Source: Allochromatium tepidum (GTDB lineage Bacteria; Pseudomonadota; Gammaproteobacteria; Chromatiales; Chromatiaceae). Taken from it: a stretch of DNA of 64,000 bases. Numbering within the stretch: the stretch's first letter is position 1; each line of letters opens with the position of its first letter. Below the pieces are notes generated by a model, which saw nothing but the letters and a program-made list of their open reading frames with translations, ran no database searches and was not told where the DNA came from. The translations under genes were made by a program, and so were the position numbers. The stretch is from the NCBI RefSeq assembly GCF_018409545.1, contig NZ_AP024563.1:1442755-1506754 (forward strand), written 5' to 3'. Below are positions 1 to 64,000 of the stretch, piece after piece.

Positions 1-41
1 GTGCGATCGCGCGGATCGAGTAGGGCGATCATGTCGGTGCG

Positions 42-1046
<1,005 letters not shown>

Positions 1047-1227
1047 TCATCGCGCTCCGGCCTGGATTCCAGGTCCGTGGAGGACGAAACGGTGAAGGGG
1101 TGGTTTCGGATGGCGCCAATTTAAGGGTTGAGCGACTGAGCGTAAAGCCCACAGCGGACAGGCGAACCCTGGCCGGAATCGCGCCGCCGGTCGCCGCCCC
1201 AGGCGCCGGGATCACGGCCGGCGTCGA

Positions 1228-1255
1228 TTGACAGCGGATGCAGTCGCGGTATAAA
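1228..1255 (+). promoter_or_regulatory. Sigma-70 promoter of the NlpC lipoprotein gene
   Basis: TTGACA (1228-1233) and TATAAA (1250-1255) are spaced by 16 bases, about 55 bases upstream of the ATG at 1310. The rest of the 305-base gap between trxB and this gene is GC-rich with no convincing ORF. Confidence 0.7.
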
Positions 1256-1309
1256 AACATCGAATCCCCAGAGATTACAGTGATCTGGTTACTGAATCGA
1301 GTGTAAATC

Positions 1310-1789
1310 ATGAAGATTCGAGCAACCCGCGCGCACGTCTCCCGGCTGACATTCGTCCTCGTCTCGCTGCTCGTCTTGACGCTGCTGGCAGGCTGCGCGA
1401 GCCGTGGGCGCGACGACGGACGTCGCGCCGATCTGGTCGGCAAGGGGCTGGCCCAGATCGGGACGCCCTATACCTACGGCGGATCCACGCCGAGCGAGGG
1501 TTTCGATTGCAGTGGCCTGACCTACTATACGCATCATCAGGCCGGGCTCGCGATCCCGCGCACCGCCGCCGCCCAGTACCGGGCCGCGCGGCCCGTGGCC
1601 CGGAGTCGACTGCGGGCGGGCGACATGGTGTTCTTCAAGACCGGACCCAACGCCTATCATGTCGGCCTGATGATCGACGACAAGCGCTTCGTCCATGCCT
1701 CGGCCTCGCGCAGCCGGGTGCGGATCGACCACCTCGATACCCCGTACTGGAACAGGCACTACATCGGCGCGGGAACCTATCTGCGTTGA
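1310..1789 (+). CDS. NlpC/P60 family lipoprotein (cell-wall peptidase)
   Basis: A 159-aa predicted lipoprotein. The signal peptide ends in the lipobox LLAGC with Cys29 as lipid anchor. The remainder is a compact NlpC/P60 domain with the triad visible as Cys67 in GFDCSG, His117 in YHVGL and His129 in FVHAS. The family cleaves D-Glu/meso-DAP peptide bonds in peptidoglycan stems; E. coli Spr (MepS) is the model. It is a single-gene unit behind a strong promoter. Its precise substrate cannot be read from sequence. Confidence 0.93.
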   Translation: MKIRATRAHVSRLTFVLVSLLVLTLLAGCASRGRDDGRRADLVGKGLAQIGTPYTYGGSTPSEGFDCSGLTYYTHHQAGLAIPRTAAAQYRAARPVARSRLRAGDMVFFKTGPNAYHVGLMIDDKRFVHASASRSRVRIDHLDTPYWNRHYIGAGTYLR

Positions 1790-1834
1790 CGGCGTCGAAT
1801 GGCGCGTCCACGAAGCCGAGGAACCGCCCGCTCA

Positions 1835-1876
1835 TTGATAAACATCAGGGCGGATCCTGTGTCGGGCGCGGACAAT
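1835..1876 (+). promoter_or_regulatory. Candidate FNR box and -10 element upstream of the HiPIP gene
   Basis: TTGATAAACATCAG (1835-1848) fits the FNR/ANR consensus TTGAT-N4-ATCAA except for the last base. Its centre (1841.5) lies about 41 bases before a start point near 1883 predicted from a -10-like GACAAT (1871-1876). This is the geometry of a class II FNR-activated promoter. The transcript would have a leader of about 160 bases before the HiPIP ATG. Oxygen control of a photosynthetic electron carrier is plausible, but this is inferred only from the motif. Confidence 0.5.
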
Positions 1877-2045
1877 CGCCTCGCTCAAGGACACCGAACC
1901 GCGCCACAGCCTGTACGACCCTGTCGTGGATACGGCTTGAAACAGGCTCGCCTTTTCGCGCGGCCTGTAGGAAAATGCCGAACGGCTTCCGGTAATGGAC
2001 CGGGAGTGTCGGAATCACCACACCATTCTGTTAGGAGTGACATTC

Positions 2046-2411
2046 ATGTCCGATAAGCCAATCAGCAAGAGCCGTCGTGACGCCGTCAAAGTGATGCTGG
2101 GCACCGCCGCCGCCATCCCCATGATCAATCTGGTCGGTTTCGGCACCGCCCGCGCCGCTCCCGCCAACGCCGTGGCCGCGGACGATCCGACCGCGATCGC
2201 CCTCAAGTACCACGCAAATGCCGCCGAGTCCGAGCGTGTCGCTGCCGCTCGTCCCGGTCTGCCCCCCGAAGAGCAGCACTGCGCCAATTGCCAGTTCATG
2301 CAGGCCGACGCCGCCGGCGCGACCGATGAGTGGAAGGGCTGCCAGCTCTTCCCCGGCAAGCTGATCAACGTCAATGGTTGGTGCGCTTCCTGGACCCTGA
2401 AGGCCGGCTGA
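2046..2411 (+). CDS. hip: High-potential iron-sulfur protein (HiPIP) precursor
   Basis: Periplasmic electron carrier that re-reduces the photosynthetic reaction centre cytochrome in purple sulfur bacteria. The 121-aa precursor has a twin-arginine signal (SRRD at residues 9-12) and probable cleavage after residue 36. The 85-residue mature protein has the four 4Fe-4S cysteines at mature 43, 46, 63 and 77, the spacing known for Chromatium HiPIP. The start at 2046 follows GGAGTG and gives a proper Tat signal. An in-frame ATG at 1995 would add 17 residues before the Tat motif and is rejected. The mature sequence nearly matches remembered A. vinosum HiPIP, differing mainly near the N-terminus. Confidence 0.97.
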
Positions 2412-2437
2412 TCGCCGTCGCTCGATCGGGTTGAATG

Positions 2438-2462
2438 AAACGGGGCCGCTGGCCCCGTTTTT
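2438..2462 (+). terminator. Rho-independent terminator after the HiPIP gene
   Basis: Stem CGGGGCC / GGCCCCG with loop GCT (2441-2457), flanked by AAA on the left and TTTTT on the right. It lies 27 bases after the HiPIP stop. It makes the HiPIP gene monocistronic and argues against starting the next gene inside it. Confidence 0.88.
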
Positions 2463-2503
2463 CGTTCATACTCATTGAACAGTCGTATCCAGAGTCGTTC
2501 ACC

Positions 2504-3349
2504 ATGTCATCCGAAAGTTCCAGCGAATTCGCCAATGCCCGCCCCTACAAGCGATTGATCGACACCAAAACGACCGCGCCGGTGCGTTGGCGCCTGGCCT
2601 TTCTCCGGGCCATCATCTGGAGTCTGATCGGGATGATCTATGCGCCCCTGTTCATCGGCCTGCTTTCGATCGCGCGCGGGGCCGACATGGGCGGCTTCTC
2701 CTATGTCCCGGCCGCCGGGCTGGCGGGTGGGGCGGGCGCCGTGCTCTATGGTGCGCGCGAGATAGCGCTGATCGGTACCGGCATCGGTGCGGCGGTCGGC
2801 GTGGCGCTACTCATCCTGATGCCCGGCCAGGCGACCCTGACCAATGCGGTCGTGGTCGCCTCGATCCTGGCGGCCACGGTGGGCCTGACCTTCTCCTTTC
2901 CGCGCCGCTGCACGCGGCACGTTCCGGGCAAGCTCCTGGCCGGACTCGTGATGGGGGCGCTTGGCGGCGCCGTACTCGCCATCGCCGAACCTTTCCATTC
3001 CAAGCCCTTCTCGACCTTTTCCACCCTGCTTTTCCTGGCCAGTGTGCATGGCGTCCTCTATGTGGGGAGCGTGCGCGCCTGGATCGCCCTGTCGCGTCGC
3101 GTGGGACTGGAATCGCGCCCCTGCGACCTGATCGAGGCCACGACCATGGCGATCCTGGCGGCCATCGCCGCCGGCAGTCTCTGGATGGTGGCCGGGCCGC
3201 TCATGGGATTCGATCCGGGACTCTGGCAGTTGGCCAGCTTCTCGATGCACCAAGACATCGCGCCGGCCTTCCTGGGCGGGCTGTTCGGCGGCGCCATGGC
3301 GGGGCTGCTGCTCGAACTCTTCCGCTTCCCCTGGGTCCACGACCTCTGA
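2504..3349 (+). CDS. Multi-pass membrane protein of unknown function
   Basis: A 281-aa protein with a polar N-terminus of about 40 residues, then roughly six to seven hydrophobic segments. The first (about residues 47-63) is WSLIGMIYAPLFIGLL, and others lie around 75-95, 100-125, 145-170, 175-200 and 230-270. No catalytic or transport motif was recognised. The start at 2504 was chosen because the longer frame from 2435 begins inside the HiPIP terminator. The gene stands alone between HiPIP and rlmE. Confidence 0.75.
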   Translation: MSSESSSEFANARPYKRLIDTKTTAPVRWRLAFLRAIIWSLIGMIYAPLFIGLLSIARGADMGGFSYVPAAGLAGGAGAVLYGAREIALIGTGIGAAVGVALLILMPGQATLTNAVVVASILAATVGLTFSFPRRCTRHVPGKLLAGLVMGALGGAVLAIAEPFHSKPFSTFSTLLFLASVHGVLYVGSVRAWIALSRRVGLESRPCDLIEATTMAILAAIAAGSLWMVAGPLMGFDPGLWQLASFSMHQDIAPAFLGGLFGGAMAGLLLELFRFPWVHDL

Positions 3350-3462
3350 TCCGCGAGTCTCCGAGTCTTGGCATGGGCCATGGAGAGGGCTTGTGGTAAT
3401 CTCCAACCCTGGCCGCCTGCTTTGGCGACCACAGATTCTTTTTTGTCACCCTCGTCAACCGC

Positions 3463-4083
3463 ATGTCACGCAGCAAATCCAGCCGCCGCTGGCTCGACCG
3501 GCACTTCAACGATCCCTACGTCAAGCGCGTCCAGGTCGACGGCTATCGCTCGCGCGCAGCCTATAAACTGCTGGAGATCCAGGAGAAAGACCCCATTCTC
3601 AAGCCTGGGATGCGGGTGGTCGACCTGGGCGCGGCGCCCGGTAGCTGGTCGCAGATCGCGCGCGACCTCGTCGGCCCCGAGGGCTGGGTGGTGGCCCTGG
3701 ACATCCTGCCGATGGAGCCCCTGCCGGGCGTCGTCGTGCTCCAGGGTGATTTTCGCGAGGACGAGGTGCTGACGCGCTTGCGCGAGACCATCGGCGAGGT
3801 GCCGCTCGACGTGGTGCTCTCGGACATGGCGCCCAACATCACCGGGACGTCGGTCGTGGATCAGACGCGCGCCATGTATCTGGTCGAACTGGCGCTGGAG
3901 TTGGCGCGCACGCATCTGAAGCCGGGCGGCACCCTCGTCACCAAGGTCTTCCAGGGCACGGGTTTCGACGACTACATGCGCGAGCTGCGCGCGAGTTTCA
4001 AACAGGTGGCCACGCGCAAGCCCAAGTCCTCGCGCTCGGAGAGTCGCGAGGTGTTTCTGGTCGCTCGGGGCTTTCGGCCCTAG
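3463..4083 (+). CDS. rlmE: 23S rRNA (uridine-2552-2'-O)-methyltransferase
   Basis: FtsJ/RlmE family enzyme, 206 aa, close to the E. coli length of 209. The SAM site is seen as [12 protein letters not shown] (about residues 51-62). The K-D-K-E tetrad of 2'-O-methyltransferases fits Lys at about 37, Asp in SDMAPN (about 122-127), Lys in TLVTKVFQG and Glu in SRSESREVF. It methylates the A loop of the large ribosomal subunit. It sits directly upstream of ftsH, the conserved heat-shock arrangement of gammaproteobacteria. Confidence 0.97.
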
Positions 4084-4136
4084 AATCCGGGGATCGAGTC
4101 GTTTTTACAGCGTTTTATCTTCAGGGGTCGTGAGTC

Positions 4137-6065
<1,929 letters not shown>

Positions 6066-6068
6066 GCC

Positions 6069-7403
6069 ATGCGTCAGTATTTCGGCACCGACGGCATCCG
6101 CGGACGGGTCGGTACGGGCCACATCACCCCCGACTTCGTGCTCAAGCTCGGCTGGGCGGCCGGGCGTGTGCTCGGCAATGGCCGCGGCAAGATCCTGATC
6201 GGCAAGGACACGCGCATCTCGGGTTATATGTTCGAATCGGCGCTGGAGGCCGGCTTGGTCGCGGCCGGCGTCGATATCCGGTTACTCGGCCCCATGACCA
6301 CGCCGGGCGTCGCCTATCTGACGCGCACCTTTCGAGCCAGCGCCGGCATCGTCATCACGGCCTCTCACAATCCGTTCGACGACAACGGCATCAAGTTCTT
6401 TTCCGCCGACGGCGACAAGCTGCCCGATGAGGTGGAACTGGCCATCGAGGCCGAACTCGATCAGCCGATCCGCACCGTCGAATCGAGCGCGCTCGGCAAG
6501 GTCAAGCGCATCGACGACGCCAACGGGCGCTATATCGAGTTCTGCAAGAGCACCATCCCGGCCAGCATGAACTTCCGGGGTCTGAAGCTCGTGGTCGACT
6601 GCGCCAACGGCGCGACCTACAACACAGCGCCCTTCGTCTTCGAGGAACTCGGCGCCAATGTCATCCGGCTCGGCACCGAACCCGACGGTTTCAACATCAA
6701 CCAGGGCGTCGGCTCGACCCAACCGGGAGCATTGCGTGAGGCCGTGGTGCGCGAAGATGCGGATCTCGGCATCGCCTTCGACGGCGACGGCGACCGGGTG
6801 CTCATGGTCGACTCGCGCGGTAACCTGATCGACGGCGACCAGCTGCTCTACGTCATCGCCAAGTCGCGCCTGCTCACCGGCGCCATGCGCGGCGAGGTGG
6901 TCGGCACCCTGATGAGCAATCTCGGCTTCGAGCACGCGCTCAAGCGACTCGGCATCGGCTTTGCGCGTACCAAGGTCGGCGACCGCTACATCATGGAACG
7001 GCTCAAGGCCGGCGACGGGATCCTCGGCGGCGAGCCCTCGGGACACATCATCTGCCGCGACCGCACCACCACCGGCGACGGCATCGTCTCGGCGCTCCAG
7101 GTTCTGGCGGCGCTCGACCGGCTCGGCACCCGGCTCGACGATCTCGGCAGCGAGGTCGAACTCTATCCGCAGGTGCTCATCAACGTGCGTCTCGACCAGC
7201 CGCGTGATGTGCTGAGTCTGCCCGAGGTCCGGGACGCCGTCGCCACGGCCGAGAGCGAACTGGCCGGGCGCGGACGGGTGCTGTTGCGTCCCTCGGGCAC
7301 CGAACCCCTAGTGCGCGTCATGGTCGAGGGCAGCGACCGTCCGCAGGTCGAACGGCTCGCCGAACGGCTCGCCGGGGTCGTGCGTGCTCAACTCACCGCT
7401 TGA
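6069..7403 (+). CDS. glmM: Phosphoglucosamine mutase
   Basis: Converts glucosamine-6-phosphate to glucosamine-1-phosphate for UDP-GlcNAc synthesis. The 444-aa length is as expected. The phosphoserine loop TASHNP has Ser99 as the phosphorylated residue, the metal loop is FDGDGDR (about 237-243), and the phosphate-binding RPSGTEP is near the C-terminus. The gene follows ftsH with a 3-base gap and is probably cotranscribed with it. In E. coli folP lies between them; here it does not. Confidence 0.98.
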
Positions 7404-7421
7404 TAGTGTTTCGGAACCATC

Positions 7422-7859
7422 GTGGCCATCGTTAGAAAAAGCGCTCTGGTGCCCTATTCGGCATCCCGCATGTTCGATCTCGTCTATGACGTCACTTCCT
7501 ATCCGCAATTCCTGCCCTGGTGCGACAGCGCCAGCGTGATCTCCGAGACCGAGGACAGGATCTGCGGTCAGATCGGGGTGCATCGGATGGGGATTCGACA
7601 GACCTTCAGTACCTGCAACCGTTTCGAACGCGATCGGCTGATGCACATCGATCTGCTCGACGGGCCGTTCCGCAAGCTGGTCGGCGCCTGGCGCTTCACG
7701 CCGCTGCGCGAGGATGCCTCCAAGGTCGAACTGGAACTGGAGTTCGAGTTCTCGGGACGGCTGATCGACAAGGCGTTCGGCGGCGTTTTCCACCAGATCG
7801 CCAATACCCTGGTCGATGCCTTCTGCAAGCGTGCCGAGGAGGTCTACAGCCGTGACTGA
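7422..7859 (+). CDS. ratA: RatA-type START-domain protein (ubiquinone-binding/ribosome association toxin family)
   Basis: A 145-aa member of the polyketide cyclase/Coq10 START-like family, known as RatA in E. coli and related to Coq10 quinone-binding proteins. The signature starts VPYSASRMFDLVYDV and continues with YPQFLPWC. The start is GTG at 7422. The gene overlaps the next one, the conserved ratA-rnfH (ratB) pair. Whether it acts as a 70S-association inhibitor or a quinone chaperone cannot be told from sequence. Confidence 0.9.
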   Translation: MAIVRKSALVPYSASRMFDLVYDVTSYPQFLPWCDSASVISETEDRICGQIGVHRMGIRQTFSTCNRFERDRLMHIDLLDGPFRKLVGAWRFTPLREDASKVELELEFEFSGRLIDKAFGGVFHQIANTLVDAFCKRAEEVYSRD

Positions 7860-8127
7860 GTATCTCCAGATCTCGGTCGCCTATGTCGGCACGGACGGAC
7901 AGGCGCTGCGGACGCTGGAAGTGCGAACCGGCACCAGTGTCCGCGAGGCCATCGAGCAATGCGGCCTGCTGGATCAGTTCGCCGAGATCGATCTCGACAC
8001 CAACAAGGTCGGCATCTTCGGCAAGCTGGCCAAGCTGGATCAGGCGGTCGAGGAGGGCGATCGGATCGAGATCTATCGCCCCCTGATCGCCGATCCCAAG
8101 ACGGCGCGCAAGCGGCGCGCGGCCTGA
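7852..8127 (+). CDS. rnfH: RnfH family ubiquitin-like protein (UPF0125)
   Basis: A 91-aa beta-grasp protein with the family motifs VREAIEQCGLL, NKVGIFGKLAKLD and GDRIEIYRPLIADPK. The start is GTG at 7852, overlapping the ratA stop by eight bases; a longer frame from 7816 would run inside ratA. Despite the name, it is 15 kb from the rnf operon, as in most gammaproteobacteria, where it pairs with ratA. The function is unresolved in the family. The 188 bases after it hold no visible gene. Confidence 0.93.
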   Translation: MTEYLQISVAYVGTDGQALRTLEVRTGTSVREAIEQCGLLDQFAEIDLDTNKVGIFGKLAKLDQAVEEGDRIEIYRPLIADPKTARKRRAA

Positions 8128-8315
8128 GTCCCCTCCCCAATCCATCCATGGAGATCTCGGCGAACGGGCTTTGGAGTAGGGCAAATCGCGGAACGAAGGC
8201 TAACGCACAACTCCCTGATCCGCCGCAATTCAGGCGCTTTTCTCATCCAACCCGTGCAGCGACAGGCGGACTGATGCGGGTCAAGTGTGCATGAGTTTTT
8301 TGCCTGACAAGCCAA

Positions 8316-9308
8316 TTATTTTGAGTGCAAGCCTGCCAAGGCAGAGTCCGGCAGCGGACGGGCGATGCCGCTCTCGGCGTCGTACCACATGCAGCGGTTG
8401 CGCCCGGCATCCTTGGCCGTGTAGAGCGCCAGATCCGCCTGAGCGACCAGGATGTAGCAGAGCTGCTCATCGGTCGGAATCATGGCGGCGATGCCGATGC
8501 TGACGCTGACTCGGCCGATGCCTGCGGCGGGGTGGGGGAGGTCGAGCTTTTCGACGGCCAGACGCAGCCGTTCGGCGACCGCGCAGGCCGCCGGGCCATC
8601 GGTGTCGGCCAGCAAGAGCGCGAACTCCTCGCCGCCATAGCGCGAGACCCGGTCGCCATCGCGTCTCAAGACATCCCGCAGTGTTTGAGCCACCCGGATC
8701 AGACAGGCGTCGCCGCCCTGATGGCCGAAGTGGTCGTTGTAGGCCTTGAAGCTGTCGACGTCGATCATGAGCATGGCGATCGGACGCTTTTTGTCCTTGG
8801 CCTGTCTGAAACGCTGCGCCAGATCCTGATCGAAGCGGCGCCGGTTGCCGACGCCCGTGAGCGGATCCTGGTAGCTGGTTTCGATCAACTGGGTCGACTG
8901 GGCGCGCAGACGCCGCTCGCGGCGCAGGGCGGCCGTCATGTCATGGATCTGGATCAGACAGGCGCAGTGCTCGTGACGCAGTGGGCTGACATAGATGAGC
9001 TGCTGCATACGCTGGTCGCGCTGGCGATCTCCCGGGCGATGATAGAGCGGCAGCAGGCTTGGATTGAGGCTCGGCGCGAGCATGGCCGAGAGCTTGAAGC
9101 GCAGCGTATCCGAGATGCTGGATTCGAGACGGCTGCCGCTCACCTCGGGGAAGAGCTCTTCGAGCCGCCGTCCGGCGACATCGGCGAGCGTCAGACCGCT
9201 GTGGCGCTTCATCCAGCCGTTCCAGGACACCACCCGCCCCTTGTGATCGAGCAGGATCAGGCCGATCCGCAGACTGTCGATCAGCTGCGTGCCGAGTTCG
9301 ATGTCCAT
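8316..9308 (-). CDS. Diguanylate cyclase with N-terminal PAS domain
   Basis: A 330-aa enzyme predicted to make cyclic di-GMP. Residues about 5-120 form a PAS-like sensor (LGLILLDHKGRVVSWNGWM) and about 150-320 a GGDEF domain with the intact active motif GGEEF. The inhibitory I-site RDGD lies five residues before GGEEF, so product inhibition is expected. No membrane segments are seen, so the protein is cytoplasmic. Its ATG overlaps the stop of the CheC-like gene (ATGA), showing translational coupling in a three-gene signalling unit. Confidence 0.93.
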   Translation of the reverse strand: MDIELGTQLIDSLRIGLILLDHKGRVVSWNGWMKRHSGLTLADVAGRRLEELFPEVSGSRLESSISDTLRFKLSAMLAPSLNPSLLPLYHRPGDRQRDQRMQQLIYVSPLRHEHCACLIQIHDMTAALRRERRLRAQSTQLIETSYQDPLTGVGNRRRFDQDLAQRFRQAKDKKRPIAMLMIDVDSFKAYNDHFGHQGGDACLIRVAQTLRDVLRRDGDRVSRYGGEEFALLLADTDGPAACAVAERLRLAVEKLDLPHPAAGIGRVSVSIGIAAMIPTDEQLCYILVAQADLALYTAKDAGRNRCMWYDAESGIARPLPDSALAGLHSK

Positions 9309-9925
9309 CAGCGCATCCCGATCCGATCGAGATAGGCATCGAGACAGTCGCGCAGATCCAGCAGCGAGCCGACGCCCAGCAGAAAGACCAGATGTCCCTG
9401 AATCAATTGCCGGCGCATGGTGAGCCGGATTTGGAGCAGGAGGACCAGTCGGTCGGCGTCACCCTCGGCGAAGATCGGCAGCGAGTCGGTGTCGCTGAAA
9501 TAATGCTCGGGCAGACCGCCGTGCAGCTCGATGCCGAACTCATCGGCGAGCGCGCTCATGCAGGCGTTGAGGATGACGTTGCCGATCTCGCACATCGCCT
9601 CCTGCTCGAACTCGGAGAGCTCCTCCGGCGTCAGTTCGGGATCGAGCATGTTGCTGAGGATGGCGAGTGCATTGCGTTCGGGGAACAGCAGGATGGCCTT
9701 GGAGACGAACGGACCCTCGAAGTCGATCGTCACCATGCTCAGCTCCTTGAACTCCGAGCCGATCAGGGTCGCGGTCACTTCATGGGCCTGGATCAGATCG
9801 ACGAAGGGCGCCGACAGCTCGATCTCGTCGCGCACCATCTGACTGAGGCTGTGTGCCGCGCGCCCAACCCCGAGGTTGAAGAGTTCACCGAGTGCGTCGC
9901 GATGGAGCTCGCTGAGTTCGGACAC
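9308..9925 (-). CDS. CheC/CheX-family phosphatase-like protein
   Basis: A 205-aa protein with the two helices of CheC-type phosphatases: DALGELFNLGVGRAAHSLS near residue 10 and EQEAMCEIGNVILNACMSAL near residue 110, each with the acidic-x3-Asn arrangement used to hydrolyse phospho-aspartate. The start is taken as GTG at 9925, five bases after the response regulator stop; the longer reading frame to 10027 lies inside that gene. The likely substrate is the adjacent receiver protein. Confidence 0.85.
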   Translation of the reverse strand: MSELSELHRDALGELFNLGVGRAAHSLSQMVRDEIELSAPFVDLIQAHEVTATLIGSEFKELSMVTIDFEGPFVSKAILLFPERNALAILSNMLDPELTPEELSEFEQEAMCEIGNVILNACMSALADEFGIELHGGLPEHYFSDTDSLPIFAEGDADRLVLLLQIRLTMRRQLIQGHLVFLLGVGSLLDLRDCLDAYLDRIGMR

Positions 9926-9929
9926 CGAT

Positions 9930-10301
9930 TCATTCCTCGAAGAAGGCCACCATGCGCGCCACGGACTCGGGCGTGATCGGCTTGGAGACGAAGTGCACGC
10001 CGGCCTTCTCGGTGGCCTGACGCACATAGTCCTGGATGTTCGCGGTGCAGATGACGACCCGGATGTCGGGGCTGTGGAGCCGGATGCGCCCGGCCGTCTC
10101 CAGTCCGCTCATGCCGGGCATGTTGACGTCCAGGCTGACCAGGGTCGGCGGATCGCGCTCGATCATCTCCAGGGCTTCGGCTCCGCTCGCCGCCTCGGTG
10201 ATGCGCCAGTCGGGACGCAGATCCGCGATCAGGCGGTTCAGCATCATGCGTGACATCCGGCTGTCGTCAACGATGAGTAGTGAGTGGTTGTGTGTGCCCA
10301 T
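9930..10301 (-). CDS. Single-domain response regulator (CheY-like)
   Basis: A 123-aa receiver domain only. The acidic pocket is DD at residues 12-13, the phospho-acceptor is Asp58 in SLDVNMPG, Thr at about 87 lies in VICTAN, and Lys107 is in VSKPI. It has no output domain, so it must signal by protein contact. The gene starts at ATG 10301, is first of the receiver/CheC/cyclase unit, and is followed within five bases by the CheC-like gene. Confidence 0.93.
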   Translation of the reverse strand: MGTHNHSLLIVDDSRMSRMMLNRLIADLRPDWRITEAASGAEALEMIERDPPTLVSLDVNMPGMSGLETAGRIRLHSPDIRVVICTANIQDYVRQATEKAGVHFVSKPITPESVARMVAFFEE

Positions 10302-10411
10302 GGTTTTACGGAGTGCGTCGAAGTGTCTTCTTAATATAACCCAGACCGGTCGTTGGAATGGTCGCATGGTCGCGCCGGATACGCCAGACGGTTTCGCTCG
10401 GCGTATGGGCT

Positions 10412-11119
10412 TCAAGGCGCGGGGCGAATCCCGATCACCTCGATGTGACCGGCCTCCAGGCGCCAGCGGATGTCGAACTCCATGAGTCGCAGACCGAATT
10501 CGCGTCGTTCCGGATAGCGGTCCATGTAGCCGGGGCGCGGGTCTTGTTCCAGAACCTGGGTGACGAGCGTGCGCAGGGCGCGGGCGCCGTCGGGGTTGAA
10601 GCGTTCCAGGTCGGCGTCGGCCGCCGGGCTGAAGCGCACCTCGCGCGGGTCCGGCGGCGGCGCGACGGCGAATCCGCCGCGCGCCTCGGGGATCGCGTCG
10701 GCATAGGGCACATAGGGCTTGATGTCGAGCACGGGCGTGCCGTCGAGCATGTCGACGCCGCGCAGGCGTAGTGCCAGTCCTCGCTCGTCCCGGATCAGCC
10801 CCAGATGCTCGACGGCGGAGAGTCCGATCGGGTTGGGCCGATAGGGGGCGCGGCTGGCGAAGACCCCGACCGATTCGCGCCCACCGAGTCGTGGTGGCCG
10901 AACCGTCGGATTCCAACCGGCCTCCAGACAATCCTGATGGAAGACGAACAGGATCCAGACGTGCGAGAAGCCGTCGAGTGCCTTGAAGGCCTCCTCGCGC
11001 GCGAACTCGGGCCGGAGTTCCAGCCGCGCCTCGGCGGCCGTCACCAGTCCGGGTTGACGCGGGATGCCGAACTTGTCCGTGTAGGGCGAGCGGATAAATC
11101 CAATCGGTTCAAAGATCAT
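10412..11119 (-). CDS. trmO: tRNA (adenine37-N6)-methyltransferase TrmO
   Basis: A 235-aa TsaA/YaeB family protein. The N-terminal PIGFIRSPYTDKFGIPRQPG and the central SRAPYRPNPIGLSAV are the family signatures. TrmO methylates N6 of t6A37 in threonine tRNAs using SAM in an unusual beta-barrel fold. The length matches the E. coli enzyme (235 aa). The start overlaps the end of the decayed DHH-CBS gene by 11 bases, so the two were once an operon. Confidence 0.93.
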   Translation of the reverse strand: MIFEPIGFIRSPYTDKFGIPRQPGLVTAAEARLELRPEFAREEAFKALDGFSHVWILFVFHQDCLEAGWNPTVRPPRLGGRESVGVFASRAPYRPNPIGLSAVEHLGLIRDERGLALRLRGVDMLDGTPVLDIKPYVPYADAIPEARGGFAVAPPPDPREVRFSPAADADLERFNPDGARALRTLVTQVLEQDPRPGYMDRYPERREFGLRLMEFDIRWRLEAGHIEVIGIRPAP

Positions 11120-11983
11120 AGAGACTCAGCATGATGGCCGCGCGCGTGATCTCGCCGACGACACGCCCATCTTCAATCACCGGCAGGACGCCGACATCGG
11201 CGCGGGTCATGAGTCGCAGCGCCTCGCGCGTGGTGCGCTCCGGCGTGACCACCTCCAGATCGCGTCGCATCAGTGCGCTGACCGGATGCTCCCAGCCGGC
11301 GTCGTCCCTGACCTTGGCCAACTGCTCCTCGCCGAGCGCCCCGAGCACGCCGCCCTGGGCGTCGAGCACCAGCAGGACCGAGCGATGGCTGTCGCGCAGA
11401 CGCCCGGCCGCCACGCGCAGACTGTCCTGGGGCGCGAGCGCCAGTCGCACCGGCGACATCAGGTCGATCACCCGCTCGCTCTCAGGTTCGGCCTGGGCGA
11501 TGAGCCGGCGTACCCGAGCGCGCGCCTCCTCGGCCGGGGCCTTGAGCACCGCCGAGCCGGCGCCCGGATGCCCGCCGTCGCCGAGCTGACGCACCAGGGC
11601 GCCGACGTCGAACAGGCGCGGATTAGGGTGACGGTCGCGCCGACCTCCTCGCGATGCAGCTCGCCGGCCCGGATCGAACCGGGGGCCATGTGATGATCCC
11701 AGACGATGGTCTCCAGGTCCGTCCGCTCGGCGAGCATACGCAGATCGTCGAGGCGCTCCCAACTGCCGGTGTCGGTGACGATCAGCCGCTCGACGGCCGC
11801 CGGATCGATGGCGCGGCGCGGCTTGAGCTGGAGCAGATCCCAGTGCACGGTCAGGAACTCGCGCACCGCCGGCCGGACCTGACTCGGCACCATCCGCGTC
11901 ACGCCCGGATAGAGGAAGGAGGCCGCCACCATGGAGGCCAGGGCATCGAAGTCCGAATTGATATGGGTGGTGACGATCTGCAT
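11109..11983 (-). pseudogene. DHH phosphoesterase-CBS protein, internally deleted and frameshifted
   Basis: The 5' part (11983 down to about 11620) encodes the DHH N-terminus, with THINSDFDALASMVAA, an IVTDTG motif and the WDHH motif, ending at EEVGATVTL. The 3' part, in another frame (from about 11625 to 11109), resumes at the DHHA1 motif GDGGHPGAGSAVLK and continues into two CBS repeats. In intact relatives well over 100 residues separate these motifs, so a deletion with frameshift lies near 11620-11640. The family includes nanoRNase and exopolyphosphatase-like enzymes. The catalytic domain is certainly broken; the CBS part may or may not be expressed. Confidence 0.85.
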
Positions 11984-12001
11984 GACGCTCCTTGGTGGAT
12001 C

Positions 12002-12115
12002 TCAGTCCTGCAACAGCATCGGGTTCACCCCGCTGCGCCCGTAGCCTTCCTCGCTCATCAGCCAGTCCCGACACGATCCGGCGTAGACGTTCGGCGGGGG
12101 TTCCGGCAGTTTCTT
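12002..12115 (-). pseudogene. C-terminal fragment of an unidentified gene
   Basis: About 35 codons in frame end in GRSGVNPMLLQD and a TGA 18 bases before the DHH gene start. An in-frame TAA lies three codons upstream of the readable stretch, which begins LPEPPPNVYAG. The spacing suggests the last gene of an operon with the DHH gene whose 5' part was lost. Not recognised. The stretch from about 12116 to 12290 is less GC-rich than its surroundings and contains a small palindrome (ATTGCTC-GTTCAT-GAGCAAT, 12121-12140) but no gene. Confidence 0.5.
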
Positions 12116-12290
12116 TTAAAATTGCTCGTTCATGAGCAATCATTATGGTTTTTATGAGCGGTTGACCGGTGATGCCATCTTGGTGATCTGCAATGCTCGT
12201 GTATTCTCTTTCCTGATTAGTTACGAATCTCAGCCGAGTCGTCTCTTCCGGCCTACACTCCAAGTAGATGCCACCCACCGGAGACCACAG

Positions 12291-12582
12291 ATGCCTCAGA
12301 ACACAATTCAGTTTCAGAAAGGCTTGAGTTTGCCGGAAACTGTTGCAGGTCATGAAAGAGCGCGACGATCAAACACCGCTCAGCGGCGTCATCGAGGTCG
12401 ACGATGCCTACTGGGGCGGCGAGCACCACGGGGGCAAGCGCGGGCGCGGCTCACCGAACAAGGTTCCATTCATCGCCGCGCTCTCGTGCGACGAGGACAA
12501 CCACCCGCCCGTACCGCCTCTGGCTTTGGTGTGGCGCAACAGGCGACGCACGCTACAGCCACCACATCATCATTGCCACTGA
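12291..12582 (+). mobile_element. IS1595-family (ISXO2-like) transposase remnant
   Basis: From ATG 12291 the frame reads MPQNTIQFQKGLSLPE, typical of the N-terminus of this family. After a loss of perhaps 100 codons another frame gives VIEVDDAYWGGEHHGGKRG (about 12390-12440), which contains the first catalytic Asp of the ISXO2-like domain. The sequence then degenerates and stops at 12582. It lacks the other catalytic residues and clear inverted ends, so it is dead. Confidence 0.7.
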
Positions 12583-12661
12583 CCGAAAAGACCGCCGATA
12601 TCTCAGGCGTGTCGGCGAGTCGCTCCGCGACCTCGTTCACCTTGGTGCGGTCGACATTGAT
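12575..12661 (-). pseudogene. Fragment of an Lrp/AsnC-type ligand-binding domain
   Basis: 29 codons on the minus strand read INVDRTKVNEVAERLADTPE and continue ISAVFSVSG. This closely resembles the start of the alpha-beta barrel domain of stand-alone AsnC/Lrp proteins. Neither side continues the domain, so it is a relic within the scrap region. The match is from memory of the family. Confidence 0.55.
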
Positions 12662-12682
12662 CGGCCAGTTGCCTGGGGTGAC

Positions 12683-12769
12683 TCAGGGGCCTTGATCCAG
12701 CCACTGAAGCGCCCGCGCCCGCTCGGCGATCAGCCGGACCGGATAGGCGCCCCAGTCATCGCTTATCAT
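12683..12769 (-). pseudogene. Short reading frame of 28 codons, possible gene end
   Basis: ATG at 12769 to TGA at 12683 gives MISDDWGAYPVRLIAERARA and eight more residues. It overlaps the 3' end of the DUF1810 gene in another frame. It looks protein-like but was not recognised. It could be a tail of a lost gene or a chance frame. Confidence 0.25.
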
Positions 12770-13211
12770 GACCGGATTCAGCCGAAAGGCATTCCAGCGT
12801 CAGCCGATCAGGCCGCCCTCCACAATACCGCTCCAGCAGCTGATGGAACACCGACCCCGGTGGTGAGATCTGGGCAAAGAGCGTGGCACTGGAGCCCAGT
12901 TTCAGGTCGTCCGGCGATCCCAGAATCTCCCGTGCCGATCGCCCCTTGATCGCCAACAGCACTTCGGCACACTCACGCAACCGTACCCCAAGGAGCGGAT
13001 GGTCCAGATAGGCCCGCGCCTCGTCCAGGTCGCGTAGGGCATAGCGGCACGCCGGCGCGCTCGATCCGAGTCCGGCGATCTGCGGGAAGACGAACCACAT
13101 CCAGTGCGAGCGTTTGCGGCCGGCGCGCAGTTCAGCCAGCGCCTGGGCATAGATGTCGCGCTGGGCCTCAATGAAGCGGTTCAGGTCATAGGGATCGGTG
13201 GACGTGGTCAT
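12756..13211 (-). CDS. DUF1810 family protein
   Basis: A 151-aa cytoplasmic protein with the family landmarks DLNRFIEAQRDIYAQALAEL, KRSHWMWFVFPQI and GLGSSAPA near the N-terminus and a conserved FHQLLERYCGGRPDRLTL at the end. The family is common in bacteria but has no agreed function. It borders the scrap region on its 3' side and is followed upstream by the glyoxalase gene. Seemingly intact. Confidence 0.88.
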   Translation of the reverse strand: MTTSTDPYDLNRFIEAQRDIYAQALAELRAGRKRSHWMWFVFPQIAGLGSSAPACRYALRDLDEARAYLDHPLLGVRLRECAEVLLAIKGRSAREILGSPDDLKLGSSATLFAQISPPGSVFHQLLERYCGGRPDRLTLECLSAESGHDKR

Positions 13212-13228
13212 CGCTCGGCACTCCCCCG

Positions 13229-13630
13229 CTATCCCTCGCCCGCCACCTGTCCGGCACCGATGAGTTCGATCGGGTAGCCGTCGGGATCCTCGACGAAGGC
13301 GATGATCGTCGTTCCCGCGTTCATGGGGCCGGCTTCGCGCAGGATCTTGCCGCCCTGAGTCTTGATGCGTTCCACGGCGGCGTAGACGTCCTCGACCTCG
13401 ATGGCGATGTGGCCATAGGCCGTGCCGCGCTCGTAATGCTCCACGCCCCAGTTGTAGGTCAGCTCGATGACGCTCTGCTCGGACTCCTCGCCATAGCCGA
13501 GAAAGGCGAGCGTGAACTCACCGTCCGGGTAGTCCTTCCGGCGTAGCAGGCGCATCCCGAGCACCTGGGTGTAGAAGTCGATGGAACGCTGTAAGTTGCC
13601 GGTGCGCAACATGGTGTGGAGGATTCTCAT
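13229..13630 (-). CDS. gloA: Lactoylglutathione lyase (glyoxalase I)
   Basis: A 133-aa metalloenzyme that isomerises the methylglyoxal-glutathione adduct. It begins [20 protein letters not shown], where His5 is a metal ligand. It carries FTLAFLGYG, the glutamate in IELTYNWG, His in [11 protein letters not shown] and the final Glu in [10 protein letters not shown]. Length and motifs match the proteobacterial Ni/Co type. The start at 13630 has GGAG nearby. Confidence 0.97.
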
Positions 13631-13674
13631 AAGGGACTCCTGAGTTGAGTGTGAGAATGGGGCGGGTATCGCAA

Positions 13675-14166
13675 TCAGCCGGTCTTCACCCGCTCCAGGC
13701 GCAACGTCCCGCGTGTCTCGGGCCGTCCGCGCAGATGGCGCTGCGGCAGCGAGTCGAGAAAGGCGCGCGCCGGGCGGCGGTGATAGTGCCGGATCACCTG
13801 CTCCCGGCCATCGACGAGGGCCACCAGCACATAGCGCGCCGACAGGGGTTCGGTCTCGGGTGAGGCCGCGCGCGAGCCGGCGATGTGCGTGCAGCCGACC
13901 CGCTCGGCCCAGGCTCGCCAGCGCGGACCATGCCCGGCACGGGGACCGGCGAGCGCATGGGCGATCTCATGGCGAATGGTGTTGAGAATGAGCGCCGGAT
14001 CCGGCTCACGCGCGGTCAGCAGCGCCGAGAGCTCGATCCGGCGTCGATCGTAACGGCACAACCCATGCGCCCGGCGGCGACGGTTCCAGCCGAATGACCA
14101 GTCGGCGAGCTGGGGAAAGCGACACAGTTCGCGCTGAGCTAGGACTTCGGCGGCGTGTAGCTCCAT
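13675..14166 (-). CDS. SprT-like zinc metalloprotease-fold protein
   Basis: A 163-aa protein with the zinc-binding HEIAHAL motif (about residues 67-73) preceded by LILNTIRHE and followed by [11 protein letters not shown], as in SprT/Spartan-like domains. Spartan proteins degrade DNA-protein crosslinks in eukaryotes; most bacterial members are untested. No C-terminal zinc ribbon with paired CxxC was seen. The start at 14166 is near the end of a small upstream ORF. Confidence 0.85.
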
Positions 14167-14173
14167 CGGCGCC

Positions 14174-14398
14174 TCAACCGATCACCGGATGCGCCAATCC
14201 CGCCCGCCAGTCTTCGACGAAGGCCTCGATGGATTCGATGAAGTCGGGATCATGCTCGGTACGGTTGATGGTGGCGTGGATCAGGACACCCGTTCCCGCC
14301 GGGGCCGCGTCTTCCTGAGCGGTCAGTGTCCAGGCCAAGGCATTGGGGCAGGTCGGCAGTGTGAAGCGCACCCCTTCCCGGATGCACTCGCGCCGCAC
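14174..14398 (-). CDS. Small hypothetical protein
   Basis: About 74 aa if started from GTG at 14398, which avoids overlap with the cyclase gene ending at 14415; a longer frame reaches 14473. The sequence contains CIREGVRFTLPTCPNALAW with two Cys, then an acidic C-terminal helix-like part. It was not recognised. It lies eight bases upstream of the SprT-like gene, so it may be cotranscribed with it. Confidence 0.5.
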   Translation of the reverse strand: MRRECIREGVRFTLPTCPNALAWTLTAQEDAAPAGTGVLIHATINRTEHDPDFIESIEAFVEDWRAGLAHPVIG

Positions 14399-14414
14399 CC
14401 GGCAGCGGCGTACT

Positions 14415-15446
14415 CTAAAGCGCCTGGACGACACGGTCGCGCCCGTCGAGTTTCGCGCGATACAAGGCGGCATCGACCCGCGTGATCAGTTCTTCGCGCG
14501 ACTCACCCACACGATAGCTCGCCACCCCCAGGCTGGCCGTCTGCGGCTGCTCCAGACCTGGAAAGACATGGGCACGCACCGCCGCACGCAGCTGCTCGGC
14601 GCGTTCGACGGCCGCTTCCAGTGTCATACCGGGGCAGATGACGAGAAACTCCTCGCCGCCCCAGCGGCCCAGCAGATCCGTGGCGCGGATCGTCGCCGAC
14701 AGGAGACCGGACAATTCGACCAGCACACGATCGCCCTGGAGATGACCGTAGGTGTCGTTGATGCGCTTGAAGTGATCGAGATCCAGCAGAATCAGTGAGA
14801 GCGGATAGGCCGCATCCTGAGCCCGTTGGATAGCCGTGTCCAGATACGCATCGATCTTGAGCCGATTGGACAGGCCCGTGAGTGTGTCGGTCGTGGCGAT
14901 GCGGGCGATCTCGGTGAGGGCTTGCTGAAGCTCCTGGGTCTTTTTGTTGACGAGGCGTTCGAGCACCTGATTACGGGCTTCGAGTTCCTTGAGCGGGTAG
15001 GACTCATCTTCGCCATGCGCCTGAGTCGGCAGTGAAAGGTGCATGTGCTCGATCAGCCAGTCGTTGTCCCGTTGGACGAAGACCAGGCTCAAGCGCAGAT
15101 GCCGGAAACTGACGGCATGGTCGAGCACCGTCGTGTGCAGATCGAGTTCGGCGCTGACCAGACCAAGATCCGGGGAAACGCCCTGAATGTGCGGTGGACG
15201 CCGCAGGCGGTAGGTGGTGGGATTCGGAGCCTGTTCGATGTCGCGCCGATAGAGCTGTGACACCGTGGCGAAGGTCATGGCCGTTTCGTCGCGCCCGGTT
15301 CCGAACCCCGTGATCGTTGGGCTGAGCCGGGCCAGGGTTCCGGATAGATCCCGTTGCGTGAAATACACGTCGAGATAGCGCCGGAACGCCTGTTCGATGG
15401 CTGCGGTTGCCGTGGCGGTGGTGTTCGTGGACATGATGGGCGACAT
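14415..15446 (-). CDS. Diguanylate cyclase with N-terminal NTF2/SnoaL-like domain
   Basis: 343 aa. The first ~130 residues resemble an NTF2-like (SnoaL/SgcJ type) cone fold: AIEQAFRRYLDVYFTQRD, then a beta-rich part ending WLIEHMHLSLP. A short coiled coil (ARNQVLERLVNKKTQELQQA) joins it to a GGDEF domain with GGEEF and the I-site RATD five residues earlier. It is cytoplasmic. An NTF2-like input domain on a cyclase is uncommon and suggests small-molecule sensing. The 182 bases downstream before potC hold no gene. Confidence 0.92.
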   Translation of the reverse strand: MSPIMSTNTTATATAAIEQAFRRYLDVYFTQRDLSGTLARLSPTITGFGTGRDETAMTFATVSQLYRRDIEQAPNPTTYRLRRPPHIQGVSPDLGLVSAELDLHTTVLDHAVSFRHLRLSLVFVQRDNDWLIEHMHLSLPTQAHGEDESYPLKELEARNQVLERLVNKKTQELQQALTEIARIATTDTLTGLSNRLKIDAYLDTAIQRAQDAAYPLSLILLDLDHFKRINDTYGHLQGDRVLVELSGLLSATIRATDLLGRWGGEEFLVICPGMTLEAAVERAEQLRAAVRAHVFPGLEQPQTASLGVASYRVGESREELITRVDAALYRAKLDGRDRVVQAL

Positions 15447-15628
15447 GGCGTGGGCCTCTCAGCTACCTGAAGATCCATCGTAGGTGCTCCTTCGGGATGC
15501 CGGCTTCGGATGTTCGATCGATGAATTTGAAGCCTAGCATACTCAAGCTGTCGCGCGTGGTGTCGCCGGTCGGCTCGGGGTGGATGCGGCTTGGATCGCA
15601 GTCGGGCGCCCGTACCGCAGAGCCTGAC

Positions 15629-16420
15629 TCAGCGCCGCCGCAACGAGAAGCCGGCGATGACAACCGCCAGCGCGACCACGGCGACCACCAGGGTCGCGAG
15701 CGCGTTGATCTGGGGCGAGACACCCATGCGCACGCTCGAATAGATCACCATCGGCAGCGTGGTCGAGCCGGGGCCGGAGACGAAGCTGGCGATGACCAGA
15801 TCGTCGAGCGAGAGCGTGAAGGCCAGGAGCCACCCGGAGAGCAGCGCCGGGGCGATCAGCGGCAGCGTGATGCGCAGATAGACCGTCAGCGGACGCGCGC
15901 CAAGATCCATCGCGGCCTCTTCCAGCGAGCTGTCCATTCGCGCCAGACGCGAGCGCACCACCACGGCGACATAGGCCATGCTGAACGTGATGTGGGCGAT
16001 GGTGATGGTGCTGAAGCCGCGTCCGTCCGGCCAGCCGATGGTCTGTTGCAAGGCGACGAACAGCAGCAGCATGGACAGACCGATGATGACGTCCGGCATC
16101 ACCAGCGGCGCGGTCAGCAGCAGTTCCAGCCCGGTACGGCCGCGAAAGCGTCCGTGACGCACCAGGGCATTGGCCGCGAGCGTGCCCAGTACCAGGGCGA
16201 TGGTGGCATTGAGCGCCGCGATACGCACACTCAGCCAGGCGGCATCCAGCAACTGCCGGTTGTGCAGTAGCTCTCCATACCATTTGAGCGAAAAGCCCGA
16301 CCAGACCGTCACCAGCCGCGATTCGTTGAACGAATAGAGGATCAGCAGCAGGATCGGCACATAGAGGAAGGCATAGCCGAAGGCCAGTACGCTCAGGAGC
16401 GGCCAGGAGCGTCGTTTCAT
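15629..16420 (-). CDS. potC: Polyamine ABC transporter permease, PotC/PotI type
   Basis: A 263-aa inner-membrane permease with about six membrane segments. The transport-ATPase contact loop is EEAAMDLGARPLTVYLRITLP (the EAA motif). It is the second permease of the spermidine/putrescine uptake system encoded by the genes to its right. Its GGAGGA ribosome site (16422-16430) abuts the end of the inserted IscB-family element, so the promoter for potC expression may be affected. Confidence 0.94.
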   Translation of the reverse strand: MKRRSWPLLSVLAFGYAFLYVPILLLILYSFNESRLVTVWSGFSLKWYGELLHNRQLLDAAWLSVRIAALNATIALVLGTLAANALVRHGRFRGRTGLELLLTAPLVMPDVIIGLSMLLLFVALQQTIGWPDGRGFSTITIAHITFSMAYVAVVVRSRLARMDSSLEEAAMDLGARPLTVYLRITLPLIAPALLSGWLLAFTLSLDDLVIASFVSGPGSTTLPMVIYSSVRMGVSPQINALATLVVAVVALAVVIAGFSLRRR

Positions 16421-16429
16421 CAGTTCCTC

Positions 16430-16818
16430 CGCGAGAAACCCCGTCCTTCAGGGCGGGGAGGGAGAGCGGCTACGACCGTGCAGCCGCCGGAAACAGGTGC
16501 AGGCTTTCCACCTGCCGGGCCGTGAGGCTCTGCCCGTAAGGGCCTGGTGACGGTGCGGCGTCTCACGACGCGACACGCTCCCCTCGCCAATGTGTGCCAC
16601 CGGCTCCCGCCTGACGGCGGCGACCCGAACCTTCGACGCTTTACCTTTCGTCAGCATGGTCCGGGCCTTTCAGAGCGGCGGACTGAGGAAGCATCCGCCG
16701 GTGAGTCTTGACGACCTGTTGCACACGGAGCCCCTTTCGACCGTCCCGGTCAGGCGGGCTGAGGCTGGTCAACCCAGCTTGCTTTCACAAGCTCCGCCCT
16801 TCAGGGCGGGGTAGTTGA
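16430..16818 (-). mobile_element. Miniature IscB-family element with orphan omega-RNA, no nuclease gene
   Basis: The left boundary CGCGAGAAACCCCGTCCTTC (from 16430) is the same as at 36954, the 3' end of the IscB element. The right boundary has a hairpin with TTCA loop (16792-16811), as at 38613-38632. Between them the segment 16530-16812 is clearly related to the omega-RNA region upstream of iscB, for example GACTGAGGAAGCATC in both. The iscB gene itself is absent; only about 70 unrelated-looking bases separate the RNA region from the end. It lies between potB and potC. The right-hand end point is uncertain within about six bases. Confidence 0.8.
16530..16812 (-). ncRNA. Orphan omega-RNA-like sequence
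   Basis: Aligned by eye with 38375-38635, this segment shares blocks CTGACGG/GTGACGG, GCTCCCCTCG, GAACCTTCG-CG-TTTACCTT, GACTGAGGAAGCATC and GACCTGTTGCA-ACGGAG in the same order, with several changes that keep stems. In IscB systems the guide is the 5' end of the RNA and derives from the DNA just outside the element, here the 3' end of potB. The RNA would be transcribed leftwards, in the direction of the pot operon. No promoter was identified; transcription could come from the operon. Confidence 0.65.
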
Positions 16819-17730
16819 CGTCCGTCCGCCCTCGTTATCCTGTTGCAGCCGCTGCATGAGCACGAAGGGCACCACCAGCACCGCGAGCAGCACGATCGCC
16901 AGTGCCGAGGCCAGCGGCCAGTCCTTGTTGGCGAAGAACTCGGTCCACATCAGCTTGCCGATCATCAGACTTCCCGGACTGCCGAGCAGATCCGGGATCA
17001 CGAACTCGCCGACCACCGGAATGAACACCAGCATGCTGCCGGCGACGATGCCCGGCATCGACAGCGGCAGGGTCACGCGCGTGAAGGCGCGAAACGGCCG
17101 ACAGCCGAGATCCGCCGCCGCCTCCAGCAGGGTCGGGTCGAGCCGGGTCAGGTTGGCATAGAGCGGCAGGATCATGAACGGCAGGTAGGAATAGATCACG
17201 CCGATATAGACCGCCGTCTGGGTGTGCAGGATCTTCAGCGGCTGGTCGATGACCCCGAGCTGGAGCAGAAAATTGTTGAGCAGCCCATTGGCGTTCAGCA
17301 GCCCGATCCAGGCATAGACCCGGATCAGGAACGAGGTCCAGAACGGCAGGATGATGAGCATCAGGAGCGGAATGCGCCGCGACTCGGGCGCGGTGGCGAT
17401 GGCATAGGCCATCGGATAGCCGAGCAGCAGACAGCCGAGCGTGCCGATCAGAGCCACCCAGAGCGAGTTGAGCAGGGCCGCCAGATACATCTCGTCCTGC
17501 CCGATCAACTGGAAGTTGCCCAGGTTGAGGCGGATCTGGAGCACGCCCTGTTCGACCCACTCCCAGAGCGCGGTGTAGGGCGGCTGGGCGAGCTGCGGCT
17601 CGGCCAGGCTGATGCGCAGCACAATGACGAAGGGCAAGAGGAAGAATAGCCCCAGCCACAGATAGGGCAGGCCGATGTTGACCAGTCGCCCCAGACGGCG
17701 CTCGTTGCTCAGGCGTGGCGATTGTTTCAT
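16801..17730 (-). CDS. potB: Polyamine ABC transporter permease, PotB/PotH type
   Basis: A 309-aa permease with about six membrane segments and the EAA loop EAAADLGCRPFRAFTRVTLPL. It partners PotC in the polyamine uptake channel. The last few codons, encoding about STTPP and the stop TGA (16801-16803), are supplied by the end of the inserted element, so the native C-terminus has been replaced. The core of the protein is intact. The gene follows potA by 10 bases. Confidence 0.94.
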   Translation of the reverse strand: MKQSPRLSNERRLGRLVNIGLPYLWLGLFFLLPFVIVLRISLAEPQLAQPPYTALWEWVEQGVLQIRLNLGNFQLIGQDEMYLAALLNSLWVALIGTLGCLLLGYPMAYAIATAPESRRIPLLMLIILPFWTSFLIRVYAWIGLLNANGLLNNFLLQLGVIDQPLKILHTQTAVYIGVIYSYLPFMILPLYANLTRLDPTLLEAAADLGCRPFRAFTRVTLPLSMPGIVAGSMLVFIPVVGEFVIPDLLGSPGSLMIGKLMWTEFFANKDWPLASALAIVLLAVLVVPFVLMQRLQQDNEGGRTSTTPP

Positions 17731-17740
17731 GCGCGCCGGC

Positions 17741-18877
17741 TCAGTCGGTCAGGACCACGCCGCTGGTCGGCGACCACTCGACCCAGACCTCCTGCTCCCA
17801 GGTCAGGGCCTGCTCGGTGCGCGGCTGGATGTTGGTCAGGGTCATCTCGACCAGGGTGTCGCCGCCGGTACGGATGCGGTAGATCGATACGTCGCCGAGA
17901 TAGGCGATGTCCTCGACCACGCCCTGGAGCCGGTTGACGCCCTCATCGCTCGGGGTCCGGCACAGACGCAGTTTCTCGGGCCGGATCGCCACGACCGCCG
18001 GGGTGCCGATCGGATGCGGCTGGAGATTGCGCATCCGCATCAGACCGCCGAACTGGGCCTCGATCAGGACGTCGTCGCCCTGGATCTCGACGATCTTGCC
18101 CTCGAACAGATTGACCGAGCCGATGAACTCGGCCACGAAGCGGCTGTTGGGGAACTCGTAGATCGCCGTCGGGGTGTCGACCTGCATAATCCGACCCGAG
18201 TCCATGACTGCGATGCGGCTCGACATGGTCATGGCCTCTTCCTGATCATGGGTGACGGTGACGAAGGTGATGCCGAGCCGCTCCTGGAGGTTGACCAGCT
18301 CGAACTGGGTGTTCTCGCGCAGACGTTTGTCGAGCGCGCCGAGCGGCTCGTCGAGCAGCAGCAGCTTGGGGTGCTTGGCGAGACTGCGGGCAAGCGCTAC
18401 GCGCTGACGCTGACCGCCCGAGAGCTGATCGGGCCGACGTTTGCGCAGTTCGGTGATTCGGAGCAGATCGAGCATTTCACCGACGCGCTCGGCGCGCTCG
18501 CGGCGCGGCAGCCGGTCCTGTTTCAGCCCGAACTCGATGTTCTGCTCCACCGTCATGTGCGGAAAGAGCGCATAGGACTGGAACATCATGTTCACCGGCC
18601 GCGAGTAGGGCGGTACGTCGGTGACATCCACACCGTCGATATGGATGCGCCCGCTGGTCGGATACTCCAGACCGGCCAGCAGCCGCAGCAGGGTCGACTT
18701 GCCGCAGCCCGAACTGCCCAGGAGCGAGAAGAACTCGCCCTGGAAGATGTTCAGGCTGACGTCGTCGACGGCATAGACGTCACCGAACTTCTTGGTGACG
18801 CGCTCGATGCGCACATAGGGCGCGGCCTTGGGATCCTGCCAGGGTTCCAGCGGACGGCGATCGGAAGGACTGGGCAC
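17741..18877 (-). CDS. potA: Polyamine ABC transporter ATP-binding protein, PotA/PotG type
   Basis: A 378-aa ATPase energising polyamine import. Walker A GSSGCGKST (about 54-62), signature LSGGQRQRVALAR, Walker B LLLLDEPLGALD and the switch His in VTHDQEEA are all present. The C-terminal ~120 residues form a TOBE/MOP-like regulatory domain, as in the PotA/MalK class. It lies between the binding-protein and permease genes with short gaps, in one operon. Confidence 0.96.
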   Translation of the reverse strand: MPSPSDRRPLEPWQDPKAAPYVRIERVTKKFGDVYAVDDVSLNIFQGEFFSLLGSSGCGKSTLLRLLAGLEYPTSGRIHIDGVDVTDVPPYSRPVNMMFQSYALFPHMTVEQNIEFGLKQDRLPRRERAERVGEMLDLLRITELRKRRPDQLSGGQRQRVALARSLAKHPKLLLLDEPLGALDKRLRENTQFELVNLQERLGITFVTVTHDQEEAMTMSSRIAVMDSGRIMQVDTPTAIYEFPNSRFVAEFIGSVNLFEGKIVEIQGDDVLIEAQFGGLMRMRNLQPHPIGTPAVVAIRPEKLRLCRTPSDEGVNRLQGVVEDIAYLGDVSIYRIRTGGDTLVEMTLTNIQPRTEQALTWEQEVWVEWSPTSGVVLTD

Positions 18878-18893
18878 GCAAAGACTCGCCGGC

Positions 18894-19997
18894 TCACTGG
18901 TTGGACTTCAGGCGCGTCCACAACCGATTGAGGTTGCGGATCTCGCGCTCGGTACGCTCGTTGGGCGTGAACAGGCGTGCCCGGACTTCAGCGGGAGGAT
19001 AGATGCCGGGATCGTCGCGCAGCTCGGCCGTGACCAGGGGCGTGGCCGCCTGATTGGGGTTGGCGTAGTACACATGATCCGAGACGGCGGCGATCACGGC
19101 CGGGTCGAGCAGGTGGGCGATCAGGGCATGGGCGGCCTCGGGATTGGGCGCGTCCTTGGGGATGGCCATGACATCGGTCCAGAGCACCGCGCCTTCGCGC
19201 GGGATGCGATAGGCGACCGTCACGCCCTTGTCGGCCTCCTTGGCCCGCTCGCGTGCCTGGAGCACGTCGCCCGAATAGCCGTGGGCCACGCAGGTGGCGC
19301 CATTGGCCAGATCGCTGATGTATTGCGACGAGTGGAAATAGCGGATGTGCGGACGCGCGGCCTTGATCAGTTCGGCGGCGGCCTCCAGATCCTCGGCGGC
19401 CTGACTGTTGGGATCCCGGCCCAGATAGGCCAGCGCGGCCGAGAAGACCTCGGTGGGATCGTCGAGCAGGCTGATGCCGCAGCCGGCGAGCTTCGACGCC
19501 TTCTCGGGATCGAAGATCAGCGCCCAGGTGTCGAGCGGTGCGTCCTCGCCGAGTGCGGCGCGGACCTTGTCGGGATTGAGGCCAATTCCGGTCGTCCCCC
19601 ACAGATAGGGCACCAGATGGGCGTTGTCCGGATCGATCCTGGCCAGACCGGCCATGATGTCGGGATCGATCCGGTCGAGACCTGGGAGCTTGGACTTGTC
19701 GAGCGGCTGGTAGATTCCGGCCTTGACGTGACGCGCGGCGAAGGGGTGCGCGGTCGGGAACACCAGATCATAGCCGCTCGCGCCGGCCAGCAGCTTGGCC
19801 TCCAGCACCTCGTTGGAGTCGTAGAGGTCGAGCACGGGGCGGATGCCGGTGCGCTCCTGGAAGCCGGAGAGCGTGTCCTCGGCGAAGTAGTCGTTCCAGT
19901 TGTAGACGTGGACCCGCTCCTCGGCCTGGGCGACGGCGCCGACGGCCAGCAGGAACAGGGACAGCAGCAGACGCGGGGTCTTGGTTTGACCAGGCAA
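18894..19997 (-). CDS. potD: Periplasmic polyamine-binding protein, PotD/PotF type
   Basis: A 367-aa solute-binding protein. Start chosen as TTG at 19997, preceded at proper distance by AGAGGAG; it yields a signal peptide (LLLSLFLLAVGAVAQA) followed by the family start ERVHVYNWNDYFAEDTLSGF. A frame opening at 20177 has no signal-like start. The substrate, putrescine or spermidine, cannot be told. It is the first gene of the pot operon and divergent from hisHF; the 268-base gap must hold both promoters, none of them obvious. Confidence 0.95.
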   Translation of the reverse strand: MPGQTKTPRLLLSLFLLAVGAVAQAEERVHVYNWNDYFAEDTLSGFQERTGIRPVLDLYDSNEVLEAKLLAGASGYDLVFPTAHPFAARHVKAGIYQPLDKSKLPGLDRIDPDIMAGLARIDPDNAHLVPYLWGTTGIGLNPDKVRAALGEDAPLDTWALIFDPEKASKLAGCGISLLDDPTEVFSAALAYLGRDPNSQAAEDLEAAAELIKAARPHIRYFHSSQYISDLANGATCVAHGYSGDVLQARERAKEADKGVTVAYRIPREGAVLWTDVMAIPKDAPNPEAAHALIAHLLDPAVIAAVSDHVYYANPNQAATPLVTAELRDDPGIYPPAEVRARLFTPNERTEREIRNLNRLWTRLKSNQ

Positions 19998-20265
19998 TGG
20001 AGTACTCCTCTGGGCGATCAGCGTTCGATCACGGTGGCGGCCATGGCGGGGCGCCCGAACAGGCGGCCATGCTAACGCATGGCACGAGCGAGCGGTATGG
20101 CGAATTCGTGACGGCGTGACTGACAGCCTCACCGGCGACAGCAACTTTCGGCCTATGGCGATCCGCCCATAAATCACCTCCAGGGGGTTAGAATAGAACT
20201 ATCGGTCCGATCCCGGCGATCGACACTCGAACCCTGTAACCGTCTCCTCGGATTCCACTGAAACT

Positions 20266-21870
20266 ATGATTTCGCTCCTGGACTATGGCGCGGGCAACGT
20301 CCGCAGTCTGCGCAACGCCATCCACGCCCTCGGCTTCGAACTCACCGAGATCGAGCGTCCCGAGGACATCCTCAAAGCCGAGCGCCTGATCTTCCCCGGC
20401 GTCGGGGCCTTCGGGGCGGCCATGGAGCGGTTGCACCGTCTGGGGTATGTCGAGCCGCTCAAGGAATACCTGGCCGCCGATCGTCCCTTCCTGGCCATCT
20501 GCGTCGGGCTCCAGACCCTGTTCGAAGGCAGTGAGGAATCGCCGGGCGTCCCAGGTCTGGGCATCATCCCCGGCCAGATCCGCCGCTTCGCCGGTCAGGG
20601 GCTGTCGGTGCCGCACATGGGCTGGAACTCGGTGCGGCTGGAGCGCCCCTCACCGTTGTTCGCCCAGTACGCGGATGAGAAGTTCTATTTCGTCCACTCT
20701 TACCACGCGGCGCCGGGGGCGGAGAATGCCGACTGGCAGCTCGCGATCACCGACTATGGTCAGCCGTTCCTGAGTGCGGTGCAGCGCGGCGCCGTGGCCG
20801 CCGTCCAGTTCCATCCGGAGAAGAGCGGGGCGGCGGGGCTGGCGCTACTGCGCCGCTTCCTCGCCGCAGACCAAGCGGCCGGCGCCTCGATCGCGGTTCC
20901 GCATACCTTCAATGAACCGACGCGCTTCGCCAAACGCATCGTCGCCTGTCTCGATGTGCGCGCCAACGATCAGGGCGATCTGGTCGTCACCAAGGGCGAT
21001 CAATACGACGTGCGCGAGAAATCCGGCGATCGCGACGTGCGCAACCTGGGCAAACCGGTCGATCTGGCCGCACGCTATTTCGACGAGGGCGCCGACGAAG
21101 TCACCTTCCTCAACATCACCGCCTTCCGCGATTTCCCGCTCGCCGACCAGCCGATGCTGGAAGTCCTGAAGCTCGCCTCGCAGCGCGTCTTCGTGCCCCT
21201 GACCATCGGCGGCGGCATCCGCGCCTTCACCGATGCCGACGGACGTCACTATTCGGCGCTCGATGTGGCGCACGAATATTTCCGCTCCGGGGCCGACAAG
21301 GTCTCGATCGGCTCGGACGCGGTCGCGGCGGTCGAGGACTATCTGGCGCGCGGCGGCGTGAAAGACGGCTCGACGGCCATCGAACAGATCGCCGCCGTCT
21401 ACGGCAATCAGGCGGTGGTCATCTCCATCGACCCGCGCCGCGTCTATGTCGACTCGCCAGAGGCGACCCGCCACACGGTCGTGGAGACGGCCACGCCCGG
21501 TCCCAAGGGCGAGCGCTATTGCTGGTTCCAGTGCACCGTCAAGGGCGGACGCGAGGGGCGCGACCTCGACGTGGTCGAGCTGGCGCGCGCCTGCGAGGAG
21601 CTGGGCGCCGGCGAGATCCTGCTCAATTCCATCGACCGCGACGGCACCGGCGCCGGCTTCGATCTGGAGCTGATCGGCCAGGTCCGTGCGGCGGTGTCCA
21701 TTCCGGTCATCGCCTCCAGCGGGGCCGGCTGTGTCGAACACTTCGCCGAGGTCTTCGCCGCGACCGGCGTCGAGGCGGCACTGGCGGCCGGTATCTTCCA
21801 TCGGCGTGAGGTGCCGATCCAGGCCGTCAAGTCCTATCTGCGCGATCAGGGAATCGAGATTCGGAGCTGA
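20266..21870 (+). CDS. hisHF: Imidazole glycerol phosphate synthase, fused HisH-HisF
   Basis: A 534-aa protein joining both subunits of the fifth histidine-pathway enzyme. Residues 1-~203 are the glutaminase HisH: DYGAGNVRSL, the nucleophile Cys in FLAICVGLQ and the His-Glu pair in QFHPEKSG. Residues ~220-534 are the cyclase HisF: KRIVACLDVR with the catalytic Asp, and NSIDRDGT with the second Asp. The cyclase has a ~30-residue insertion (RRVYVDSPEATRHTVVETAT) and the block CWFQCTVKGGREGRDL, as in yeast HIS7. Proteobacteria normally keep hisH and hisF apart, so this fusion is unusual. It is not in a his operon. Confidence 0.95.
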   Translation: MISLLDYGAGNVRSLRNAIHALGFELTEIERPEDILKAERLIFPGVGAFGAAMERLHRLGYVEPLKEYLAADRPFLAICVGLQTLFEGSEESPGVPGLGIIPGQIRRFAGQGLSVPHMGWNSVRLERPSPLFAQYADEKFYFVHSYHAAPGAENADWQLAITDYGQPFLSAVQRGAVAAVQFHPEKSGAAGLALLRRFLAADQAAGASIAVPHTFNEPTRFAKRIVACLDVRANDQGDLVVTKGDQYDVREKSGDRDVRNLGKPVDLAARYFDEGADEVTFLNITAFRDFPLADQPMLEVLKLASQRVFVPLTIGGGIRAFTDADGRHYSALDVAHEYFRSGADKVSIGSDAVAAVEDYLARGGVKDGSTAIEQIAAVYGNQAVVISIDPRRVYVDSPEATRHTVVETATPGPKGERYCWFQCTVKGGREGRDLDVVELARACEELGAGEILLNSIDRDGTGAGFDLELIGQVRAAVSIPVIASSGAGCVEHFAEVFAATGVEAALAAGIFHRREVPIQAVKSYLRDQGIEIRS

Positions 21871-22724
21871 TGGACATGGTGATGCCGGTCAGAGGGTTGG
21901 TCGTGATCGTACTGACAGGGCTGATGCTGACCGGCTGCGTCCCCAGCGAGCGGCCCGACGCCGCGACGCCGCCGGATCGGGAAACGCTGCTCACGACCAC
22001 CGCCTCCTGCCATCTGCTGCGTGTGGGCCAGACCAACGACGTAGCGGCCACGGATGCCACCGTCATCATTGCCGCTGATAAATACCACCTATCGATCACA
22101 GCCATCGTCGAGCGCGCCAATCGGATGGTCAAGGAGTACGAGCGGCGTCCATCCGATCTGATCGCGCGTGCCATGGAGGCCTGTGACCAGCTCGCCGAAC
22201 TGACCGGCACCGCGCCCGCCCTGGTGCGCTTCGAGTCCGACGGTACCCTGCGCACGACCTGGCTGCGCATCGACGGCGTCGAGATCACGCCCGGATTCGC
22301 CCAGCGCACCATCACCGAGCTGCGTCTGCGCAAGGCGATCGGACTGGTCATCAACAGTCCCGGCGGCTCGGTCGACGAGGCGCGCAAGCTCGGGCGTTAT
22401 CTGCGCGCCAATGGTCTGCGCACCGCCGTCGACGACTATTGCGCCTCGGCCTGTATCGACGTGCTGGCCGGCGGGGTCGAGCGCTACGCCACCCAGGGCG
22501 CGCGCATCGGCGTCCATCAGAGCAAGGTTCCGCCGCGCTACAGCAGTCACGAGGGCGGCCAGCTCTATGTCGCCGATGCCTTCCTCTATCTGCGCGAGAT
22601 GGGCGTCGATGCCGATGTCGCCATCGCCGCCGCGACCGTGCCCAACGACCGTGTCCTCATCATCTCGCTCGCCGAGGCTCTGAGCGCTCGACTCATCACG
22701 GGAGTGGTGGAAGGATTCGAGTGA
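21870..22724 (+). CDS. Predicted lipoprotein with ClpP/crotonase-like domain
   Basis: 284 aa. The signal peptide ends in lipobox LMLTGC. The C-terminal ~140 residues resemble periplasmic ClpP-fold proteins: AIGLVINSPGGSVDEARKLG, then YCASACIDVLAGG with a Ser in the position of a serine nucleophile (CASAC), and IGVHQSKVP. Proteins of this type are known from many proteobacteria without a defined role. The ATG overlaps the hisHF stop by one base, so it is cotranscribed. The 207-base gap that follows is AT-rich at first (22730-22785) and may hold the rnf promoter, not resolved. Confidence 0.82.
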   Translation: MDMVMPVRGLVVIVLTGLMLTGCVPSERPDAATPPDRETLLTTTASCHLLRVGQTNDVAATDATVIIAADKYHLSITAIVERANRMVKEYERRPSDLIARAMEACDQLAELTGTAPALVRFESDGTLRTTWLRIDGVEITPGFAQRTITELRLRKAIGLVINSPGGSVDEARKLGRYLRANGLRTAVDDYCASACIDVLAGGVERYATQGARIGVHQSKVPPRYSSHEGGQLYVADAFLYLREMGVDADVAIAAATVPNDRVLIISLAEALSARLITGVVEGFE

Positions 22725-22931
22725 GTTCCAATACTCACGATTTACATAATTTGCAATTTTAATAGATCATAATTCCGTAAACTTCCCTCCGCTCCACGCT
22801 GGTGGTCTCCGCGTGCCCTGCCTCCAACGAGCACGGCTCCGACCTCCAGACATCCGAATTCCGATCTGGTAAGCGCCGTCATCATCCTCGGCGTCGCGCT
22901 CCCCTGATTGTCTCTGCCGGATTAGCTGTCT

Positions 22932-23807
22932 ATGGCAACCATCCTAACCGCCGTGGGTTTCATGGCCGCGCTCGGCCTGCTGCTCGCCCTGATGCTGGTC
23001 ATCGCCAACAAACGGCTCTATGTGTTCGAAGATCCCCGCATCGATCAGGTCGAGGATCTGTTGCCCAAGGCCAACTGCGGCGCCTGTGGCGAGGCCGGCT
23101 GCCGCCCCTTCGCCGAGAAGCTGGTCAAGGGCGAGATCGACCCGGCGCGCTGCTCCGTCAATGCCAAGTCGATGAATCAGATCATCGCCGACTTCCTGGG
23201 CGTGGAGCTGAGCGCGCGCGAGCGCTGGGTGGCGCGTCTGGCCTGTGACGGCGGCGGCAATGTCGCCTATCTGCGCGCCCAGTACAAGGGGCTGCCGTCC
23301 TGTCGCGCCGCCGCGCTGGTCTCGGGCGGCGGACGCGGCTGCACCTGGGGCTGTCTGGGCTTCGGCGACTGCGAGACGGTGTGCGACTTCGACGCGATTT
23401 ATATGAACCGCCAGGGCATCCCGGTGGTGATCGAGGACAAATGCACCGCCTGCGGCGAGTGCGTCACCGTCTGCCCCAAGGATCTGTTCGAACTGCATCC
23501 GGTCAGTCACCGGCTGTGGGTCGCCTGCAAGAACCTGGAGTTCGGCGAGCAGGCCGAGCATCACTGCGAGGTCGCCTGTACCGCGTGCGGGCGCTGCGTC
23601 CAGGACTCGCCCGAGGGTTTGATCCGGCTCCGGGACAACCTCGCGGTGATCGATTATTCAAACAACGCACTGGCCTCCAAGGTCGCGATCGAGCGCTGCC
23701 CGACCGGCGCCATCGTCTGGCTGGAGGCCGATGGAACCGTCGTCAAGGGACGCGACGCGCGCAAGGTGCTGCGCAAGGGGACAAAGGGCGCCTTGCCGGC
23801 CGTCTGA
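22932..23807 (+). CDS. rnfB: Rnf electron transport complex, subunit B (long form)
   Basis: A 291-aa iron-sulfur subunit that receives electrons from ferredoxin. It has one N-terminal membrane segment (about 5-27), a Fe-S domain with NCGACGEAGC (C49, C52, C57) and C74, then extra Cys groups including CTWGCLGFGDCETVC, CTACGECVTVCP and CTACGRCVQDSP. E. coli RnfB has about 190 aa; the extra clusters resemble the long RnfB of clostridia and acetogens. The third ferredoxin-like group has Asp-Ser where Cys-Pro is usual, so that cluster is uncertain. First gene of the rnf-PFOR operon. Confidence 0.93.
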   Translation: MATILTAVGFMAALGLLLALMLVIANKRLYVFEDPRIDQVEDLLPKANCGACGEAGCRPFAEKLVKGEIDPARCSVNAKSMNQIIADFLGVELSARERWVARLACDGGGNVAYLRAQYKGLPSCRAAALVSGGGRGCTWGCLGFGDCETVCDFDAIYMNRQGIPVVIEDKCTACGECVTVCPKDLFELHPVSHRLWVACKNLEFGEQAEHHCEVACTACGRCVQDSPEGLIRLRDNLAVIDYSNNALASKVAIERCPTGAIVWLEADGTVVKGRDARKVLRKGTKGALPAV

Positions 23808-23945
23808 GGCCGCGCGAGGTGGCGATGACCCGTCCGCAAGCCGCCGTCAGAGCGGTCGCGGCCGGACGACTCGACATCGAATCGGCTGTGAGCCGCCGAC
23901 CCAGGTCCGACGGCTCCCCTTAGAGAATCAACACAGAGAAGGCCC

Positions 23946-26900
23946 ATGTTCGGAAAGAAAGACGAAAAGCAGTTCAAGTACCCCGGCATCCGTATGGCGA
24001 TGGACGGCAACAGTGCCGTCATCATGTGCGAGCGTGAGGCCTCGGATGCCGCCGGCGCTTATCCGATCACGCCGTCCACCCAGATGGGCGAGTACTGGGC
24101 CGAGGAAGTGGCCAATGGGCATCTGAACATCTCGGGCAATCCGCTGATCTTCGTCGAACCCGAGTCCGAGCACGCCGCCGCCGCCGTGACCGCCGGCATG
24201 TCGATGACGGGTCTGCGTGCGACCAACTTCTCGTCGGCGCAGGGCGTGGCCTTCATGCACGAGTCGCTCTACACGGCGGTCGGCAAGCGTCTGCCCTATG
24301 TGCTCAACATCGGTTCGCGCGCCATCACCAAGGCCAGTCTCAACGTCCACTGCGCCCACGACGACTATCACTGTATCGACGATACCGGCTTCTTCCAGGT
24401 CTTCGGCAAGAACGCCCAGGAAGCGGCCGACCTGAATCTGATCGCGCGCAAGATCGCCGAGCTGACCCTGACCCCGGCCGCCGTCGGTCAGGACGGCTTC
24501 CTGACCACGCACCTGATCGAGCCGCTCAACGTGCCCGAGCGCGCGCTGGTCGAGGAATTCTGCGGCCGTCCCGACGACATCATCGAGTGCCCGACCCCGG
24601 CTCAGCGTCTGGTCTATGGCCCGACCCGCCGCCGCGTGCCCCTGATCTGGGACGTCGACAACCCGGTCAGCTCGGGTACGGTGCAGAACCAGGACGCCTA
24701 CATGCAGGCGGTCGCCGCCCAGCGTCCCTATTTCTTCGATCACATCGGGCCGATCGCCGATCAGGTGATGGCCGAATACTACGAACTGACCGGCCGGCGC
24801 TATGCGCGTGCGTCCGGCTATCGCTGCGAGGACGCCGAGTATGTGATCCTGGGCCAGGGCAGCATGGTCGTCCAGGCCGAGGCGGTGGCCGACTATCTGC
24901 GCGAGACGCGCAAGCTCAAGATCGGCGTCATCAATCTGACCATGTTCCGTCCCTTCCCCGGTGATCTGATCGGCCGGATGTTGCAGGGCAAGAAGGGCGT
25001 GGCCATCCTGGAGCGCACCGACCAGCCGCTGGCCGAGGATCTGCCGATCATGTGCGAGGTGCGCGCGGCGCTGGCCAAGTGCATGGAGAACGGCATGGTC
25101 GGCAAGGGCGAGGAGATCCCCTATACCCCCTATCCGACCTACAAGGCCGGCGACATGCCGCGCCTCTATTCGGGCTGCTATGGTCTGGGTTCGCGCGACC
25201 TCCAGCCTGAGGGGTTGATCGCCGCCGTCGAGAATATGATCCCCGGCGGCAAAGGTCGCACGTTCTTCTATCTGTCGATCGACTTCATGCGCGATCCGGC
25301 CGACCCCAAGGACGAGATCCGCCTCCAGCAGTTGAAGGACGCCTATCCGCGTATCGGTGAGCTGGCCCTGCGCGGCAGTGAGAACCCGAACCTGCTGCCC
25401 AAGGGCGCGATCACGGTGCGCATGCACTCGGTCGGCGGCTGGGGCGCCGTGACGACCGGCAAGAACCTGGCCATGACCCTCTATGATCTGCTGGGTTACG
25501 ACATCCGCGCCAATCCCAAGTACGGTTCGGAGAAGAAGGGGCAACCGACCACCTACTTCCTCTCGGCGGCGCCCGAGCCGATTCGCCTCAACTGCGAATA
25601 CACCTATGTCGACGTGGTCCTGAGCCCGGACCCGAACGTCTTCACCCACTCCAATCCGCTTGCGGGTCTGCATCGCGGCGGACGCTTCATCATCCAGTCG
25701 AGCCTGGAGAACGCCGAGCAGGTGTGGGCGAGCTTCCCGCCGGCGGCGCGCAAGTTCATCGTCGACAACGAGATCCGCGTCTACTTCATCGACGGCTTCA
25801 AGATCGCGCGTGAAGAGGCCTCCAACGCCGAGCTGCAATTCCGCATGCAGGGCAACGCCTTCCAGGGCGCCTTCTTCGCCGCCTCGCCCCTGATGGAGCG
25901 TGCCGGGCTGGACGAGAACGGTCTGTTCGCGGCCATCGAGGAGCAGCTGCGCGCCAAGTTCGGCGCCAAGGGCGAGCGCGTGGTGCAGGACAACCTGCGC
26001 ATCGTGCGCCGTGGTTTCGACGAGATCGTCGAGATCACCGACAAGCCGCTGGTCGCCGGTCAGCTCATGACCCGCAAGGCGCCGAGCCTACCGATCATGC
26101 TCAAGGCCCTGCCCGAGGGCGAGGGCCGCATCTCCGACGTGCACCGTTTCTGGGATCAGACCGGCGCCTTCTACGCCGGCGGTCGCGGCAGCGACAATCC
26201 GGCCGATCCGCACATGGCGCTCTCCCTGATGCCGGCCTCGACCGGCGTCTATCGCGACATGACCCAGATCCGCTTCGAGTATCCGAAGTTCCTGCCCGAG
26301 AACTGTACCGCCTGCGGCAACTGCTTCTCGGTGTGCCCGGACAGCGCCATCCCCGGTCTGGTCAACAAGATTTCCGACGTCTTCGCCACCGCGATCAACC
26401 GCGTCGAGCGCGGGATGCCGACCCAGTATCTGCGCCGCGAGACCCGCAACGTCGAGAAGCGTCTGCGCGAGCTGGTCGAGACGGCGGGCGAGACGGCCGA
26501 CATGCGCGCGCTCATGGATCAGGCCGTGCTGGAGACTCTGGCCGCCTTCAGCGGCGAGCCGGAGCAGAAGGCGATCGCCGAGAAGGAATTCGGTCTGATG
26601 ATGGAGGCGCTCGGCGACTATCAGTTCGCCATCACCAAGCCCTACTGGACCAATCGCGAGAAGAAGCGGAAGGGCAGCGGCGGGCTGTTCAGCATCACCG
26701 TCAACCCCTATACCTGTAAGGGCTGTATGGAGTGTATCGAGGTCTGTAACGACGGCGCCCTGGTCGCCGAGCCGCAGACCGATGACAGCATCAAGCAACT
26801 GCAAGAACGCTGGGCCATGTGGCTGGATCTGCCGACCACCGACCCGGATTTCATCCGCATCGAGGATCTCGACGACAAGGTCGGGGCACTCGAAACCCTG

Positions 26901-28880
26901 CTGCTCGACAAGACCAACTATCAGTCGCTGGTCGCGGGCGACGGCTCCTGCATGGGCTGCGGCGAAAAGACCGCCGTGCATCTGTTCACCGCCACCGTGA
27001 CGGCGCTGATGCAGTCGCGCGTCAAGAAGCATCTGGCCGAGATCGACGACCTGATCAACCGTCTGGAGACCCACATCCGGCTCAAGCTGACCTCGGGCAT
27101 GGATCTCTCCAACTCGGCGGCGATCGCCAAGGCGCTCGACAGCCACAAGGACGCGGATCTGACCCTGTCCGGTCTCTCTGCCGAACTGGTCCATCAGGGC
27201 GCCCAGCCGGTCGATCCCGACTGGCTCAAGTGGGTCACGGGACTGCTGGCCAAGCTGCGTCACCTCAAGGCGCAGTACACCGACAAGCAACCGCGCGCCA
27301 ATATGGGCTTCGTCAACGCCACCGGCTGTACCTCGGTCTGGGGCGCGACCTTCCCCTACAACCCCTATCCCTTCCCCTGGTCGAACAACCTGTTCCAGGA
27401 TTCGCCCTCGGTGGCCCTGGGGCTGTTCGAGGGACACATGCGCAAGATGGGCGACGGCTTCAAGGCCATCCGTCAGGCGCGCATGGAGCTGGACGGTCAG
27501 TTCAAGCTGAACGATCCCGCTTGCCGGTTGAGCTATTTCGGCTGGAAGGACTTCAGCGATGAAGAGTGGCTGCTGTGTCCGCCGGTGGTCGCGGTCGGCG
27601 GCGACGGTGCCATGTACGACATCGGCTTCCAGAACCTGTCGCGCGCGCTCATGTCCGGCACCCCGGTCAAGATCCTGGTGGTCGACACCCAGAGCTATTC
27701 CAACACAGGCGGTCAGTCCTGTACCTCGGGCTTCGTCGCTCAGGTCGCCGACATGGCGCCCTACGGCAAGCAGTGGAAGGGCAAGACCGAGATCCGCAAG
27801 GAGATGGGTCTGATCGGCATGGCGCATCGCTCGGCCTTCGTGCTCTCCAGCTCGGCCTCGCACCTGACGCATTTGCTGGAAGGCTACATCGATGGTCTGA
27901 ACTCACGCCGTCCGGCCCTGTTCAATATCTACACCTCCTGCCAGCCCGAGCACGGTATCGGCGACGACATGTCCAACCAGCACGGTCGCATGGCCGTGGA
28001 GTCGCGCGCCTATCCGCTGTTCCGCTTCGATCCGGACGCGGGCGTGAGTCTGGAAGAGTGCTGCTCGATCGAGGGCAACCCGGGCATCGACCGCGACTGG
28101 ATCAGTTGGACGCTCAAGTACACCGACGAACAGGGCAACCCGGCGACGATGGAGGTACCCCTGACCTTCGTCGACTTCGCCATGACCGAGGGCCGCTTCC
28201 GCAAGCACTTCCGCAAGGCGCCGCCCGAGACCTGGAACGACACCATGATCCCGGTGCACGAGTTCCTGGATCTGGACGAGGACGAGCGCGAGGGGCTGCA
28301 TCCCTACATCTGGGGCGTGGACGGCAAGAACCGTCTGATGCGCGTCCTGGTCGCTCAGGAGCTGATCCACAGCTGCGAGGAGCGGCGCTCCTACTGGACC
28401 CAGCTGCGCGGACTCTGCGGCGAACTGAACAAGGTCGACGTCGAGTCGGTGCGCAATCAGGCCAAGGCGGAGATCGCCCAGAAGCTCACCGCCAACCTGC
28501 TGGCGCTGGCGGTCGGGGAGGGCGGACCGGCCGGGCTGACCGGCGCGGCGCCCTCGAACGGTGCGGGTCACGGCGGCAATGGTGCGGCCCATGCCGGTGC
28601 GAACGGCTCGGGCAACGGCAGCGCCGAAGGCTGGGAGCCGGTCTGGGTCGAGACCCCCGAATGCACCGCCTGCGACGAGTGCGTCACCATCAACCCCAAG
28701 ATCTTCAAGTACAACGGTGACAAGAAGATCGAGATCGCCGACCCCAAGGCTGGTTCCTACAAGGACATCGTCAAGGCCGCCGAGAAGTGTGCCGCCGGCT
28801 GCATCCATCCGGGGATGCCCTGGAACCCGGCCGAGGCGGGCGTCGACAAGCTCGTCAAGCGCGCCGAGAAATTCCAGTAA
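23946..28880 (+). CDS. nifJ: Giant pyruvate:ferredoxin (flavodoxin) oxidoreductase with tethered ferredoxin domain
   Basis: 1644 aa, against about 1170-1190 in usual PFOR. Catalyses CoA-dependent oxidation of pyruvate to acetyl-CoA and CO2, or the reverse. Order: pyruvate-binding domain (YPITPSTQMGEYWAEE), domain II, gamma domain (GGWGAVTTGKNLAMTL), two 4Fe-4S motifs starting at C787 (CTACGNCFSVCP) and C924 (CKGCMECIEVC) with a long spacer, TPP domain with CMGC (C1002, C1005) and GGDGAMYDIGFQ (about 1218). A Gly/Ala/Asn linker (about 1535-1563) leads to an extra ferredoxin-like domain with C1573, C1576, C1579, C1615 and C1619. It lies between rnfB and rnfC, so it probably feeds Rnf directly. 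Confidence 0.94.
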   Translation: MFGKKDEKQFKYPGIRMAMDGNSAVIMCEREASDAAGAYPITPSTQMGEYWAEEVANGHLNISGNPLIFVEPESEHAAAAVTAGMSMTGLRATNFSSAQGVAFMHESLYTAVGKRLPYVLNIGSRAITKASLNVHCAHDDYHCIDDTGFFQVFGKNAQEAADLNLIARKIAELTLTPAAVGQDGFLTTHLIEPLNVPERALVEEFCGRPDDIIECPTPAQRLVYGPTRRRVPLIWDVDNPVSSGTVQNQDAYMQAVAAQRPYFFDHIGPIADQVMAEYYELTGRRYARASGYRCEDAEYVILGQGSMVVQAEAVADYLRETRKLKIGVINLTMFRPFPGDLIGRMLQGKKGVAILERTDQPLAEDLPIMCEVRAALAKCMENGMVGKGEEIPYTPYPTYKAGDMPRLYSGCYGLGSRDLQPEGLIAAVENMIPGGKGRTFFYLSIDFMRDPADPKDEIRLQQLKDAYPRIGELALRGSENPNLLPKGAITVRMHSVGGWGAVTTGKNLAMTLYDLLGYDIRANPKYGSEKKGQPTTYFLSAAPEPIRLNCEYTYVDVVLSPDPNVFTHSNPLAGLHRGGRFIIQSSLENAEQVWASFPPAARKFIVDNEIRVYFIDGFKIAREEASNAELQFRMQGNAFQGAFFAASPLMERAGLDENGLFAAIEEQLRAKFGAKGERVVQDNLRIVRRGFDEIVEITDKPLVAGQLMTRKAPSLPIMLKALPEGEGRISDVHRFWDQTGAFYAGGRGSDNPADPHMALSLMPASTGVYRDMTQIRFEYPKFLPENCTACGNCFSVCPDSAIPGLVNKISDVFATAINRVERGMPTQYLRRETRNVEKRLRELVETAGETADMRALMDQAVLETLAAFSGEPEQKAIAEKEFGLMMEALGDYQFAITKPYWTNREKKRKGSGGLFSITVNPYTCKGCMECIEVCNDGALVAEPQTDDSIKQLQERWAMWLDLPTTDPDFIRIEDLDDKVGALETLLLDKTNYQSLVAGDGSCMGCGEKTAVHLFTATVTALMQSRVKKHLAEIDDLINRLETHIRLKLTSGMDLSNSAAIAKALDSHKDADLTLSGLSAELVHQGAQPVDPDWLKWVTGLLAKLRHLKAQYTDKQPRANMGFVNATGCTSVWGATFPYNPYPFPWSNNLFQDSPSVALGLFEGHMRKMGDGFKAIRQARMELDGQFKLNDPACRLSYFGWKDFSDEEWLLCPPVVAVGGDGAMYDIGFQNLSRALMSGTPVKILVVDTQSYSNTGGQSCTSGFVAQVADMAPYGKQWKGKTEIRKEMGLIGMAHRSAFVLSSSASHLTHLLEGYIDGLNSRRPALFNIYTSCQPEHGIGDDMSNQHGRMAVESRAYPLFRFDPDAGVSLEECCSIEGNPGIDRDWISWTLKYTDEQGNPATMEVPLTFVDFAMTEGRFRKHFRKAPPETWNDTMIPVHEFLDLDEDEREGLHPYIWGVDGKNRLMRVLVAQELIHSCEERRSYWTQLRGLCGELNKVDVESVRNQAKAEIAQKLTANLLALAVGEGGPAGLTGAAPSNGAGHGGNGAAHAGANGSGNGSAEGWEPVWVETPECTACDECVTINPKIFKYNGDKKIEIADPKAGSYKDIVKAAEKCAAGCIHPGMPWNPAEAGVDKLVKRAEKFQ

Positions 28881-28911
28881 GACGCGGCTGTCGCCGACGC
28901 TCGATCTCCAG

Positions 28912-28933
28912 CTCCCGCGCTCCGGTGCGGGAG
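28912..28933 (+). promoter_or_regulatory. Hairpin between PFOR and rnfC
   Basis: Perfect 7-bp stem CTCCCGC / GCGGGAG with an 8-base loop lies 27 bases upstream of the rnfC ATG. No T-run follows, so it is unlikely to end transcription. It may protect or separate the PFOR and Rnf parts of the message. Confidence 0.35.
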
Positions 28934-28959
28934 TCAATCCATCTTCGGTGGGTGAAGCG

Positions 28960-30408
28960 ATGAAGCACCAAACAGCGGCACTGGATTCCAATTACGCGCC
29001 CCACAGCGGGCACTCCACTCTGATACAGCGGATCAGCATGGGTTTCACGCGGTTCCTCCATGGTCACAAGACCTTCGATCATGGCATCTATCCGGTCGAG
29101 CACAAGGAACTCACGGCCGGCAAACCGATCCGCCGTCTGCCCTTCGCCGACGAGCTGGTCATTCCCTTGCAGCAGCACAAGGGCCGCACCTCGGTGCCGA
29201 TCGTCAAGGTCGGTCAGGAGGTGGTGCGCGGCGAGCCGATCGCGGTGGCCGATCATTTCGTCTCGGTGCCCATGCACGCACCGGCGACCGGCGTGATCCG
29301 GGCCATCGGGCTGGCGCCGACCGCCGAGGGGCCGAAGACCCAGGCGATCTTCCTCAAGGTCTATCATGCCGCCGGTCAGCAGGTGCTCTACGGTAGCGAG
29401 TGCGAACCCGAGCACATGAACGTCAAGGACATCATCCAAGCGGTGCAGGATGCGGGGCTGGTCGGACTCGGCGGCGGAGCTTTTCCGAGTCACGTCAAGA
29501 TGCAGCCGCCGGCCGGGCGCGTGATCCATACGCTGCTGGTCAACGGCTGTGAGTGCGAGCCGTACCTGACCTGTGACCACCGCATCATGCTGGAGCAGAC
29601 CGAACATCTGATCCGGGGCATTCGGATCGCACTGCGGGCCACGCGCGCCGAACGCGCCATCATCGGCGTCGAGGACAACAAGCTCGATGCCGTGAGCCAT
29701 CTGCGGGCGCGCATTCCCAAGCATCTGCCGATCACGGTCGAGGCGGTCCGGACCAAGTATCCGCAGGGCGCCGAGAAGATGCTCATCACCGCGCTGCTCG
29801 ATGCCGAGGTTCCGGCCGGCGGTCTGCCGGCGGATGTCGGCGTGGTGGTGTTCAACGTCGGTACCCTGGCCCAGATGGGCGAGCTGGTGCCGCAGGGACG
29901 GGGTCTGATCGAGCGCGTGGTCACGGTCAGCGGGCCGGCGGTCAAGAATCCGGGCAATTTCCTGGTGCCGATCGGCACCCCTGTGCGCTTCCTGCTCGAT
30001 CAGGTCGGGCTCAAGGGGGAACTTGGGCAGGTGATCCTGGGTGGTCCCATGATGGGCATGGCCGTGTCCTCGCTCGACGTGCCCGTCACCAAGTCGGTCT
30101 CGGGCGTGGTGGCGCTGGAGCCGGAAGATCCGGCGCCGGCGCGGCGTCAGGTCTATCCCTGCATCAAGTGCGGCGAGTGTCTGCGCGCCTGTCCGGTCTC
30201 GCTCAATCCCTCGATGCTCGGTGAGCTGGCGGTGGCGCGCGAATACGGCGTCATGGCCGAGCAGTTCAATCTCGACCAGTGCTTCGAGTGCGGCTGCTGT
30301 GCCTTCGTCTGCCCGTCGAATATCCCGCTGACGCAGTATTTCCGCATCGCCAAGTCGATCAATCGCGATGCCCGGCGGCGGGACGAGGCCAAGCAAACCC
30401 GGCACTGA
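28960..30408 (+). CDS. rnfC: Rnf electron transport complex, subunit C
   Basis: A 482-aa NADH-binding subunit. It contains the Rossmann-like part with GLVGLGGGAFPSHVKM, the flavin-binding SLBB region and two 4Fe-4S motifs near the C-terminus (CIKCGECLRACP and CFECGCCAFVCP). It lacks the Ala/Lys-rich repeats that extend E. coli RnfC to about 740 aa. The start at ATG 28960 was chosen because the longer frame from 28561 lies within the PFOR gene. An N-terminal extension of about 25 residues precedes the conserved HGIYPVEHKELT. Confidence 0.96.
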   Translation: MKHQTAALDSNYAPHSGHSTLIQRISMGFTRFLHGHKTFDHGIYPVEHKELTAGKPIRRLPFADELVIPLQQHKGRTSVPIVKVGQEVVRGEPIAVADHFVSVPMHAPATGVIRAIGLAPTAEGPKTQAIFLKVYHAAGQQVLYGSECEPEHMNVKDIIQAVQDAGLVGLGGGAFPSHVKMQPPAGRVIHTLLVNGCECEPYLTCDHRIMLEQTEHLIRGIRIALRATRAERAIIGVEDNKLDAVSHLRARIPKHLPITVEAVRTKYPQGAEKMLITALLDAEVPAGGLPADVGVVVFNVGTLAQMGELVPQGRGLIERVVTVSGPAVKNPGNFLVPIGTPVRFLLDQVGLKGELGQVILGGPMMGMAVSSLDVPVTKSVSGVVALEPEDPAPARRQVYPCIKCGECLRACPVSLNPSMLGELAVAREYGVMAEQFNLDQCFECGCCAFVCPSNIPLTQYFRIAKSINRDARRRDEAKQTRH

Positions 30409-30442
30409 GCAACCACTGATTACTGAAGACTGATGACGAACC

Positions 30443-31471
30443 ATGTCTAGAGGCATCGAAATCCGCACCTCACCGCATCTCAAGCGGGTGGTGACGGTCG
30501 ACAAGATCATGCGCACCGTGGTGCTGGCGTTGCTGCCGATCGCGGCCTTCGCGGTCTGGCAGTTCGGGCTGAGTGCGCTGCTGCTGCTCCTGACCACCAC
30601 CGGCGTGGCCATCCTGACCGAGTGGTTCTTCGCCCGTATCAGCGGGCGGGGCAACACGGTCTCGGACTGGTCGGTGGTCATCACCGGACTGCTGCTGGGA
30701 CTGACCCTGCCGCCCGGCTTTCCGCTGTGGATGGCGGCGGTGGCCGCCTTCGTCGGCGTGGCGCTGGGTAAGGCGCTGTTCGGCGGCCTGGGCTACAACG
30801 TCATGAATCCGGCCCTGGTCGGACGCGCCTTCGTGCAGGCGGCCTTTCCGGTGGCCATCACCACCTGGACGCCGGCCTTCACGCCCGGCCGTTTCACCGA
30901 GATCATCCCCTCGACCCTGACGCCGCCCTTCATGCAGCCGATCCCGGTCGACGCCTGGGTCGCGAGTCTGAACATGGATGGCTGGACCGGAGCCACGCCG
31001 CTGGCGCTCCAGAAGTTCGAGCATATCGAGACGCCGATCATGGATACCTTCACCGGGATGATCGCCGGCTCGGCAGGCGAGACTTCGGCGATCCTGATCC
31101 TGATCTGCGGTCTGTGGCTGGCCTGGCAGCGGATGCTCGACTGGCGCATCCCGGTCAGCGTCATGGCCGGCGCGGTCCTGGTGGCCCTGCCGTTCTGGCT
31201 GCTCGATCCAAGTCTTTATCCGAGTCCCTGGTTCGTGCTCTGCTCGGGCGGGCTGATGCTGGGCGCCTGGTTCATGGCCAGCGACATGGTGGCCTCGCCC
31301 GTAACCTGGAGCGGCGCGGTGATCTATGGACTCTTCATCGGCGCGCTGACCGTGGTGATCCGGCTGTTCGGCGGTCTGGTCGAGGGCATCATGTATGCGA
31401 TCCTGCTCGCCAATGCACTCGGGCCGCTGATTTCGAGCTGGACCCAGCCGCGCGTCTATGGCTCCAAATAG
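30443..31471 (+). CDS. rnfD: Rnf electron transport complex, subunit D
   Basis: A 342-aa membrane subunit with about nine to ten membrane segments. The flavinylation motif TGATP places covalent FMN on Thr185 (FMN attachment by an ApbE-type transferase is the known mechanism). The family block GYNVMNPALVGRAFVQAAFP (about 118-137) is present. It follows rnfC by 34 bases. Confidence 0.96.
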   Translation: MSRGIEIRTSPHLKRVVTVDKIMRTVVLALLPIAAFAVWQFGLSALLLLLTTTGVAILTEWFFARISGRGNTVSDWSVVITGLLLGLTLPPGFPLWMAAVAAFVGVALGKALFGGLGYNVMNPALVGRAFVQAAFPVAITTWTPAFTPGRFTEIIPSTLTPPFMQPIPVDAWVASLNMDGWTGATPLALQKFEHIETPIMDTFTGMIAGSAGETSAILILICGLWLAWQRMLDWRIPVSVMAGAVLVALPFWLLDPSLYPSPWFVLCSGGLMLGAWFMASDMVASPVTWSGAVIYGLFIGALTVVIRLFGGLVEGIMYAILLANALGPLISSWTQPRVYGSK

Positions 31472-31483
31472 AGTAGGGCAGAG

Positions 31484-32176
31484 ATGACCACCGACGTACA
31501 GATTCAACCTCAAGCGGCGTCCACGCCGGCCTGGGCCATGCTGCGCACCCTGGGCGGCATCGCGCTGCTATCCGGGCTGCTGGTGGCGCTGGTCTACCAG
31601 TTCACTTTACCCATCATCGCCGAGAATCAGCGTGTCCTGACCGAGAAGGCGGTGTTCCGCGTGCTGCCGGGGGCCGTGACTAAGCGCGATTTCGTCATCA
31701 CGCCCGAGGGCGGACTGATGCCGGCCGAGGCAGGTGCGAGCGGCGATCTCGTCTATGGCGCCTATGACGCCGACGGCCGCTTGCTGGGTCTGGCCATCAC
31801 CGGCTCGGGTCCGGGCTATGCCGGGCCGGTCAAGGTGATGTTCGCCTATGACCCGATCTGCGACTGCATCACCGGCAGCAAGGTGCTCCAGTCCAACGAG
31901 ACGCCCGGTTTCGGCGACAAGCTCGACTTCGACCCCGACTTCCTCGAAAACTTCAAGGCACTCGACGCGCGTCTGAACGCCGAGGGCACGGCGCTCGCCA
32001 ACACCATCGTCACCGTCAAGCACGGCACCAAGAGCGAGCCCTGGCAGATCGACGCCATCACCGGCGCGACCATCTCCTCGAACGCCATGGGCCGCGCGGC
32101 CAATGCCGCCGCACAACGCGCCGTACCGGCCATCGAGCGCGATCCGTCCGTGCTCGCCGCGCCGCCGTCGCCCTGA
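31484..32176 (+). CDS. rnfG: Rnf electron transport complex, subunit G
   Basis: A 230-aa subunit with one N-terminal membrane helix (about 18-40) and a periplasmic FMN-binding domain. The motif TGATISSNAMG marks covalent FMN on Thr196. ETPGFGDKL is also a family motif. It lies 12 bases after rnfD. No apbE flavin transferase is in the window, so it must be elsewhere in the genome. Confidence 0.96.
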   Translation: MTTDVQIQPQAASTPAWAMLRTLGGIALLSGLLVALVYQFTLPIIAENQRVLTEKAVFRVLPGAVTKRDFVITPEGGLMPAEAGASGDLVYGAYDADGRLLGLAITGSGPGYAGPVKVMFAYDPICDCITGSKVLQSNETPGFGDKLDFDPDFLENFKALDARLNAEGTALANTIVTVKHGTKSEPWQIDAITGATISSNAMGRAANAAAQRAVPAIERDPSVLAAPPSP

Positions 32177-32194
32177 ACCGCGAGATCCAGAGTC

Positions 32195-32857
32195 ATGTCC
32201 GAACTGCTCAATCCGCAAGAGAAACTCACCCCGGACACCTTCCTGCGCGGTCTGTGGGAAGAGAACCCGGTGTTCGTGATGCTGCTCGGACTCTGTCCGG
32301 TGCTGGCAGTCACGAGTACGACCCTGAACGCGCTGGCGATGGGACTGGCGACGACCTTCGTGCTGGTCTGCTCCAGTCTGCTGGTGTCGCTGCTGCGTCA
32401 CTGGATCCCCAAGCAGGTGCGCATCGCCAGCTACATCGTCATCATCGCCACCTTCGTCACCATCGTCGACTATGCGATCCAGGCCATCAGTCTGGAGCTG
32501 TACGCCGCACTGGGCGCGTTCATCCAGCTCATCGTCGCCAACTGCGTGATCCTGGGCCGCGCCGAGGCCTACGCTTCCAAGCAGCGGGTGCCGACGACCA
32601 TCGTCAATAGCCTGGGCACGGGCGTCGGCTTCACGCTGGCGCTGCTGGCGCTCGGCACGGTACGCGAGGTCCTGGGCAACGGCACCCTGCTGGGCGTCTC
32701 GCTGTTCGGACCGGATTTTCAGCCCTGGCTGGTGATGATCCTGCCGCCGGGCGGCTTCTTCGTGCTCGGGGCCTGGCTGCTGCTGTTCAACTGGCTGCGT
32801 CTGACCAAGATCCGCCGCGCCGCGAAATTCACGGGAGCACCCGCCGATGCACGCTGA
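32195..32857 (+). CDS. rnfE: Rnf electron transport complex, subunit E
   Basis: A 220-aa membrane protein with six predicted segments, paired with RnfA. Conserved features include NPVFVMLLGLCPVLAVT with one Cys and IVANCVILGRAEAYA with the second Cys; in Nqr and Rnf the two homologous subunits share a membrane 2Fe-2S centre through such cysteines. The end overlaps the rnfA start by 11 bases, giving translational coupling. Confidence 0.96.
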   Translation: MSELLNPQEKLTPDTFLRGLWEENPVFVMLLGLCPVLAVTSTTLNALAMGLATTFVLVCSSLLVSLLRHWIPKQVRIASYIVIIATFVTIVDYAIQAISLELYAALGAFIQLIVANCVILGRAEAYASKQRVPTTIVNSLGTGVGFTLALLALGTVREVLGNGTLLGVSLFGPDFQPWLVMILPPGGFFVLGAWLLLFNWLRLTKIRRAAKFTGAPADAR

Positions 32858-33437
32858 ACCCCTGTCGCTGATCTTTCTCAACGCCGCCATCGTCAACAAC
32901 TTCGTGCTGGCGCTGTTTCTCGGCATCTGCCCCTTCCTCGGCGTTTCGGCCAAAAAGGAGACGGCCTGGAACATGGGGCTGGCGACCATGTTCGTGATGC
33001 TGGTCAGCTCGGCCGCCGCCTATGGCATCAACTGGCTGCTGACCCAGCTCGGCTTGGAGTTCCTGCGCCTGATCTGCTACATCGCCGTGATCGCCTCGGC
33101 GGTGCAACTGGTCGAGATGTTCGTCAAGAAGACCAGTCCGGTGCTGTTCCGCTCGCTCGGCATCTTCCTGCCGCTGATCACCACCAACTGTGCCATCCTG
33201 GGTCTGGCATTGTTCCAGACCACCAAGGAATACGACTTCGTGCAGAGTCTGGTCTATGCGCTGGGCGCGGGTGTCGGCTTCACGCTGGCGCTGATGCTGA
33301 TGGCGGGTCTGCGCGAAAAACTGGCGCTGGCCCGTGTGCCGAGCGTCAGTCAGGGCGCGGCCATGAGTCTGATGCTGGCGGGATTGCTGTCGCTGGCGTT
33401 CATGGGCTTCGCCGGACTGGGAGGCGGGCATGGTTGA
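32847..33437 (+). CDS. rnfA: Rnf electron transport complex, subunit A
   Basis: A 196-aa membrane protein with six segments, homologous to RnfE in inverted topology. It has FLGICPFLGVSAK with a Cys and TTNCAILGLALFQ with the second Cys for the intramembrane iron-sulfur centre. It is the last canonical subunit in the order C-D-G-E-A, as in clostridia; in E. coli-type operons rnfA is first. It overlaps the small Cys-rich gene that follows. Confidence 0.96.
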   Translation: MHAEPLSLIFLNAAIVNNFVLALFLGICPFLGVSAKKETAWNMGLATMFVMLVSSAAAYGINWLLTQLGLEFLRLICYIAVIASAVQLVEMFVKKTSPVLFRSLGIFLPLITTNCAILGLALFQTTKEYDFVQSLVYALGAGVGFTLALMLMAGLREKLALARVPSVSQGAAMSLMLAGLLSLAFMGFAGLGGGHG

Positions 33438-33606
33438 GATCCTGCTCGCGCCTCTGGTGGTGTTTCTGGCGCTCGTCGGCTGGGTCGGCGTGCAGCAGCT
33501 CTATGCACGCTTTCAGGCCCGTTATCCGCAGCTCGGACCCTTTCGCGACTCGGGCGGCGGTTGCTCGTGCGGCAAGGGGTCGTGTTCCTCCAACAACGCT
33601 TGCTGA
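33430..33606 (+). CDS. Small Cys-rich membrane protein after rnfA
   Basis: 58 aa from ATG 33430 to TGA 33606, overlapping the rnfA stop by eight bases. The N-terminal helix (about residues 3-24, APLVVFLALVGWVGV) is membrane-spanning, followed by an Arg-containing stretch and a glycine/cysteine tail GGGCSCGKGSCSSNNAC with four Cys. The layout recalls NqrM, a small membrane protein needed to deliver iron to the NqrD/NqrE centre, and FeoB-associated Cys-rich proteins. It may mature the RnfA/RnfE centre; that is inference from location and shape. Confidence 0.75.
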   Translation: MVEILLAPLVVFLALVGWVGVQQLYARFQARYPQLGPFRDSGGGCSCGKGSCSSNNAC

Positions 33607-33696
33607 TTTGCACCGAGCTGCTCGGTTCGCGTTTCTCTCGATCACATCAATGTATCCTCTTGCGGCCGGCGGTCGCCGGAGTGAAGGAGTGACTGG

Positions 33697-34560
33697 ATGA
33701 GTCAACAAGACATCAAGTACATCGGCCCCACCGCCCCGGCGGTCATCAAGGCCAGCCAGCGCATCACGCCCGAGACCACCGACGAGGTGCGTCACATCAC
33801 GCTCGAAGTGCTCGATCCCGCCTTCCAGTTCGTCGAGGGCCAAAGCATCGGCGTGCTGGTGCCCGGACCGCACGAATTCGGCAACGAGATGCACGTGCGC
33901 CGCTACTCGATCGCCAATGCGCGCAACGTTCCGGTCGGCGGCGGGGTGCATCTGGATATCCTGGTGCGTCGCTGTTTCTACATCGATGAGGTCAGCGGCG
34001 AGCGCTATCCGGGCGTGGCCTCCAATTATCTGTGCGATGCCAAGCCGGGCGACCAGATCACGATCAGCGGCCCCTATCTCAGCCCCTTCCGCATGCCGCT
34101 GGACAACCGCGCCAATCTGCTCATGATCGGCACCGGAACCGGGATTGCACCCTTCCGCGCCTTCGCCCAGCTCATCTACGAGCGTCGCGGCGACTGGAAG
34201 GGGCAGGTGCGGCTCTACTACGGCGGTCACAGCGGTCTGGATCTGATGTACGCCAACGACGAGACCAGCGACCTGACGCACTACTACGACGAGAAGACCT
34301 TCCAGGCCTTCCGTGCGCTGGGCACGAAGCCGCTGATGAGTTCCTCACAGGCGCTGGAGCAGGGGTTGACCGAACACTCTGCCGAGGCCTGGCGTCTGAT
34401 GCGCGAGCCGAACACCCATGTGTTCCTCTCCGGTCTGAGCAAGGTCACGCAGGTGTTCGACCGGGTCATGGCCAAGCAGGCCGGCTCCGAGGTGGAGTGG
34501 AAGCAGCTCAAACAGCGGTTGATCGAGGATGGGCGCTGGTCGGAGCTGATCTACGACTGA
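33697..34560 (+). CDS. Plant-type ferredoxin-NADP+ reductase-like flavoprotein
   Basis: 287 aa with an FAD domain (RRYSIANARN, about 68-77) and an NAD(P) domain (MIGTGTGIAPFRAFAQLIYE, about 143-162, and YYGGHSGLDLMY). The C-terminus WSELIYD ends in acidic and aromatic residues. The family moves electrons between ferredoxin or flavodoxin and NADP(H). As the last gene of the rnf-PFOR cluster it links the ferredoxin pool to pyridine nucleotides. Start at ATG 33697 with GGAGTGA upstream. Confidence 0.9.
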   Translation: MSQQDIKYIGPTAPAVIKASQRITPETTDEVRHITLEVLDPAFQFVEGQSIGVLVPGPHEFGNEMHVRRYSIANARNVPVGGGVHLDILVRRCFYIDEVSGERYPGVASNYLCDAKPGDQITISGPYLSPFRMPLDNRANLLMIGTGTGIAPFRAFAQLIYERRGDWKGQVRLYYGGHSGLDLMYANDETSDLTHYYDEKTFQAFRALGTKPLMSSSQALEQGLTEHSAEAWRLMREPNTHVFLSGLSKVTQVFDRVMAKQAGSEVEWKQLKQRLIEDGRWSELIYD

Positions 34561-34658
34561 TCGAGTGTGATGGTAGGTGCGGTCGGATGCTCCGGCGTGG
34601 AGTCTCCGCCGCCCATGACGCCGTGTACTGATCGATGTCCGTTGAGTCCTGACGGCAC

Positions 34659-35618
34659 TCAGACGATGGGTTGAGCGCCTAGGAACGCCCGCGCCGTCTC
34701 GGCATCGCGCCGGATCTGCGCCCGTAGCGCCTCGAACGACTCGAAACGCTGTTCATCGCGCAGACGCAGCACCAGTTCGACTTCCAGATGCCGGCCGTAG
34801 ATCGATTGGTCGAAGTCGAACAGATGCACTTCCAGTCTTGCTGTGGTTCCGTCGACCGTCGGGCGTGTGCCGATGTTGGCCACGCCCGGCCAGGGTTCCG
34901 GCTCCTGCCCCAATCCGCGCACCCGCACCGCATAGACCCCGCGCACCGGGCTGACACGACGATGCAGCGCGATGTTGGCCGTCGGGAAACCGATGGCGCG
35001 CCCGCGCTTGTCGCCATGCACCACGCGACCTTCGAGACAATAGGGCCGACCGAGCAGATGCCGCGTCTGTTCCAGATCCCCGCGCGCCAGCGCCTCGCGC
35101 ACCCGCGTGCTGCTGATGCGCTCGGCGCCGTGGGTGATGGTGTGCAGATCCTCGACCGCGAATCCGACCCCGTGCGTCTCGGCCTCGCGTCCCATGTCAG
35201 TCAGCAGCGCGAAATCACCCGCGCGTCCCCGCCCGAACCGGAAGTCGTCGCCGACCAGCAGAAAGCGCACGCCCAGCCCGTCGATGAGCAACCGCCGCAC
35301 GAACTCCGGTGCCGACATCGCCGCCAGCCGTGGCCCGAACTCCAGCAGCATCACCCGCTCGATGCCGCTCGCGCGCAGTGCCCCGAGCTTCTCGCGCAAC
35401 CGCGTCAACCGCGCCGGCGCCGACTCGGGCGCGAACACCTCCATCGGCTGAGGCTCGAAGGTGATCACGGTCGCCGGCAGTCCCAGCTCACGCCCGCGCG
35501 TCAGCAACCGCTGGAAGACCGCGCGATGCCCCAGATGCACCCCGTCGAAATTGCCGATCGTGGCGACACAGCCGCGATCGGCGGGGCGCAGATTGTGCAG
35601 GCCCCGGATCAGTCTCAT
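34659..35618 (-). CDS. ribF: Bifunctional riboflavin kinase / FMN adenylyltransferase
   Basis: A 319-aa enzyme making FMN and FAD from riboflavin. The N-terminal adenylyltransferase domain has TIGNFDGVHLGH (about 21-32) and a later ISSTRVREAL. The C-terminal kinase domain has GFPTANI and GVANIGTRPT. Its ATG overlaps the bciB stop, so the two genes form a unit. It is convergent with the FNR-like gene at the end of the flavin-dependent rnf operon. Confidence 0.97.
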   Translation of the reverse strand: MRLIRGLHNLRPADRGCVATIGNFDGVHLGHRAVFQRLLTRGRELGLPATVITFEPQPMEVFAPESAPARLTRLREKLGALRASGIERVMLLEFGPRLAAMSAPEFVRRLLIDGLGVRFLLVGDDFRFGRGRAGDFALLTDMGREAETHGVGFAVEDLHTITHGAERISSTRVREALARGDLEQTRHLLGRPYCLEGRVVHGDKRGRAIGFPTANIALHRRVSPVRGVYAVRVRGLGQEPEPWPGVANIGTRPTVDGTTARLEVHLFDFDQSIYGRHLEVELVLRLRDEQRFESFEALRAQIRRDAETARAFLGAQPIV

Positions 35619-36886
35619 TCTTCGGTCTGCGGAGCCAGCGGACGCCCGAAGACCTCAAGGTACTTGTCCGCATAGGGTGCGAGCGTCTGATAGACATGCT
35701 CGGGCACCACGCGCGCCTCGAAGCGCGGAAACTTACTGCGCACATAGTTCAGATTGCGCAGCAGCTTCATTTCGATGATGGCGCGCGCGAACTCCAGCCC
35801 CTTCGAGCCCTTCTTGCGCTGCATGTAGGCCACCAGCTTGCGCACCAGGAACGGCGACTTCTTGGCCCCCGGCGGCTGAGTCAGACGCGCGATGTAGTGC
35901 GGCATGCCGCGCGTGCGGTCGCCGCTCGAGGTCAGCTCGCCGATCTCCAGGTCCGGACGGATCAGCTCAAACAGCTCCTCGCCGATCTCGGTGCGCGCCA
36001 GTACCCACTGCCAGCCCAGTTCAGCACCCATGTAGCCGACGGTCAGGTCGCACAGCGTATTCGGATAGTCGAAGCAGGACAGACAGGAGGAGGGGAAGAT
36101 CCCGTGCAGCTTGTCCATCGGGAAGTCGATGTAGTTGACGCGCTCTTTCCGGCCGTCCTCGTGGCGCATCCAGAGACTGAAGTCCTGCATGAACTCGTAG
36201 TGAACGATGGTCTGCGGCGAGCGCGAGACCTGGGTCAGGAAATATTCCAGATCCGGATAGGTGACGTTGTCGCTACAGGGGATGCCGATCACATAGAGCT
36301 TCTCCAGCCCGAGTTCGGCCTCGACCGCGCGCAGCATGTGCACCTGACAGCTTGTACCGATGAAAGCCAGTCGCTTGATGCCCTGTTCGCGCACCTGATC
36401 GAGCAGACGCAGATTGGGCGACAGACAGGGCTTGTTGCCGGCGGTGGCCAGGACGTCGGCCGGCGTGCGCGCCAGCACCGGCTCGGACTTGAAACGGGTG
36501 CCGGGCGCCGCGCCCGTGGTGATGACGGCCTCGACCTGACCCTGTTCAAGCAGGCGCGCACCGAGCGAGGTGACGATGCCGCTCCACTGCGCCTGGGGAT
36601 TGGGTCGACGCATGCGTGCGGCGTACTGGGCGCGATGGATGCCGAAGCGCCCTTCGTCGTCGGACCGGCGCGTGCGACCGTGCAGGCGTTGTTCGATCTC
36701 GCTGGTCCGGTTGCGCACGAAGATGCAGGCCGAGGACATCCGTCCCTTGAGCGCGCTGTCGCACAGCCCGCAGTCGCTACAGAGCTTGGGCCGCCCCTGG
36801 AGCCGCGCGTCGCTGCTCAGGAGCGAGATGGTGTCGAGTCCCTTGGAGGGGCCGGTGTCCTGTGGGTCGAGCACGGCGTCGTTCAT
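35615..36886 (-). CDS. bciB: BciB-type ferredoxin-dependent divinyl chlorophyllide 8-vinyl reductase (F420 hydrogenase beta-subunit family)
   Basis: 423 aa. The N-terminus has CSDCGLCDSALKG for an Fe-S cluster, the middle has LAFIGTSCQVHMLRAVE, CSDNVTYPDLEYF and the FPMDKLHGIFPSSCLSCFDYPN Cys group with GYMGAE, all typical of the FrhB/FdhB family. In phototrophs the BciB branch reduces the 8-vinyl group of (proto)chlorophyllide. Its location 2.7 kb from bchI-bchD supports that reading, but the family has other members. The start (ATG 36886) overlaps a TGA of an upstream frame that the IscB element cuts off. Confidence 0.8.
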   Translation of the reverse strand: MNDAVLDPQDTGPSKGLDTISLLSSDARLQGRPKLCSDCGLCDSALKGRMSSACIFVRNRTSEIEQRLHGRTRRSDDEGRFGIHRAQYAARMRRPNPQAQWSGIVTSLGARLLEQGQVEAVITTGAAPGTRFKSEPVLARTPADVLATAGNKPCLSPNLRLLDQVREQGIKRLAFIGTSCQVHMLRAVEAELGLEKLYVIGIPCSDNVTYPDLEYFLTQVSRSPQTIVHYEFMQDFSLWMRHEDGRKERVNYIDFPMDKLHGIFPSSCLSCFDYPNTLCDLTVGYMGAELGWQWVLARTEIGEELFELIRPDLEIGELTSSGDRTRGMPHYIARLTQPPGAKKSPFLVRKLVAYMQRKKGSKGLEFARAIIEMKLLRNLNYVRSKFPRFEARVVPEHVYQTLAPYADKYLEVFGRPLAPQTEE

Positions 36887-37009
36887 GCGGCGGCCTCGAT
36901 GGCGCGCGCGGCGCGCGTGCTGGCGGGAAGGGTGGCGAAGATCATCAGCATTGCGCGAGAAACCCCGTCCTTCAGGGCGGTGAGGGATAGCGCGCGGCGC
37001 GTAGCGCCG

Positions 37010-38359
37010 TCAAGCCGCCCGTCTCGCTTCCTCCGTCTGTGGTTTGGGTTGAAATGAATAACCATAGCCGTCGGCACGCTGAAGGAGACGGCAATGGCGG
37101 TAGGAGATCCCCTGGACGGTTCCGCCCTGGGTTTGGATGTTGAACGATCCGGTTCGGCGCACCGCCACACGCCCGACATGCACACCGGCCTTCTTGCCTT
37201 TGGGCACCTCGGCGCGCACCCAATCGCCGGTCTGGAAGCCGTGGACGCGCTTTTCACGGGTGAGATAGCCGCGCGGGAAGCCGTTGTTGAACGTGCGCGT
37301 GCGGCTGTAAGCGCCGCGTCCGGTGGCGCGGATGGCCAGGACCGGGCGGTTCCAGTCCCGTAGCTGATCGACGGCGCCGACACAGGCGGCATCGAGGGCA
37401 TGGGTCTTGGGGATGTCCAGGCGCGTGCGATTGAACTTGGTGCGTCCGCCCGAGCCGGTTTCGACCGCCAGACCCGTAGCTTTGAGCGCCGCGAACAGCG
37501 CCCAGCGCGTGGCATTGACGGCGGCGGCGTCCTGGAGCGGCGCTTGGGCCTGCGCTTGGATCTGTTTCAGGAGCACCGGCCGGCCCTTGAGAAACGCCTC
37601 GATCAGCCGGTTCCCCTTGAGTTCGTTGCAGGGCCGGCAGGCCAGCGTCAGGTTCGAGACCCGATCCGATCCGCCCCGGCTCTTGGGCTGGATATGCTCG
37701 ATCTCCAGCGGCACGTGCGTCGCGCCGCAATAGGCACAGGTGCGGTTCCATTTCTCCAGCAGGTACTCACGCACTTCGTAGCCCGCCAGTTCGCCCTGTT
37801 GGTATTCGACCCCGCGGATCTCCGGGTTCTGCATGGCCTGAGTGTCGAACCGCACCAGTTCTTGACTGAGGGCGCTGATCGGGGCGATCCGGCACAGGCG
37901 CCGTACCCAGTTGACGGTGGTGTCGAGCCGATGCTGTAACGACGGCGGCAGCCGGCCCTCACGGCGAGTGCGGTTCAGGAAGCGCGGCGCCCGGTAGCGG
38001 GTCTTGCGAGACCGACGCGCGCGCCGGTACTGACGCCGAAGCGTCAGGGCGTCCCGGATCTGGTGACCGCGATGCGTCAGTTCACCAAACCATAGTCCAT
38101 GCTCCAAGCGCTCGATCGCGCCCGTTTCAGGATCGTAGGTTTCGGATTCACGCACCAGGGCCAGTCCGGTGACACGGCTGCCCGGATCCAGCTTCAGGCG
38201 CAGCGGTTGAACCGCTCCGCCGAGCCGATCCTTCAGCCGAATGGTGAACGGGGCCGGACGCACCACCACGGCGCGTCCGCGCTCCAGTAACAGCCGCGCG
38301 CGTTTCTCCGTGCACGGCATCAGCGGACGTTTCTGTTTGTCGAGTACGAATACGGCCAT
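37010..38359 (-). CDS. iscB: IscB RNA-guided nuclease
   Basis: A 449-aa nuclease, ancestor-like to Cas9. It shows the N-terminal PLMP domain (RPLMPC at 11-16), RuvC-I LKLDPGSRVTG with Asp58, an Arg-rich bridge helix (about 108-131), RuvC-II around GELAGYEVREYLLEKW (Glu190 or Glu195), a complete HNH domain with C208, C211, H222 in IEHIQPKSRGG, N236, C241 and C244, RuvC-III KTHALDAACVG with H320 and D323, and a C-terminal beta-rich domain that reads target motif in known structures. All catalytic residues appear intact, so it is likely active with its omega-RNA to cut DNA. Confidence 0.95.
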   Translation of the reverse strand: MAVFVLDKQKRPLMPCTEKRARLLLERGRAVVVRPAPFTIRLKDRLGGAVQPLRLKLDPGSRVTGLALVRESETYDPETGAIERLEHGLWFGELTHRGHQIRDALTLRRQYRRARRSRKTRYRAPRFLNRTRREGRLPPSLQHRLDTTVNWVRRLCRIAPISALSQELVRFDTQAMQNPEIRGVEYQQGELAGYEVREYLLEKWNRTCAYCGATHVPLEIEHIQPKSRGGSDRVSNLTLACRPCNELKGNRLIEAFLKGRPVLLKQIQAQAQAPLQDAAAVNATRWALFAALKATGLAVETGSGGRTKFNRTRLDIPKTHALDAACVGAVDQLRDWNRPVLAIRATGRGAYSRTRTFNNGFPRGYLTREKRVHGFQTGDWVRAEVPKGKKAGVHVGRVAVRRTGSFNIQTQGGTVQGISYRHCRLLQRADGYGYSFQPKPQTEEARRAA

Positions 38360-38362
38360 TTT

Positions 38363-38640
38363 TCAATTCCTGCCCTTACGGGCCTAGTGACGGAGCCTCG
38401 CGGCTCGCTCCCCTCGGGAATGTCGGCAACCGGCTCTCACCTTGCGGTGACGATCGGAACCTTCGGCGTTTTACCTTGCGCCTGCATGATCCCGACCTTC
38501 CAGGGTCCGGGACTGAGGAAGCATCCCGGAGTGGGTCTCAGCGACCTGTTGCAAACGGAGCGGATGTTCACCGCTGTCCCTGGTCAACCCGGCTTGCGAG
38601 TCGCCTCACAAGCCCCCGCCTTCAGGCGGGGGTGGTGGAC
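38363..38640 (-). ncRNA. Omega-RNA region of the IscB element
   Basis: About 280 bases just upstream of iscB on its strand, with many short inverted repeats: the end hairpin at 38613-38632, GCCCTTACGGGC (38372-38383) next to the start codon, and GAGCCTCGCGGCTC (38392-38405). In known IscB elements the non-coding RNA lies here and carries the guide at its 5' end, drawn from flanking DNA beyond the right end (from about 38635 on). The strong resemblance to the segment 16530-16812 supports a conserved structured RNA. Exact 5' and 3' ends are not known. Confidence 0.8.
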
Positions 38641-38752
38641 CGTTGTCGTCCTCCGGCAGATGGATCTGTGCTCGGGTCGAGCCGAACGGGGCGATATATT
38701 ACGGGATAAGCACGCCCGGCGCGTCACTGTGCAAACAGCCGCAGCCAGTGCG

Positions 38753-39124
38753 TCAGGCTGCCTTCGCCCTGCCGACGCTGACCCGGACCTGGATTTCCTC
38801 CCAAGGGACGAAGATCTTGCCTGCCGCATCCTTCTCGATGAGGCCCAGGTCCAGCAGCTTGGTCACATCCGAATGCACGTTGCTGTAGTTGCGTCCCACC
38901 TGTTTGGCCAGTGCATGGATCGAAACCGGCCCCAGCCCCTTGAGGGCTTCGAGCAGCGCCATGCGCGCGGCCGTCAGCTCACCGAAGAGCTGGGCCGCAC
39001 TGCTGAAGCCGAGATAGTAGTCGGCCTCCGGAACCGCTTCGCCCGCATCGACCAGGCGCGCTACCTCCAGCGCCTTGGCGAAGTAATCACCGGCGGCGGA
39101 TGTTTCCACGATCGCTTTAGACAT
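38753..39124 (-). CDS. tumA: TumA-type antitoxin (HVO_A0114-like winged-helix protein)
   Basis: A 123-aa protein with an N-terminal helical part and a winged helix-turn-helix (LEALKGLGPVSIHALAKQVG, then NYSNVHSDVTKLLDLGLIEK). This layout matches the DNA-binding antitoxin partner of TumE (DUF6516) toxins. Start ATG 39124 was chosen because it overlaps the toxin stop by eight bases; a longer frame from 39151 is inside the toxin. It is expected to repress its own operon. Confidence 0.85.
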   Translation of the reverse strand: MSKAIVETSAAGDYFAKALEVARLVDAGEAVPEADYYLGFSSAAQLFGELTAARMALLEALKGLGPVSIHALAKQVGRNYSNVHSDVTKLLDLGLIEKDAAGKIFVPWEEIQVRVSVGRAKAA

Positions 39125-39410
39125 AATTCTCTCCTGCCAAACGGCGCACATCCTCGCGAAAATCCTCGATCAGACCGAGCAGGCTCTTGAAGCGATATGG
39201 CGTCTCGGTCTCGCCTTCGTGGCGATGATCGCCCTTGCCGCGCTCGTTATCGTAGCGCACCAGGCATCGGCCATGGCGACCGCAATAGAGCCGATATTTG
39301 AGACCGTGCGGACGTTCCGCCGAGGACTGCGGAAGACGCCAGACGACCATCTGCACCACAGTGCCATCCGGCCGGACTTCCTTCGTACTCAGAATCATCT
39401 GTGCTTGCAT
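39117..39410 (-). CDS. tumE: TumE-type toxin (DUF6516)
   Basis: 97 aa with the family features KYRLYCGRHGRCLVRYDNER followed by GKGDHRHEGETETPYRF and a final IEDFREDVRRL helix. The paired gene downstream fits the TumE/TumA arrangement, in which the toxin gene precedes the antitoxin gene. The biochemical target of this family is, to my knowledge, not firmly known. AGGA stands eight bases before the ATG at 39410. Confidence 0.85.
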   Translation of the reverse strand: MQAQMILSTKEVRPDGTVVQMVVWRLPQSSAERPHGLKYRLYCGRHGRCLVRYDNERGKGDHRHEGETETPYRFKSLLGLIEDFREDVRRLAGENYV

Positions 39411-39476
39411 TGTTGCATCCTAGGCAATAACCCGAAGCTGAGCAATCCAAGATTTGCATCATGGAACTTGACCTTG

Positions 39477-39595
39477 CCTAGCGATGGGCGCTAGGGTCGC
39501 GAGTTCGATTTTCGCGCCCGCGCCTGAGCGCGCTCGATTCGGGTGCTCGCGCTCGCCAGACCCTATACCCATTTCGACACACTAGCAAACACTAG
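39477..39595. promoter_or_regulatory. Inverted and direct repeats in the bchI upstream region
   Basis: CCTAGCG-ATGGG-CGCTAGG (39477-39495) is a perfect 7-bp inverted repeat. ACACTAG occurs twice, at 39579-39585 and 39589-39595, exactly ten bases apart, ending 17 bases before the bchI ATG. The ten-base period would put both on one DNA face, as for a dimeric regulator. No standard -35/-10 pair and no clear TGT-N12-ACA (PpsR) site was seen in these 202 bases. Confidence 0.35.
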
Positions 39596-39612
39596 AACCA
39601 GGTTCGCCGCGT

Positions 39613-40641
39613 ATGCCCATCCCTTTTCCCTTTTCCGCCATCGTCGCCCAGGAGGAGATGAAACGCTCCCTGCTGATGGCGGCCATCGATCCCTCCATCG
39701 GCGGCGTGCTCGTCTTCGGTGATCGTGGCACGGGTAAGTCCACGGCCATCCGTGGACTGGCCGCCCTGCTGCCGAAGATGCGCGCGGTCGACTGCACCTA
39801 CAACTGCGACCCCGAGGCCGGTGACGACTATCTGTGCCAGGAGTGCCGCGCCAGGAAGGCCAAGAACGGCAGTCTCAAGAGCCGGCAGGTGCCGGTGCCC
39901 GTGGTGGATCTGCCGCTCGGCGCCACCGAGGACCGCGTCATCGGCGCACTCGATCTGGAGCGCGCCCTGACCAAGGGCGAAAAAGCCTTCGAGCCGGGCT
40001 TGCTGGCGCGCGCCCATCGCGGCTTCCTCTACATCGACGAGGTCAACCTGCTCGAAGACCATCTGGTCGACTCGCTGCTGGACGTGGCCGCGTCCGGTCA
40101 GAACCTGGTCGAGCGCGAGGGGTTGAGTGTGCGCCACCCGGCGCGCTTCGTGCTGGTCGGCTCGGGCAACCCGGAAGAGGGCGAACTGCGTCCGCAGTTG
40201 CAGGACCGTTTCGGTCTCTCGGTCGAGGTCAAGACGCCGACCGATCTGACCACGCGCATGAAGGTGGTGCGTCTGCGCGACGAGTTCGAGCGCGATCCCG
40301 AGGCCTTCGTCGAGAAGTGGAAGACCAAGGACGCCAAGGTCAGCCGCCAGATCCAGAAGGCCAAGAAGCTGCTGCCCGAAGTCGAGGTGCCGGACCGGAC
40401 GCTCGAAGAAACGGCCAAGCTCTGCATCAAGCTCGGCACCGACGGTCTGCGCGGCGAGCTGACCGTGATCCGCTCGGCGCGTGCGCTCGCCGCGCTCCAG
40501 GGCGACAAGACCGTCACCGTCGATCACGTCAAGACCATTGCCGTCTCGGCGCTGCGCCATCGTCTGCGTCGCGACCCGCTCGACGAGTCCGGCTCGACCA
40601 GCCGTGTCGAGCGCGCGATCAAGGAGCTGTTCGGCGAATGA
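39613..40641 (+). CDS. bchI: Magnesium chelatase ATPase subunit I
   Basis: 342-aa AAA+ subunit of the enzyme that inserts Mg2+ into protoporphyrin IX, the first committed step of bacteriochlorophyll synthesis. It shows the FPFSAIVAQEEMKRSL start, Walker A GDRGTGKST (about 37-45), Walker B LYIDEVNLLEDH and the arginine-containing QLQDRFGLSVEV. It overlaps bchD by four bases (ATGA). Confidence 0.97.
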   Translation: MPIPFPFSAIVAQEEMKRSLLMAAIDPSIGGVLVFGDRGTGKSTAIRGLAALLPKMRAVDCTYNCDPEAGDDYLCQECRARKAKNGSLKSRQVPVPVVDLPLGATEDRVIGALDLERALTKGEKAFEPGLLARAHRGFLYIDEVNLLEDHLVDSLLDVAASGQNLVEREGLSVRHPARFVLVGSGNPEEGELRPQLQDRFGLSVEVKTPTDLTTRMKVVRLRDEFERDPEAFVEKWKTKDAKVSRQIQKAKKLLPEVEVPDRTLEETAKLCIKLGTDGLRGELTVIRSARALAALQGDKTVTVDHVKTIAVSALRHRLRRDPLDESGSTSRVERAIKELFGE

Positions 40642-42458
40642 GCACACCCGGCCCGAATCCCGCTGTCGCGGACGGCGGCACACCGGCCCCGCTTCAGGCG
40701 GGTCCGGGCCACTCGCCCTGGGACGATGCCGTCCTGGCCGCCGTCCTGATGACGATCGATCCGGTCGGTACCGGCGGCGTGGCGCTGCGTGCGCTGCCCG
40801 GTCCGGTGCGCGATCAGTGGCTGTCGATCATGCGCGACCTCCAGCCCGAAGGCACGCCGATGCGGCGCATTCCGCTGCATGTGGCCGATGGGCGACTGCT
40901 CGGCGGACTGGATCTGGCGGCCACGCTCAACGCCGGTCGTCCGGTGGCCGAGAAGGGGCTGCTGGTCGAGGCCGACGGTGGTGTCATCGAGCTGTCGATG
41001 GCCGAGCGCATCGCGCCCGGTACCGCCGCACGGCTCAACATGGCTTTCGACTCGGGCGAGGTCATCCTGGAGCGCGATGGTCTGACCATGCGCACGCCCT
41101 CGCGCTTCGCTGTGGTCGCGCTCGACGAGGGCGTGGGCGAGGACGAGGGGCTGTCGAACGCGCTGCTCGATCGACTGGCCTTCCATCTGGAACTCAACTA
41201 CGTCCGCTACGATCAGGCCATCGCTTGTGACTACACGGTCGAGGACGTGCTCGCGGCGCGGCCGCGTCTGCCCGGCGTCATGATCACCGATGCCCAGGTC
41301 GAGACCCTGTGCAATATCGCGCTGGCGCTCGGCATCCCGTCGTTGCGCGCCTCGATCTTCGCCAGCCGCGTGGCCTGTGCCCATGCGGCGCTCGAAGAAC
41401 GCACCGAAGTGACCGACGAGGATCTGGCCGTTGCCGGACGTCTGGTGCTCGCTCCGCGTGCGACCCGGCTTCCGCCGATGGAGCCGCCGCCGGACGCCGA
41501 ACCGCCGCCGCCCGAGCCGGAAGAGCCGAAGCAGGACGAGGAGCAGTCCAACCAGGAGCCGCAGGAACCCCAGGAGCTTCAGGACAAGATCCTGGAGGCG
41601 ACCAAGGCGGCGATCCCGGCCGGTCTGCTGGCGCAGCTCCAGATGGGCAAGCTGCGCCGCTCGCGCGCGCGTGCCACCGGCAAGGCGGGTGCGGTCCGGA
41701 ATGCGCCCTCGCGCGGACGTCCCGCCGGAGTGTTGCGCGGCGAGCCGCGCGCCGGACAGCGTCTGAACGTGATCGAGACCCTGCGCGCCGCCGCGCCCTG
41801 GCAGCGCATCCGCCGCGAAGAGCGGGCGCGCGCCGGCAAGCCGTCCAGCCGGCTCGAAATCCGTCAGGACGACTTCCGCATCACGCGCTTCAAGCACAAG
41901 TCCGAGAGCACGACCATCTTCGTGGTCGATGCCTCCGGCTCCTCGGCGCTGCACCGTCTGGCCGAGGCCAAGGGCGCGGTCGAGCTGCTGCTCGCCGACT
42001 GCTATGTGCGGCGCGATCAGGTGGCGCTGGTGGCGTTCCGGGGGCAGGGGGCTGAGGTGCTGCTGCCGCCGACGCGCTCACTGGTACGCGCCAAGCGCAG
42101 TCTGGCGGGATTGCCGGGCGGCGGCGGTACGCCGCTGGCCTCGGGCATCGATCTGGGGATGATGCTGGCCGACGGTGTGCAGCGGCGTGGCGGCACCCCG
42201 GTGCTGATCGTCATGACCGACGGTCGGGCCAATGTCGCGCGCGACGGTACGGGCGGGCGCACGCGCGCCAACGAGGAAGCGCTGGCCGCTGCGCGCATGG
42301 TGCGCTCGCTGGAGATCCCCGCACTGGTGATCGACACCTCGCCGCGTCCGCAGCCGCAGGGGCGTGAGCTGGCCAAGGAAATGGGCGCGGTCTATCTGCC
42401 GCTGCCGCATGCCGACGCCAACGCGCTCAATCAGGCGGTGCGGGCGACGGCGGGTTGA
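40638..42458 (+). CDS. bchD: Magnesium chelatase subunit D
   Basis: 606 aa. The N-terminal third is a degenerate AAA+ domain. A Pro/Glu-rich linker (about 275-310, PPPDAEPPPPEPEEP) and an Arg-rich part lead to a C-terminal von Willebrand A domain with the MIDAS motif DASGSSAL (about 432-439) and later DGRANVARDG. It scaffolds BchI rings onto BchH. The start overlapping the bchI stop was preferred; the longer frame from 39834 lies inside bchI. Confidence 0.96.
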   Translation: MSTPGPNPAVADGGTPAPLQAGPGHSPWDDAVLAAVLMTIDPVGTGGVALRALPGPVRDQWLSIMRDLQPEGTPMRRIPLHVADGRLLGGLDLAATLNAGRPVAEKGLLVEADGGVIELSMAERIAPGTAARLNMAFDSGEVILERDGLTMRTPSRFAVVALDEGVGEDEGLSNALLDRLAFHLELNYVRYDQAIACDYTVEDVLAARPRLPGVMITDAQVETLCNIALALGIPSLRASIFASRVACAHAALEERTEVTDEDLAVAGRLVLAPRATRLPPMEPPPDAEPPPPEPEEPKQDEEQSNQEPQEPQELQDKILEATKAAIPAGLLAQLQMGKLRRSRARATGKAGAVRNAPSRGRPAGVLRGEPRAGQRLNVIETLRAAAPWQRIRREERARAGKPSSRLEIRQDDFRITRFKHKSESTTIFVVDASGSSALHRLAEAKGAVELLLADCYVRRDQVALVAFRGQGAEVLLPPTRSLVRAKRSLAGLPGGGGTPLASGIDLGMMLADGVQRRGGTPVLIVMTDGRANVARDGTGGRTRANEEALAAARMVRSLEIPALVIDTSPRPQPQGRELAKEMGAVYLPLPHADANALNQAVRATAG

Positions 42459-42513
42459 TAGCGCTTCCGCCTCTTCGCACCGCTTGTCACGCCGATCGGA
42501 ATGACGCAGAATG

Positions 42514-42554
42514 ACAGCCGCTCGTCCTCCCCCATCGCGGGGGAGGGCGGCTGT
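42514..42554. repeat. Long imperfect palindrome after bchD
   Basis: Outer arms ACAGCCGC / GCGGCTGT and inner arms CCTCCCCC / GGGGGAGG, with a TCGT bulge on the left arm only and a five-base loop. It would form a very stable stem of 16 pairs. There is no T-run, so it may act as an mRNA 3' stabiliser or be a REP-like element. It lies between bchD and tRNA-Ala. Confidence 0.5.
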
Positions 42555-42568
42555 CGATACCCGATCAT

Positions 42569-42644
<76 letters not shown>

Positions 42645-42677
42645 AATACCCGTCTCAAGCCGTTCCAAGCCATTCCG

Positions 42678-42703
42678 AAGCCCGCCTAAGTGTGGGTTTT
42701 TTT
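42678..42703 (+). terminator. Terminator after tRNA-Ala
   Basis: Stem CCCGC / GTGGG (one G-T pair), extended by AAG opposite TTT, with a six-base loop and a run of seven T. It ends the tRNA transcript. The stretch from there to 42889 has no ORF of note; it resembles the leader sequences often found between tRNA genes and tyrosine integrases (see findings). Confidence 0.75.
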
Positions 42704-42889
42704 CTTGCCTATTCGTTCTGCAGCGTCTCATAGCGTCCATTGACATCGCGCGAAAGGATGGGGGCAAGATCCGGGGCACCTCACCAAGCCTTTTCGGACC
42801 AGTAGTCGCATTCGAGCCCCCATCGATTCATGCCGGTGATTGACGAATCAGGTTGGCCAACGACGGAGCGTTAGCTGAGGGGACAGACG

Positions 42890-43876
42890 ATGCCAACGGG
42901 AGCGCTCCTACCCATGAACGATCAAGATCTCTCGGCCCGATCCGGCGGCCTGCTCGCCTTGGGCCTGCTGCTGATGAGCCTGCTGCCCGGCGCGATGCCG
43001 CCGGCCGAGGCCGCCATCCAGGGCCGGCTGGGCACCGACAATGCCGACTGCCTGCGCTGTCATCGCATGGAGACGCTCGGCTATCGCGACCCGCGTACCG
43101 GCGATTTCGTCGACCTGCACGTCGATGGCCGACGGTTCGGGCACTCGGCGCATGGCGAACTCCAGTGCATCGACTGCCACGAGGGCGACTTCGGACGATA
43201 TCCGCATCCGCAGTCCGCGCTCGGGCAACGGCTCGACTGTGTCGGCTGTCACAAGGAGCTGCATAAAGCCGACAAACGCGCCTACACCTTCAAGACAATC
43301 GCCGAGGAATTCGCCCTCAGCATCCATGCCGTCTCGGACTCGCCCAAGGTCGAGGGCTTCGACTGTCATCGCTGTCACGACCCGCACGCCTTCCGCAACT
43401 CCGAGGTCGGGCAGCCGATCGCCGAGATCGTGCGCGCAGGCAATCAGCTCTGTCTGTCCTGCCACAAGAAGATCCGCGACCCGCACAACACCGCCCATCT
43501 CTGGCTGCCGAAACGCGACAAGCACTGGCAGTCGGTGCGCTGTCTCGACTGTCATACGCCCCTGACCGATCCGGGGCAGCCGGTCTCGCACCGGATCCTG
43601 GCCGCCAAGGACAGCAACTTCGACTGCGTCAGTTGTCATTCCAAGGAGGCGCGTCTGCTCGGCCGGCTCTATCAGTACCGCTCCGAAACGGAACTCGAGC
43701 GCCGGGGCCGGCTGTCGCAGGCGGTCTTCAACGAAGCCTATGTCGTCGGCATGAGCCGCAGTCCGCTGCTCGACGCCCTGGGGTTGGGCGTGATCGGTCT
43801 GACCCTGCTGGGGCTGATCGCGCACGGCTGGGGCCGCTATCGCGCCTATCGTCGTCTACGGGAGGATCGGTCATGA
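42890..43876 (+). CDS. Heptaheme c-type cytochrome, C-terminally membrane-anchored
   Basis: 328 aa (320 aa if the ATG at 42914 is used, which gives a shorter signal peptide). The signal peptide LALGLLLMSLLPGAMPPAEA exports it. Seven CXXCH motifs are present in order: CLRCH, CIDCH, CVGCH, CHRCH, CLSCH, CLDCH and CVSCH. A membrane helix near the C-terminus (about 290-310, LLDALGLGVIGLTLLGLIAH) anchors it. It overlaps the cytochrome b gene by four bases and is the first gene of a three-gene electron transfer unit. The substrate is unknown. Confidence 0.9.
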   Translation: MPTGALLPMNDQDLSARSGGLLALGLLLMSLLPGAMPPAEAAIQGRLGTDNADCLRCHRMETLGYRDPRTGDFVDLHVDGRRFGHSAHGELQCIDCHEGDFGRYPHPQSALGQRLDCVGCHKELHKADKRAYTFKTIAEEFALSIHAVSDSPKVEGFDCHRCHDPHAFRNSEVGQPIAEIVRAGNQLCLSCHKKIRDPHNTAHLWLPKRDKHWQSVRCLDCHTPLTDPGQPVSHRILAAKDSNFDCVSCHSKEARLLGRLYQYRSETELERRGRLSQAVFNEAYVVGMSRSPLLDALGLGVIGLTLLGLIAHGWGRYRAYRRLREDRS

Positions 43877-44520
43877 GCGCACTCTATCTCTATCCGCGCT
43901 GGCTGCGCGTCTGGCACTGGATCAATGCGCTGCTGTTCCTGGTGCTGATGTATACCGGCGCCAGTATGCACTTCGGCGGAGGCGGCCGGCTGATGCCGTT
44001 CGATCTGGCCGTCACGGTCCATAACACGGCGGGCATCCTGCTGACGCTCGGCTGGATCGGCTTCGTGGTCGGCAATCTGCGGACCGAGAACGGGCGGCAC
44101 TACCGGATACAAGGGGCCGGCTTCGTCGACCGTCTGATCGTCCAGGGACGCTATTACGCCCAGGGCATCTTCCGCAACGAACCGCATCCCTTCCATGTCA
44201 GCGCCGGGATGAAGTTCAACACCCTGCAACAGCTCAGCTATCTGGGCGTGATGTTCGGTCTGATGCCGCTGCTGATCATCAGCGGCTGGTCGTTCCTGTT
44301 CTCAGTCGCGCTGCCCGAGACCCTGCTCGGTCTGCCGAGCGTGTGGCTGGTGGCCATGGCGCATCTGGCCATCGCCTATCTGTTGGTGCTGTTCCTGCTC
44401 GTGCACATCTACATCATCACCACCGGCGAGACGCTCACGACCAATCTGCGCGCCATGATCACCGGCTGGCACCGCGAGGACGCGCCGGGTTCCGACCCGC
44501 GCGAGGAGGCCAAGTCATGA
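43873..44520 (+). CDS. Cytochrome b561-like membrane protein
   Basis: 215 aa with four predicted membrane helices. Candidate heme-ligand histidines lie in RVWHWINALLF (first helix), VTVHNTAGILL (second), and AMAHLAIAYLLVLFLLVHIY (last). It resembles the cytochrome b subunits of formate dehydrogenase, hydrogenase and thiosulfate reductase that exchange electrons with quinones. It is translationally coupled at both ends with the multiheme genes, so it likely links the quinone pool to them. Confidence 0.9.
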   Translation: MSALYLYPRWLRVWHWINALLFLVLMYTGASMHFGGGGRLMPFDLAVTVHNTAGILLTLGWIGFVVGNLRTENGRHYRIQGAGFVDRLIVQGRYYAQGIFRNEPHPFHVSAGMKFNTLQQLSYLGVMFGLMPLLIISGWSFLFSVALPETLLGLPSVWLVAMAHLAIAYLLVLFLLVHIYIITTGETLTTNLRAMITGWHREDAPGSDPREEAKS

Positions 44521-46676
44521 ATCCCATCGCCATACTCCTCGACCCCAGGACCAAGCGCCGGCTGTTCGTCGGCGGGTCGATCCTGATCGCCCTGATGCTG
44601 GCCTATCGCGTCCTCTATCCGCTGTTCTTCGACGCCTATGTCGGCAAGACCAACGCGCCCCTGACCTATGAGAGCGGCCAGCGGCTGACGGATGCAGAAT
44701 TCGAGGCGCTCGCCCTATCCTTGAGCGAGGAGGCGCGTCGGCGCAAGGCCGAGTCGATCGTGGCCGCGGATCAAGACCCCTTCGCGCGTCAGGTCAAGAT
44801 CGAGATGCTGATGAATACGGCCTCCGTCGTCCGCGACAGCGAGCCGAGCCACATCAAGTATTTCCGCGACGCCGGCATCCGTCGGTACGAAGGCCCCAAG
44901 ACCTGTCTGACCTGTCACGCCACCATCGAGGTCGATCACGCCGACGGCACCCGCTCGACCGTGAACACGCTCGACGACATCGTGAACTCGGTACACTTCA
45001 AGTTCCAGAGCGACTCGGGCGGCTTCTCGACCTATGGCTACGACGGGCGTCAGGTGAACGCCGGTCCGCACAAGATCCCGGTCGGCAAGATCGACCGGGC
45101 CTGCGGCATTCCGGGCAGTTTCAGTTGGACCGGCTGGGCGGCCCTGATCGCGAGCCGTCCCGAGCACGTCGAGGAAGGGGAGATCGTGCTGCGCAGCGAG
45201 GGCTGCGGCCAGTGTCACATCGGCGGCAACTATCAGCCGGCGACCGAGAAGATGATGCCGATCGGCGACGTGCCGCGCACGGCCAAGGAGGGGATCGACT
45301 GTCTGATCTGTCACGCGACCGACTACGACATGAACCGGCGCGTCGTCATCCGCGACGACTATGGGTTGCGCTGGGATCAGGATCGCAGTCTGCGTGCGGC
45401 GCTCACCGTCGGCCCGATCAGCTCCGAGACCTGTCTGCGCTGCCACCAGCACAACATGGGCGGCGATGCCTATGCGCACAATGCCGCCGCCCAGTCGCTC
45501 GGCTACAAGCACCAGCGTCTGCTGCATCGCGGGGCCAAGCGCGGCAATCCCTTCAGCCCCGAGGACGACGCCCACGCCGCCGCCGGCATCCAGTGCACCG
45601 ATTGCCACCGTCCCGAGGGCCACAAGATTCCGCGCGGGCGTATGGGCGTGGATCTGGTCGCCAACGATCTGCCGGACGCGGAGGTCTCGTGCGAGACCTG
45701 TCACACGCGAGCGCCCCACAACAACTCCAGGGACAAGGCACTGCTCAACGGCCATATCGCGCGTCTGGCCTGCGAGACCTGTCATATCCCGCGCCTGGAA
45801 GACAACAACGTGGTACTGCGCGACTGGGTCCATCCGACCTGGAACGCCGAGGAGGGGATCTGGGAGCCGACCGACGTCTATCGCTCGGGCGAACCGGGCA
45901 AGGGCTTCACCTATCTCTGGTTCAACGGCAACGGCACCTTTCTGGCCAATGCGCTGGGCAACAATCCGAACGGGGCCGACACCTATGATCCGCTGATGCG
46001 GCAGATCGCGCGGATCGACGACCCCGAGATCATCGCCGCCGTGCGCGCTAAGGCGGTCGAACTCAAGGAGCGCTATCCCGACATCGATGTCGAGCGCTAT
46101 GTCCGGATGGCCACGGACCCGCTGTCGCAGCTCTCGCCCGAGCTGCTCGAACGGCGCCGCGCCATGATCCGGGACAACCTGCGCGCGGCCATGAACGACG
46201 GCGAGAGCCGGATCTATCCGTTCAAGCTCTTCAACGCCCTGATGTACGAGGACATGTCCAACCAGGGGCCGTTCGGGGCCATGATCCTGCCCTTCGACTA
46301 CAACGTCTATTACGAGACGGGCAACACCCAGGCCGCCGTCGAGCGCGCGATCCAGGATCCGATCGTCCAACGCATGTATCAGGAGCCGTTCAAGCACTAC
46401 ATGATGGACGAATTCATGGCCTATTTCGGTGTCAGCGGCGGCTGGAAGACGATCTATCCGCTCGTCGACGGCCGGCTCGTCAATGTCGAGCCGCACTGGA
46501 TGCGCCAGATGGGCACGCTCATGGTCAACCACGGCATCCGGCGTCGGGGGCATGACTGCGCCGACTGTCACGCACCCAACGGCATCATGGATTTCGAACG
46601 GCTCGGCTATACGCCCGAGCGGGTCGCCGAACTCCAGGATCCGGATCTGCTCAGACAGCCGCGGCTCACTGAGTAG
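44517..46676 (+). CDS. Octaheme c-type cytochrome, N-terminally membrane-anchored
   Basis: 719 aa with an N-terminal membrane helix (about 16-38) and a large periplasmic part. Eight CXXCH motifs: CLTCH, CGQCH, CLICH, CLRCH, CTDCH, CETCH, CETCH and CADCH, the last far from the others near the C-terminus. The count recalls octaheme tetrathionate/nitrite/hydroxylamine enzymes, but it is much longer than Shewanella OTR and has a ~220-residue heme-free stretch (about 455-680). No unusual CXXCK heme was seen. It could be a terminal reductase or an oxidase of inorganic sulfur or nitrogen compounds; undecided. Confidence 0.88.
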   Translation: MNPIAILLDPRTKRRLFVGGSILIALMLAYRVLYPLFFDAYVGKTNAPLTYESGQRLTDAEFEALALSLSEEARRRKAESIVAADQDPFARQVKIEMLMNTASVVRDSEPSHIKYFRDAGIRRYEGPKTCLTCHATIEVDHADGTRSTVNTLDDIVNSVHFKFQSDSGGFSTYGYDGRQVNAGPHKIPVGKIDRACGIPGSFSWTGWAALIASRPEHVEEGEIVLRSEGCGQCHIGGNYQPATEKMMPIGDVPRTAKEGIDCLICHATDYDMNRRVVIRDDYGLRWDQDRSLRAALTVGPISSETCLRCHQHNMGGDAYAHNAAAQSLGYKHQRLLHRGAKRGNPFSPEDDAHAAAGIQCTDCHRPEGHKIPRGRMGVDLVANDLPDAEVSCETCHTRAPHNNSRDKALLNGHIARLACETCHIPRLEDNNVVLRDWVHPTWNAEEGIWEPTDVYRSGEPGKGFTYLWFNGNGTFLANALGNNPNGADTYDPLMRQIARIDDPEIIAAVRAKAVELKERYPDIDVERYVRMATDPLSQLSPELLERRRAMIRDNLRAAMNDGESRIYPFKLFNALMYEDMSNQGPFGAMILPFDYNVYYETGNTQAAVERAIQDPIVQRMYQEPFKHYMMDEFMAYFGVSGGWKTIYPLVDGRLVNVEPHWMRQMGTLMVNHGIRRRGHDCADCHAPNGIMDFERLGYTPERVAELQDPDLLRQPRLTE

Positions 46677-46695
46677 TAGTCCGGACCCTGAGGCG

Positions 46696-47298
46696 TCAGT
46701 CGCTCTTGGCGGGCGTCTGGTTGAAGGTGACGACGAACACTACGGGCACCGCCTCGCTGATGCTCGGCAGTCCCGCGATCGCGCGCAGTTTCTCGACACC
46801 TTCGCTCAGCCCGAACTTGGAGGCCTCGATCAGCAGCGGCTCGGTGCTTGCGACCATCAGGGTATCGGCATCGAGCCGACCGACCATCATCGATAGGGTC
46901 AGTGTCTGACTCTGGCCATGCAGAGTCAGTTGGCCCTCGGCGGCCATGCGCTTGATCTGGCCGACGGGTAGCGATTCCAGAGCCTTGGGATCGATCCGTG
47001 CCTTGAGTTCGGCTTCTTTGTAATTGGCCGTGTCGAACAGGATTTCGCGCATGCGCTCATTGCGAATGGGCACCAGGGTCTCGACGCTGTCGAGCATCAG
47101 GGTCACGACGACCTGACCCTGGTCGTCGATCTGTCCGCGCATCTCCTTGAAATGATTGTTCTCGGGGATGTCTTTGGATTTGATGGTGACATAGGTCACG
47201 GCCGAACGTTCGGGGTCGAGGGTCCAGTCGGCCAGGACCGGTGAGGCGCTCAGAACGAGCGCCCCAGTCAGAGCAATGGACAGGATCGAGTCGCGCAT
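46696..47298 (-). CDS. YceI family periplasmic protein
   Basis: 200 aa with a clear signal peptide (MRDSILSIALTGALVLSASP, cleavage after LADW region) and a lipocalin-like YceI domain beginning WTLDPERSAVTYVTIKS. The family binds isoprenoid or fatty-acid lipids in some members. The start at 47298 was chosen for the GGAGG site and signal; the frame opens further upstream without signal. Convergent with the octaheme gene. Confidence 0.9.
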   Translation of the reverse strand: MRDSILSIALTGALVLSASPVLADWTLDPERSAVTYVTIKSKDIPENNHFKEMRGQIDDQGQVVVTLMLDSVETLVPIRNERMREILFDTANYKEAELKARIDPKALESLPVGQIKRMAAEGQLTLHGQSQTLTLSMMVGRLDADTLMVASTEPLLIEASKFGLSEGVEKLRAIAGLPSISEAVPVVFVVTFNQTPAKSD

Positions 47299-47507
47299 CA
47301 CAACCTCCAGATTCAAACGCTTGTCGTTGATGAGAACTCTCGGCCGACGAGCCGGGCGGATTCGAGACAGCGCCATCGAAACGTGCCCGATGCAGGTCCG
47401 CGAGAGCGGATGCGTCCTAAATTGGAACTGAAATACTCGGATACAAGACGCGCCGACGGATAATCGAGCCTTGGCGTGCATTGACTCAGCCATCGACGGA
47501 GACTGGA

Positions 47508-48080
47508 ATGGAACAGCGAAACTCGATTCGGATCGAACTTCCGGCTTGGATCGACGAGGTGCTTGCCGCACGCGAGACGGACGATCTCGATGACACGGGA
47601 CGCATGGCGCTGGTGCTGGATCTGGCGCGCGCGAACATCCGCGCCGGCACCGGCGGCGGTCCCTTCTCGGCGGCCATCTTCGAGCGCCGGAGCGGTCGAC
47701 TGATCGCCGCCGGCGTGAATCTGGTGATCGCCTCGTGCTGCTCGATCGCGCACGCCGAGATGGTCGCCATCGGCATTGCCCAGCAGCGGCTCGGGCACTT
47801 CGATCTGCGTCAGGCCGTTCCGGGCGGCTGTGTGCTCTTCACCAGCGCCGAACCCTGTGCCATGTGCATGGGCGCCATTCCCTGGTCCGGCATCGAGCGC
47901 GTGGTCATCGGTGCGCGCGACAGCGACGTGCGCGCGATCGGCTTCGACGAAGGGCACAAACCGGCGGACTGGATCGCGGCTTATGCCCGGCGCGGCATCG
48001 AGGTGACGACGGATTTGTTACGCGCCGAGTCGGCGCAGATTCTGCGGGACTATGCCCAGGCGGGCGGGGCGATCTACTGA
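47508..48080 (+). CDS. Cytidine/guanine deaminase-like nucleoside deaminase
   Basis: A 190-aa zinc deaminase. Active-site motif HAEMVAI (His and catalytic Glu, about 84-90) and PCAMCMGAIPWSG with the two zinc Cys (about 113-116). The family includes guanine deaminase and tRNA adenosine deaminase; TadA has shorter N-terminus, so a free-base or nucleoside deaminase is favoured. Start at ATG 47508 follows GGAG. It is divergent from yceI across a 209-base gap with no clear promoter. Confidence 0.88.
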   Translation: MEQRNSIRIELPAWIDEVLAARETDDLDDTGRMALVLDLARANIRAGTGGGPFSAAIFERRSGRLIAAGVNLVIASCCSIAHAEMVAIGIAQQRLGHFDLRQAVPGGCVLFTSAEPCAMCMGAIPWSGIERVVIGARDSDVRAIGFDEGHKPADWIAAYARRGIEVTTDLLRAESAQILRDYAQAGGAIY

Positions 48081-48103
48081 GGCCGGGGATCCGAGGCAAC
48101 GAC

Positions 48104-48511
48104 CTATTGCGACGGCTCACGACTGGGGTCGAGTGCCGGTTCAGCCGGCAGGATGATCATCCGCTCCACATCGGCGAGCCGGATGGTGCGTCCGTCGAGC
48201 GTCTGGAACTGTCGCCCCTCGATCGAGCCGCGTCTGGACTCGTAGAGCGTGATCCGGCCGCTATCGGCATTGATGACCTGGACTTGCACGACTTCCTGAT
48301 CCTCGAACCAGCGCTGGGCCAGATAGAGCGCGCTGCCCACGGCCATGATGGCGATCAGGAGCGAGGCGGCCAGACGCATCGTCCGCCAGGAGGAATCCGA
48401 CTGTTGTGGCCGATCCAATCCGGGCACGGCGCGATTGGCCCGCCAACGCGCCCGCAGCACGCCATAGGCGCCGAGTAGAACGGCCAGGGTGAGGAGCAGT
48501 TTTCCGATCAT
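48104..48511 (-). CDS. Hypothetical membrane protein
   Basis: 135 aa with two membrane helices (about 2-20 and 46-66) and a soluble C-terminal domain (QVQVINADSGRITLYESRRG, then TLDGRTIRLADVERMIIL) that looks like a small beta fold. Not recognised. Convergent with the deaminase gene and divergent from the ankyrin lipoprotein gene. Confidence 0.75.
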   Translation of the reverse strand: MIGKLLLTLAVLLGAYGVLRARWRANRAVPGLDRPQQSDSSWRTMRLAASLLIAIMAVGSALYLAQRWFEDQEVVQVQVINADSGRITLYESRRGSIEGRQFQTLDGRTIRLADVERMIILPAEPALDPSREPSQ

Positions 48512-48601
48512 GCGTGAACTCTACCATACCCCGGTGGTTTTCACGCCGGACGCGGTTTAAGATCCCGAGCATCGATTGGATCCGCCGCGTCGTTCGCCGT
48601 C

Positions 48602-49066
48602 ATGTCCCGTCCAGTGCTCGTGCTCTTCTGTCTGTCCGTATCTCTGCTCGTCGCCTGTAGCGAGCCGGCGCGCCCGACCCTGAATCTCCATCGGGCCGTC
48701 GCTATCGGCGACCTGGATCAGGTCAAGCGTCATGTCTATTGGAACACGGATGTCGACCAGCCGGACGCCCACGGCGATTATCCGCTGCATGTGGCCGCGC
48801 GTCAGGGTAGCGTCAATATCACCCGCGCCCTGCTGGAGACGGGGGCCGATCCTTCCGTGCGCGACGCGACCGGCGCGACACCCTTGCAGACGGCACTGCT
48901 GACGGGCAAGACCCAGGTGGCCAAAGCCTTGATCGCGCATGGCGTGCCGCTGGAGCCTCAAGCCTTGCCGCTGGATCTGGCGCTCGCGCAGATCGGAGAA
49001 CGGCGCGACGATCGAACCAAGATCGTCGATCTGCTGCGACGTAACGGCGCGCTCCAGGCCGATTGA
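48602..49066 (+). CDS. Ankyrin-repeat lipoprotein
   Basis: 154 aa. The lipobox LLVAC places the lipidated Cys at about residue 19. Three to four ankyrin repeats follow: LHRAVAIGDLDQVKRHVYW, DAHGDYPLHVAARQGSVNIT, and DATGATPLQTALLTGKTQVA. Such proteins act through protein contact in the periplasm; the partner is unknown. Starts a run of plus-strand genes. Confidence 0.88.
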   Translation: MSRPVLVLFCLSVSLLVACSEPARPTLNLHRAVAIGDLDQVKRHVYWNTDVDQPDAHGDYPLHVAARQGSVNITRALLETGADPSVRDATGATPLQTALLTGKTQVAKALIAHGVPLEPQALPLDLALAQIGERRDDRTKIVDLLRRNGALQAD

Positions 49067-49099
49067 ACCCAAATACACTGAACACACAAGTAACACTGC

Positions 49100-49393
49100 A
49101 TGGCCGAAAAGATCGAAGACCTGACCGTCACCTATGTCGAGGACGGAATCGAAACCGTCAAGGAGCTCGACAAGGTCGTTCTGTCGAAGGGAAGCTGGAC
49201 CACCATCCTCTTCCGCTATCGCGAATGGGATCGCGCCAAGGAGGTCTATAGCCCGGACCGCTACACCATCCGGCGCTATCAGAAGCGCAACGGCGAGTAT
49301 CGCCAGCAGTCCAAGTTCAACATTTCCAGCCGTGCTCAGGCCCAGGGGCTGATCGCCGCGCTGCAAGGCTGGCTGGATCTGCCGGAGGACTGA
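49100..49393 (+). CDS. Conserved-looking hypothetical protein
   Basis: 97 aa, charged and without signal or membrane segment: VLSKGSWTTILFRYREWDRA and YTIRRYQKRNGEYRQQSKFN suggest a small beta-alpha fold with many basic and aromatic residues. Not recognised. It lies 33 bases after the ankyrin gene and its stop abuts the lpxH frame, so it may be part of that unit. Confidence 0.75.
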   Translation: MAEKIEDLTVTYVEDGIETVKELDKVVLSKGSWTTILFRYREWDRAKEVYSPDRYTIRRYQKRNGEYRQQSKFNISSRAQAQGLIAALQGWLDLPED

Positions 49394-49438
49394 TTGGCGG
49401 ATCGTCCCGACGCTCCGACCGCTACGCCATCGCCTGCC

Positions 49439-50182
49439 ATGTCCGTATCCAACGACGACGGCGAGTCGCTGTTCATCTCCGACCTGCATCTGACGCCCGA
49501 TCAGCCGGCGACGCCGGACTGTTTTCTGCGTTTTCTCGCCGGACGGGCGCGCGCGGCGCGGCGGCTCTACATCCTGGGCGATCTGTTCGATGCCTGGATC
49601 GGCGATGACGACGACGCGCCCCTGCATCGGGCGGTGCGGTCCGCGTTGCGCGAGCTGACGGCGGCGGGTAGCGAGTGCGCCATCCTGCACGGCAATCGCG
49701 ACTTCCTCATCGGTCGTGCCTTTCTGCGCGAGACCAAGTGCCGATTGCTGCCCGATCCCTGCCTGATCCGGATCGGCGGCGAACCGACCCTGTTGATGCA
49801 CGGCGACCGGCTCTGCACCGATGATTTGGCCTATCAGCGTTTTCGGCGTCGGGTGCGCAATCCGCTGGTCAAGCGGCTCTTTCTCTGGAAATCGCTCGCA
49901 AGCCGTCGCGCCATCGCCGCCGACTACCGTCGTTGCAGCGCCGAGGCCAATTCGGCCAAGACCGCGACCATCATGGATGTCAACCAACAGGCTGTCGTCG
50001 AGACGTTGCGACGTCATGGCGCGGTGCGGCTGATCCATGGTCATACGCATCGTCCGGCCGATCATGTGCACGAGGTCGATGGACGCGCGGCCCGGCGTCT
50101 GGTGCTGGCCGAATGGCGCGATGGTGTGGGCGAGGCGCTGAGTCATTCGGCCCTGGGCTGGCGGCGTTTGGTCATTGAATAA
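49439..50182 (+). CDS. lpxH: UDP-2,3-diacylglucosamine diphosphatase
   Basis: A 247-aa calcineurin-like enzyme of lipid A synthesis at the inner membrane face. Metal motifs: ISDLHL, GDLFDAWIGDD, GNRDF, HGD and GHTHRP. The start was set at ATG 49439, which matches the E. coli length of 240; a TTG start at 49394 would add 15 residues. It hydrolyses UDP-2,3-diacyl-GlcN to lipid X. Confidence 0.95.
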   Translation: MSVSNDDGESLFISDLHLTPDQPATPDCFLRFLAGRARAARRLYILGDLFDAWIGDDDDAPLHRAVRSALRELTAAGSECAILHGNRDFLIGRAFLRETKCRLLPDPCLIRIGGEPTLLMHGDRLCTDDLAYQRFRRRVRNPLVKRLFLWKSLASRRAIAADYRRCSAEANSAKTATIMDVNQQAVVETLRRHGAVRLIHGHTHRPADHVHEVDGRAARRLVLAEWRDGVGEALSHSALGWRRLVIE

Positions 50183-50238
50183 TCGGCTCGCCCACTGTTG
50201 AATTCCTGTTCATCCGTATCCGTATCGAGGAACCTCCC

Positions 50239-50790
50239 ATGTCATCATCGGCGCCGTCCTTTTTTCGACGGGTCTCCATCGCATTCGGCAGTCTGCGTCG
50301 CGCGCTGAAAGATCCTGAGTTCGCGCGTTCGGTCGCCGCACTCGCCGGCTCGACCCCGGTCCACCCGGCCGCGCATCCAGCCATGCCCGCCACAGTGCCG
50401 CTCGGCGAGGCCGCTCCCGATTCGGCCCTGCTGCTGCTCGGCCTGTTACAGAAAGAAGGCCGCTTGGTCGACTTCCTGCAGGAGGAGATCCAGGGCTATT
50501 CGGATGAAGAGATCGGGCGCGGGGCGCGCGTGGTGCATCAGGGCTGCCGCAAGGTACTGCGCGACTATCTGAGCCTCGCTCCGGTGCGCGACGAACCCGA
50601 GGGCAGTCGCGTGACCCTGGAGCCTGGATTCGACGCCGCCGCCATCCGTCCGACCGGCAATCTGGTCGGCGAGCCGCCCTTCAGCGGCACGCTCGCCCAT
50701 CGCGGCTGGCGCGTGACCGAGACCCGCCTGCCCAAGCTCACCAGCGGCCATGATCCGCGCATCATCGCGGCGGCGGAGGTGGAGCTGTGA
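50239..50790 (+). CDS. DUF2760 family protein
   Basis: 183 aa, cytoplasmic. The N-terminus SFFRRVSIAFGSLRRALKDPEFA (from about residue 6) and the block LLLLGLLQKEGRLVDFLQEE with YSDEEIGRGARVVHQGCRK are family features. It overlaps the Hsp70 gene by four bases. This pairing with an unusual Hsp70 recurs in bacteria, suggesting a co-chaperone or client role, not proven. Confidence 0.88.
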   Translation: MSSSAPSFFRRVSIAFGSLRRALKDPEFARSVAALAGSTPVHPAAHPAMPATVPLGEAAPDSALLLLGLLQKEGRLVDFLQEEIQGYSDEEIGRGARVVHQGCRKVLRDYLSLAPVRDEPEGSRVTLEPGFDAAAIRPTGNLVGEPPFSGTLAHRGWRVTETRLPKLTSGHDPRIIAAAEVEL

Positions 50791-52631
50791 GCGGTTCGCG
50801 TTATGCCGTCGGCATCGATCTGGGCACCACCCATTGCGCCCTGTCCTGGGTCGACTCCGAGCGCAGTGAGGGCGAACGCATCGTCCAGGACATGCTGCCG
50901 ATCCCGCAACTGGTCTCGCCCGGCGCGGTCGAGTCGCGCCCGCTGCTGCCGTCCTTTCTCTATCTGCCGCACGCCGATGAGTTCCGGCCCGGTGATCTGG
51001 GCCTGCCCTGGCAGTCCGACCCGACCCGGATCGTCGGCGAGCTGGCGCGCAACCAGGGCGTGATGACCCCCATTCGGCTGGTCTCCAGCGCCAAGAGCTG
51101 GCTCTGCCATCCCGACATCGACCGTCAGGCGCCGATCCTGCCGCCCGGCGTGCCCGACGAGATCCCGCAGATCTCGCCCTTCGACGCGACCATTCATTAC
51201 CTGGCCCATCTGCGCAATGCCTGGAACGGCGCGCATCCCTATGAGCCGCTCGACCGGCTGGAAGTCACGGTCACGGTGCCGGCGTCTTTCGATCCGGCCG
51301 CGCGCGAGCTGACCGCCGAGGCGGCCAAGGCGATCGGCATCAAGCATCTGGTGCTGCTGGAAGAGCCGCAGGCCGCACTCTATAGCTGGGTCAACGACAG
51401 CCGGGGCGAATGGCGTCGACAGGTCCAGGTCGGCGACATCATCCTGGTGGTCGACGTCGGCGGCGGCACTACGGATCTGTCGCTGATCGCCGTCACCGAG
51501 CACGAGGGCGCACTCGAACTCAACCGGGTCGCGGTCGGCGAGCACATCCTGCTCGGCGGCGACAACATGGATCTGGCGCTGGCCTATGGGCTGCGTCACA
51601 AGCTCGCTCAAGGCGGTGTGGAACTGGATCGCTGGCAGTTGCAGGCGCTTACCCATGCCTGCCGTCAGGCCAAGGAGTCGCTGCTGGCCGATGCCGAGCT
51701 GGAGCGCGTGCCCGTGGTGGTGCCGAGCCGTGGGTCGAAGCTGATCGGCGGCAGCATCCGCACCGAGCTGACGCGCGACGAGGTTCGCACCAGTCTGATC
51801 GAAGGCTTCTTCCCGGCGGTCGAGTCGAGCAGCCGTCCGGCGACCCGCTCGCGCGGTGCTCTGACCAAGGTCGGTCTGCCCTATGCCCAGGATCCGGCCA
51901 TCACCCGCCATCTGGCCGCCTTCCTCGGACGTCAGGCGGGCGCGACCCAGGATCTGGCGGGTTTCGTCGCGCAGTCTCCGGAGGCGAGCTTCCTGCGCCC
52001 GACGGCAGTGCTGTTCAACGGCGGCGTCTTCAAGGCCGGGCTGTTGCAGGAGCGGGTGATGGAGGTGCTCAACGGCTGGCTCGCCGCCGAGGACGCGCCG
52101 CCCGCGCGCCGGCTGGAGGCGCGCGACCTGGATCTGGCCGTGGCGCGGGGCGCGGCCTTCTATGCCCATGCGCGTCGGCATGGCGGGGTGCGCATCCGGG
52201 GCGGTACCTCGCACACCTACTATGTCGGGGTCGAGAGCGCCATGCCCGCCGTCCCCGGCATGGAGCCGGAAATCCAGGCGCTGTGTCTGGTGCCCTTCGG
52301 TCTGGAAGAAGGCTCGGAGCCGGTCGCGCCGCCGCAGGAATTCGGTCTGGTGGTCGGCGAGCCGGTGCGCTTCCGCTTCTTCGGCTCCAGCGTGCGGCGC
52401 GAGGATCAGGTCGGCGATCTGCTGGAGGAGTGGCACGAGGACGAGCTGGCCGAACTCGACGAGATCCAGACCACGCTCAACGCCGAGGACCGCAAAAAGG
52501 GCGAGGTGGTCGCGGTGCGGCTCCAGGCGTCCGTGACCGAGGTCGGTACCCTGGAACTGACCGCCATCCCGGTCGATGGCGGCGATGAGCGCTGGAACGT
52601 CGCTTTCAACACGCGCGGTCAGCGGGCCTGA
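50787..52631 (+). CDS. Hsp70-family chaperone of the DnaK-like divergent group
   Basis: 614 aa. The ATPase domain has YAVGIDLGTTHCALSWVD (phosphate loop 1), VDVGGGTTDLSL (loop 2) and FNGGVFKAG (adenosine motif). The C-terminal ~170 residues are a shortened, divergent substrate domain ending AFNTRGQRA, without the DnaK lid or EEVD-like end. It works with the coupled DUF2760 protein rather than with a DnaJ in the window. Start overlapping the previous stop. Confidence 0.9.
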   Translation: MSGSRYAVGIDLGTTHCALSWVDSERSEGERIVQDMLPIPQLVSPGAVESRPLLPSFLYLPHADEFRPGDLGLPWQSDPTRIVGELARNQGVMTPIRLVSSAKSWLCHPDIDRQAPILPPGVPDEIPQISPFDATIHYLAHLRNAWNGAHPYEPLDRLEVTVTVPASFDPAARELTAEAAKAIGIKHLVLLEEPQAALYSWVNDSRGEWRRQVQVGDIILVVDVGGGTTDLSLIAVTEHEGALELNRVAVGEHILLGGDNMDLALAYGLRHKLAQGGVELDRWQLQALTHACRQAKESLLADAELERVPVVVPSRGSKLIGGSIRTELTRDEVRTSLIEGFFPAVESSSRPATRSRGALTKVGLPYAQDPAITRHLAAFLGRQAGATQDLAGFVAQSPEASFLRPTAVLFNGGVFKAGLLQERVMEVLNGWLAAEDAPPARRLEARDLDLAVARGAAFYAHARRHGGVRIRGGTSHTYYVGVESAMPAVPGMEPEIQALCLVPFGLEEGSEPVAPPQEFGLVVGEPVRFRFFGSSVRREDQVGDLLEEWHEDELAELDEIQTTLNAEDRKKGEVVAVRLQASVTEVGTLELTAIPVDGGDERWNVAFNTRGQRA

Positions 52632-52788
52632 AGCCCGGAGCAACGGATCCGTTCGGCGGTCGATCCATGCCCACGATCCGCGCCCCATCGAGCCGACAAT
52701 TCACGATCCTGGCCGGCCCTTCATGGCAGAATGGGCCGATCCACATTCGTGTCAATCCATGACCGACCAAGCCGTAGGAATCGAGCGC

Positions 52789-54918
52789 ATGGCCAAGAAG
52801 ACCACCGGCAACCCAAAGTCGCAGACCACGAGCACCGCCAAGACCAAGACGACGGGCAAGAAGACGCCCGAACCCACGCCGACCGAAACGGTCGTCAGTG
52901 CCGTCCGGCCGTCACCGCATACCGCCCAAGCCGATGCGTCCAAGCCGCCGGTCATCAAGAAGACAGCGGCCCGCAAGGTTTCCAGGGTGTCCGACTCCAA
53001 GACGTCGCCCGCCGGTATGGCTGAAACAGCGGTTCAGGCGACGACACCGACTGCCGTGGAGACCCAGGGTGAACCGTCGTCCTTGCTGGAGACTCCAGAT
53101 GCCGGTAGCTCGCTTCAGCCCGTTCAGGTCGTGACTGAAGTCCAGGCTCAATCAGTGACCATCGAACCCGAGCCGGAACAGGCGCCTGAACCGGCCCCTG
53201 AGCCGACCGCACCGTTCATAGTCGACGCCGCCGACAGACCAGCGGTCGGCGCGGAGAGCGAGTCCGAGCACATCACCAAGCCCGAGCCGCGTCCCTTCTC
53301 GGAACTCGGCCATGCACCCACGCATGAGCTCATGCCGGCGTTCGACTCGACGCCCGGTCCCGAATCCCACGCCGAGCACGACGAACCCTGGCACGCCACT
53401 GAGCCGCAGTGGGAACCGGCCGCGCCGCCGGTCTGGCGTCCGAGCCTGTTCATCGTCCATATCACCCCCGAGCTGGCGACCGTGGCCAAGGTCGGCGGAC
53501 TGGCCGACGTGGTCTTCGGCCTGACCCGCGAGCTGGCCATTCGCGGTAATCATGTCGAGATCATCCTGCCCAAGTACGCCTCGATGCGTTACGACCAGAT
53601 CTATGACTTGCAGGAGGTCTACAGGGATCTCTGGGTGCCCTGGTACGAAGGGGCCATTCACTGCACGGTCTTCTTCGGCTTCGTGCATGGGCGCAAGTGC
53701 TTCTTCATCGAGCCGCATTCTCAGGACAACTTCTTCAATCGTCACAGCATCTACGGCTTCCACGACGATGTGATGCGCTACGCCTTCTTCTCGCGCGCGG
53801 CGATCGAGTTCCTGTGGAAGGCCGGCAAGCATCCCGACATCATCCACTGCCACGACTGGCAGACGGCGCTGGTGCCCGTGCATCTGTTCGAGCAGTATCA
53901 GGCGCTCGGCATGACCCATCCGCGCGTCTGCACCACCATCCACAACTTCGCCCACCAGGGCATCACCGGCGCCGAGCTGCTGCGCGCCACCGGCCTGCAC
54001 CGACCCGAGCACTTCCTCTCGCACACCAGGCTCGGCGACCCACGTCACCCCAACGCACTCAACCTGCTCAAGGGCGGCATCGTCTACTCCAACTTCGTCA
54101 CCACCGTCTCGCCGCGCTATGCCTTCGAGACCAAGGATCAGGGGCAGGGCTTCGGTCTGGAGCCGGTGCTGCACACCCATCACATCAAGTACGGCGGCGT
54201 GGTCAACGGCATCGACTACGATGTCTGGAACCCCGAGATCGACCACCACATCCCGGTCCGGTACGGCATCGACAGCCTGGATCGCAAGTACGACAACAAG
54301 CGCGCCCTGCGTCATCGTCTGATGCTGGCCGACAACGAGAAGGCGATCGTCGCCTTCATCGGCCGGCTCGATCCGCAGAAGGGACTGGAGCTGGTGCGTC
54401 ACGCCATCTTCAACACCCTGGAGCGCGGTGCGCAGTTCGTGCTGCTCGGCTCCAGCCCCGACGATCGGATCAACGCCGACTTCTGGGGTCTCAAGCGGAT
54501 GCTCAACGATAGTCCCGATTGTCATCTGGAGATCGGCTTCGACGAGGATCTGTCGCATCTGATCTATGCCGGTGCCGACATGATGCTGGTGCCGAGCCGG
54601 TTCGAGCCCTGCGGCCTGACCCAGCTCATCTCGCTGCGTTACGGCACCATCCCGGTGGTGCGCGCCGTCGGCGGACTGGCCGACACCGTGTTCGACAAGG
54701 ATCACTCCAACCGCCCGCTGCACGAGCGCAACGGCTATGTCTTCAACGACTACGACAATCGTGGTCTGGAGTCGGCGCTCGGACGCGCCATCGACTGCTA
54801 CAACGCCTTCCCCGAGCACTTCCGCGAGCTGATGAAGAACGCCATGCGCTGCGATTACTCCTGGAACCGGCCCGGTCAGGACTATCTCAACATCTACGAC
54901 TACATCCGCGATGCTTGA
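52789..54918 (+). CDS. glgA: Glycogen synthase (GT5) with long disordered N-terminal extension
   Basis: 709 aa from ATG 52789 (TAGGAA upstream); earlier in-frame ATGs at 52723 and 52759 are possible. Residues 1-217 are Lys/Pro/Thr/Glu-rich low complexity, starting with a basic MAKKTTGNPKSQ region and then acidic PEPEQAPEPAPEP. From 218 the catalytic domain begins PSLFIVHITPELATVAKVGG, with ADP-glucose Lys in KVGG, HDWQTALVP, VNGIDYDVWNP, GRLDPQKGL and PSRFEPCGL. Usual GlgA has about 480 aa. The extension may target the enzyme or bind glycogen or phosphate polymers. Confidence 0.93.
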   Translation: MAKKTTGNPKSQTTSTAKTKTTGKKTPEPTPTETVVSAVRPSPHTAQADASKPPVIKKTAARKVSRVSDSKTSPAGMAETAVQATTPTAVETQGEPSSLLETPDAGSSLQPVQVVTEVQAQSVTIEPEPEQAPEPAPEPTAPFIVDAADRPAVGAESESEHITKPEPRPFSELGHAPTHELMPAFDSTPGPESHAEHDEPWHATEPQWEPAAPPVWRPSLFIVHITPELATVAKVGGLADVVFGLTRELAIRGNHVEIILPKYASMRYDQIYDLQEVYRDLWVPWYEGAIHCTVFFGFVHGRKCFFIEPHSQDNFFNRHSIYGFHDDVMRYAFFSRAAIEFLWKAGKHPDIIHCHDWQTALVPVHLFEQYQALGMTHPRVCTTIHNFAHQGITGAELLRATGLHRPEHFLSHTRLGDPRHPNALNLLKGGIVYSNFVTTVSPRYAFETKDQGQGFGLEPVLHTHHIKYGGVVNGIDYDVWNPEIDHHIPVRYGIDSLDRKYDNKRALRHRLMLADNEKAIVAFIGRLDPQKGLELVRHAIFNTLERGAQFVLLGSSPDDRINADFWGLKRMLNDSPDCHLEIGFDEDLSHLIYAGADMMLVPSRFEPCGLTQLISLRYGTIPVVRAVGGLADTVFDKDHSNRPLHERNGYVFNDYDNRGLESALGRAIDCYNAFPEHFRELMKNAMRCDYSWNRPGQDYLNIYDYIRDA

Positions 54919-54949
54919 AACGCCTTCAGTTCGAGAGATCGGATTTTCT

Positions 54950-55042
54950 GGTCACGAAGCTCCAGCTTCTCGTGACCTCGGTTCTTCGAAAACGGGAAGC
55001 CGAGCTTCCTCTCGCGGGTGACGAAGCCGGAGCTTCGTCACC
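54950..55042. repeat. Three tandem hairpin palindromes between glgA and the GH13 gene
   Basis: Hairpin 1 spans 54950-54977 (GGTCACGAAGCT and AGCTTCTCGTGACC, one extra base). Hairpin 2 spans 54995-55009 (GGAAGC-CGA-GCTTCC). Hairpin 3 spans 55017-55042, a perfect 11-bp stem GGTGACGAAGC / GCTTCGTCACC. All share the core GAAGC-GCTTC, so they are copies of one REP-like motif. They occupy most of the 158-base gap. Confidence 0.75.
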
Positions 55043-55076
55043 AGAACATTCGAATGGGCGTTTCGCGGGTGGCCGT

Positions 55077-56345
55077 ATGAAGATCTACAATGTATTTCCG
55101 CGGCTCGTGGGCCGCTTCGCTGAGTGGACGCCGCATCTGGAGCGGGCGGCGGCCATGGGCTTCGACTGGGTGTTCGTCAACCCGATCCAGAAGACCGGGC
55201 GCTCGGGCAGTCTCTATTCGGTCGCCGACTATTTCGCCGTCAACCCGGATTTCGTCGACCGGCGCTCCAAGCTCGACGCCGATGCCCAGGTGCGCGCCAT
55301 GATCGCCGAGGCCGAACGGCTGGGCATGTCGGTGATGATCGATCTGGTCATCAACCACTGCGCGGTCGATTCGGCCCTGGTCAAAGAACATCCCGAGTGG
55401 TTCGTGCGCGAGGGCGGCAGGATCGCCAACCCCTTCTGTGTCGAGGCCGACGGCACCAAGGTCGTCTGGTACGATCTGGCGCAGTTCGATCATGAGCATT
55501 CGTCGGACCGCAAGGGGCTGGAGGATTTCCTGCACCGCGTCATCGCCCATCTGGCCGATCTCGGGTTCAAGGGGTTTCGCTGTGACGCGGCCTATCAGCT
55601 CCCGACCGAGCTTTGGAAGCGCCTGATCACACGCGCGCGCAAGGCCGATCCGGATCTCGTCTTCGTCGCCGAGACGCTCGGCTGCTCGCCCGAGCAGACG
55701 CGCTCGACGGCGGGCGCCGGCTTCGATGCCATCTTCAACAGCTCCAAGTGGTGGGATTTCGAGGGGAGTTGGTTGCTGGAGCAATACGACCTGACGCGCC
55801 AGGTCGTGCCCTCGATCAGCTTCCCCGAGAGCCACGACACCGAGCGGCTGTTCCTGGAGTCGGGCCAGAATCCCAATGCCATGCGTCAGCGCTATCTGTT
55901 CGCCGCGCTGTTCTCGACCGGAGTCATGATCCCGATCGGCTTCGAATACGGCTTTACCTGCCGGCTCGACGTGGTCAACACCCAGCCGGATCAATGGGAA
56001 GGGATCAACGTCGATCTCACCCACGAGATCGCCCAGATCAACCGGATCAAGGATCGCTATCCGGTGTTCCAGAGCGAGGGGCCGATCGAGCGGATCGAAT
56101 GCTCGAATCCGGCCATCCTGCTGCTGCACAAGTCGCACCCCAAGGGGCAAGGTGAGGCGCTGATCGCGCTCAACAAGGATCCCTGGAACCGTCAGTATCT
56201 CAGGGTCGAGAACCTCTACCACTACATCCGTTCACCCGGACCGCTGCGCGACGTCTCGCTGGAATGGGCGATGGATTTCCTGCCCACGCCCTTCGAGTTC
56301 GATCTGGCGCCGGGGATGGGGCGGGTACTCGTGACGGAGGTCTGA
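55077..56345 (+). CDS. GH13 alpha-amylase-family protein, GlgE-like catalytic domain
   Basis: 422 aa. The barrel starts MKIYNVFPRLVGRFAEWTPH, resembling the maltosyltransferase GlgE. Conserved regions: DLVINHCAVDS, FRCDAAYQLP with the nucleophile Asp, FVAETLGC with the acid/base Glu, and FPESHDTERL with the third Asp. It lacks the N-terminal domains that bring GlgE to about 660-700 aa. It likely acts on alpha-1,4-glucans together with GlgA upstream. The start at 55077 is weakly supported by GGTGG. Confidence 0.85.
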   Translation: MKIYNVFPRLVGRFAEWTPHLERAAAMGFDWVFVNPIQKTGRSGSLYSVADYFAVNPDFVDRRSKLDADAQVRAMIAEAERLGMSVMIDLVINHCAVDSALVKEHPEWFVREGGRIANPFCVEADGTKVVWYDLAQFDHEHSSDRKGLEDFLHRVIAHLADLGFKGFRCDAAYQLPTELWKRLITRARKADPDLVFVAETLGCSPEQTRSTAGAGFDAIFNSSKWWDFEGSWLLEQYDLTRQVVPSISFPESHDTERLFLESGQNPNAMRQRYLFAALFSTGVMIPIGFEYGFTCRLDVVNTQPDQWEGINVDLTHEIAQINRIKDRYPVFQSEGPIERIECSNPAILLLHKSHPKGQGEALIALNKDPWNRQYLRVENLYHYIRSPGPLRDVSLEWAMDFLPTPFEFDLAPGMGRVLVTEV

Positions 56346-56365
56346 AATCAACGCAGGCGTTGCGT

Positions 56366-56620
56366 TCAGTCGCCGTAATGGGTGCGGGCGCGCAGCACCA
56401 AGATGACCAATTCATCGTCATGGATGCTATAGACGATGCGATCCTGGTAGCTCAGGCGCATCGAGTAATAGCCCTTGAGCGAACCAACCAGCGGCTTTCC
56501 CGAGTAGGGATCGACCGCCAGCCGGTTGCGAACGATGTCCTTGAGTTTATCGCGCAGTTTCGGCGTCAGATTGTCGATGTCTTTTTCGGCCTGCCGGGTG
56601 AAACGGACCCGGTAGCTCAT
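56366..56620 (-). CDS. RelE/YoeB-family toxin
   Basis: 84 aa with a ParE/RelE fold: YRVRFTRQAEKDIDNLTPKL at the start, then LVGSLKGYYSMRLSYQDRIVY and the C-terminal LRARTHYGD with Arg, His and Tyr in the position of YoeB catalytic residues. It is predicted to cleave mRNA on the ribosome. It overlaps the antitoxin by four bases. Confidence 0.9.
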   Translation of the reverse strand: MSYRVRFTRQAEKDIDNLTPKLRDKLKDIVRNRLAVDPYSGKPLVGSLKGYYSMRLSYQDRIVYSIHDDELVILVLRARTHYGD

Positions 56621-56877
56621 TGCGGCTCCCCAAAAATGTCCTCGAAAGAGCGTGTCTCGCCGCCAGCCACCTCCTGGCGCGCCCGCTCGAAAGTCTCCCG
56701 GAAGCCAGGCGCCGACAGCAGATCCAGTGTTTCGATGAGGCTCTCGTATTCAGCCTCGGACATCAGTACGGCATCGCCCTGTCGATGTCGGATGTGATAG
56801 ATCTCATGGCGCTCATTCGTACCGCGCAAGAGATCAAATAGGCTTTTGCGGGCATCGGTTGCGGTGAGGGTCGTCAT
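56617..56877 (-). CDS. Phd/YefM-family antitoxin
   Basis: 86 aa. The N-terminal DNA-binding part TLTATDARKSLFDLLRGTNE (from residue 3) and EIYHIRHRQGDAVLMSEAEY fit the Phd/YefM fold, followed by a flexible acidic C-terminus that wraps the toxin. It is first in the pair and controls the operator just upstream (56890-56911). Confidence 0.92.
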   Translation of the reverse strand: MTTLTATDARKSLFDLLRGTNERHEIYHIRHRQGDAVLMSEAEYESLIETLDLLSAPGFRETFERARQEVAGGETRSFEDIFGEPQ

Positions 56878-56889
56878 AGACGTCGAAGA

Positions 56890-56911
56890 TGTACAAATTT
56901 TGGTACCAAAA
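56890..56911 (-). promoter_or_regulatory. Twin-palindrome operator of the toxin-antitoxin pair
   Basis: TGTACA (56890-56895) and TTTTGGTACCAAAA (56898-56911) lie 13 bases upstream of the antitoxin start. Their centres are 12 bases apart. The E. coli yefM-yoeB operator, as I recall, also has two palindromes with TGTACA cores about 12 bases apart. The second core here is GGTACC. This is the likely autoregulatory site. Confidence 0.7.
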
Positions 56912-57064
56912 GGCTAGATGGCACAGCGATCTGCGTCAAGCTGTGTCTGGCTTTCGGGTGAGGGTAGGGCGGTTAAAGCGTGCTTCGACTTTTTTGAACA
57001 GACTGTCTATGCTCTCTCTAGAGACCCGTCGATCCCGGCGGGGCGAGCGGAGAGCCTTGACGCC

Positions 57065-57757
57065 ATGTCTGCACCGTCCATGCACCTCCTGTCATTCCTC
57101 GCGGCCCTGTCACTCGTCGGCTGCGCCCATACACCCAACGAAATGCTCTCGGAGCCGGAACCGCGTGAGACGGATTGGCGAATCCGTGACTATGAGGCTG
57201 GAGCGTCCGCCGACATGGACCTGGGGTTCATCGCCCTGCCGGTGACGACGAGCGCGCCGAGTGAAGCCGAGCCGGCCGATACCGAGACGGCGCCGGCCAA
57301 GCAGGCTGAACCTGTCGCCTCCGAACCGCCGCCGGCGCCGACCGAACCCGCGACGGATACATCGACCGCAGGCGTCGACACCAACAATGGCATCAACACC
57401 GCCAAACGCCGCTCGCTGACGATCTCGCTCGGGGATCAGGCCTTCGAATACAAGGAAGACGGGGCCGTGGTCCGTTCCGGTCCCATTTCGTCGGGCAAGC
57501 CGGGTAATCCGACACCGACCGGTCGCTTCAAGGTGCTCAGCAAGGACGAGCACAAGGTCTCGTCGCGCTACACCAATCAACTCGGGATGCAGGCCTGGAT
57601 GCCGTATTCGATCCAGTTCTACGGCCATTATTTCCTGCATGAAGGCTGGCTCCCCGGCTACCCGGACTCGCATGGCTGTGTCCGGGTCGGGGAGAAGGAC
57701 GCGCGCTTTCTGTTCGAGCGGCTCAGGATCGGTGATCCGGTCCTGGTCGTGAACTAG
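57065..57757 (+). CDS. L,D-transpeptidase family lipoprotein (YkuD domain)
   Basis: 230 aa. The lipobox LSLVGC ends the signal peptide at about residue 20. A Pro/Ala/Glu linker (about 60-105) precedes a YkuD domain with GPISSGKPGNPTPTGRF, FLHEGW (His) and the catalytic SHGCVRV (Cys near residue 203). Such enzymes crosslink peptidoglycan or attach lipoproteins to it. The start at 57065 gives the lipoprotein signal; the frame opens at 56918 without one. Confidence 0.92.
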   Translation: MSAPSMHLLSFLAALSLVGCAHTPNEMLSEPEPRETDWRIRDYEAGASADMDLGFIALPVTTSAPSEAEPADTETAPAKQAEPVASEPPPAPTEPATDTSTAGVDTNNGINTAKRRSLTISLGDQAFEYKEDGAVVRSGPISSGKPGNPTPTGRFKVLSKDEHKVSSRYTNQLGMQAWMPYSIQFYGHYFLHEGWLPGYPDSHGCVRVGEKDARFLFERLRIGDPVLVVN

Positions 57758-57772
57758 CGGCGACCGGACGCC

Positions 57773-59191
57773 TCACAGTTCCTGCGAGGCGAAATCGGCC
57801 AGACGTGAGCGCTCGCCGCGCATGAGCGTGATGTGCCCGCTGTGGGGCCAGTGCTTGAAGCGATCGACCACATAGGTCAGGCCGGAGGTGGTCTCGGTCA
57901 GATAGGGTGTGTCGATCTGGCCGATGTTGCCGAGACAGACGAACTTGGTGCCTGGACCCGCGCGGGTGATGAGCGTCTTCATCTGCTTGGCGGTGAGGTT
58001 CTGGGCCTCGTCGAGGATGATGTATTTGTTGAGGAAGGTGCGCCCGCGCATGAAGTTGAGCGAAGAGATGCGGATACGGTTGCGCACCAGATCCTGACTC
58101 ACCGCGCGCCCCCAGTCGCCGCCGCTCTCGGGTCGGGTCAGCACTTCCAGGTTGTCCATGAGTGCGCCCATCCAGGGCGTCATCTTCTCTTCCTCGGTGC
58201 CGGGCAGGAAACCGATATCCTCGCCGACCGGAACCGTGACGCGGGTCATGATGATCTCGCGATAGAGATTGCGCTCCAGCACCTGGACCAGTCCGGCGGC
58301 GAGCGCCAGCAGCGTCTTGCCGGTGCCGGCCGTACCCAGCAGGGTGACGAAGTCCAGCTCGGGGTTCATCAGCATGTTGAGCGCGAAGTTCTGCTCGCGG
58401 TTGCGCGCGTTGATGCCCCAGACGTTGTGACGCGGCAGACGGTAGTCCTCGACCAGCTCGACGATGGCCTCGTTGAGGCTCGGCTTGTCGCGCACCATGG
58501 CCTCGAACTCGCCGTCTTCGCCGAAAGCGAGGCACTGCGCCGGATACCAGTCGGCGATGTCCGGGCCGGAGATGCGGTAGAAGGTGCGACCCTGTTCCTT
58601 CCAGGCGTCGACCGATTTTTCGTGCCGCTCCCAGAAGTCGTCGTCGAGCACTTCCAGCCCGGTATAGAGCAGGTTGGCGTCGTCGAGCACCTGGTCGTTG
58701 GAATAGTCCTCGGCCTGGAGGCCGAGCACGGCGGCCTTGATGCGCAGGTTGATGTCCTTGGAGACGATGATGACCTGGCGTTCGGGATGCTTCTCGCGCA
58801 AGGCCAGGGCGGTCCCGAGGATGGTGTTGTCGGGCGTGGCGCCGGGCAACGACTCGGGCAGGCGGATGTCGAGCGGCTCGGTCTGGAAGAACAGCCGGCC
58901 GCCGGCCGGTTGCGTGATGCCGCCTCCCACCGAGTCCGGGGCGAGCGGCAGGCCGGCGTCGATCTCGGCTTTGTCGGCGTCGCACATGAGCTGATCGAGG
59001 AAACGGCTGACCTGACGCACGTTGCGCGCGACTTCCGACAGTCCCTTCTTGGTGCGGTCGAGCTCTTCCAGCACCACCATCGGGATGAAGACGTCGTGCT
59101 CCTGGAAGCGGAACAGCGAGGTCGGATCGTGCATCAGGACGTTGGTGTCGAGCACGAACAGACAGGGCTTGTCGTTTTCGCGTTTGATCAT
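57773..59191 (-). CDS. PhoH-family ATPase with N-terminal PIN domain (YlaK type)
   Basis: 472 aa. Residues 1-~150 are a PIN nuclease domain with FVLDTNVLMHDP, LEELDR and VIIVSKDINLRIKA, holding the acidic metal ligands. The C-terminal half is the PhoH domain with Walker A GTAGTGKT and Walker B YIILDEAQN. PIN-PhoH proteins act as RNA helicase/nucleases in tested cases. Start at ATG 59191; the longer frame overlaps gcvR. Convergent with the transpeptidase gene. Confidence 0.94.
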   Translation of the reverse strand: MIKRENDKPCLFVLDTNVLMHDPTSLFRFQEHDVFIPMVVLEELDRTKKGLSEVARNVRQVSRFLDQLMCDADKAEIDAGLPLAPDSVGGGITQPAGGRLFFQTEPLDIRLPESLPGATPDNTILGTALALREKHPERQVIIVSKDINLRIKAAVLGLQAEDYSNDQVLDDANLLYTGLEVLDDDFWERHEKSVDAWKEQGRTFYRISGPDIADWYPAQCLAFGEDGEFEAMVRDKPSLNEAIVELVEDYRLPRHNVWGINARNREQNFALNMLMNPELDFVTLLGTAGTGKTLLALAAGLVQVLERNLYREIIMTRVTVPVGEDIGFLPGTEEEKMTPWMGALMDNLEVLTRPESGGDWGRAVSQDLVRNRIRISSLNFMRGRTFLNKYIILDEAQNLTAKQMKTLITRAGPGTKFVCLGNIGQIDTPYLTETTSGLTYVVDRFKHWPHSGHITLMRGERSRLADFASQEL

Positions 59192-59250
59192 CGTGTTCCG
59201 CCTTCCGGTCCGGATCGGGAGTGGGGGAGGGCGCCCGCGCGGCGTGCGGA

Positions 59251-59790
59251 TCAGCCCTTGAGCGGTTCGAGCACGGCGTCGAGATTGAGCGCGTCGCAGT
59301 AGTCCATGAAATCCTCGCGCAGTGCCGCTATATGTAGATCGGCCGGGATGCCGACCGTCATGTGCACCGCGAACATGGGCGTGCCCGTGTGGGCGGCGGC
59401 ATAGGTGCTGGTCGAGAGATCCTCGATGTTGATGTCGCGCTCGGCGAAGAATCCGGCGAGGTTGTTGACGATGCCGGGGTGGTCCATGGAGACCACGTCG
59501 ATGGCATAGGGCAGCAGATTGCGTCCGGTGGCGCGCTCGCCGGTGCGTTTGCAGATGATGGTCATGCCGAGCTGGCGCTCCAGTTCGGGGAGCGCGTTCT
59601 CGATCTTGGCCAGGGTGTTCCACTTGCCCTCGACCAGGAGCATGGCCGCGAACTCGCCGCCGAGGACGGTCATGCGACTGTCCTCGATGTTGCAGCCCTG
59701 ATCGAGGACGACCTTGGAGAGCTGGTTGACGATGCCCGGGTGGTCTTCACCCAGCGCCGAGATCACGAGGTAGGTCTTCTGCCTGGTCAT
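59251..59790 (-). CDS. gcvR: Glycine cleavage system regulator, tandem ACT domains
   Basis: 179 aa with two ACT domains: the first begins YLVISALGEDHPGIVNQLSK, the second has YAIDVVSMDHPGIVNNLAGF. GcvR of E. coli is of this size and layout; it binds glycine and antagonises GcvA. No gcv genes lie in the window, so the regulatory target is unknown here. Divergent from the next gene. Confidence 0.88.
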   Translation of the reverse strand: MTRQKTYLVISALGEDHPGIVNQLSKVVLDQGCNIEDSRMTVLGGEFAAMLLVEGKWNTLAKIENALPELERQLGMTIICKRTGERATGRNLLPYAIDVVSMDHPGIVNNLAGFFAERDINIEDLSTSTYAAAHTGTPMFAVHMTVGIPADLHIAALREDFMDYCDALNLDAVLEPLKG

Positions 59791-59924
59791 ATCCGTGCCG
59801 ATTGGTCGGGGATTAGTGAAAATGGGTCGGGTCGAACCGGTTCAAGTCTAGCATGGCCCGGCTGGGGGCCATATCAGAGCACATCGGTAGACTTTAAGTC
59901 GCACACGCGCGAGGAAAACACACA

Positions 59925-60506
59925 GTGATTCTGAAGATCATCATCGACGATCGAACCCACGATATCAACGTCCCGGACGCGCTCCCGGCCGATGCGCGTG
60001 ACTACTTCGACCAGATCGACCGAGACATGGACAGCGGTTGGCGGATGGGGCGTGATTGGGTCGAAGCGCCCGATCGGATCCAACGCGCCCAGATCGTCGC
60101 CGATCGGCTACTGACGGCGATCGAGACCGACAACCCCAAGCTCGGAACCCTCATGGCCGGCTATCTCCTGGACCGATTGCCGGGGGTGGAAGCGGTTGAG
60201 CCGGACATCCAGGGCGAGATCCAGAACACGCGCTTCGAGATGGTGCGCCCGACGGAGGCAATGGCCGCCTCACCCGCCATGTCCAAACCGGCCGGCGCGG
60301 GCCTCAGCAAACTGGAAGCGATGGAACAGGCCGGACGCGATGTGACCCAGGTCTTCAAGGTCGGACGCGGCTATCGATTCTCGGTCTTCGACCATGACAC
60401 GGGCACCTGGATGGATGCACCTCTGGCGCCGACCGAGCAGGAGGCGGGACGCTTGCGTCAGGAGGTCTTCAGGGCGCGCTACGAGGCGCTTCAGGCGGGC
60501 GGATAG
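59925..60506 (+). CDS. Hypothetical cytoplasmic protein
   Basis: 193 aa from GTG 59925, preceded by GAGGAAAA. No signal or membrane segment. It has an acidic, helical first part (DYFDQIDRDMDSGWRMGRDW), a Pro/Ala-rich hinge near 110-125, and a C-terminal part FKVGRGYRFSVFDHDTGTWM. Not recognised; it appears intact and well supported by codon bias. Confidence 0.8.
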   Translation: MILKIIIDDRTHDINVPDALPADARDYFDQIDRDMDSGWRMGRDWVEAPDRIQRAQIVADRLLTAIETDNPKLGTLMAGYLLDRLPGVEAVEPDIQGEIQNTRFEMVRPTEAMAASPAMSKPAGAGLSKLEAMEQAGRDVTQVFKVGRGYRFSVFDHDTGTWMDAPLAPTEQEAGRLRQEVFRARYEALQAGG

Positions 60507-60594
60507 CGGAATCCGGGTCCGGGCCGTGGTTCCGGAACGGACGAATCGACCGCCGGCACATGGCCGGCGGCTTCCGAACGGACGCGCTCGGTTT

Positions 60595-60798
60595 TTACTT
60601 GTTGAGCGTGTCGAACTTGAAGAGCTTGTAGGCCGGGCAGAAGCTGACGGCGCCAGTGGCCAGCACGATCAGGCCGATGATGTCCAGCGCGACGCTGCCG
60701 GTCATCAGGCCGGCAAGGATCAGCACACCGGCGGCGGCCAAACGGATGTTGCGGTCCATGGGACCGACGTTCTTGGGCAGGTTCTGCAGCATGTTCAT
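60595..60798 (-). CDS. DUF2892 small membrane protein
   Basis: 67 aa: MNMLQNLPKNVGPMDRNIRL begins the typical DUF2892 sequence, followed by two membrane helices and FCPAYKLFKF with one Cys, as in the membrane part of YgaP rhodaneses. ATG 60798 with GGAGTGAAG is preferred over an upstream ATG at 60864. Confidence 0.9.
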   Translation of the reverse strand: MNMLQNLPKNVGPMDRNIRLAAAGVLILAGLMTGSVALDIIGLIVLATGAVSFCPAYKLFKFDTLNK

Positions 60799-60973
60799 GC
60801 GTTCTTCACTCCTTAAGGGATTGGACGGATTCGAGATTTCTGACGACGATGGCGACGGGTGCAACCAGACGCGATTATAGCCACCTTCGCCCAGGGGCGT
60901 GATGACGATCCGCAGGCCGAACCCGTATCCATGTCGAGATGTTCAGACGCTCGATCACACTCAAACGTTCCGT

Positions 60974-61459
60974 TCAAAAGAGCGCGTGCGAACTGCTCAC
61001 ATACTTGGTCAGCTCGACATGCTGGGCATTCATACGGCGCAGGATGTCCTGACTGACCTTGACGATGTTCTGCATCACGCGATAGACGAGCCAGGGATGC
61101 TCGATCAGCAACGACTCGAAGGACTCGCGCTCGAAGCTACAGACCTGGGTGCGTCCGAGCGAGCGCAGTGTAGCCGTGTGCGGCTGACCGCTGATGAAGC
61201 CCATCTCGCCGGCCAGATCGCCGGTGCGCAGCACATGAATGGTGGTGTACTCCCCCTTGCCCAGGTCGCGCGTGACCGCGATCGCCCCTTCGGTGATCAC
61301 GTGCAGGCTGTTGTCGATGTTGCCCTCCCGGATCAGGATCTCCTGATCGGCGAGCCGGCGGCAGTAGGCGATTCCATTCAGGGCCTCGACCTGTTCGTCG
61401 CTGAGATTGGCGCTCAGACTGGAACGACGCAGTGATTCGAAGTCTTGCACGGTGCCCAT
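60974..61459 (-). CDS. Cyclic-nucleotide-binding-domain protein without DNA-binding domain
   Basis: 161 aa forming one cNMP-binding beta-roll: ILIREGNIDNSLHVITEG, LRTGDLAGEMGFISGQPHTA and a C-terminal helix. There is no helix-turn-helix, so it is not a Crp-type regulator by itself. The phosphate-binding loop has GEMGFISGQPHTATL, close to the GE-x5-R-x-A motif but without the usual Arg, so ligand binding is uncertain. Confidence 0.85.
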   Translation of the reverse strand: MGTVQDFESLRRSSLSANLSDEQVEALNGIAYCRRLADQEILIREGNIDNSLHVITEGAIAVTRDLGKGEYTTIHVLRTGDLAGEMGFISGQPHTATLRSLGRTQVCSFERESFESLLIEHPWLVYRVMQNIVKVSQDILRRMNAQHVELTKYVSSSHALF

Positions 61460-61568
61460 GTCGATGTCCCCCTATATTCTGAATTGCTAAATCTTAGACG
61501 GTCAGTTTGATTCAGGCCGGCCTTCGGGGCAAGCCGCAGAGCCCCCGAAATCGCGCAAAATCCTCGCT

Positions 61569-61596
61569 TTGACATCGGGCTGCTTTCCAGTATGAT
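61569..61596 (+). promoter_or_regulatory. Sigma-70 promoter of the rpsF operon
   Basis: TTGACA (61569-61574) and TATGAT (61591-61596) with 16-base spacing. A start near 61604 would give a leader of about 70 bases before rpsF. This is one of the two best promoters in the window, fitting a ribosomal protein operon. Confidence 0.85.
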
Positions 61597-61604
61597 GCGC
61601 GATT

Positions 61605-61650
61605 CCCCGAATTCCGGGGTCTCCTTGCCTCACCGCGCCGTGCGGGAGGC
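61605..61650 (+). promoter_or_regulatory. Structured leader of the rpsF-rpsR mRNA
   Basis: Two hairpins: CCCCG-AATTC-CGGGG (61605-61619) and a bulged stem GCCTC-A-CCGC / GCGG-GAGGC with loop GCCGT (61627-61650). An S6:S18-binding leader with a CCG-bearing bulged stem is known upstream of rpsF in many bacteria; the second hairpin is a candidate. The ribosome site AAGGAG follows at 61663. Confidence 0.55.
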
Positions 61651-61673
61651 TGTCCAATCCGTAAGGAGCCGCA

Positions 61674-62069
61674 ATGCGACATTATGAAGTGGTTTTCCTG
61701 GTTCATCCGAGCCAGAGCGAGCAGGTGCCCGGCATGATCGAGCGCTACCGGGGTGGCCTGGAGAAGCGGGGCGGTGTGGTGCATCGCTGTGAGGACTGGG
61801 GGCGTCGTCCGCTCGCCTATCCGATCAACAAGATCCACAAGGCCCACTATGTGCTGATGAACGTCGAGTGCGATCAGGAAGCGATCGACGAGCTGGCCAA
61901 TGCCTTCAGGTTCAACGACGTCGTGCTGCGCAATCTCATCATCCAGCGCGATGCGGCCGTCACCGAGGCCTCGCCGCTGGCCAAGGGCAGCGAGGAGCGC
62001 GAGCGTTCCGAGAGCTCGTACAACGACTCCGACAGCAACGACGACGACAACGACAACAGCGACGACTGA
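61674..62069 (+). CDS. rpsF: 30S ribosomal protein S6
   Basis: 131 aa. The start [20 protein letters not shown] and [20 protein letters not shown] are hallmark S6 sequences. The C-terminus is a highly acidic tail of Asp/Asn/Ser (about 112-131), as in proteobacteria where glutamates may be added. Pairs with S18 on the platform of the small subunit. First gene of the operon; priB, found between rpsF and rpsR in E. coli, is absent. Confidence 0.98.
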
Positions 62070-62111
62070 GCACCTGCCTCAGACGTGCGTCTCTGACTCC
62101 AGGAGAACACC

Positions 62112-62336
62112 ATGTCACGCTTCTTCCGCCGCAAGCGCTACTGCCGCTTCACCGCCGAAGGCATCACCGAGATCGATTACAAGGATCTCAATCTGCTGAA
62201 GGCCTATATCAGCGAATCCGGCAAGATCGTCCCGAGCCGCATCACCGGCACCTCGGCCAAGTATCAGCGCCAGCTCGCACAGGCCATCAAGCGCGCCCGC
62301 TATCTGGCGCTGCTGCCCTACACCGACGGGCACTGA
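62112..62336 (+). CDS. rpsR: 30S ribosomal protein S18
   Basis: 74 aa, expected length. Contains [40 protein letters not shown] and [11 protein letters not shown]. It binds S6 and 16S rRNA. A good ribosome site (AGGAG) lies upstream. Confidence 0.98.
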
Positions 62337-62428
62337 GCCGCGCGCCCGGCCGTGACGGTTGACCTCAGTTCACCGTCCGTCCGGTCCAGTCGCGATCGCG
62401 TGCGTCCGGTCAGCACTCCCATCAGCCG

Positions 62429-63340
62429 ATGAAGCCGCTTGCGAACTTCGTCATGCGGGGCTACTCGCCGGCGACCCTGGTCGTCACGGTCGCGGGTCTC
62501 CTGTCGCTGCCGATCCCCTTCGTCGGCGTGATCAGCTCGGCGGCGGTCGGTCTGGTGACGCTGCGTCAGGGCGCACGTCCTGGGGCGATGCTGCTGGGCA
62601 CCTCGACGCTGGCGAGCGGTCTCATCGCCTGGCCGGCGCTCGGGAATCCCTGGGTCGGACTCGGGATACTGGCCGTGCTCTGGGTGCCGATCTGGGGGCT
62701 GGCGGTCATTCTGCGCGCCACGCGCTCGCTGGACCTGACGGTCCGGCTCGCCGCCCTTGGCGGTCTGGTGATGGTCGTCGTCGTGCATCTGGCCGTGGGT
62801 GATCCCGCGCTCTACTGGCGCGAACTCATCGAGCCCCTGCATCAGTCGCTGCTGAAGGACGGTCTGATCCAGGCCGAGACCAGTCAGGTGCTCTTCGATC
62901 GCCTGGCCCGCCGGATGACCGGCGCCTTCGCCGCCGCCCTGGTGTTGCAGTATCTCGTCAGTCTGTTCGTGGCCCGTGCCTGGCAGGCCCAGCTCTACAA
63001 TCCGGGCGGTTTCGGCGCCGAGTTCAAGGCGTTGCGCGTGGGGTCGCCGGTGGGCTGGCTATTCGTTCTGTTCCTGGCCTGGGGGCTGCTCGCCCAGGGG
63101 CCGGCCATGGATCTGGTGCCTGTGCTGGGTCTGCTGCTGCTCCTGCAAGGGTTGGCCGTGGTCCATCGTCTACGGGAACTGCGCAATGCCAATCAGGGCT
63201 GGCTGGTCGCGCTCTATGGGCTGTTGGTCTTTTTCATGCCGCAGATGGCGCTGTTGCTGATCGGTCTGGGTCTGATCGATCTCTGGGCCGACATCCGCGC
63301 CCGTGTCGAGCAACGTGTCTCCGGAACCGGGAAGTCCTAG
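62429..63340 (+). CDS. DUF2232 membrane protein
   Basis: 303 aa with about eight hydrophobic segments across its whole length and a short polar C-terminus ([16 protein letters not shown]). The placement between rpsR and rplI is typical for DUF2232 proteins in gammaproteobacteria. Function unknown; a link to cell envelope or ribosome supply is only positional. Confidence 0.88.
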
Positions 63341-63387
63341 CCCCCGGTGGCGGCATCCAAGATAAATTTGTCGAGAGGAATACACAA

Positions 63388-63837
63388 GTGGAAGTCATCC
63401 TGCTGAAGAACGTCACCAAGCTGGGCGTGCTCGGGGACAAGGTCAAGGTCCGTTCGGGCTATGGCCGCAACTATCTGATCCCCGGTGGTTTCGCCGTGTC
63501 GGCGACCGCCGAGAACCTGGAAGCCTTCGAGGCCCGTCGCGCCGAGCTGGAGCGCGCCGCCGCCGAGGCCCTGGCTGCCGCCGAGGCGCGCAAGGCCCAG
63601 TTCGAGGGTCTGAGCCTGACCATCGCGCGCAAGGCCGGTGACGAAGGCCGTCTGTTCGGCTCGGTCGGCGCCGCCGACATCGCGGAGGCCGCGCGCGAGG
63701 CCGGTCTGGAACTGAGCAAGTCCGAGGTGCGTCTGCCCGAGGGTCCGTTCCGTGCCGTCGGTGAGTACGAGGTCATGCTGCACCTGCACGCCGACGTCGA
63801 TGCTCAGGTCAAGATCAATATCGTCCCCGGCAACTGA
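63388..63837 (+). CDS. rplI: 50S ribosomal protein L9
   Basis: 149 aa. The N-terminal domain begins [20 protein letters not shown] and contains [13 protein letters not shown], the long connecting helix is Ala/Glu/Arg-rich (about 45-75), and the C-terminal domain ends [15 protein letters not shown]. Start is GTG at 63388 after GAGAGGAA. Last recognised gene of the operon. Confidence 0.98.
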
Positions 63838-63894
63838 GCCACCGCTGCCTTAAACGTTCGGGGCGCATTCGGCCGTCCGGCCACACGCCCCTGT

Positions 63895-63916
63895 AGACGC
63901 GCCCGAAGGCGCGTCT
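63895..63916. terminator. Hairpin after rplI, possible terminator
   Basis: Perfect 9-bp stem AGACGCGCC / GGCGCGTCT with loop CGAA, a very stable tetraloop type, about 58 bases after rplI. Only CGTCTATT follows, so termination is uncertain; it may be partial. Confidence 0.45.
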
Positions 63917-63947
63917 CGTCTATTCGGACGCTGACGGGTCTGGTGCC

Positions 63948-64000
63948 ATGTTCGAGTCAGAGACCGCCGAGTTGCCGGGCATGGCCACCGGCTTCGACGA
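63948..64000 (+). CDS. Possible start of the next gene, cut by the window end
   Basis: ATG 63948 opens 17 codons (MFESETAELPGMATGFD) without stop to the window end. There is no clear ribosome site. dnaB often follows rplI, but these residues do not resemble its N-terminus. Too short to identify. Confidence 0.25.
   Translation, partial: MFESETAELPGMATGFD

Follow-up and report, generated by a model that had tools for sequence, protein, structure and literature searches.

What is an omega-RNA doing between two polyamine transport genes, potB and potC, with no nuclease gene beside it? The locus lies in a window of 64,000 nucleotides from a purple sulfur bacterium of the genus Allochromatium, the whole stretch of DNA that we analyzed, and all its features given here, like those of the iscB element found in the same window, are on the minus strand. 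The original prediction placed at 16430-16818 an RNA-only derivative of that iscB element, with the same left end, a right-end TTCA hairpin and a guide taken from potB, whose RNA might be used in trans by the IscB protein. We examined the locus, its relatives and their right ends in turn.

An omega-RNA element bounded by potB and potC

The presence of an omega-RNA without iscB was borne out by cmscan, which found a whole-model match (model positions 1-211) to HEARO RF02033 at 16819-16572, with 106.2 bits against a gathering score of 83. The iscB gene, present elsewhere in the genome, is missing from this 399-nt element, which is bounded by both flanks. A second HEARO RF02033 match (38402-38640, 105.1 bits) is the omega-RNA of the 1695-nt iscB-bearing element delimited by its ends at 36946-38640, and it lies upstream of the gene for a 449-aa IscB (37010-38359) with Pfam RRXRR and HNH domains and PDB relatives that include OgeuIscB. 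Because this only other HEARO match of the window precedes iscB, the potB/potC segment is a genuine full-length omega-RNA that lacks its nuclease. The two elements do share their ends: the left end reads GTCAAC in the orphan and GTCCAC in the iscB copy, and the right-end hairpin (CCCCGCCCTGAAGGACGGGG, 16439-16458) and the TTTCTCGC tail are common to both, while the final right-end bases differ. The orphan element has near-terminal palindromes, no target duplication and no transposase, the features by which IS605-derived PATEs are recognized.

Its limits follow from empty alleles of relatives, in which the flank starting at 16820 joins the ATGA of potC (16417-16420) directly; the element thus occupies 16421-16819. 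The predicted location was right, but the predicted limits fell one base short at the 5' end and nine bases short at the 3' end, and these nine terminal bases contain most of a Shine-Dalgarno (SD) sequence, GGAGGAAC (16423-16430). The omega-RNA scaffold (16572-16819) is followed by a 3' module (16431-16571) that extends from the HEARO end to the SD. Both neighbors are permease-like: the potC-like gene (15629-16420; BPD_transp_1, 55 bits) has a start codon that abuts the element, and the potB-like open reading frame (16801-17730; BPD_transp_1, 48 bits) has lost its stop codon to the insertion and now ends at a TGA inside the left end of the element. In the empty allele, as read from the joined sequence, the stop and start codons overlap within ATGA. 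A promoter and terminator scan of 16300-17900 gave no promoter-like site and two terminator-like sites, both beyond the limits of the element.

We joined in silico the flanks of the 14 orphans of the source genome (G000; 3.38 Mb, two contigs) and looked for the joined sequences in the eight genomes of the genus; for 10 of the 14, at least one relative has a contiguous empty allele. Each element spans GTCAAC to ..CTG (..CTT in L008 and L017) immediately 5' of ATGA, with no duplicated base. For potB/potC, the empty allele is gapless in four relatives (L137, L130, L158 and L163) and has small gaps in two more, and ATGA is kept save for one ATGG. The same flank, which we presume to be the TAM as well as the potC start codon, is common to the orphan and iscB classes and terminates the classed copies, being altered in G001_L073; Weinberg reportedly noted ATGA/GTGA flanks. 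Two species carry an element at the same start of a radical-SAM gene (L014 in G000 and L075 in G001), a site that is empty in two others; L014 and L075 are not among each other's six closest elements, and parallel insertion or conversion is therefore the likely explanation.

A family of orphan omega-RNAs with a maintained fold

The source genome holds 24 HEARO matches, 18 of them above the cut-off, and four full-length iscB genes. Fourteen of these 18 RNAs belong to one orphan family of 395-399 bp with differing flanks, in a genome with full-length iscB. One full-length iscB gene (L027, C1:2324599) has no HEARO match upstream. HEARO matches occurred in 12 of the 93 genomes searched, the source genome included (six of the same genus, four elsewhere in the family and two elsewhere in the class). 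From the 83 matches in relatives 62 were taken, which together with the 24 of the source genome makes 86 places; 61 of these could be classed by a recognizable right end, the other 25 (contig ends, truncations, other right ends) being omitted. The classed copies comprise 32 orphans, 26 with iscB and three partly deleted; as the copies are related, these counts are not independent. Orphan and iscB omega-RNAs share 72% identity on average. The 3' module is kept in 31 orphans, including those of another genus (G034), and differs in the five iscB copies aligned. It is present, with the same SD, even in two orphans (L068 and L105) whose omega-RNA is of a clearly distinct subtype.

In an alignment of 31 orphans, which omits the 235-nt L022, the HEARO structure is 86.9% paired, as opposed to 28-41% for slid structures, and pairing is 87.4% in orphan versus 91.4% in iscB omega-RNAs. 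Two-sided changes were found in 18 of 65 pairs, with a mean of 6.0 in shuffles and none of 500 shuffles as high. Some of the changes are shared blocks: L017, L101, L068 and L105 differ together from the other sequences over the whole of one helix, so recombination or subtype contributes to this count and the events are fewer than the cells. L017 and L101 are mosaic copies, orphan omega-RNAs with an iscB-type helix. The original prediction was to be given up if compensatory changes were lacking, and the orphans have them.

These results bear on whether the orphan is a passive deletion derivative, in which the omega-RNA is mobilizable spacer, kept because it is young, and the position at gene starts reflects the purging of insertions that disrupted genes. 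We consider this unlikely: the orphans carry two-sided compensatory changes, though some lie in shared blocks, and they form one defined class with a 3' module of its own, found in another genus too, rather than scattered deletions. Points in favor of a passive origin come from the start-codon sites and from the decayed copies described below.

In IscB omega-RNA the guide lies at the 5' end and has 16-17 nt (PMC9640706). By analogy, the 16 nt of the potB 3' end at 16820-16835 would be the guide of the orphan, which supports, at the level of sequence, the predicted RNA-only derivative with its guide position in potB. At five of ten sites, a relative has an empty allele identical to the last 16 nt of the upstream flank plus ATGA. 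Insertion before a start codon would place guide and scaffold behind the promoter of the gene, as a 5' guide needs.

A Shine-Dalgarno sequence at the right end, facing start codons

The orphan end varies little and reads TTTCTCGC-GGAGGAACTG-ATG, and iscB ends read TTTCTCGC-GCAAGACTG-ATG (GCAATGCTG or similar). The last 10 nt of the orphan thus hold an SD at start-codon spacing, complementary to the 16S tail; neither the empty alleles shown nor any of the 26 classed iscB copies has the SD-type end GGAGGAACTG|ATG. The median energy of the duplex with the 16S tail, which we take to have the standard sequence, was -9.5 kcal/mol for 30 orphan ends (G001_L073 and G002_L086 omitted) and -3.7 kcal/mol for 26 iscB ends (p=1.6e-8, among related copies). 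A search intended to be free of ascertainment, for GGTTTCTCGC followed by 10 or 9 free bases and ATG in 11 genomes, found the SD core in 85 of 88 ten-base (orphan-spaced) ends and in 3 of 51 nine-base (iscB-spaced) ends. This near confinement to orphan-spaced ends also argues against a passive derivative. Chance likeness of the 22-nt end was rejected, as the reversed control pattern matched 0 times in 96 genomes. The looser pattern, with 10 free bases, gave a single match to its reversed control in each of G034 and G122, and its one match in G113 is probably fortuitous. In GTDB contigs, 69 stretches with the orphan end were found. Most belong to purple sulfur bacteria (Thiorhodospira, Allochromatium, Thiorhodococcus, Thiocystis, Halochromatium and Ectothiorhodospira), a few to MAGs of other Gammaproteobacteria or Pseudomonadota and one to a MAG of Latescibacterota; the orphan profile matches upstream of 61 of 70 ends, the nine without a match including that of Latescibacterota.

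The ATGA behind the element is usually a start codon, as for potC, surE, acpP, hcp and fliL. It starts a frame of 70 or more codons for 23 of the 32 orphans (a shorter one for the other nine) and for 16 of the 26 iscB copies, compared with 29% of 4288 other ATGA sites in DNA of the window and of the 69 GTDB loci. Orphans and iscB copies show no significant difference in this placement (p=0.57), and we rejected the notion that insertion at start codons is exclusive to orphans. Since iscB copies sit before open reading frames without a strong SD, the SD is unnecessary for such insertion, and the bias may largely be avoidance of gene disruption; the similar enrichment of iscB copies at starts is also what a passive derivative would show. 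The elements lie in the sense direction of the downstream gene. Of the 23 longer frames behind orphans, 22 were compared with Pfam (18 with a family, four without), as were all 16 behind iscB copies (14 and two), some matches being below the curated cut-off. Genes behind orphans include fliL, potC-like, surE, acpP, hcp and rph. The family profiles of acpP, rph, hcp, asd, ihfB, aceE, pyrH, tal and galE all start between residues 1 and 6. One orphan (L003) stands before a frame that by eye is modA-like and breaks off soon after the signal peptide. Before insertion, orphan sites had a native sequence closer to an SD than that of iscB sites (medians -6.65 versus -4.2 kcal/mol, p=0.004). At acpP, a generally essential gene, the insertion shifts the native SD, which is GAGGAATCAA in six of the seven relatives shown and GAGGTATCAA in the remaining one, by about 400 nt from the start codon. 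The ribosome-binding site of the element itself appears, from its sequence and spacing, to let the gene behind it be translated.

Might the orphan instead be a regulatory leader, its omega-RNA acting from the 5' UTR on the downstream gene by binding IscB or by sequestering the SD? The RNA of the potB-potC junction is well folded (z -3.0), and the SD is partly complementary to the tail UUUCUC (16431-16438 with 16423-16430), the pairing being perfect in GGAGAAA variants. Among three folded ends, a hairpin was predicted for the GGAGAAA variant only, and sequestration was discarded as a general rule. The downstream genes have no evident function in common, and the sites of one Thiorhodococcus genome (below) have lost the omega-RNA and kept the SD; a regulatory leader is in our judgment improbable. 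A smaller probability still goes to GGAGGAAC being a feature recognized by the transposase, with an accidental likeness to an SD. It does adjoin the hairpin foot and the tail TTTCTC, to which it is partly complementary; but multicopy copies of the iscB class have the same hairpin and tail without it, and in the Thiorhodococcus genome, with its decayed copies of the element, conservation is seen for the SD core and not for the spacer.

As to mobilization, two elements of the source genome (L035 and L036) carry a Y1 transposase and, by eye, a tnpB-like gene, and have ends about 85% alike to orphan ends, their IS605-type left end resembling the right-end hairpin of the orphan. They adjoin TTAC, the iscB/orphan class TCAT. 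Choice of target by the foot of the element is the logic of IS608. The left-end foot of L035/L036 is AAAG, that beside TCAT in the iscB/orphan class AGAA, and by this analogy the difference may explain the change of target. Given that target and the limited likeness of the ends, the two elements were not upheld as a certain transposase source; four further Y1 matches in the source genome have no orphan-like end by regular expression or BLAST.

Ends that persist, and relation to known systems

The Thiorhodococcus MAG G029 (the same as G097 by matching positions) has no HEARO match and, apart from a weak HNH match, no iscB, but it has 16 orphan-type ends (10 exact and 15 by the 10-free-base pattern, in union). 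All 16 precede open reading frames of 69-885 codons with a family match for each: asd, an ATP synthase subunit, ihfB, aceE, pyrH, tal, malate synthase G, a ribosome hibernation factor, a phosphatase-like protein, an efflux protein, the RuBisCO large chain, HPr, a PHA regulator, two DUF2281 proteins and a ParE-like protein. Before the RuBisCO large-chain gene the element is shortened to about 180 bp (L254). Exact right and left ends number 10 and 0 in G029 and 18 and 18 in the source genome (p=0.004), and three left ends with one or two mismatches occur in G029. In 15 spacers of G029, mismatches amount to 3 of 90 at positions 1-6 (the SD core, position 5 counted as purine) and 13 of 60 at positions 7-10 (p=0.0007); this is clearly significant in G029 alone, with p of 0.05 in G104, 0.08 in G093, 0.26 in G002 and 0.70 in G000. 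SD-type ends also persist in G034, likewise without iscB beyond a weak HNH match. Since ends persist in both genomes, a guide role is dispensable for their retention, and by the same gene content IscB in trans appears not to be necessary for it. Such ends without omega-RNA are compatible with passive retention, and so are seven mini elements of 45-46 bp, in which the left end is fused to the right end, in the source genome, A. palmeri and A. humboldtianum; they precede open reading frames of 105-451 codons, two of the seven before ATGG.

Taking together the family, its exact sites, its fold, its SD and the persistence of that SD at gene starts, we favor, with a probability of roughly 0.7, a non-autonomous IS200/IS605 (ISC-type) element that obtains its guide from host promoters, relies on IscB and TnpA in trans and carries a portable SD by which its insertion is tolerated. 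Under this proposal, (i) the element inserts immediately 5' of ATGA, for the most part where a gene starts and in the sense direction, as the sequences show, (ii) the host promoter would read through the upstream flank, as guide, and the omega-RNA, (iii) TnpA and IscB, probably used in trans, would act on the element, so that the RNA-guided nuclease could cut empty alleles and retain or spread it, (iv) translation from its SD would replace that from the displaced native SD, and insertion at a start codon would thus be tolerated even in an essential gene, and (v) the SD would later be the gene's own ribosome-binding site, outliving the rest of the element. It is tempting to go further, tentatively and with somewhat less than even credence, and to see a self-domesticating element that its ATGA target motif directs to start codons, where its guide RNA would be expressed from the host promoter and its SD would keep the gene active. 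In this view one IscB would serve a dozen or more dispersed omega-RNAs in multi-guide cutting of empty alleles within and between related species, and the last stage of the element would be that of a ribosome-binding site at essential genes.

The guide of TnpB lies 3', unlike the 5' guide of IscB omega-RNA. IStrons, in which IS605 is fused to a group I intron, are rendered harmless to the host gene by splicing and not by a portable ribosome-binding site. Within the partial literature covered, we found neither an IS605-borne SD or ribosome-binding site nor an orphan omega-RNA; orphans may have been reported by Weinberg 2009, Altae-Tran 2021 or Kapitonov 2016. IscB/ISC elements with HEARO omega-RNA (OMEGA) resemble the orphan in omega-RNA family, ends, ATGA flank and guide position; the orphan differs in lacking the nuclease and in having its own 3' module and an SD at the right end. 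The PATEs of Haloquadratum (PMC3119063) are likewise IS605-derived, with near-terminal palindromes and no target duplication, and their 52-bp terminal-only forms recall our mini elements, whereas the accessible part of that report describes no omega-RNA and no role at start codons or as SD. In Borrelia, IS605 stem loops beside lipoprotein genes (PMC2775950) are gene-linked ends that outlast the element, as here, but they lie at the 3' ends of genes, and the part of the source at hand describes no ribosome-binding site. The gene drive of IS200/605 TnpB (PMC11870625) uses a guide that keeps a record of where the element inserted and directs attack on empty alleles, as proposed for the orphan, with the difference that its nuclease is encoded in cis. 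The orphan family joins guide-RNA biology to translation initiation, in a transposon derivative that seemingly replaces the ribosome-binding site of a host gene. If confirmed, it would represent a natural arrangement of many guides with one nuclease in a relative of the Cas9 ancestor, a route for the turnover of translation signals and, beside splicing and the targeting of safe sites, a third route to a harmless mobile element.
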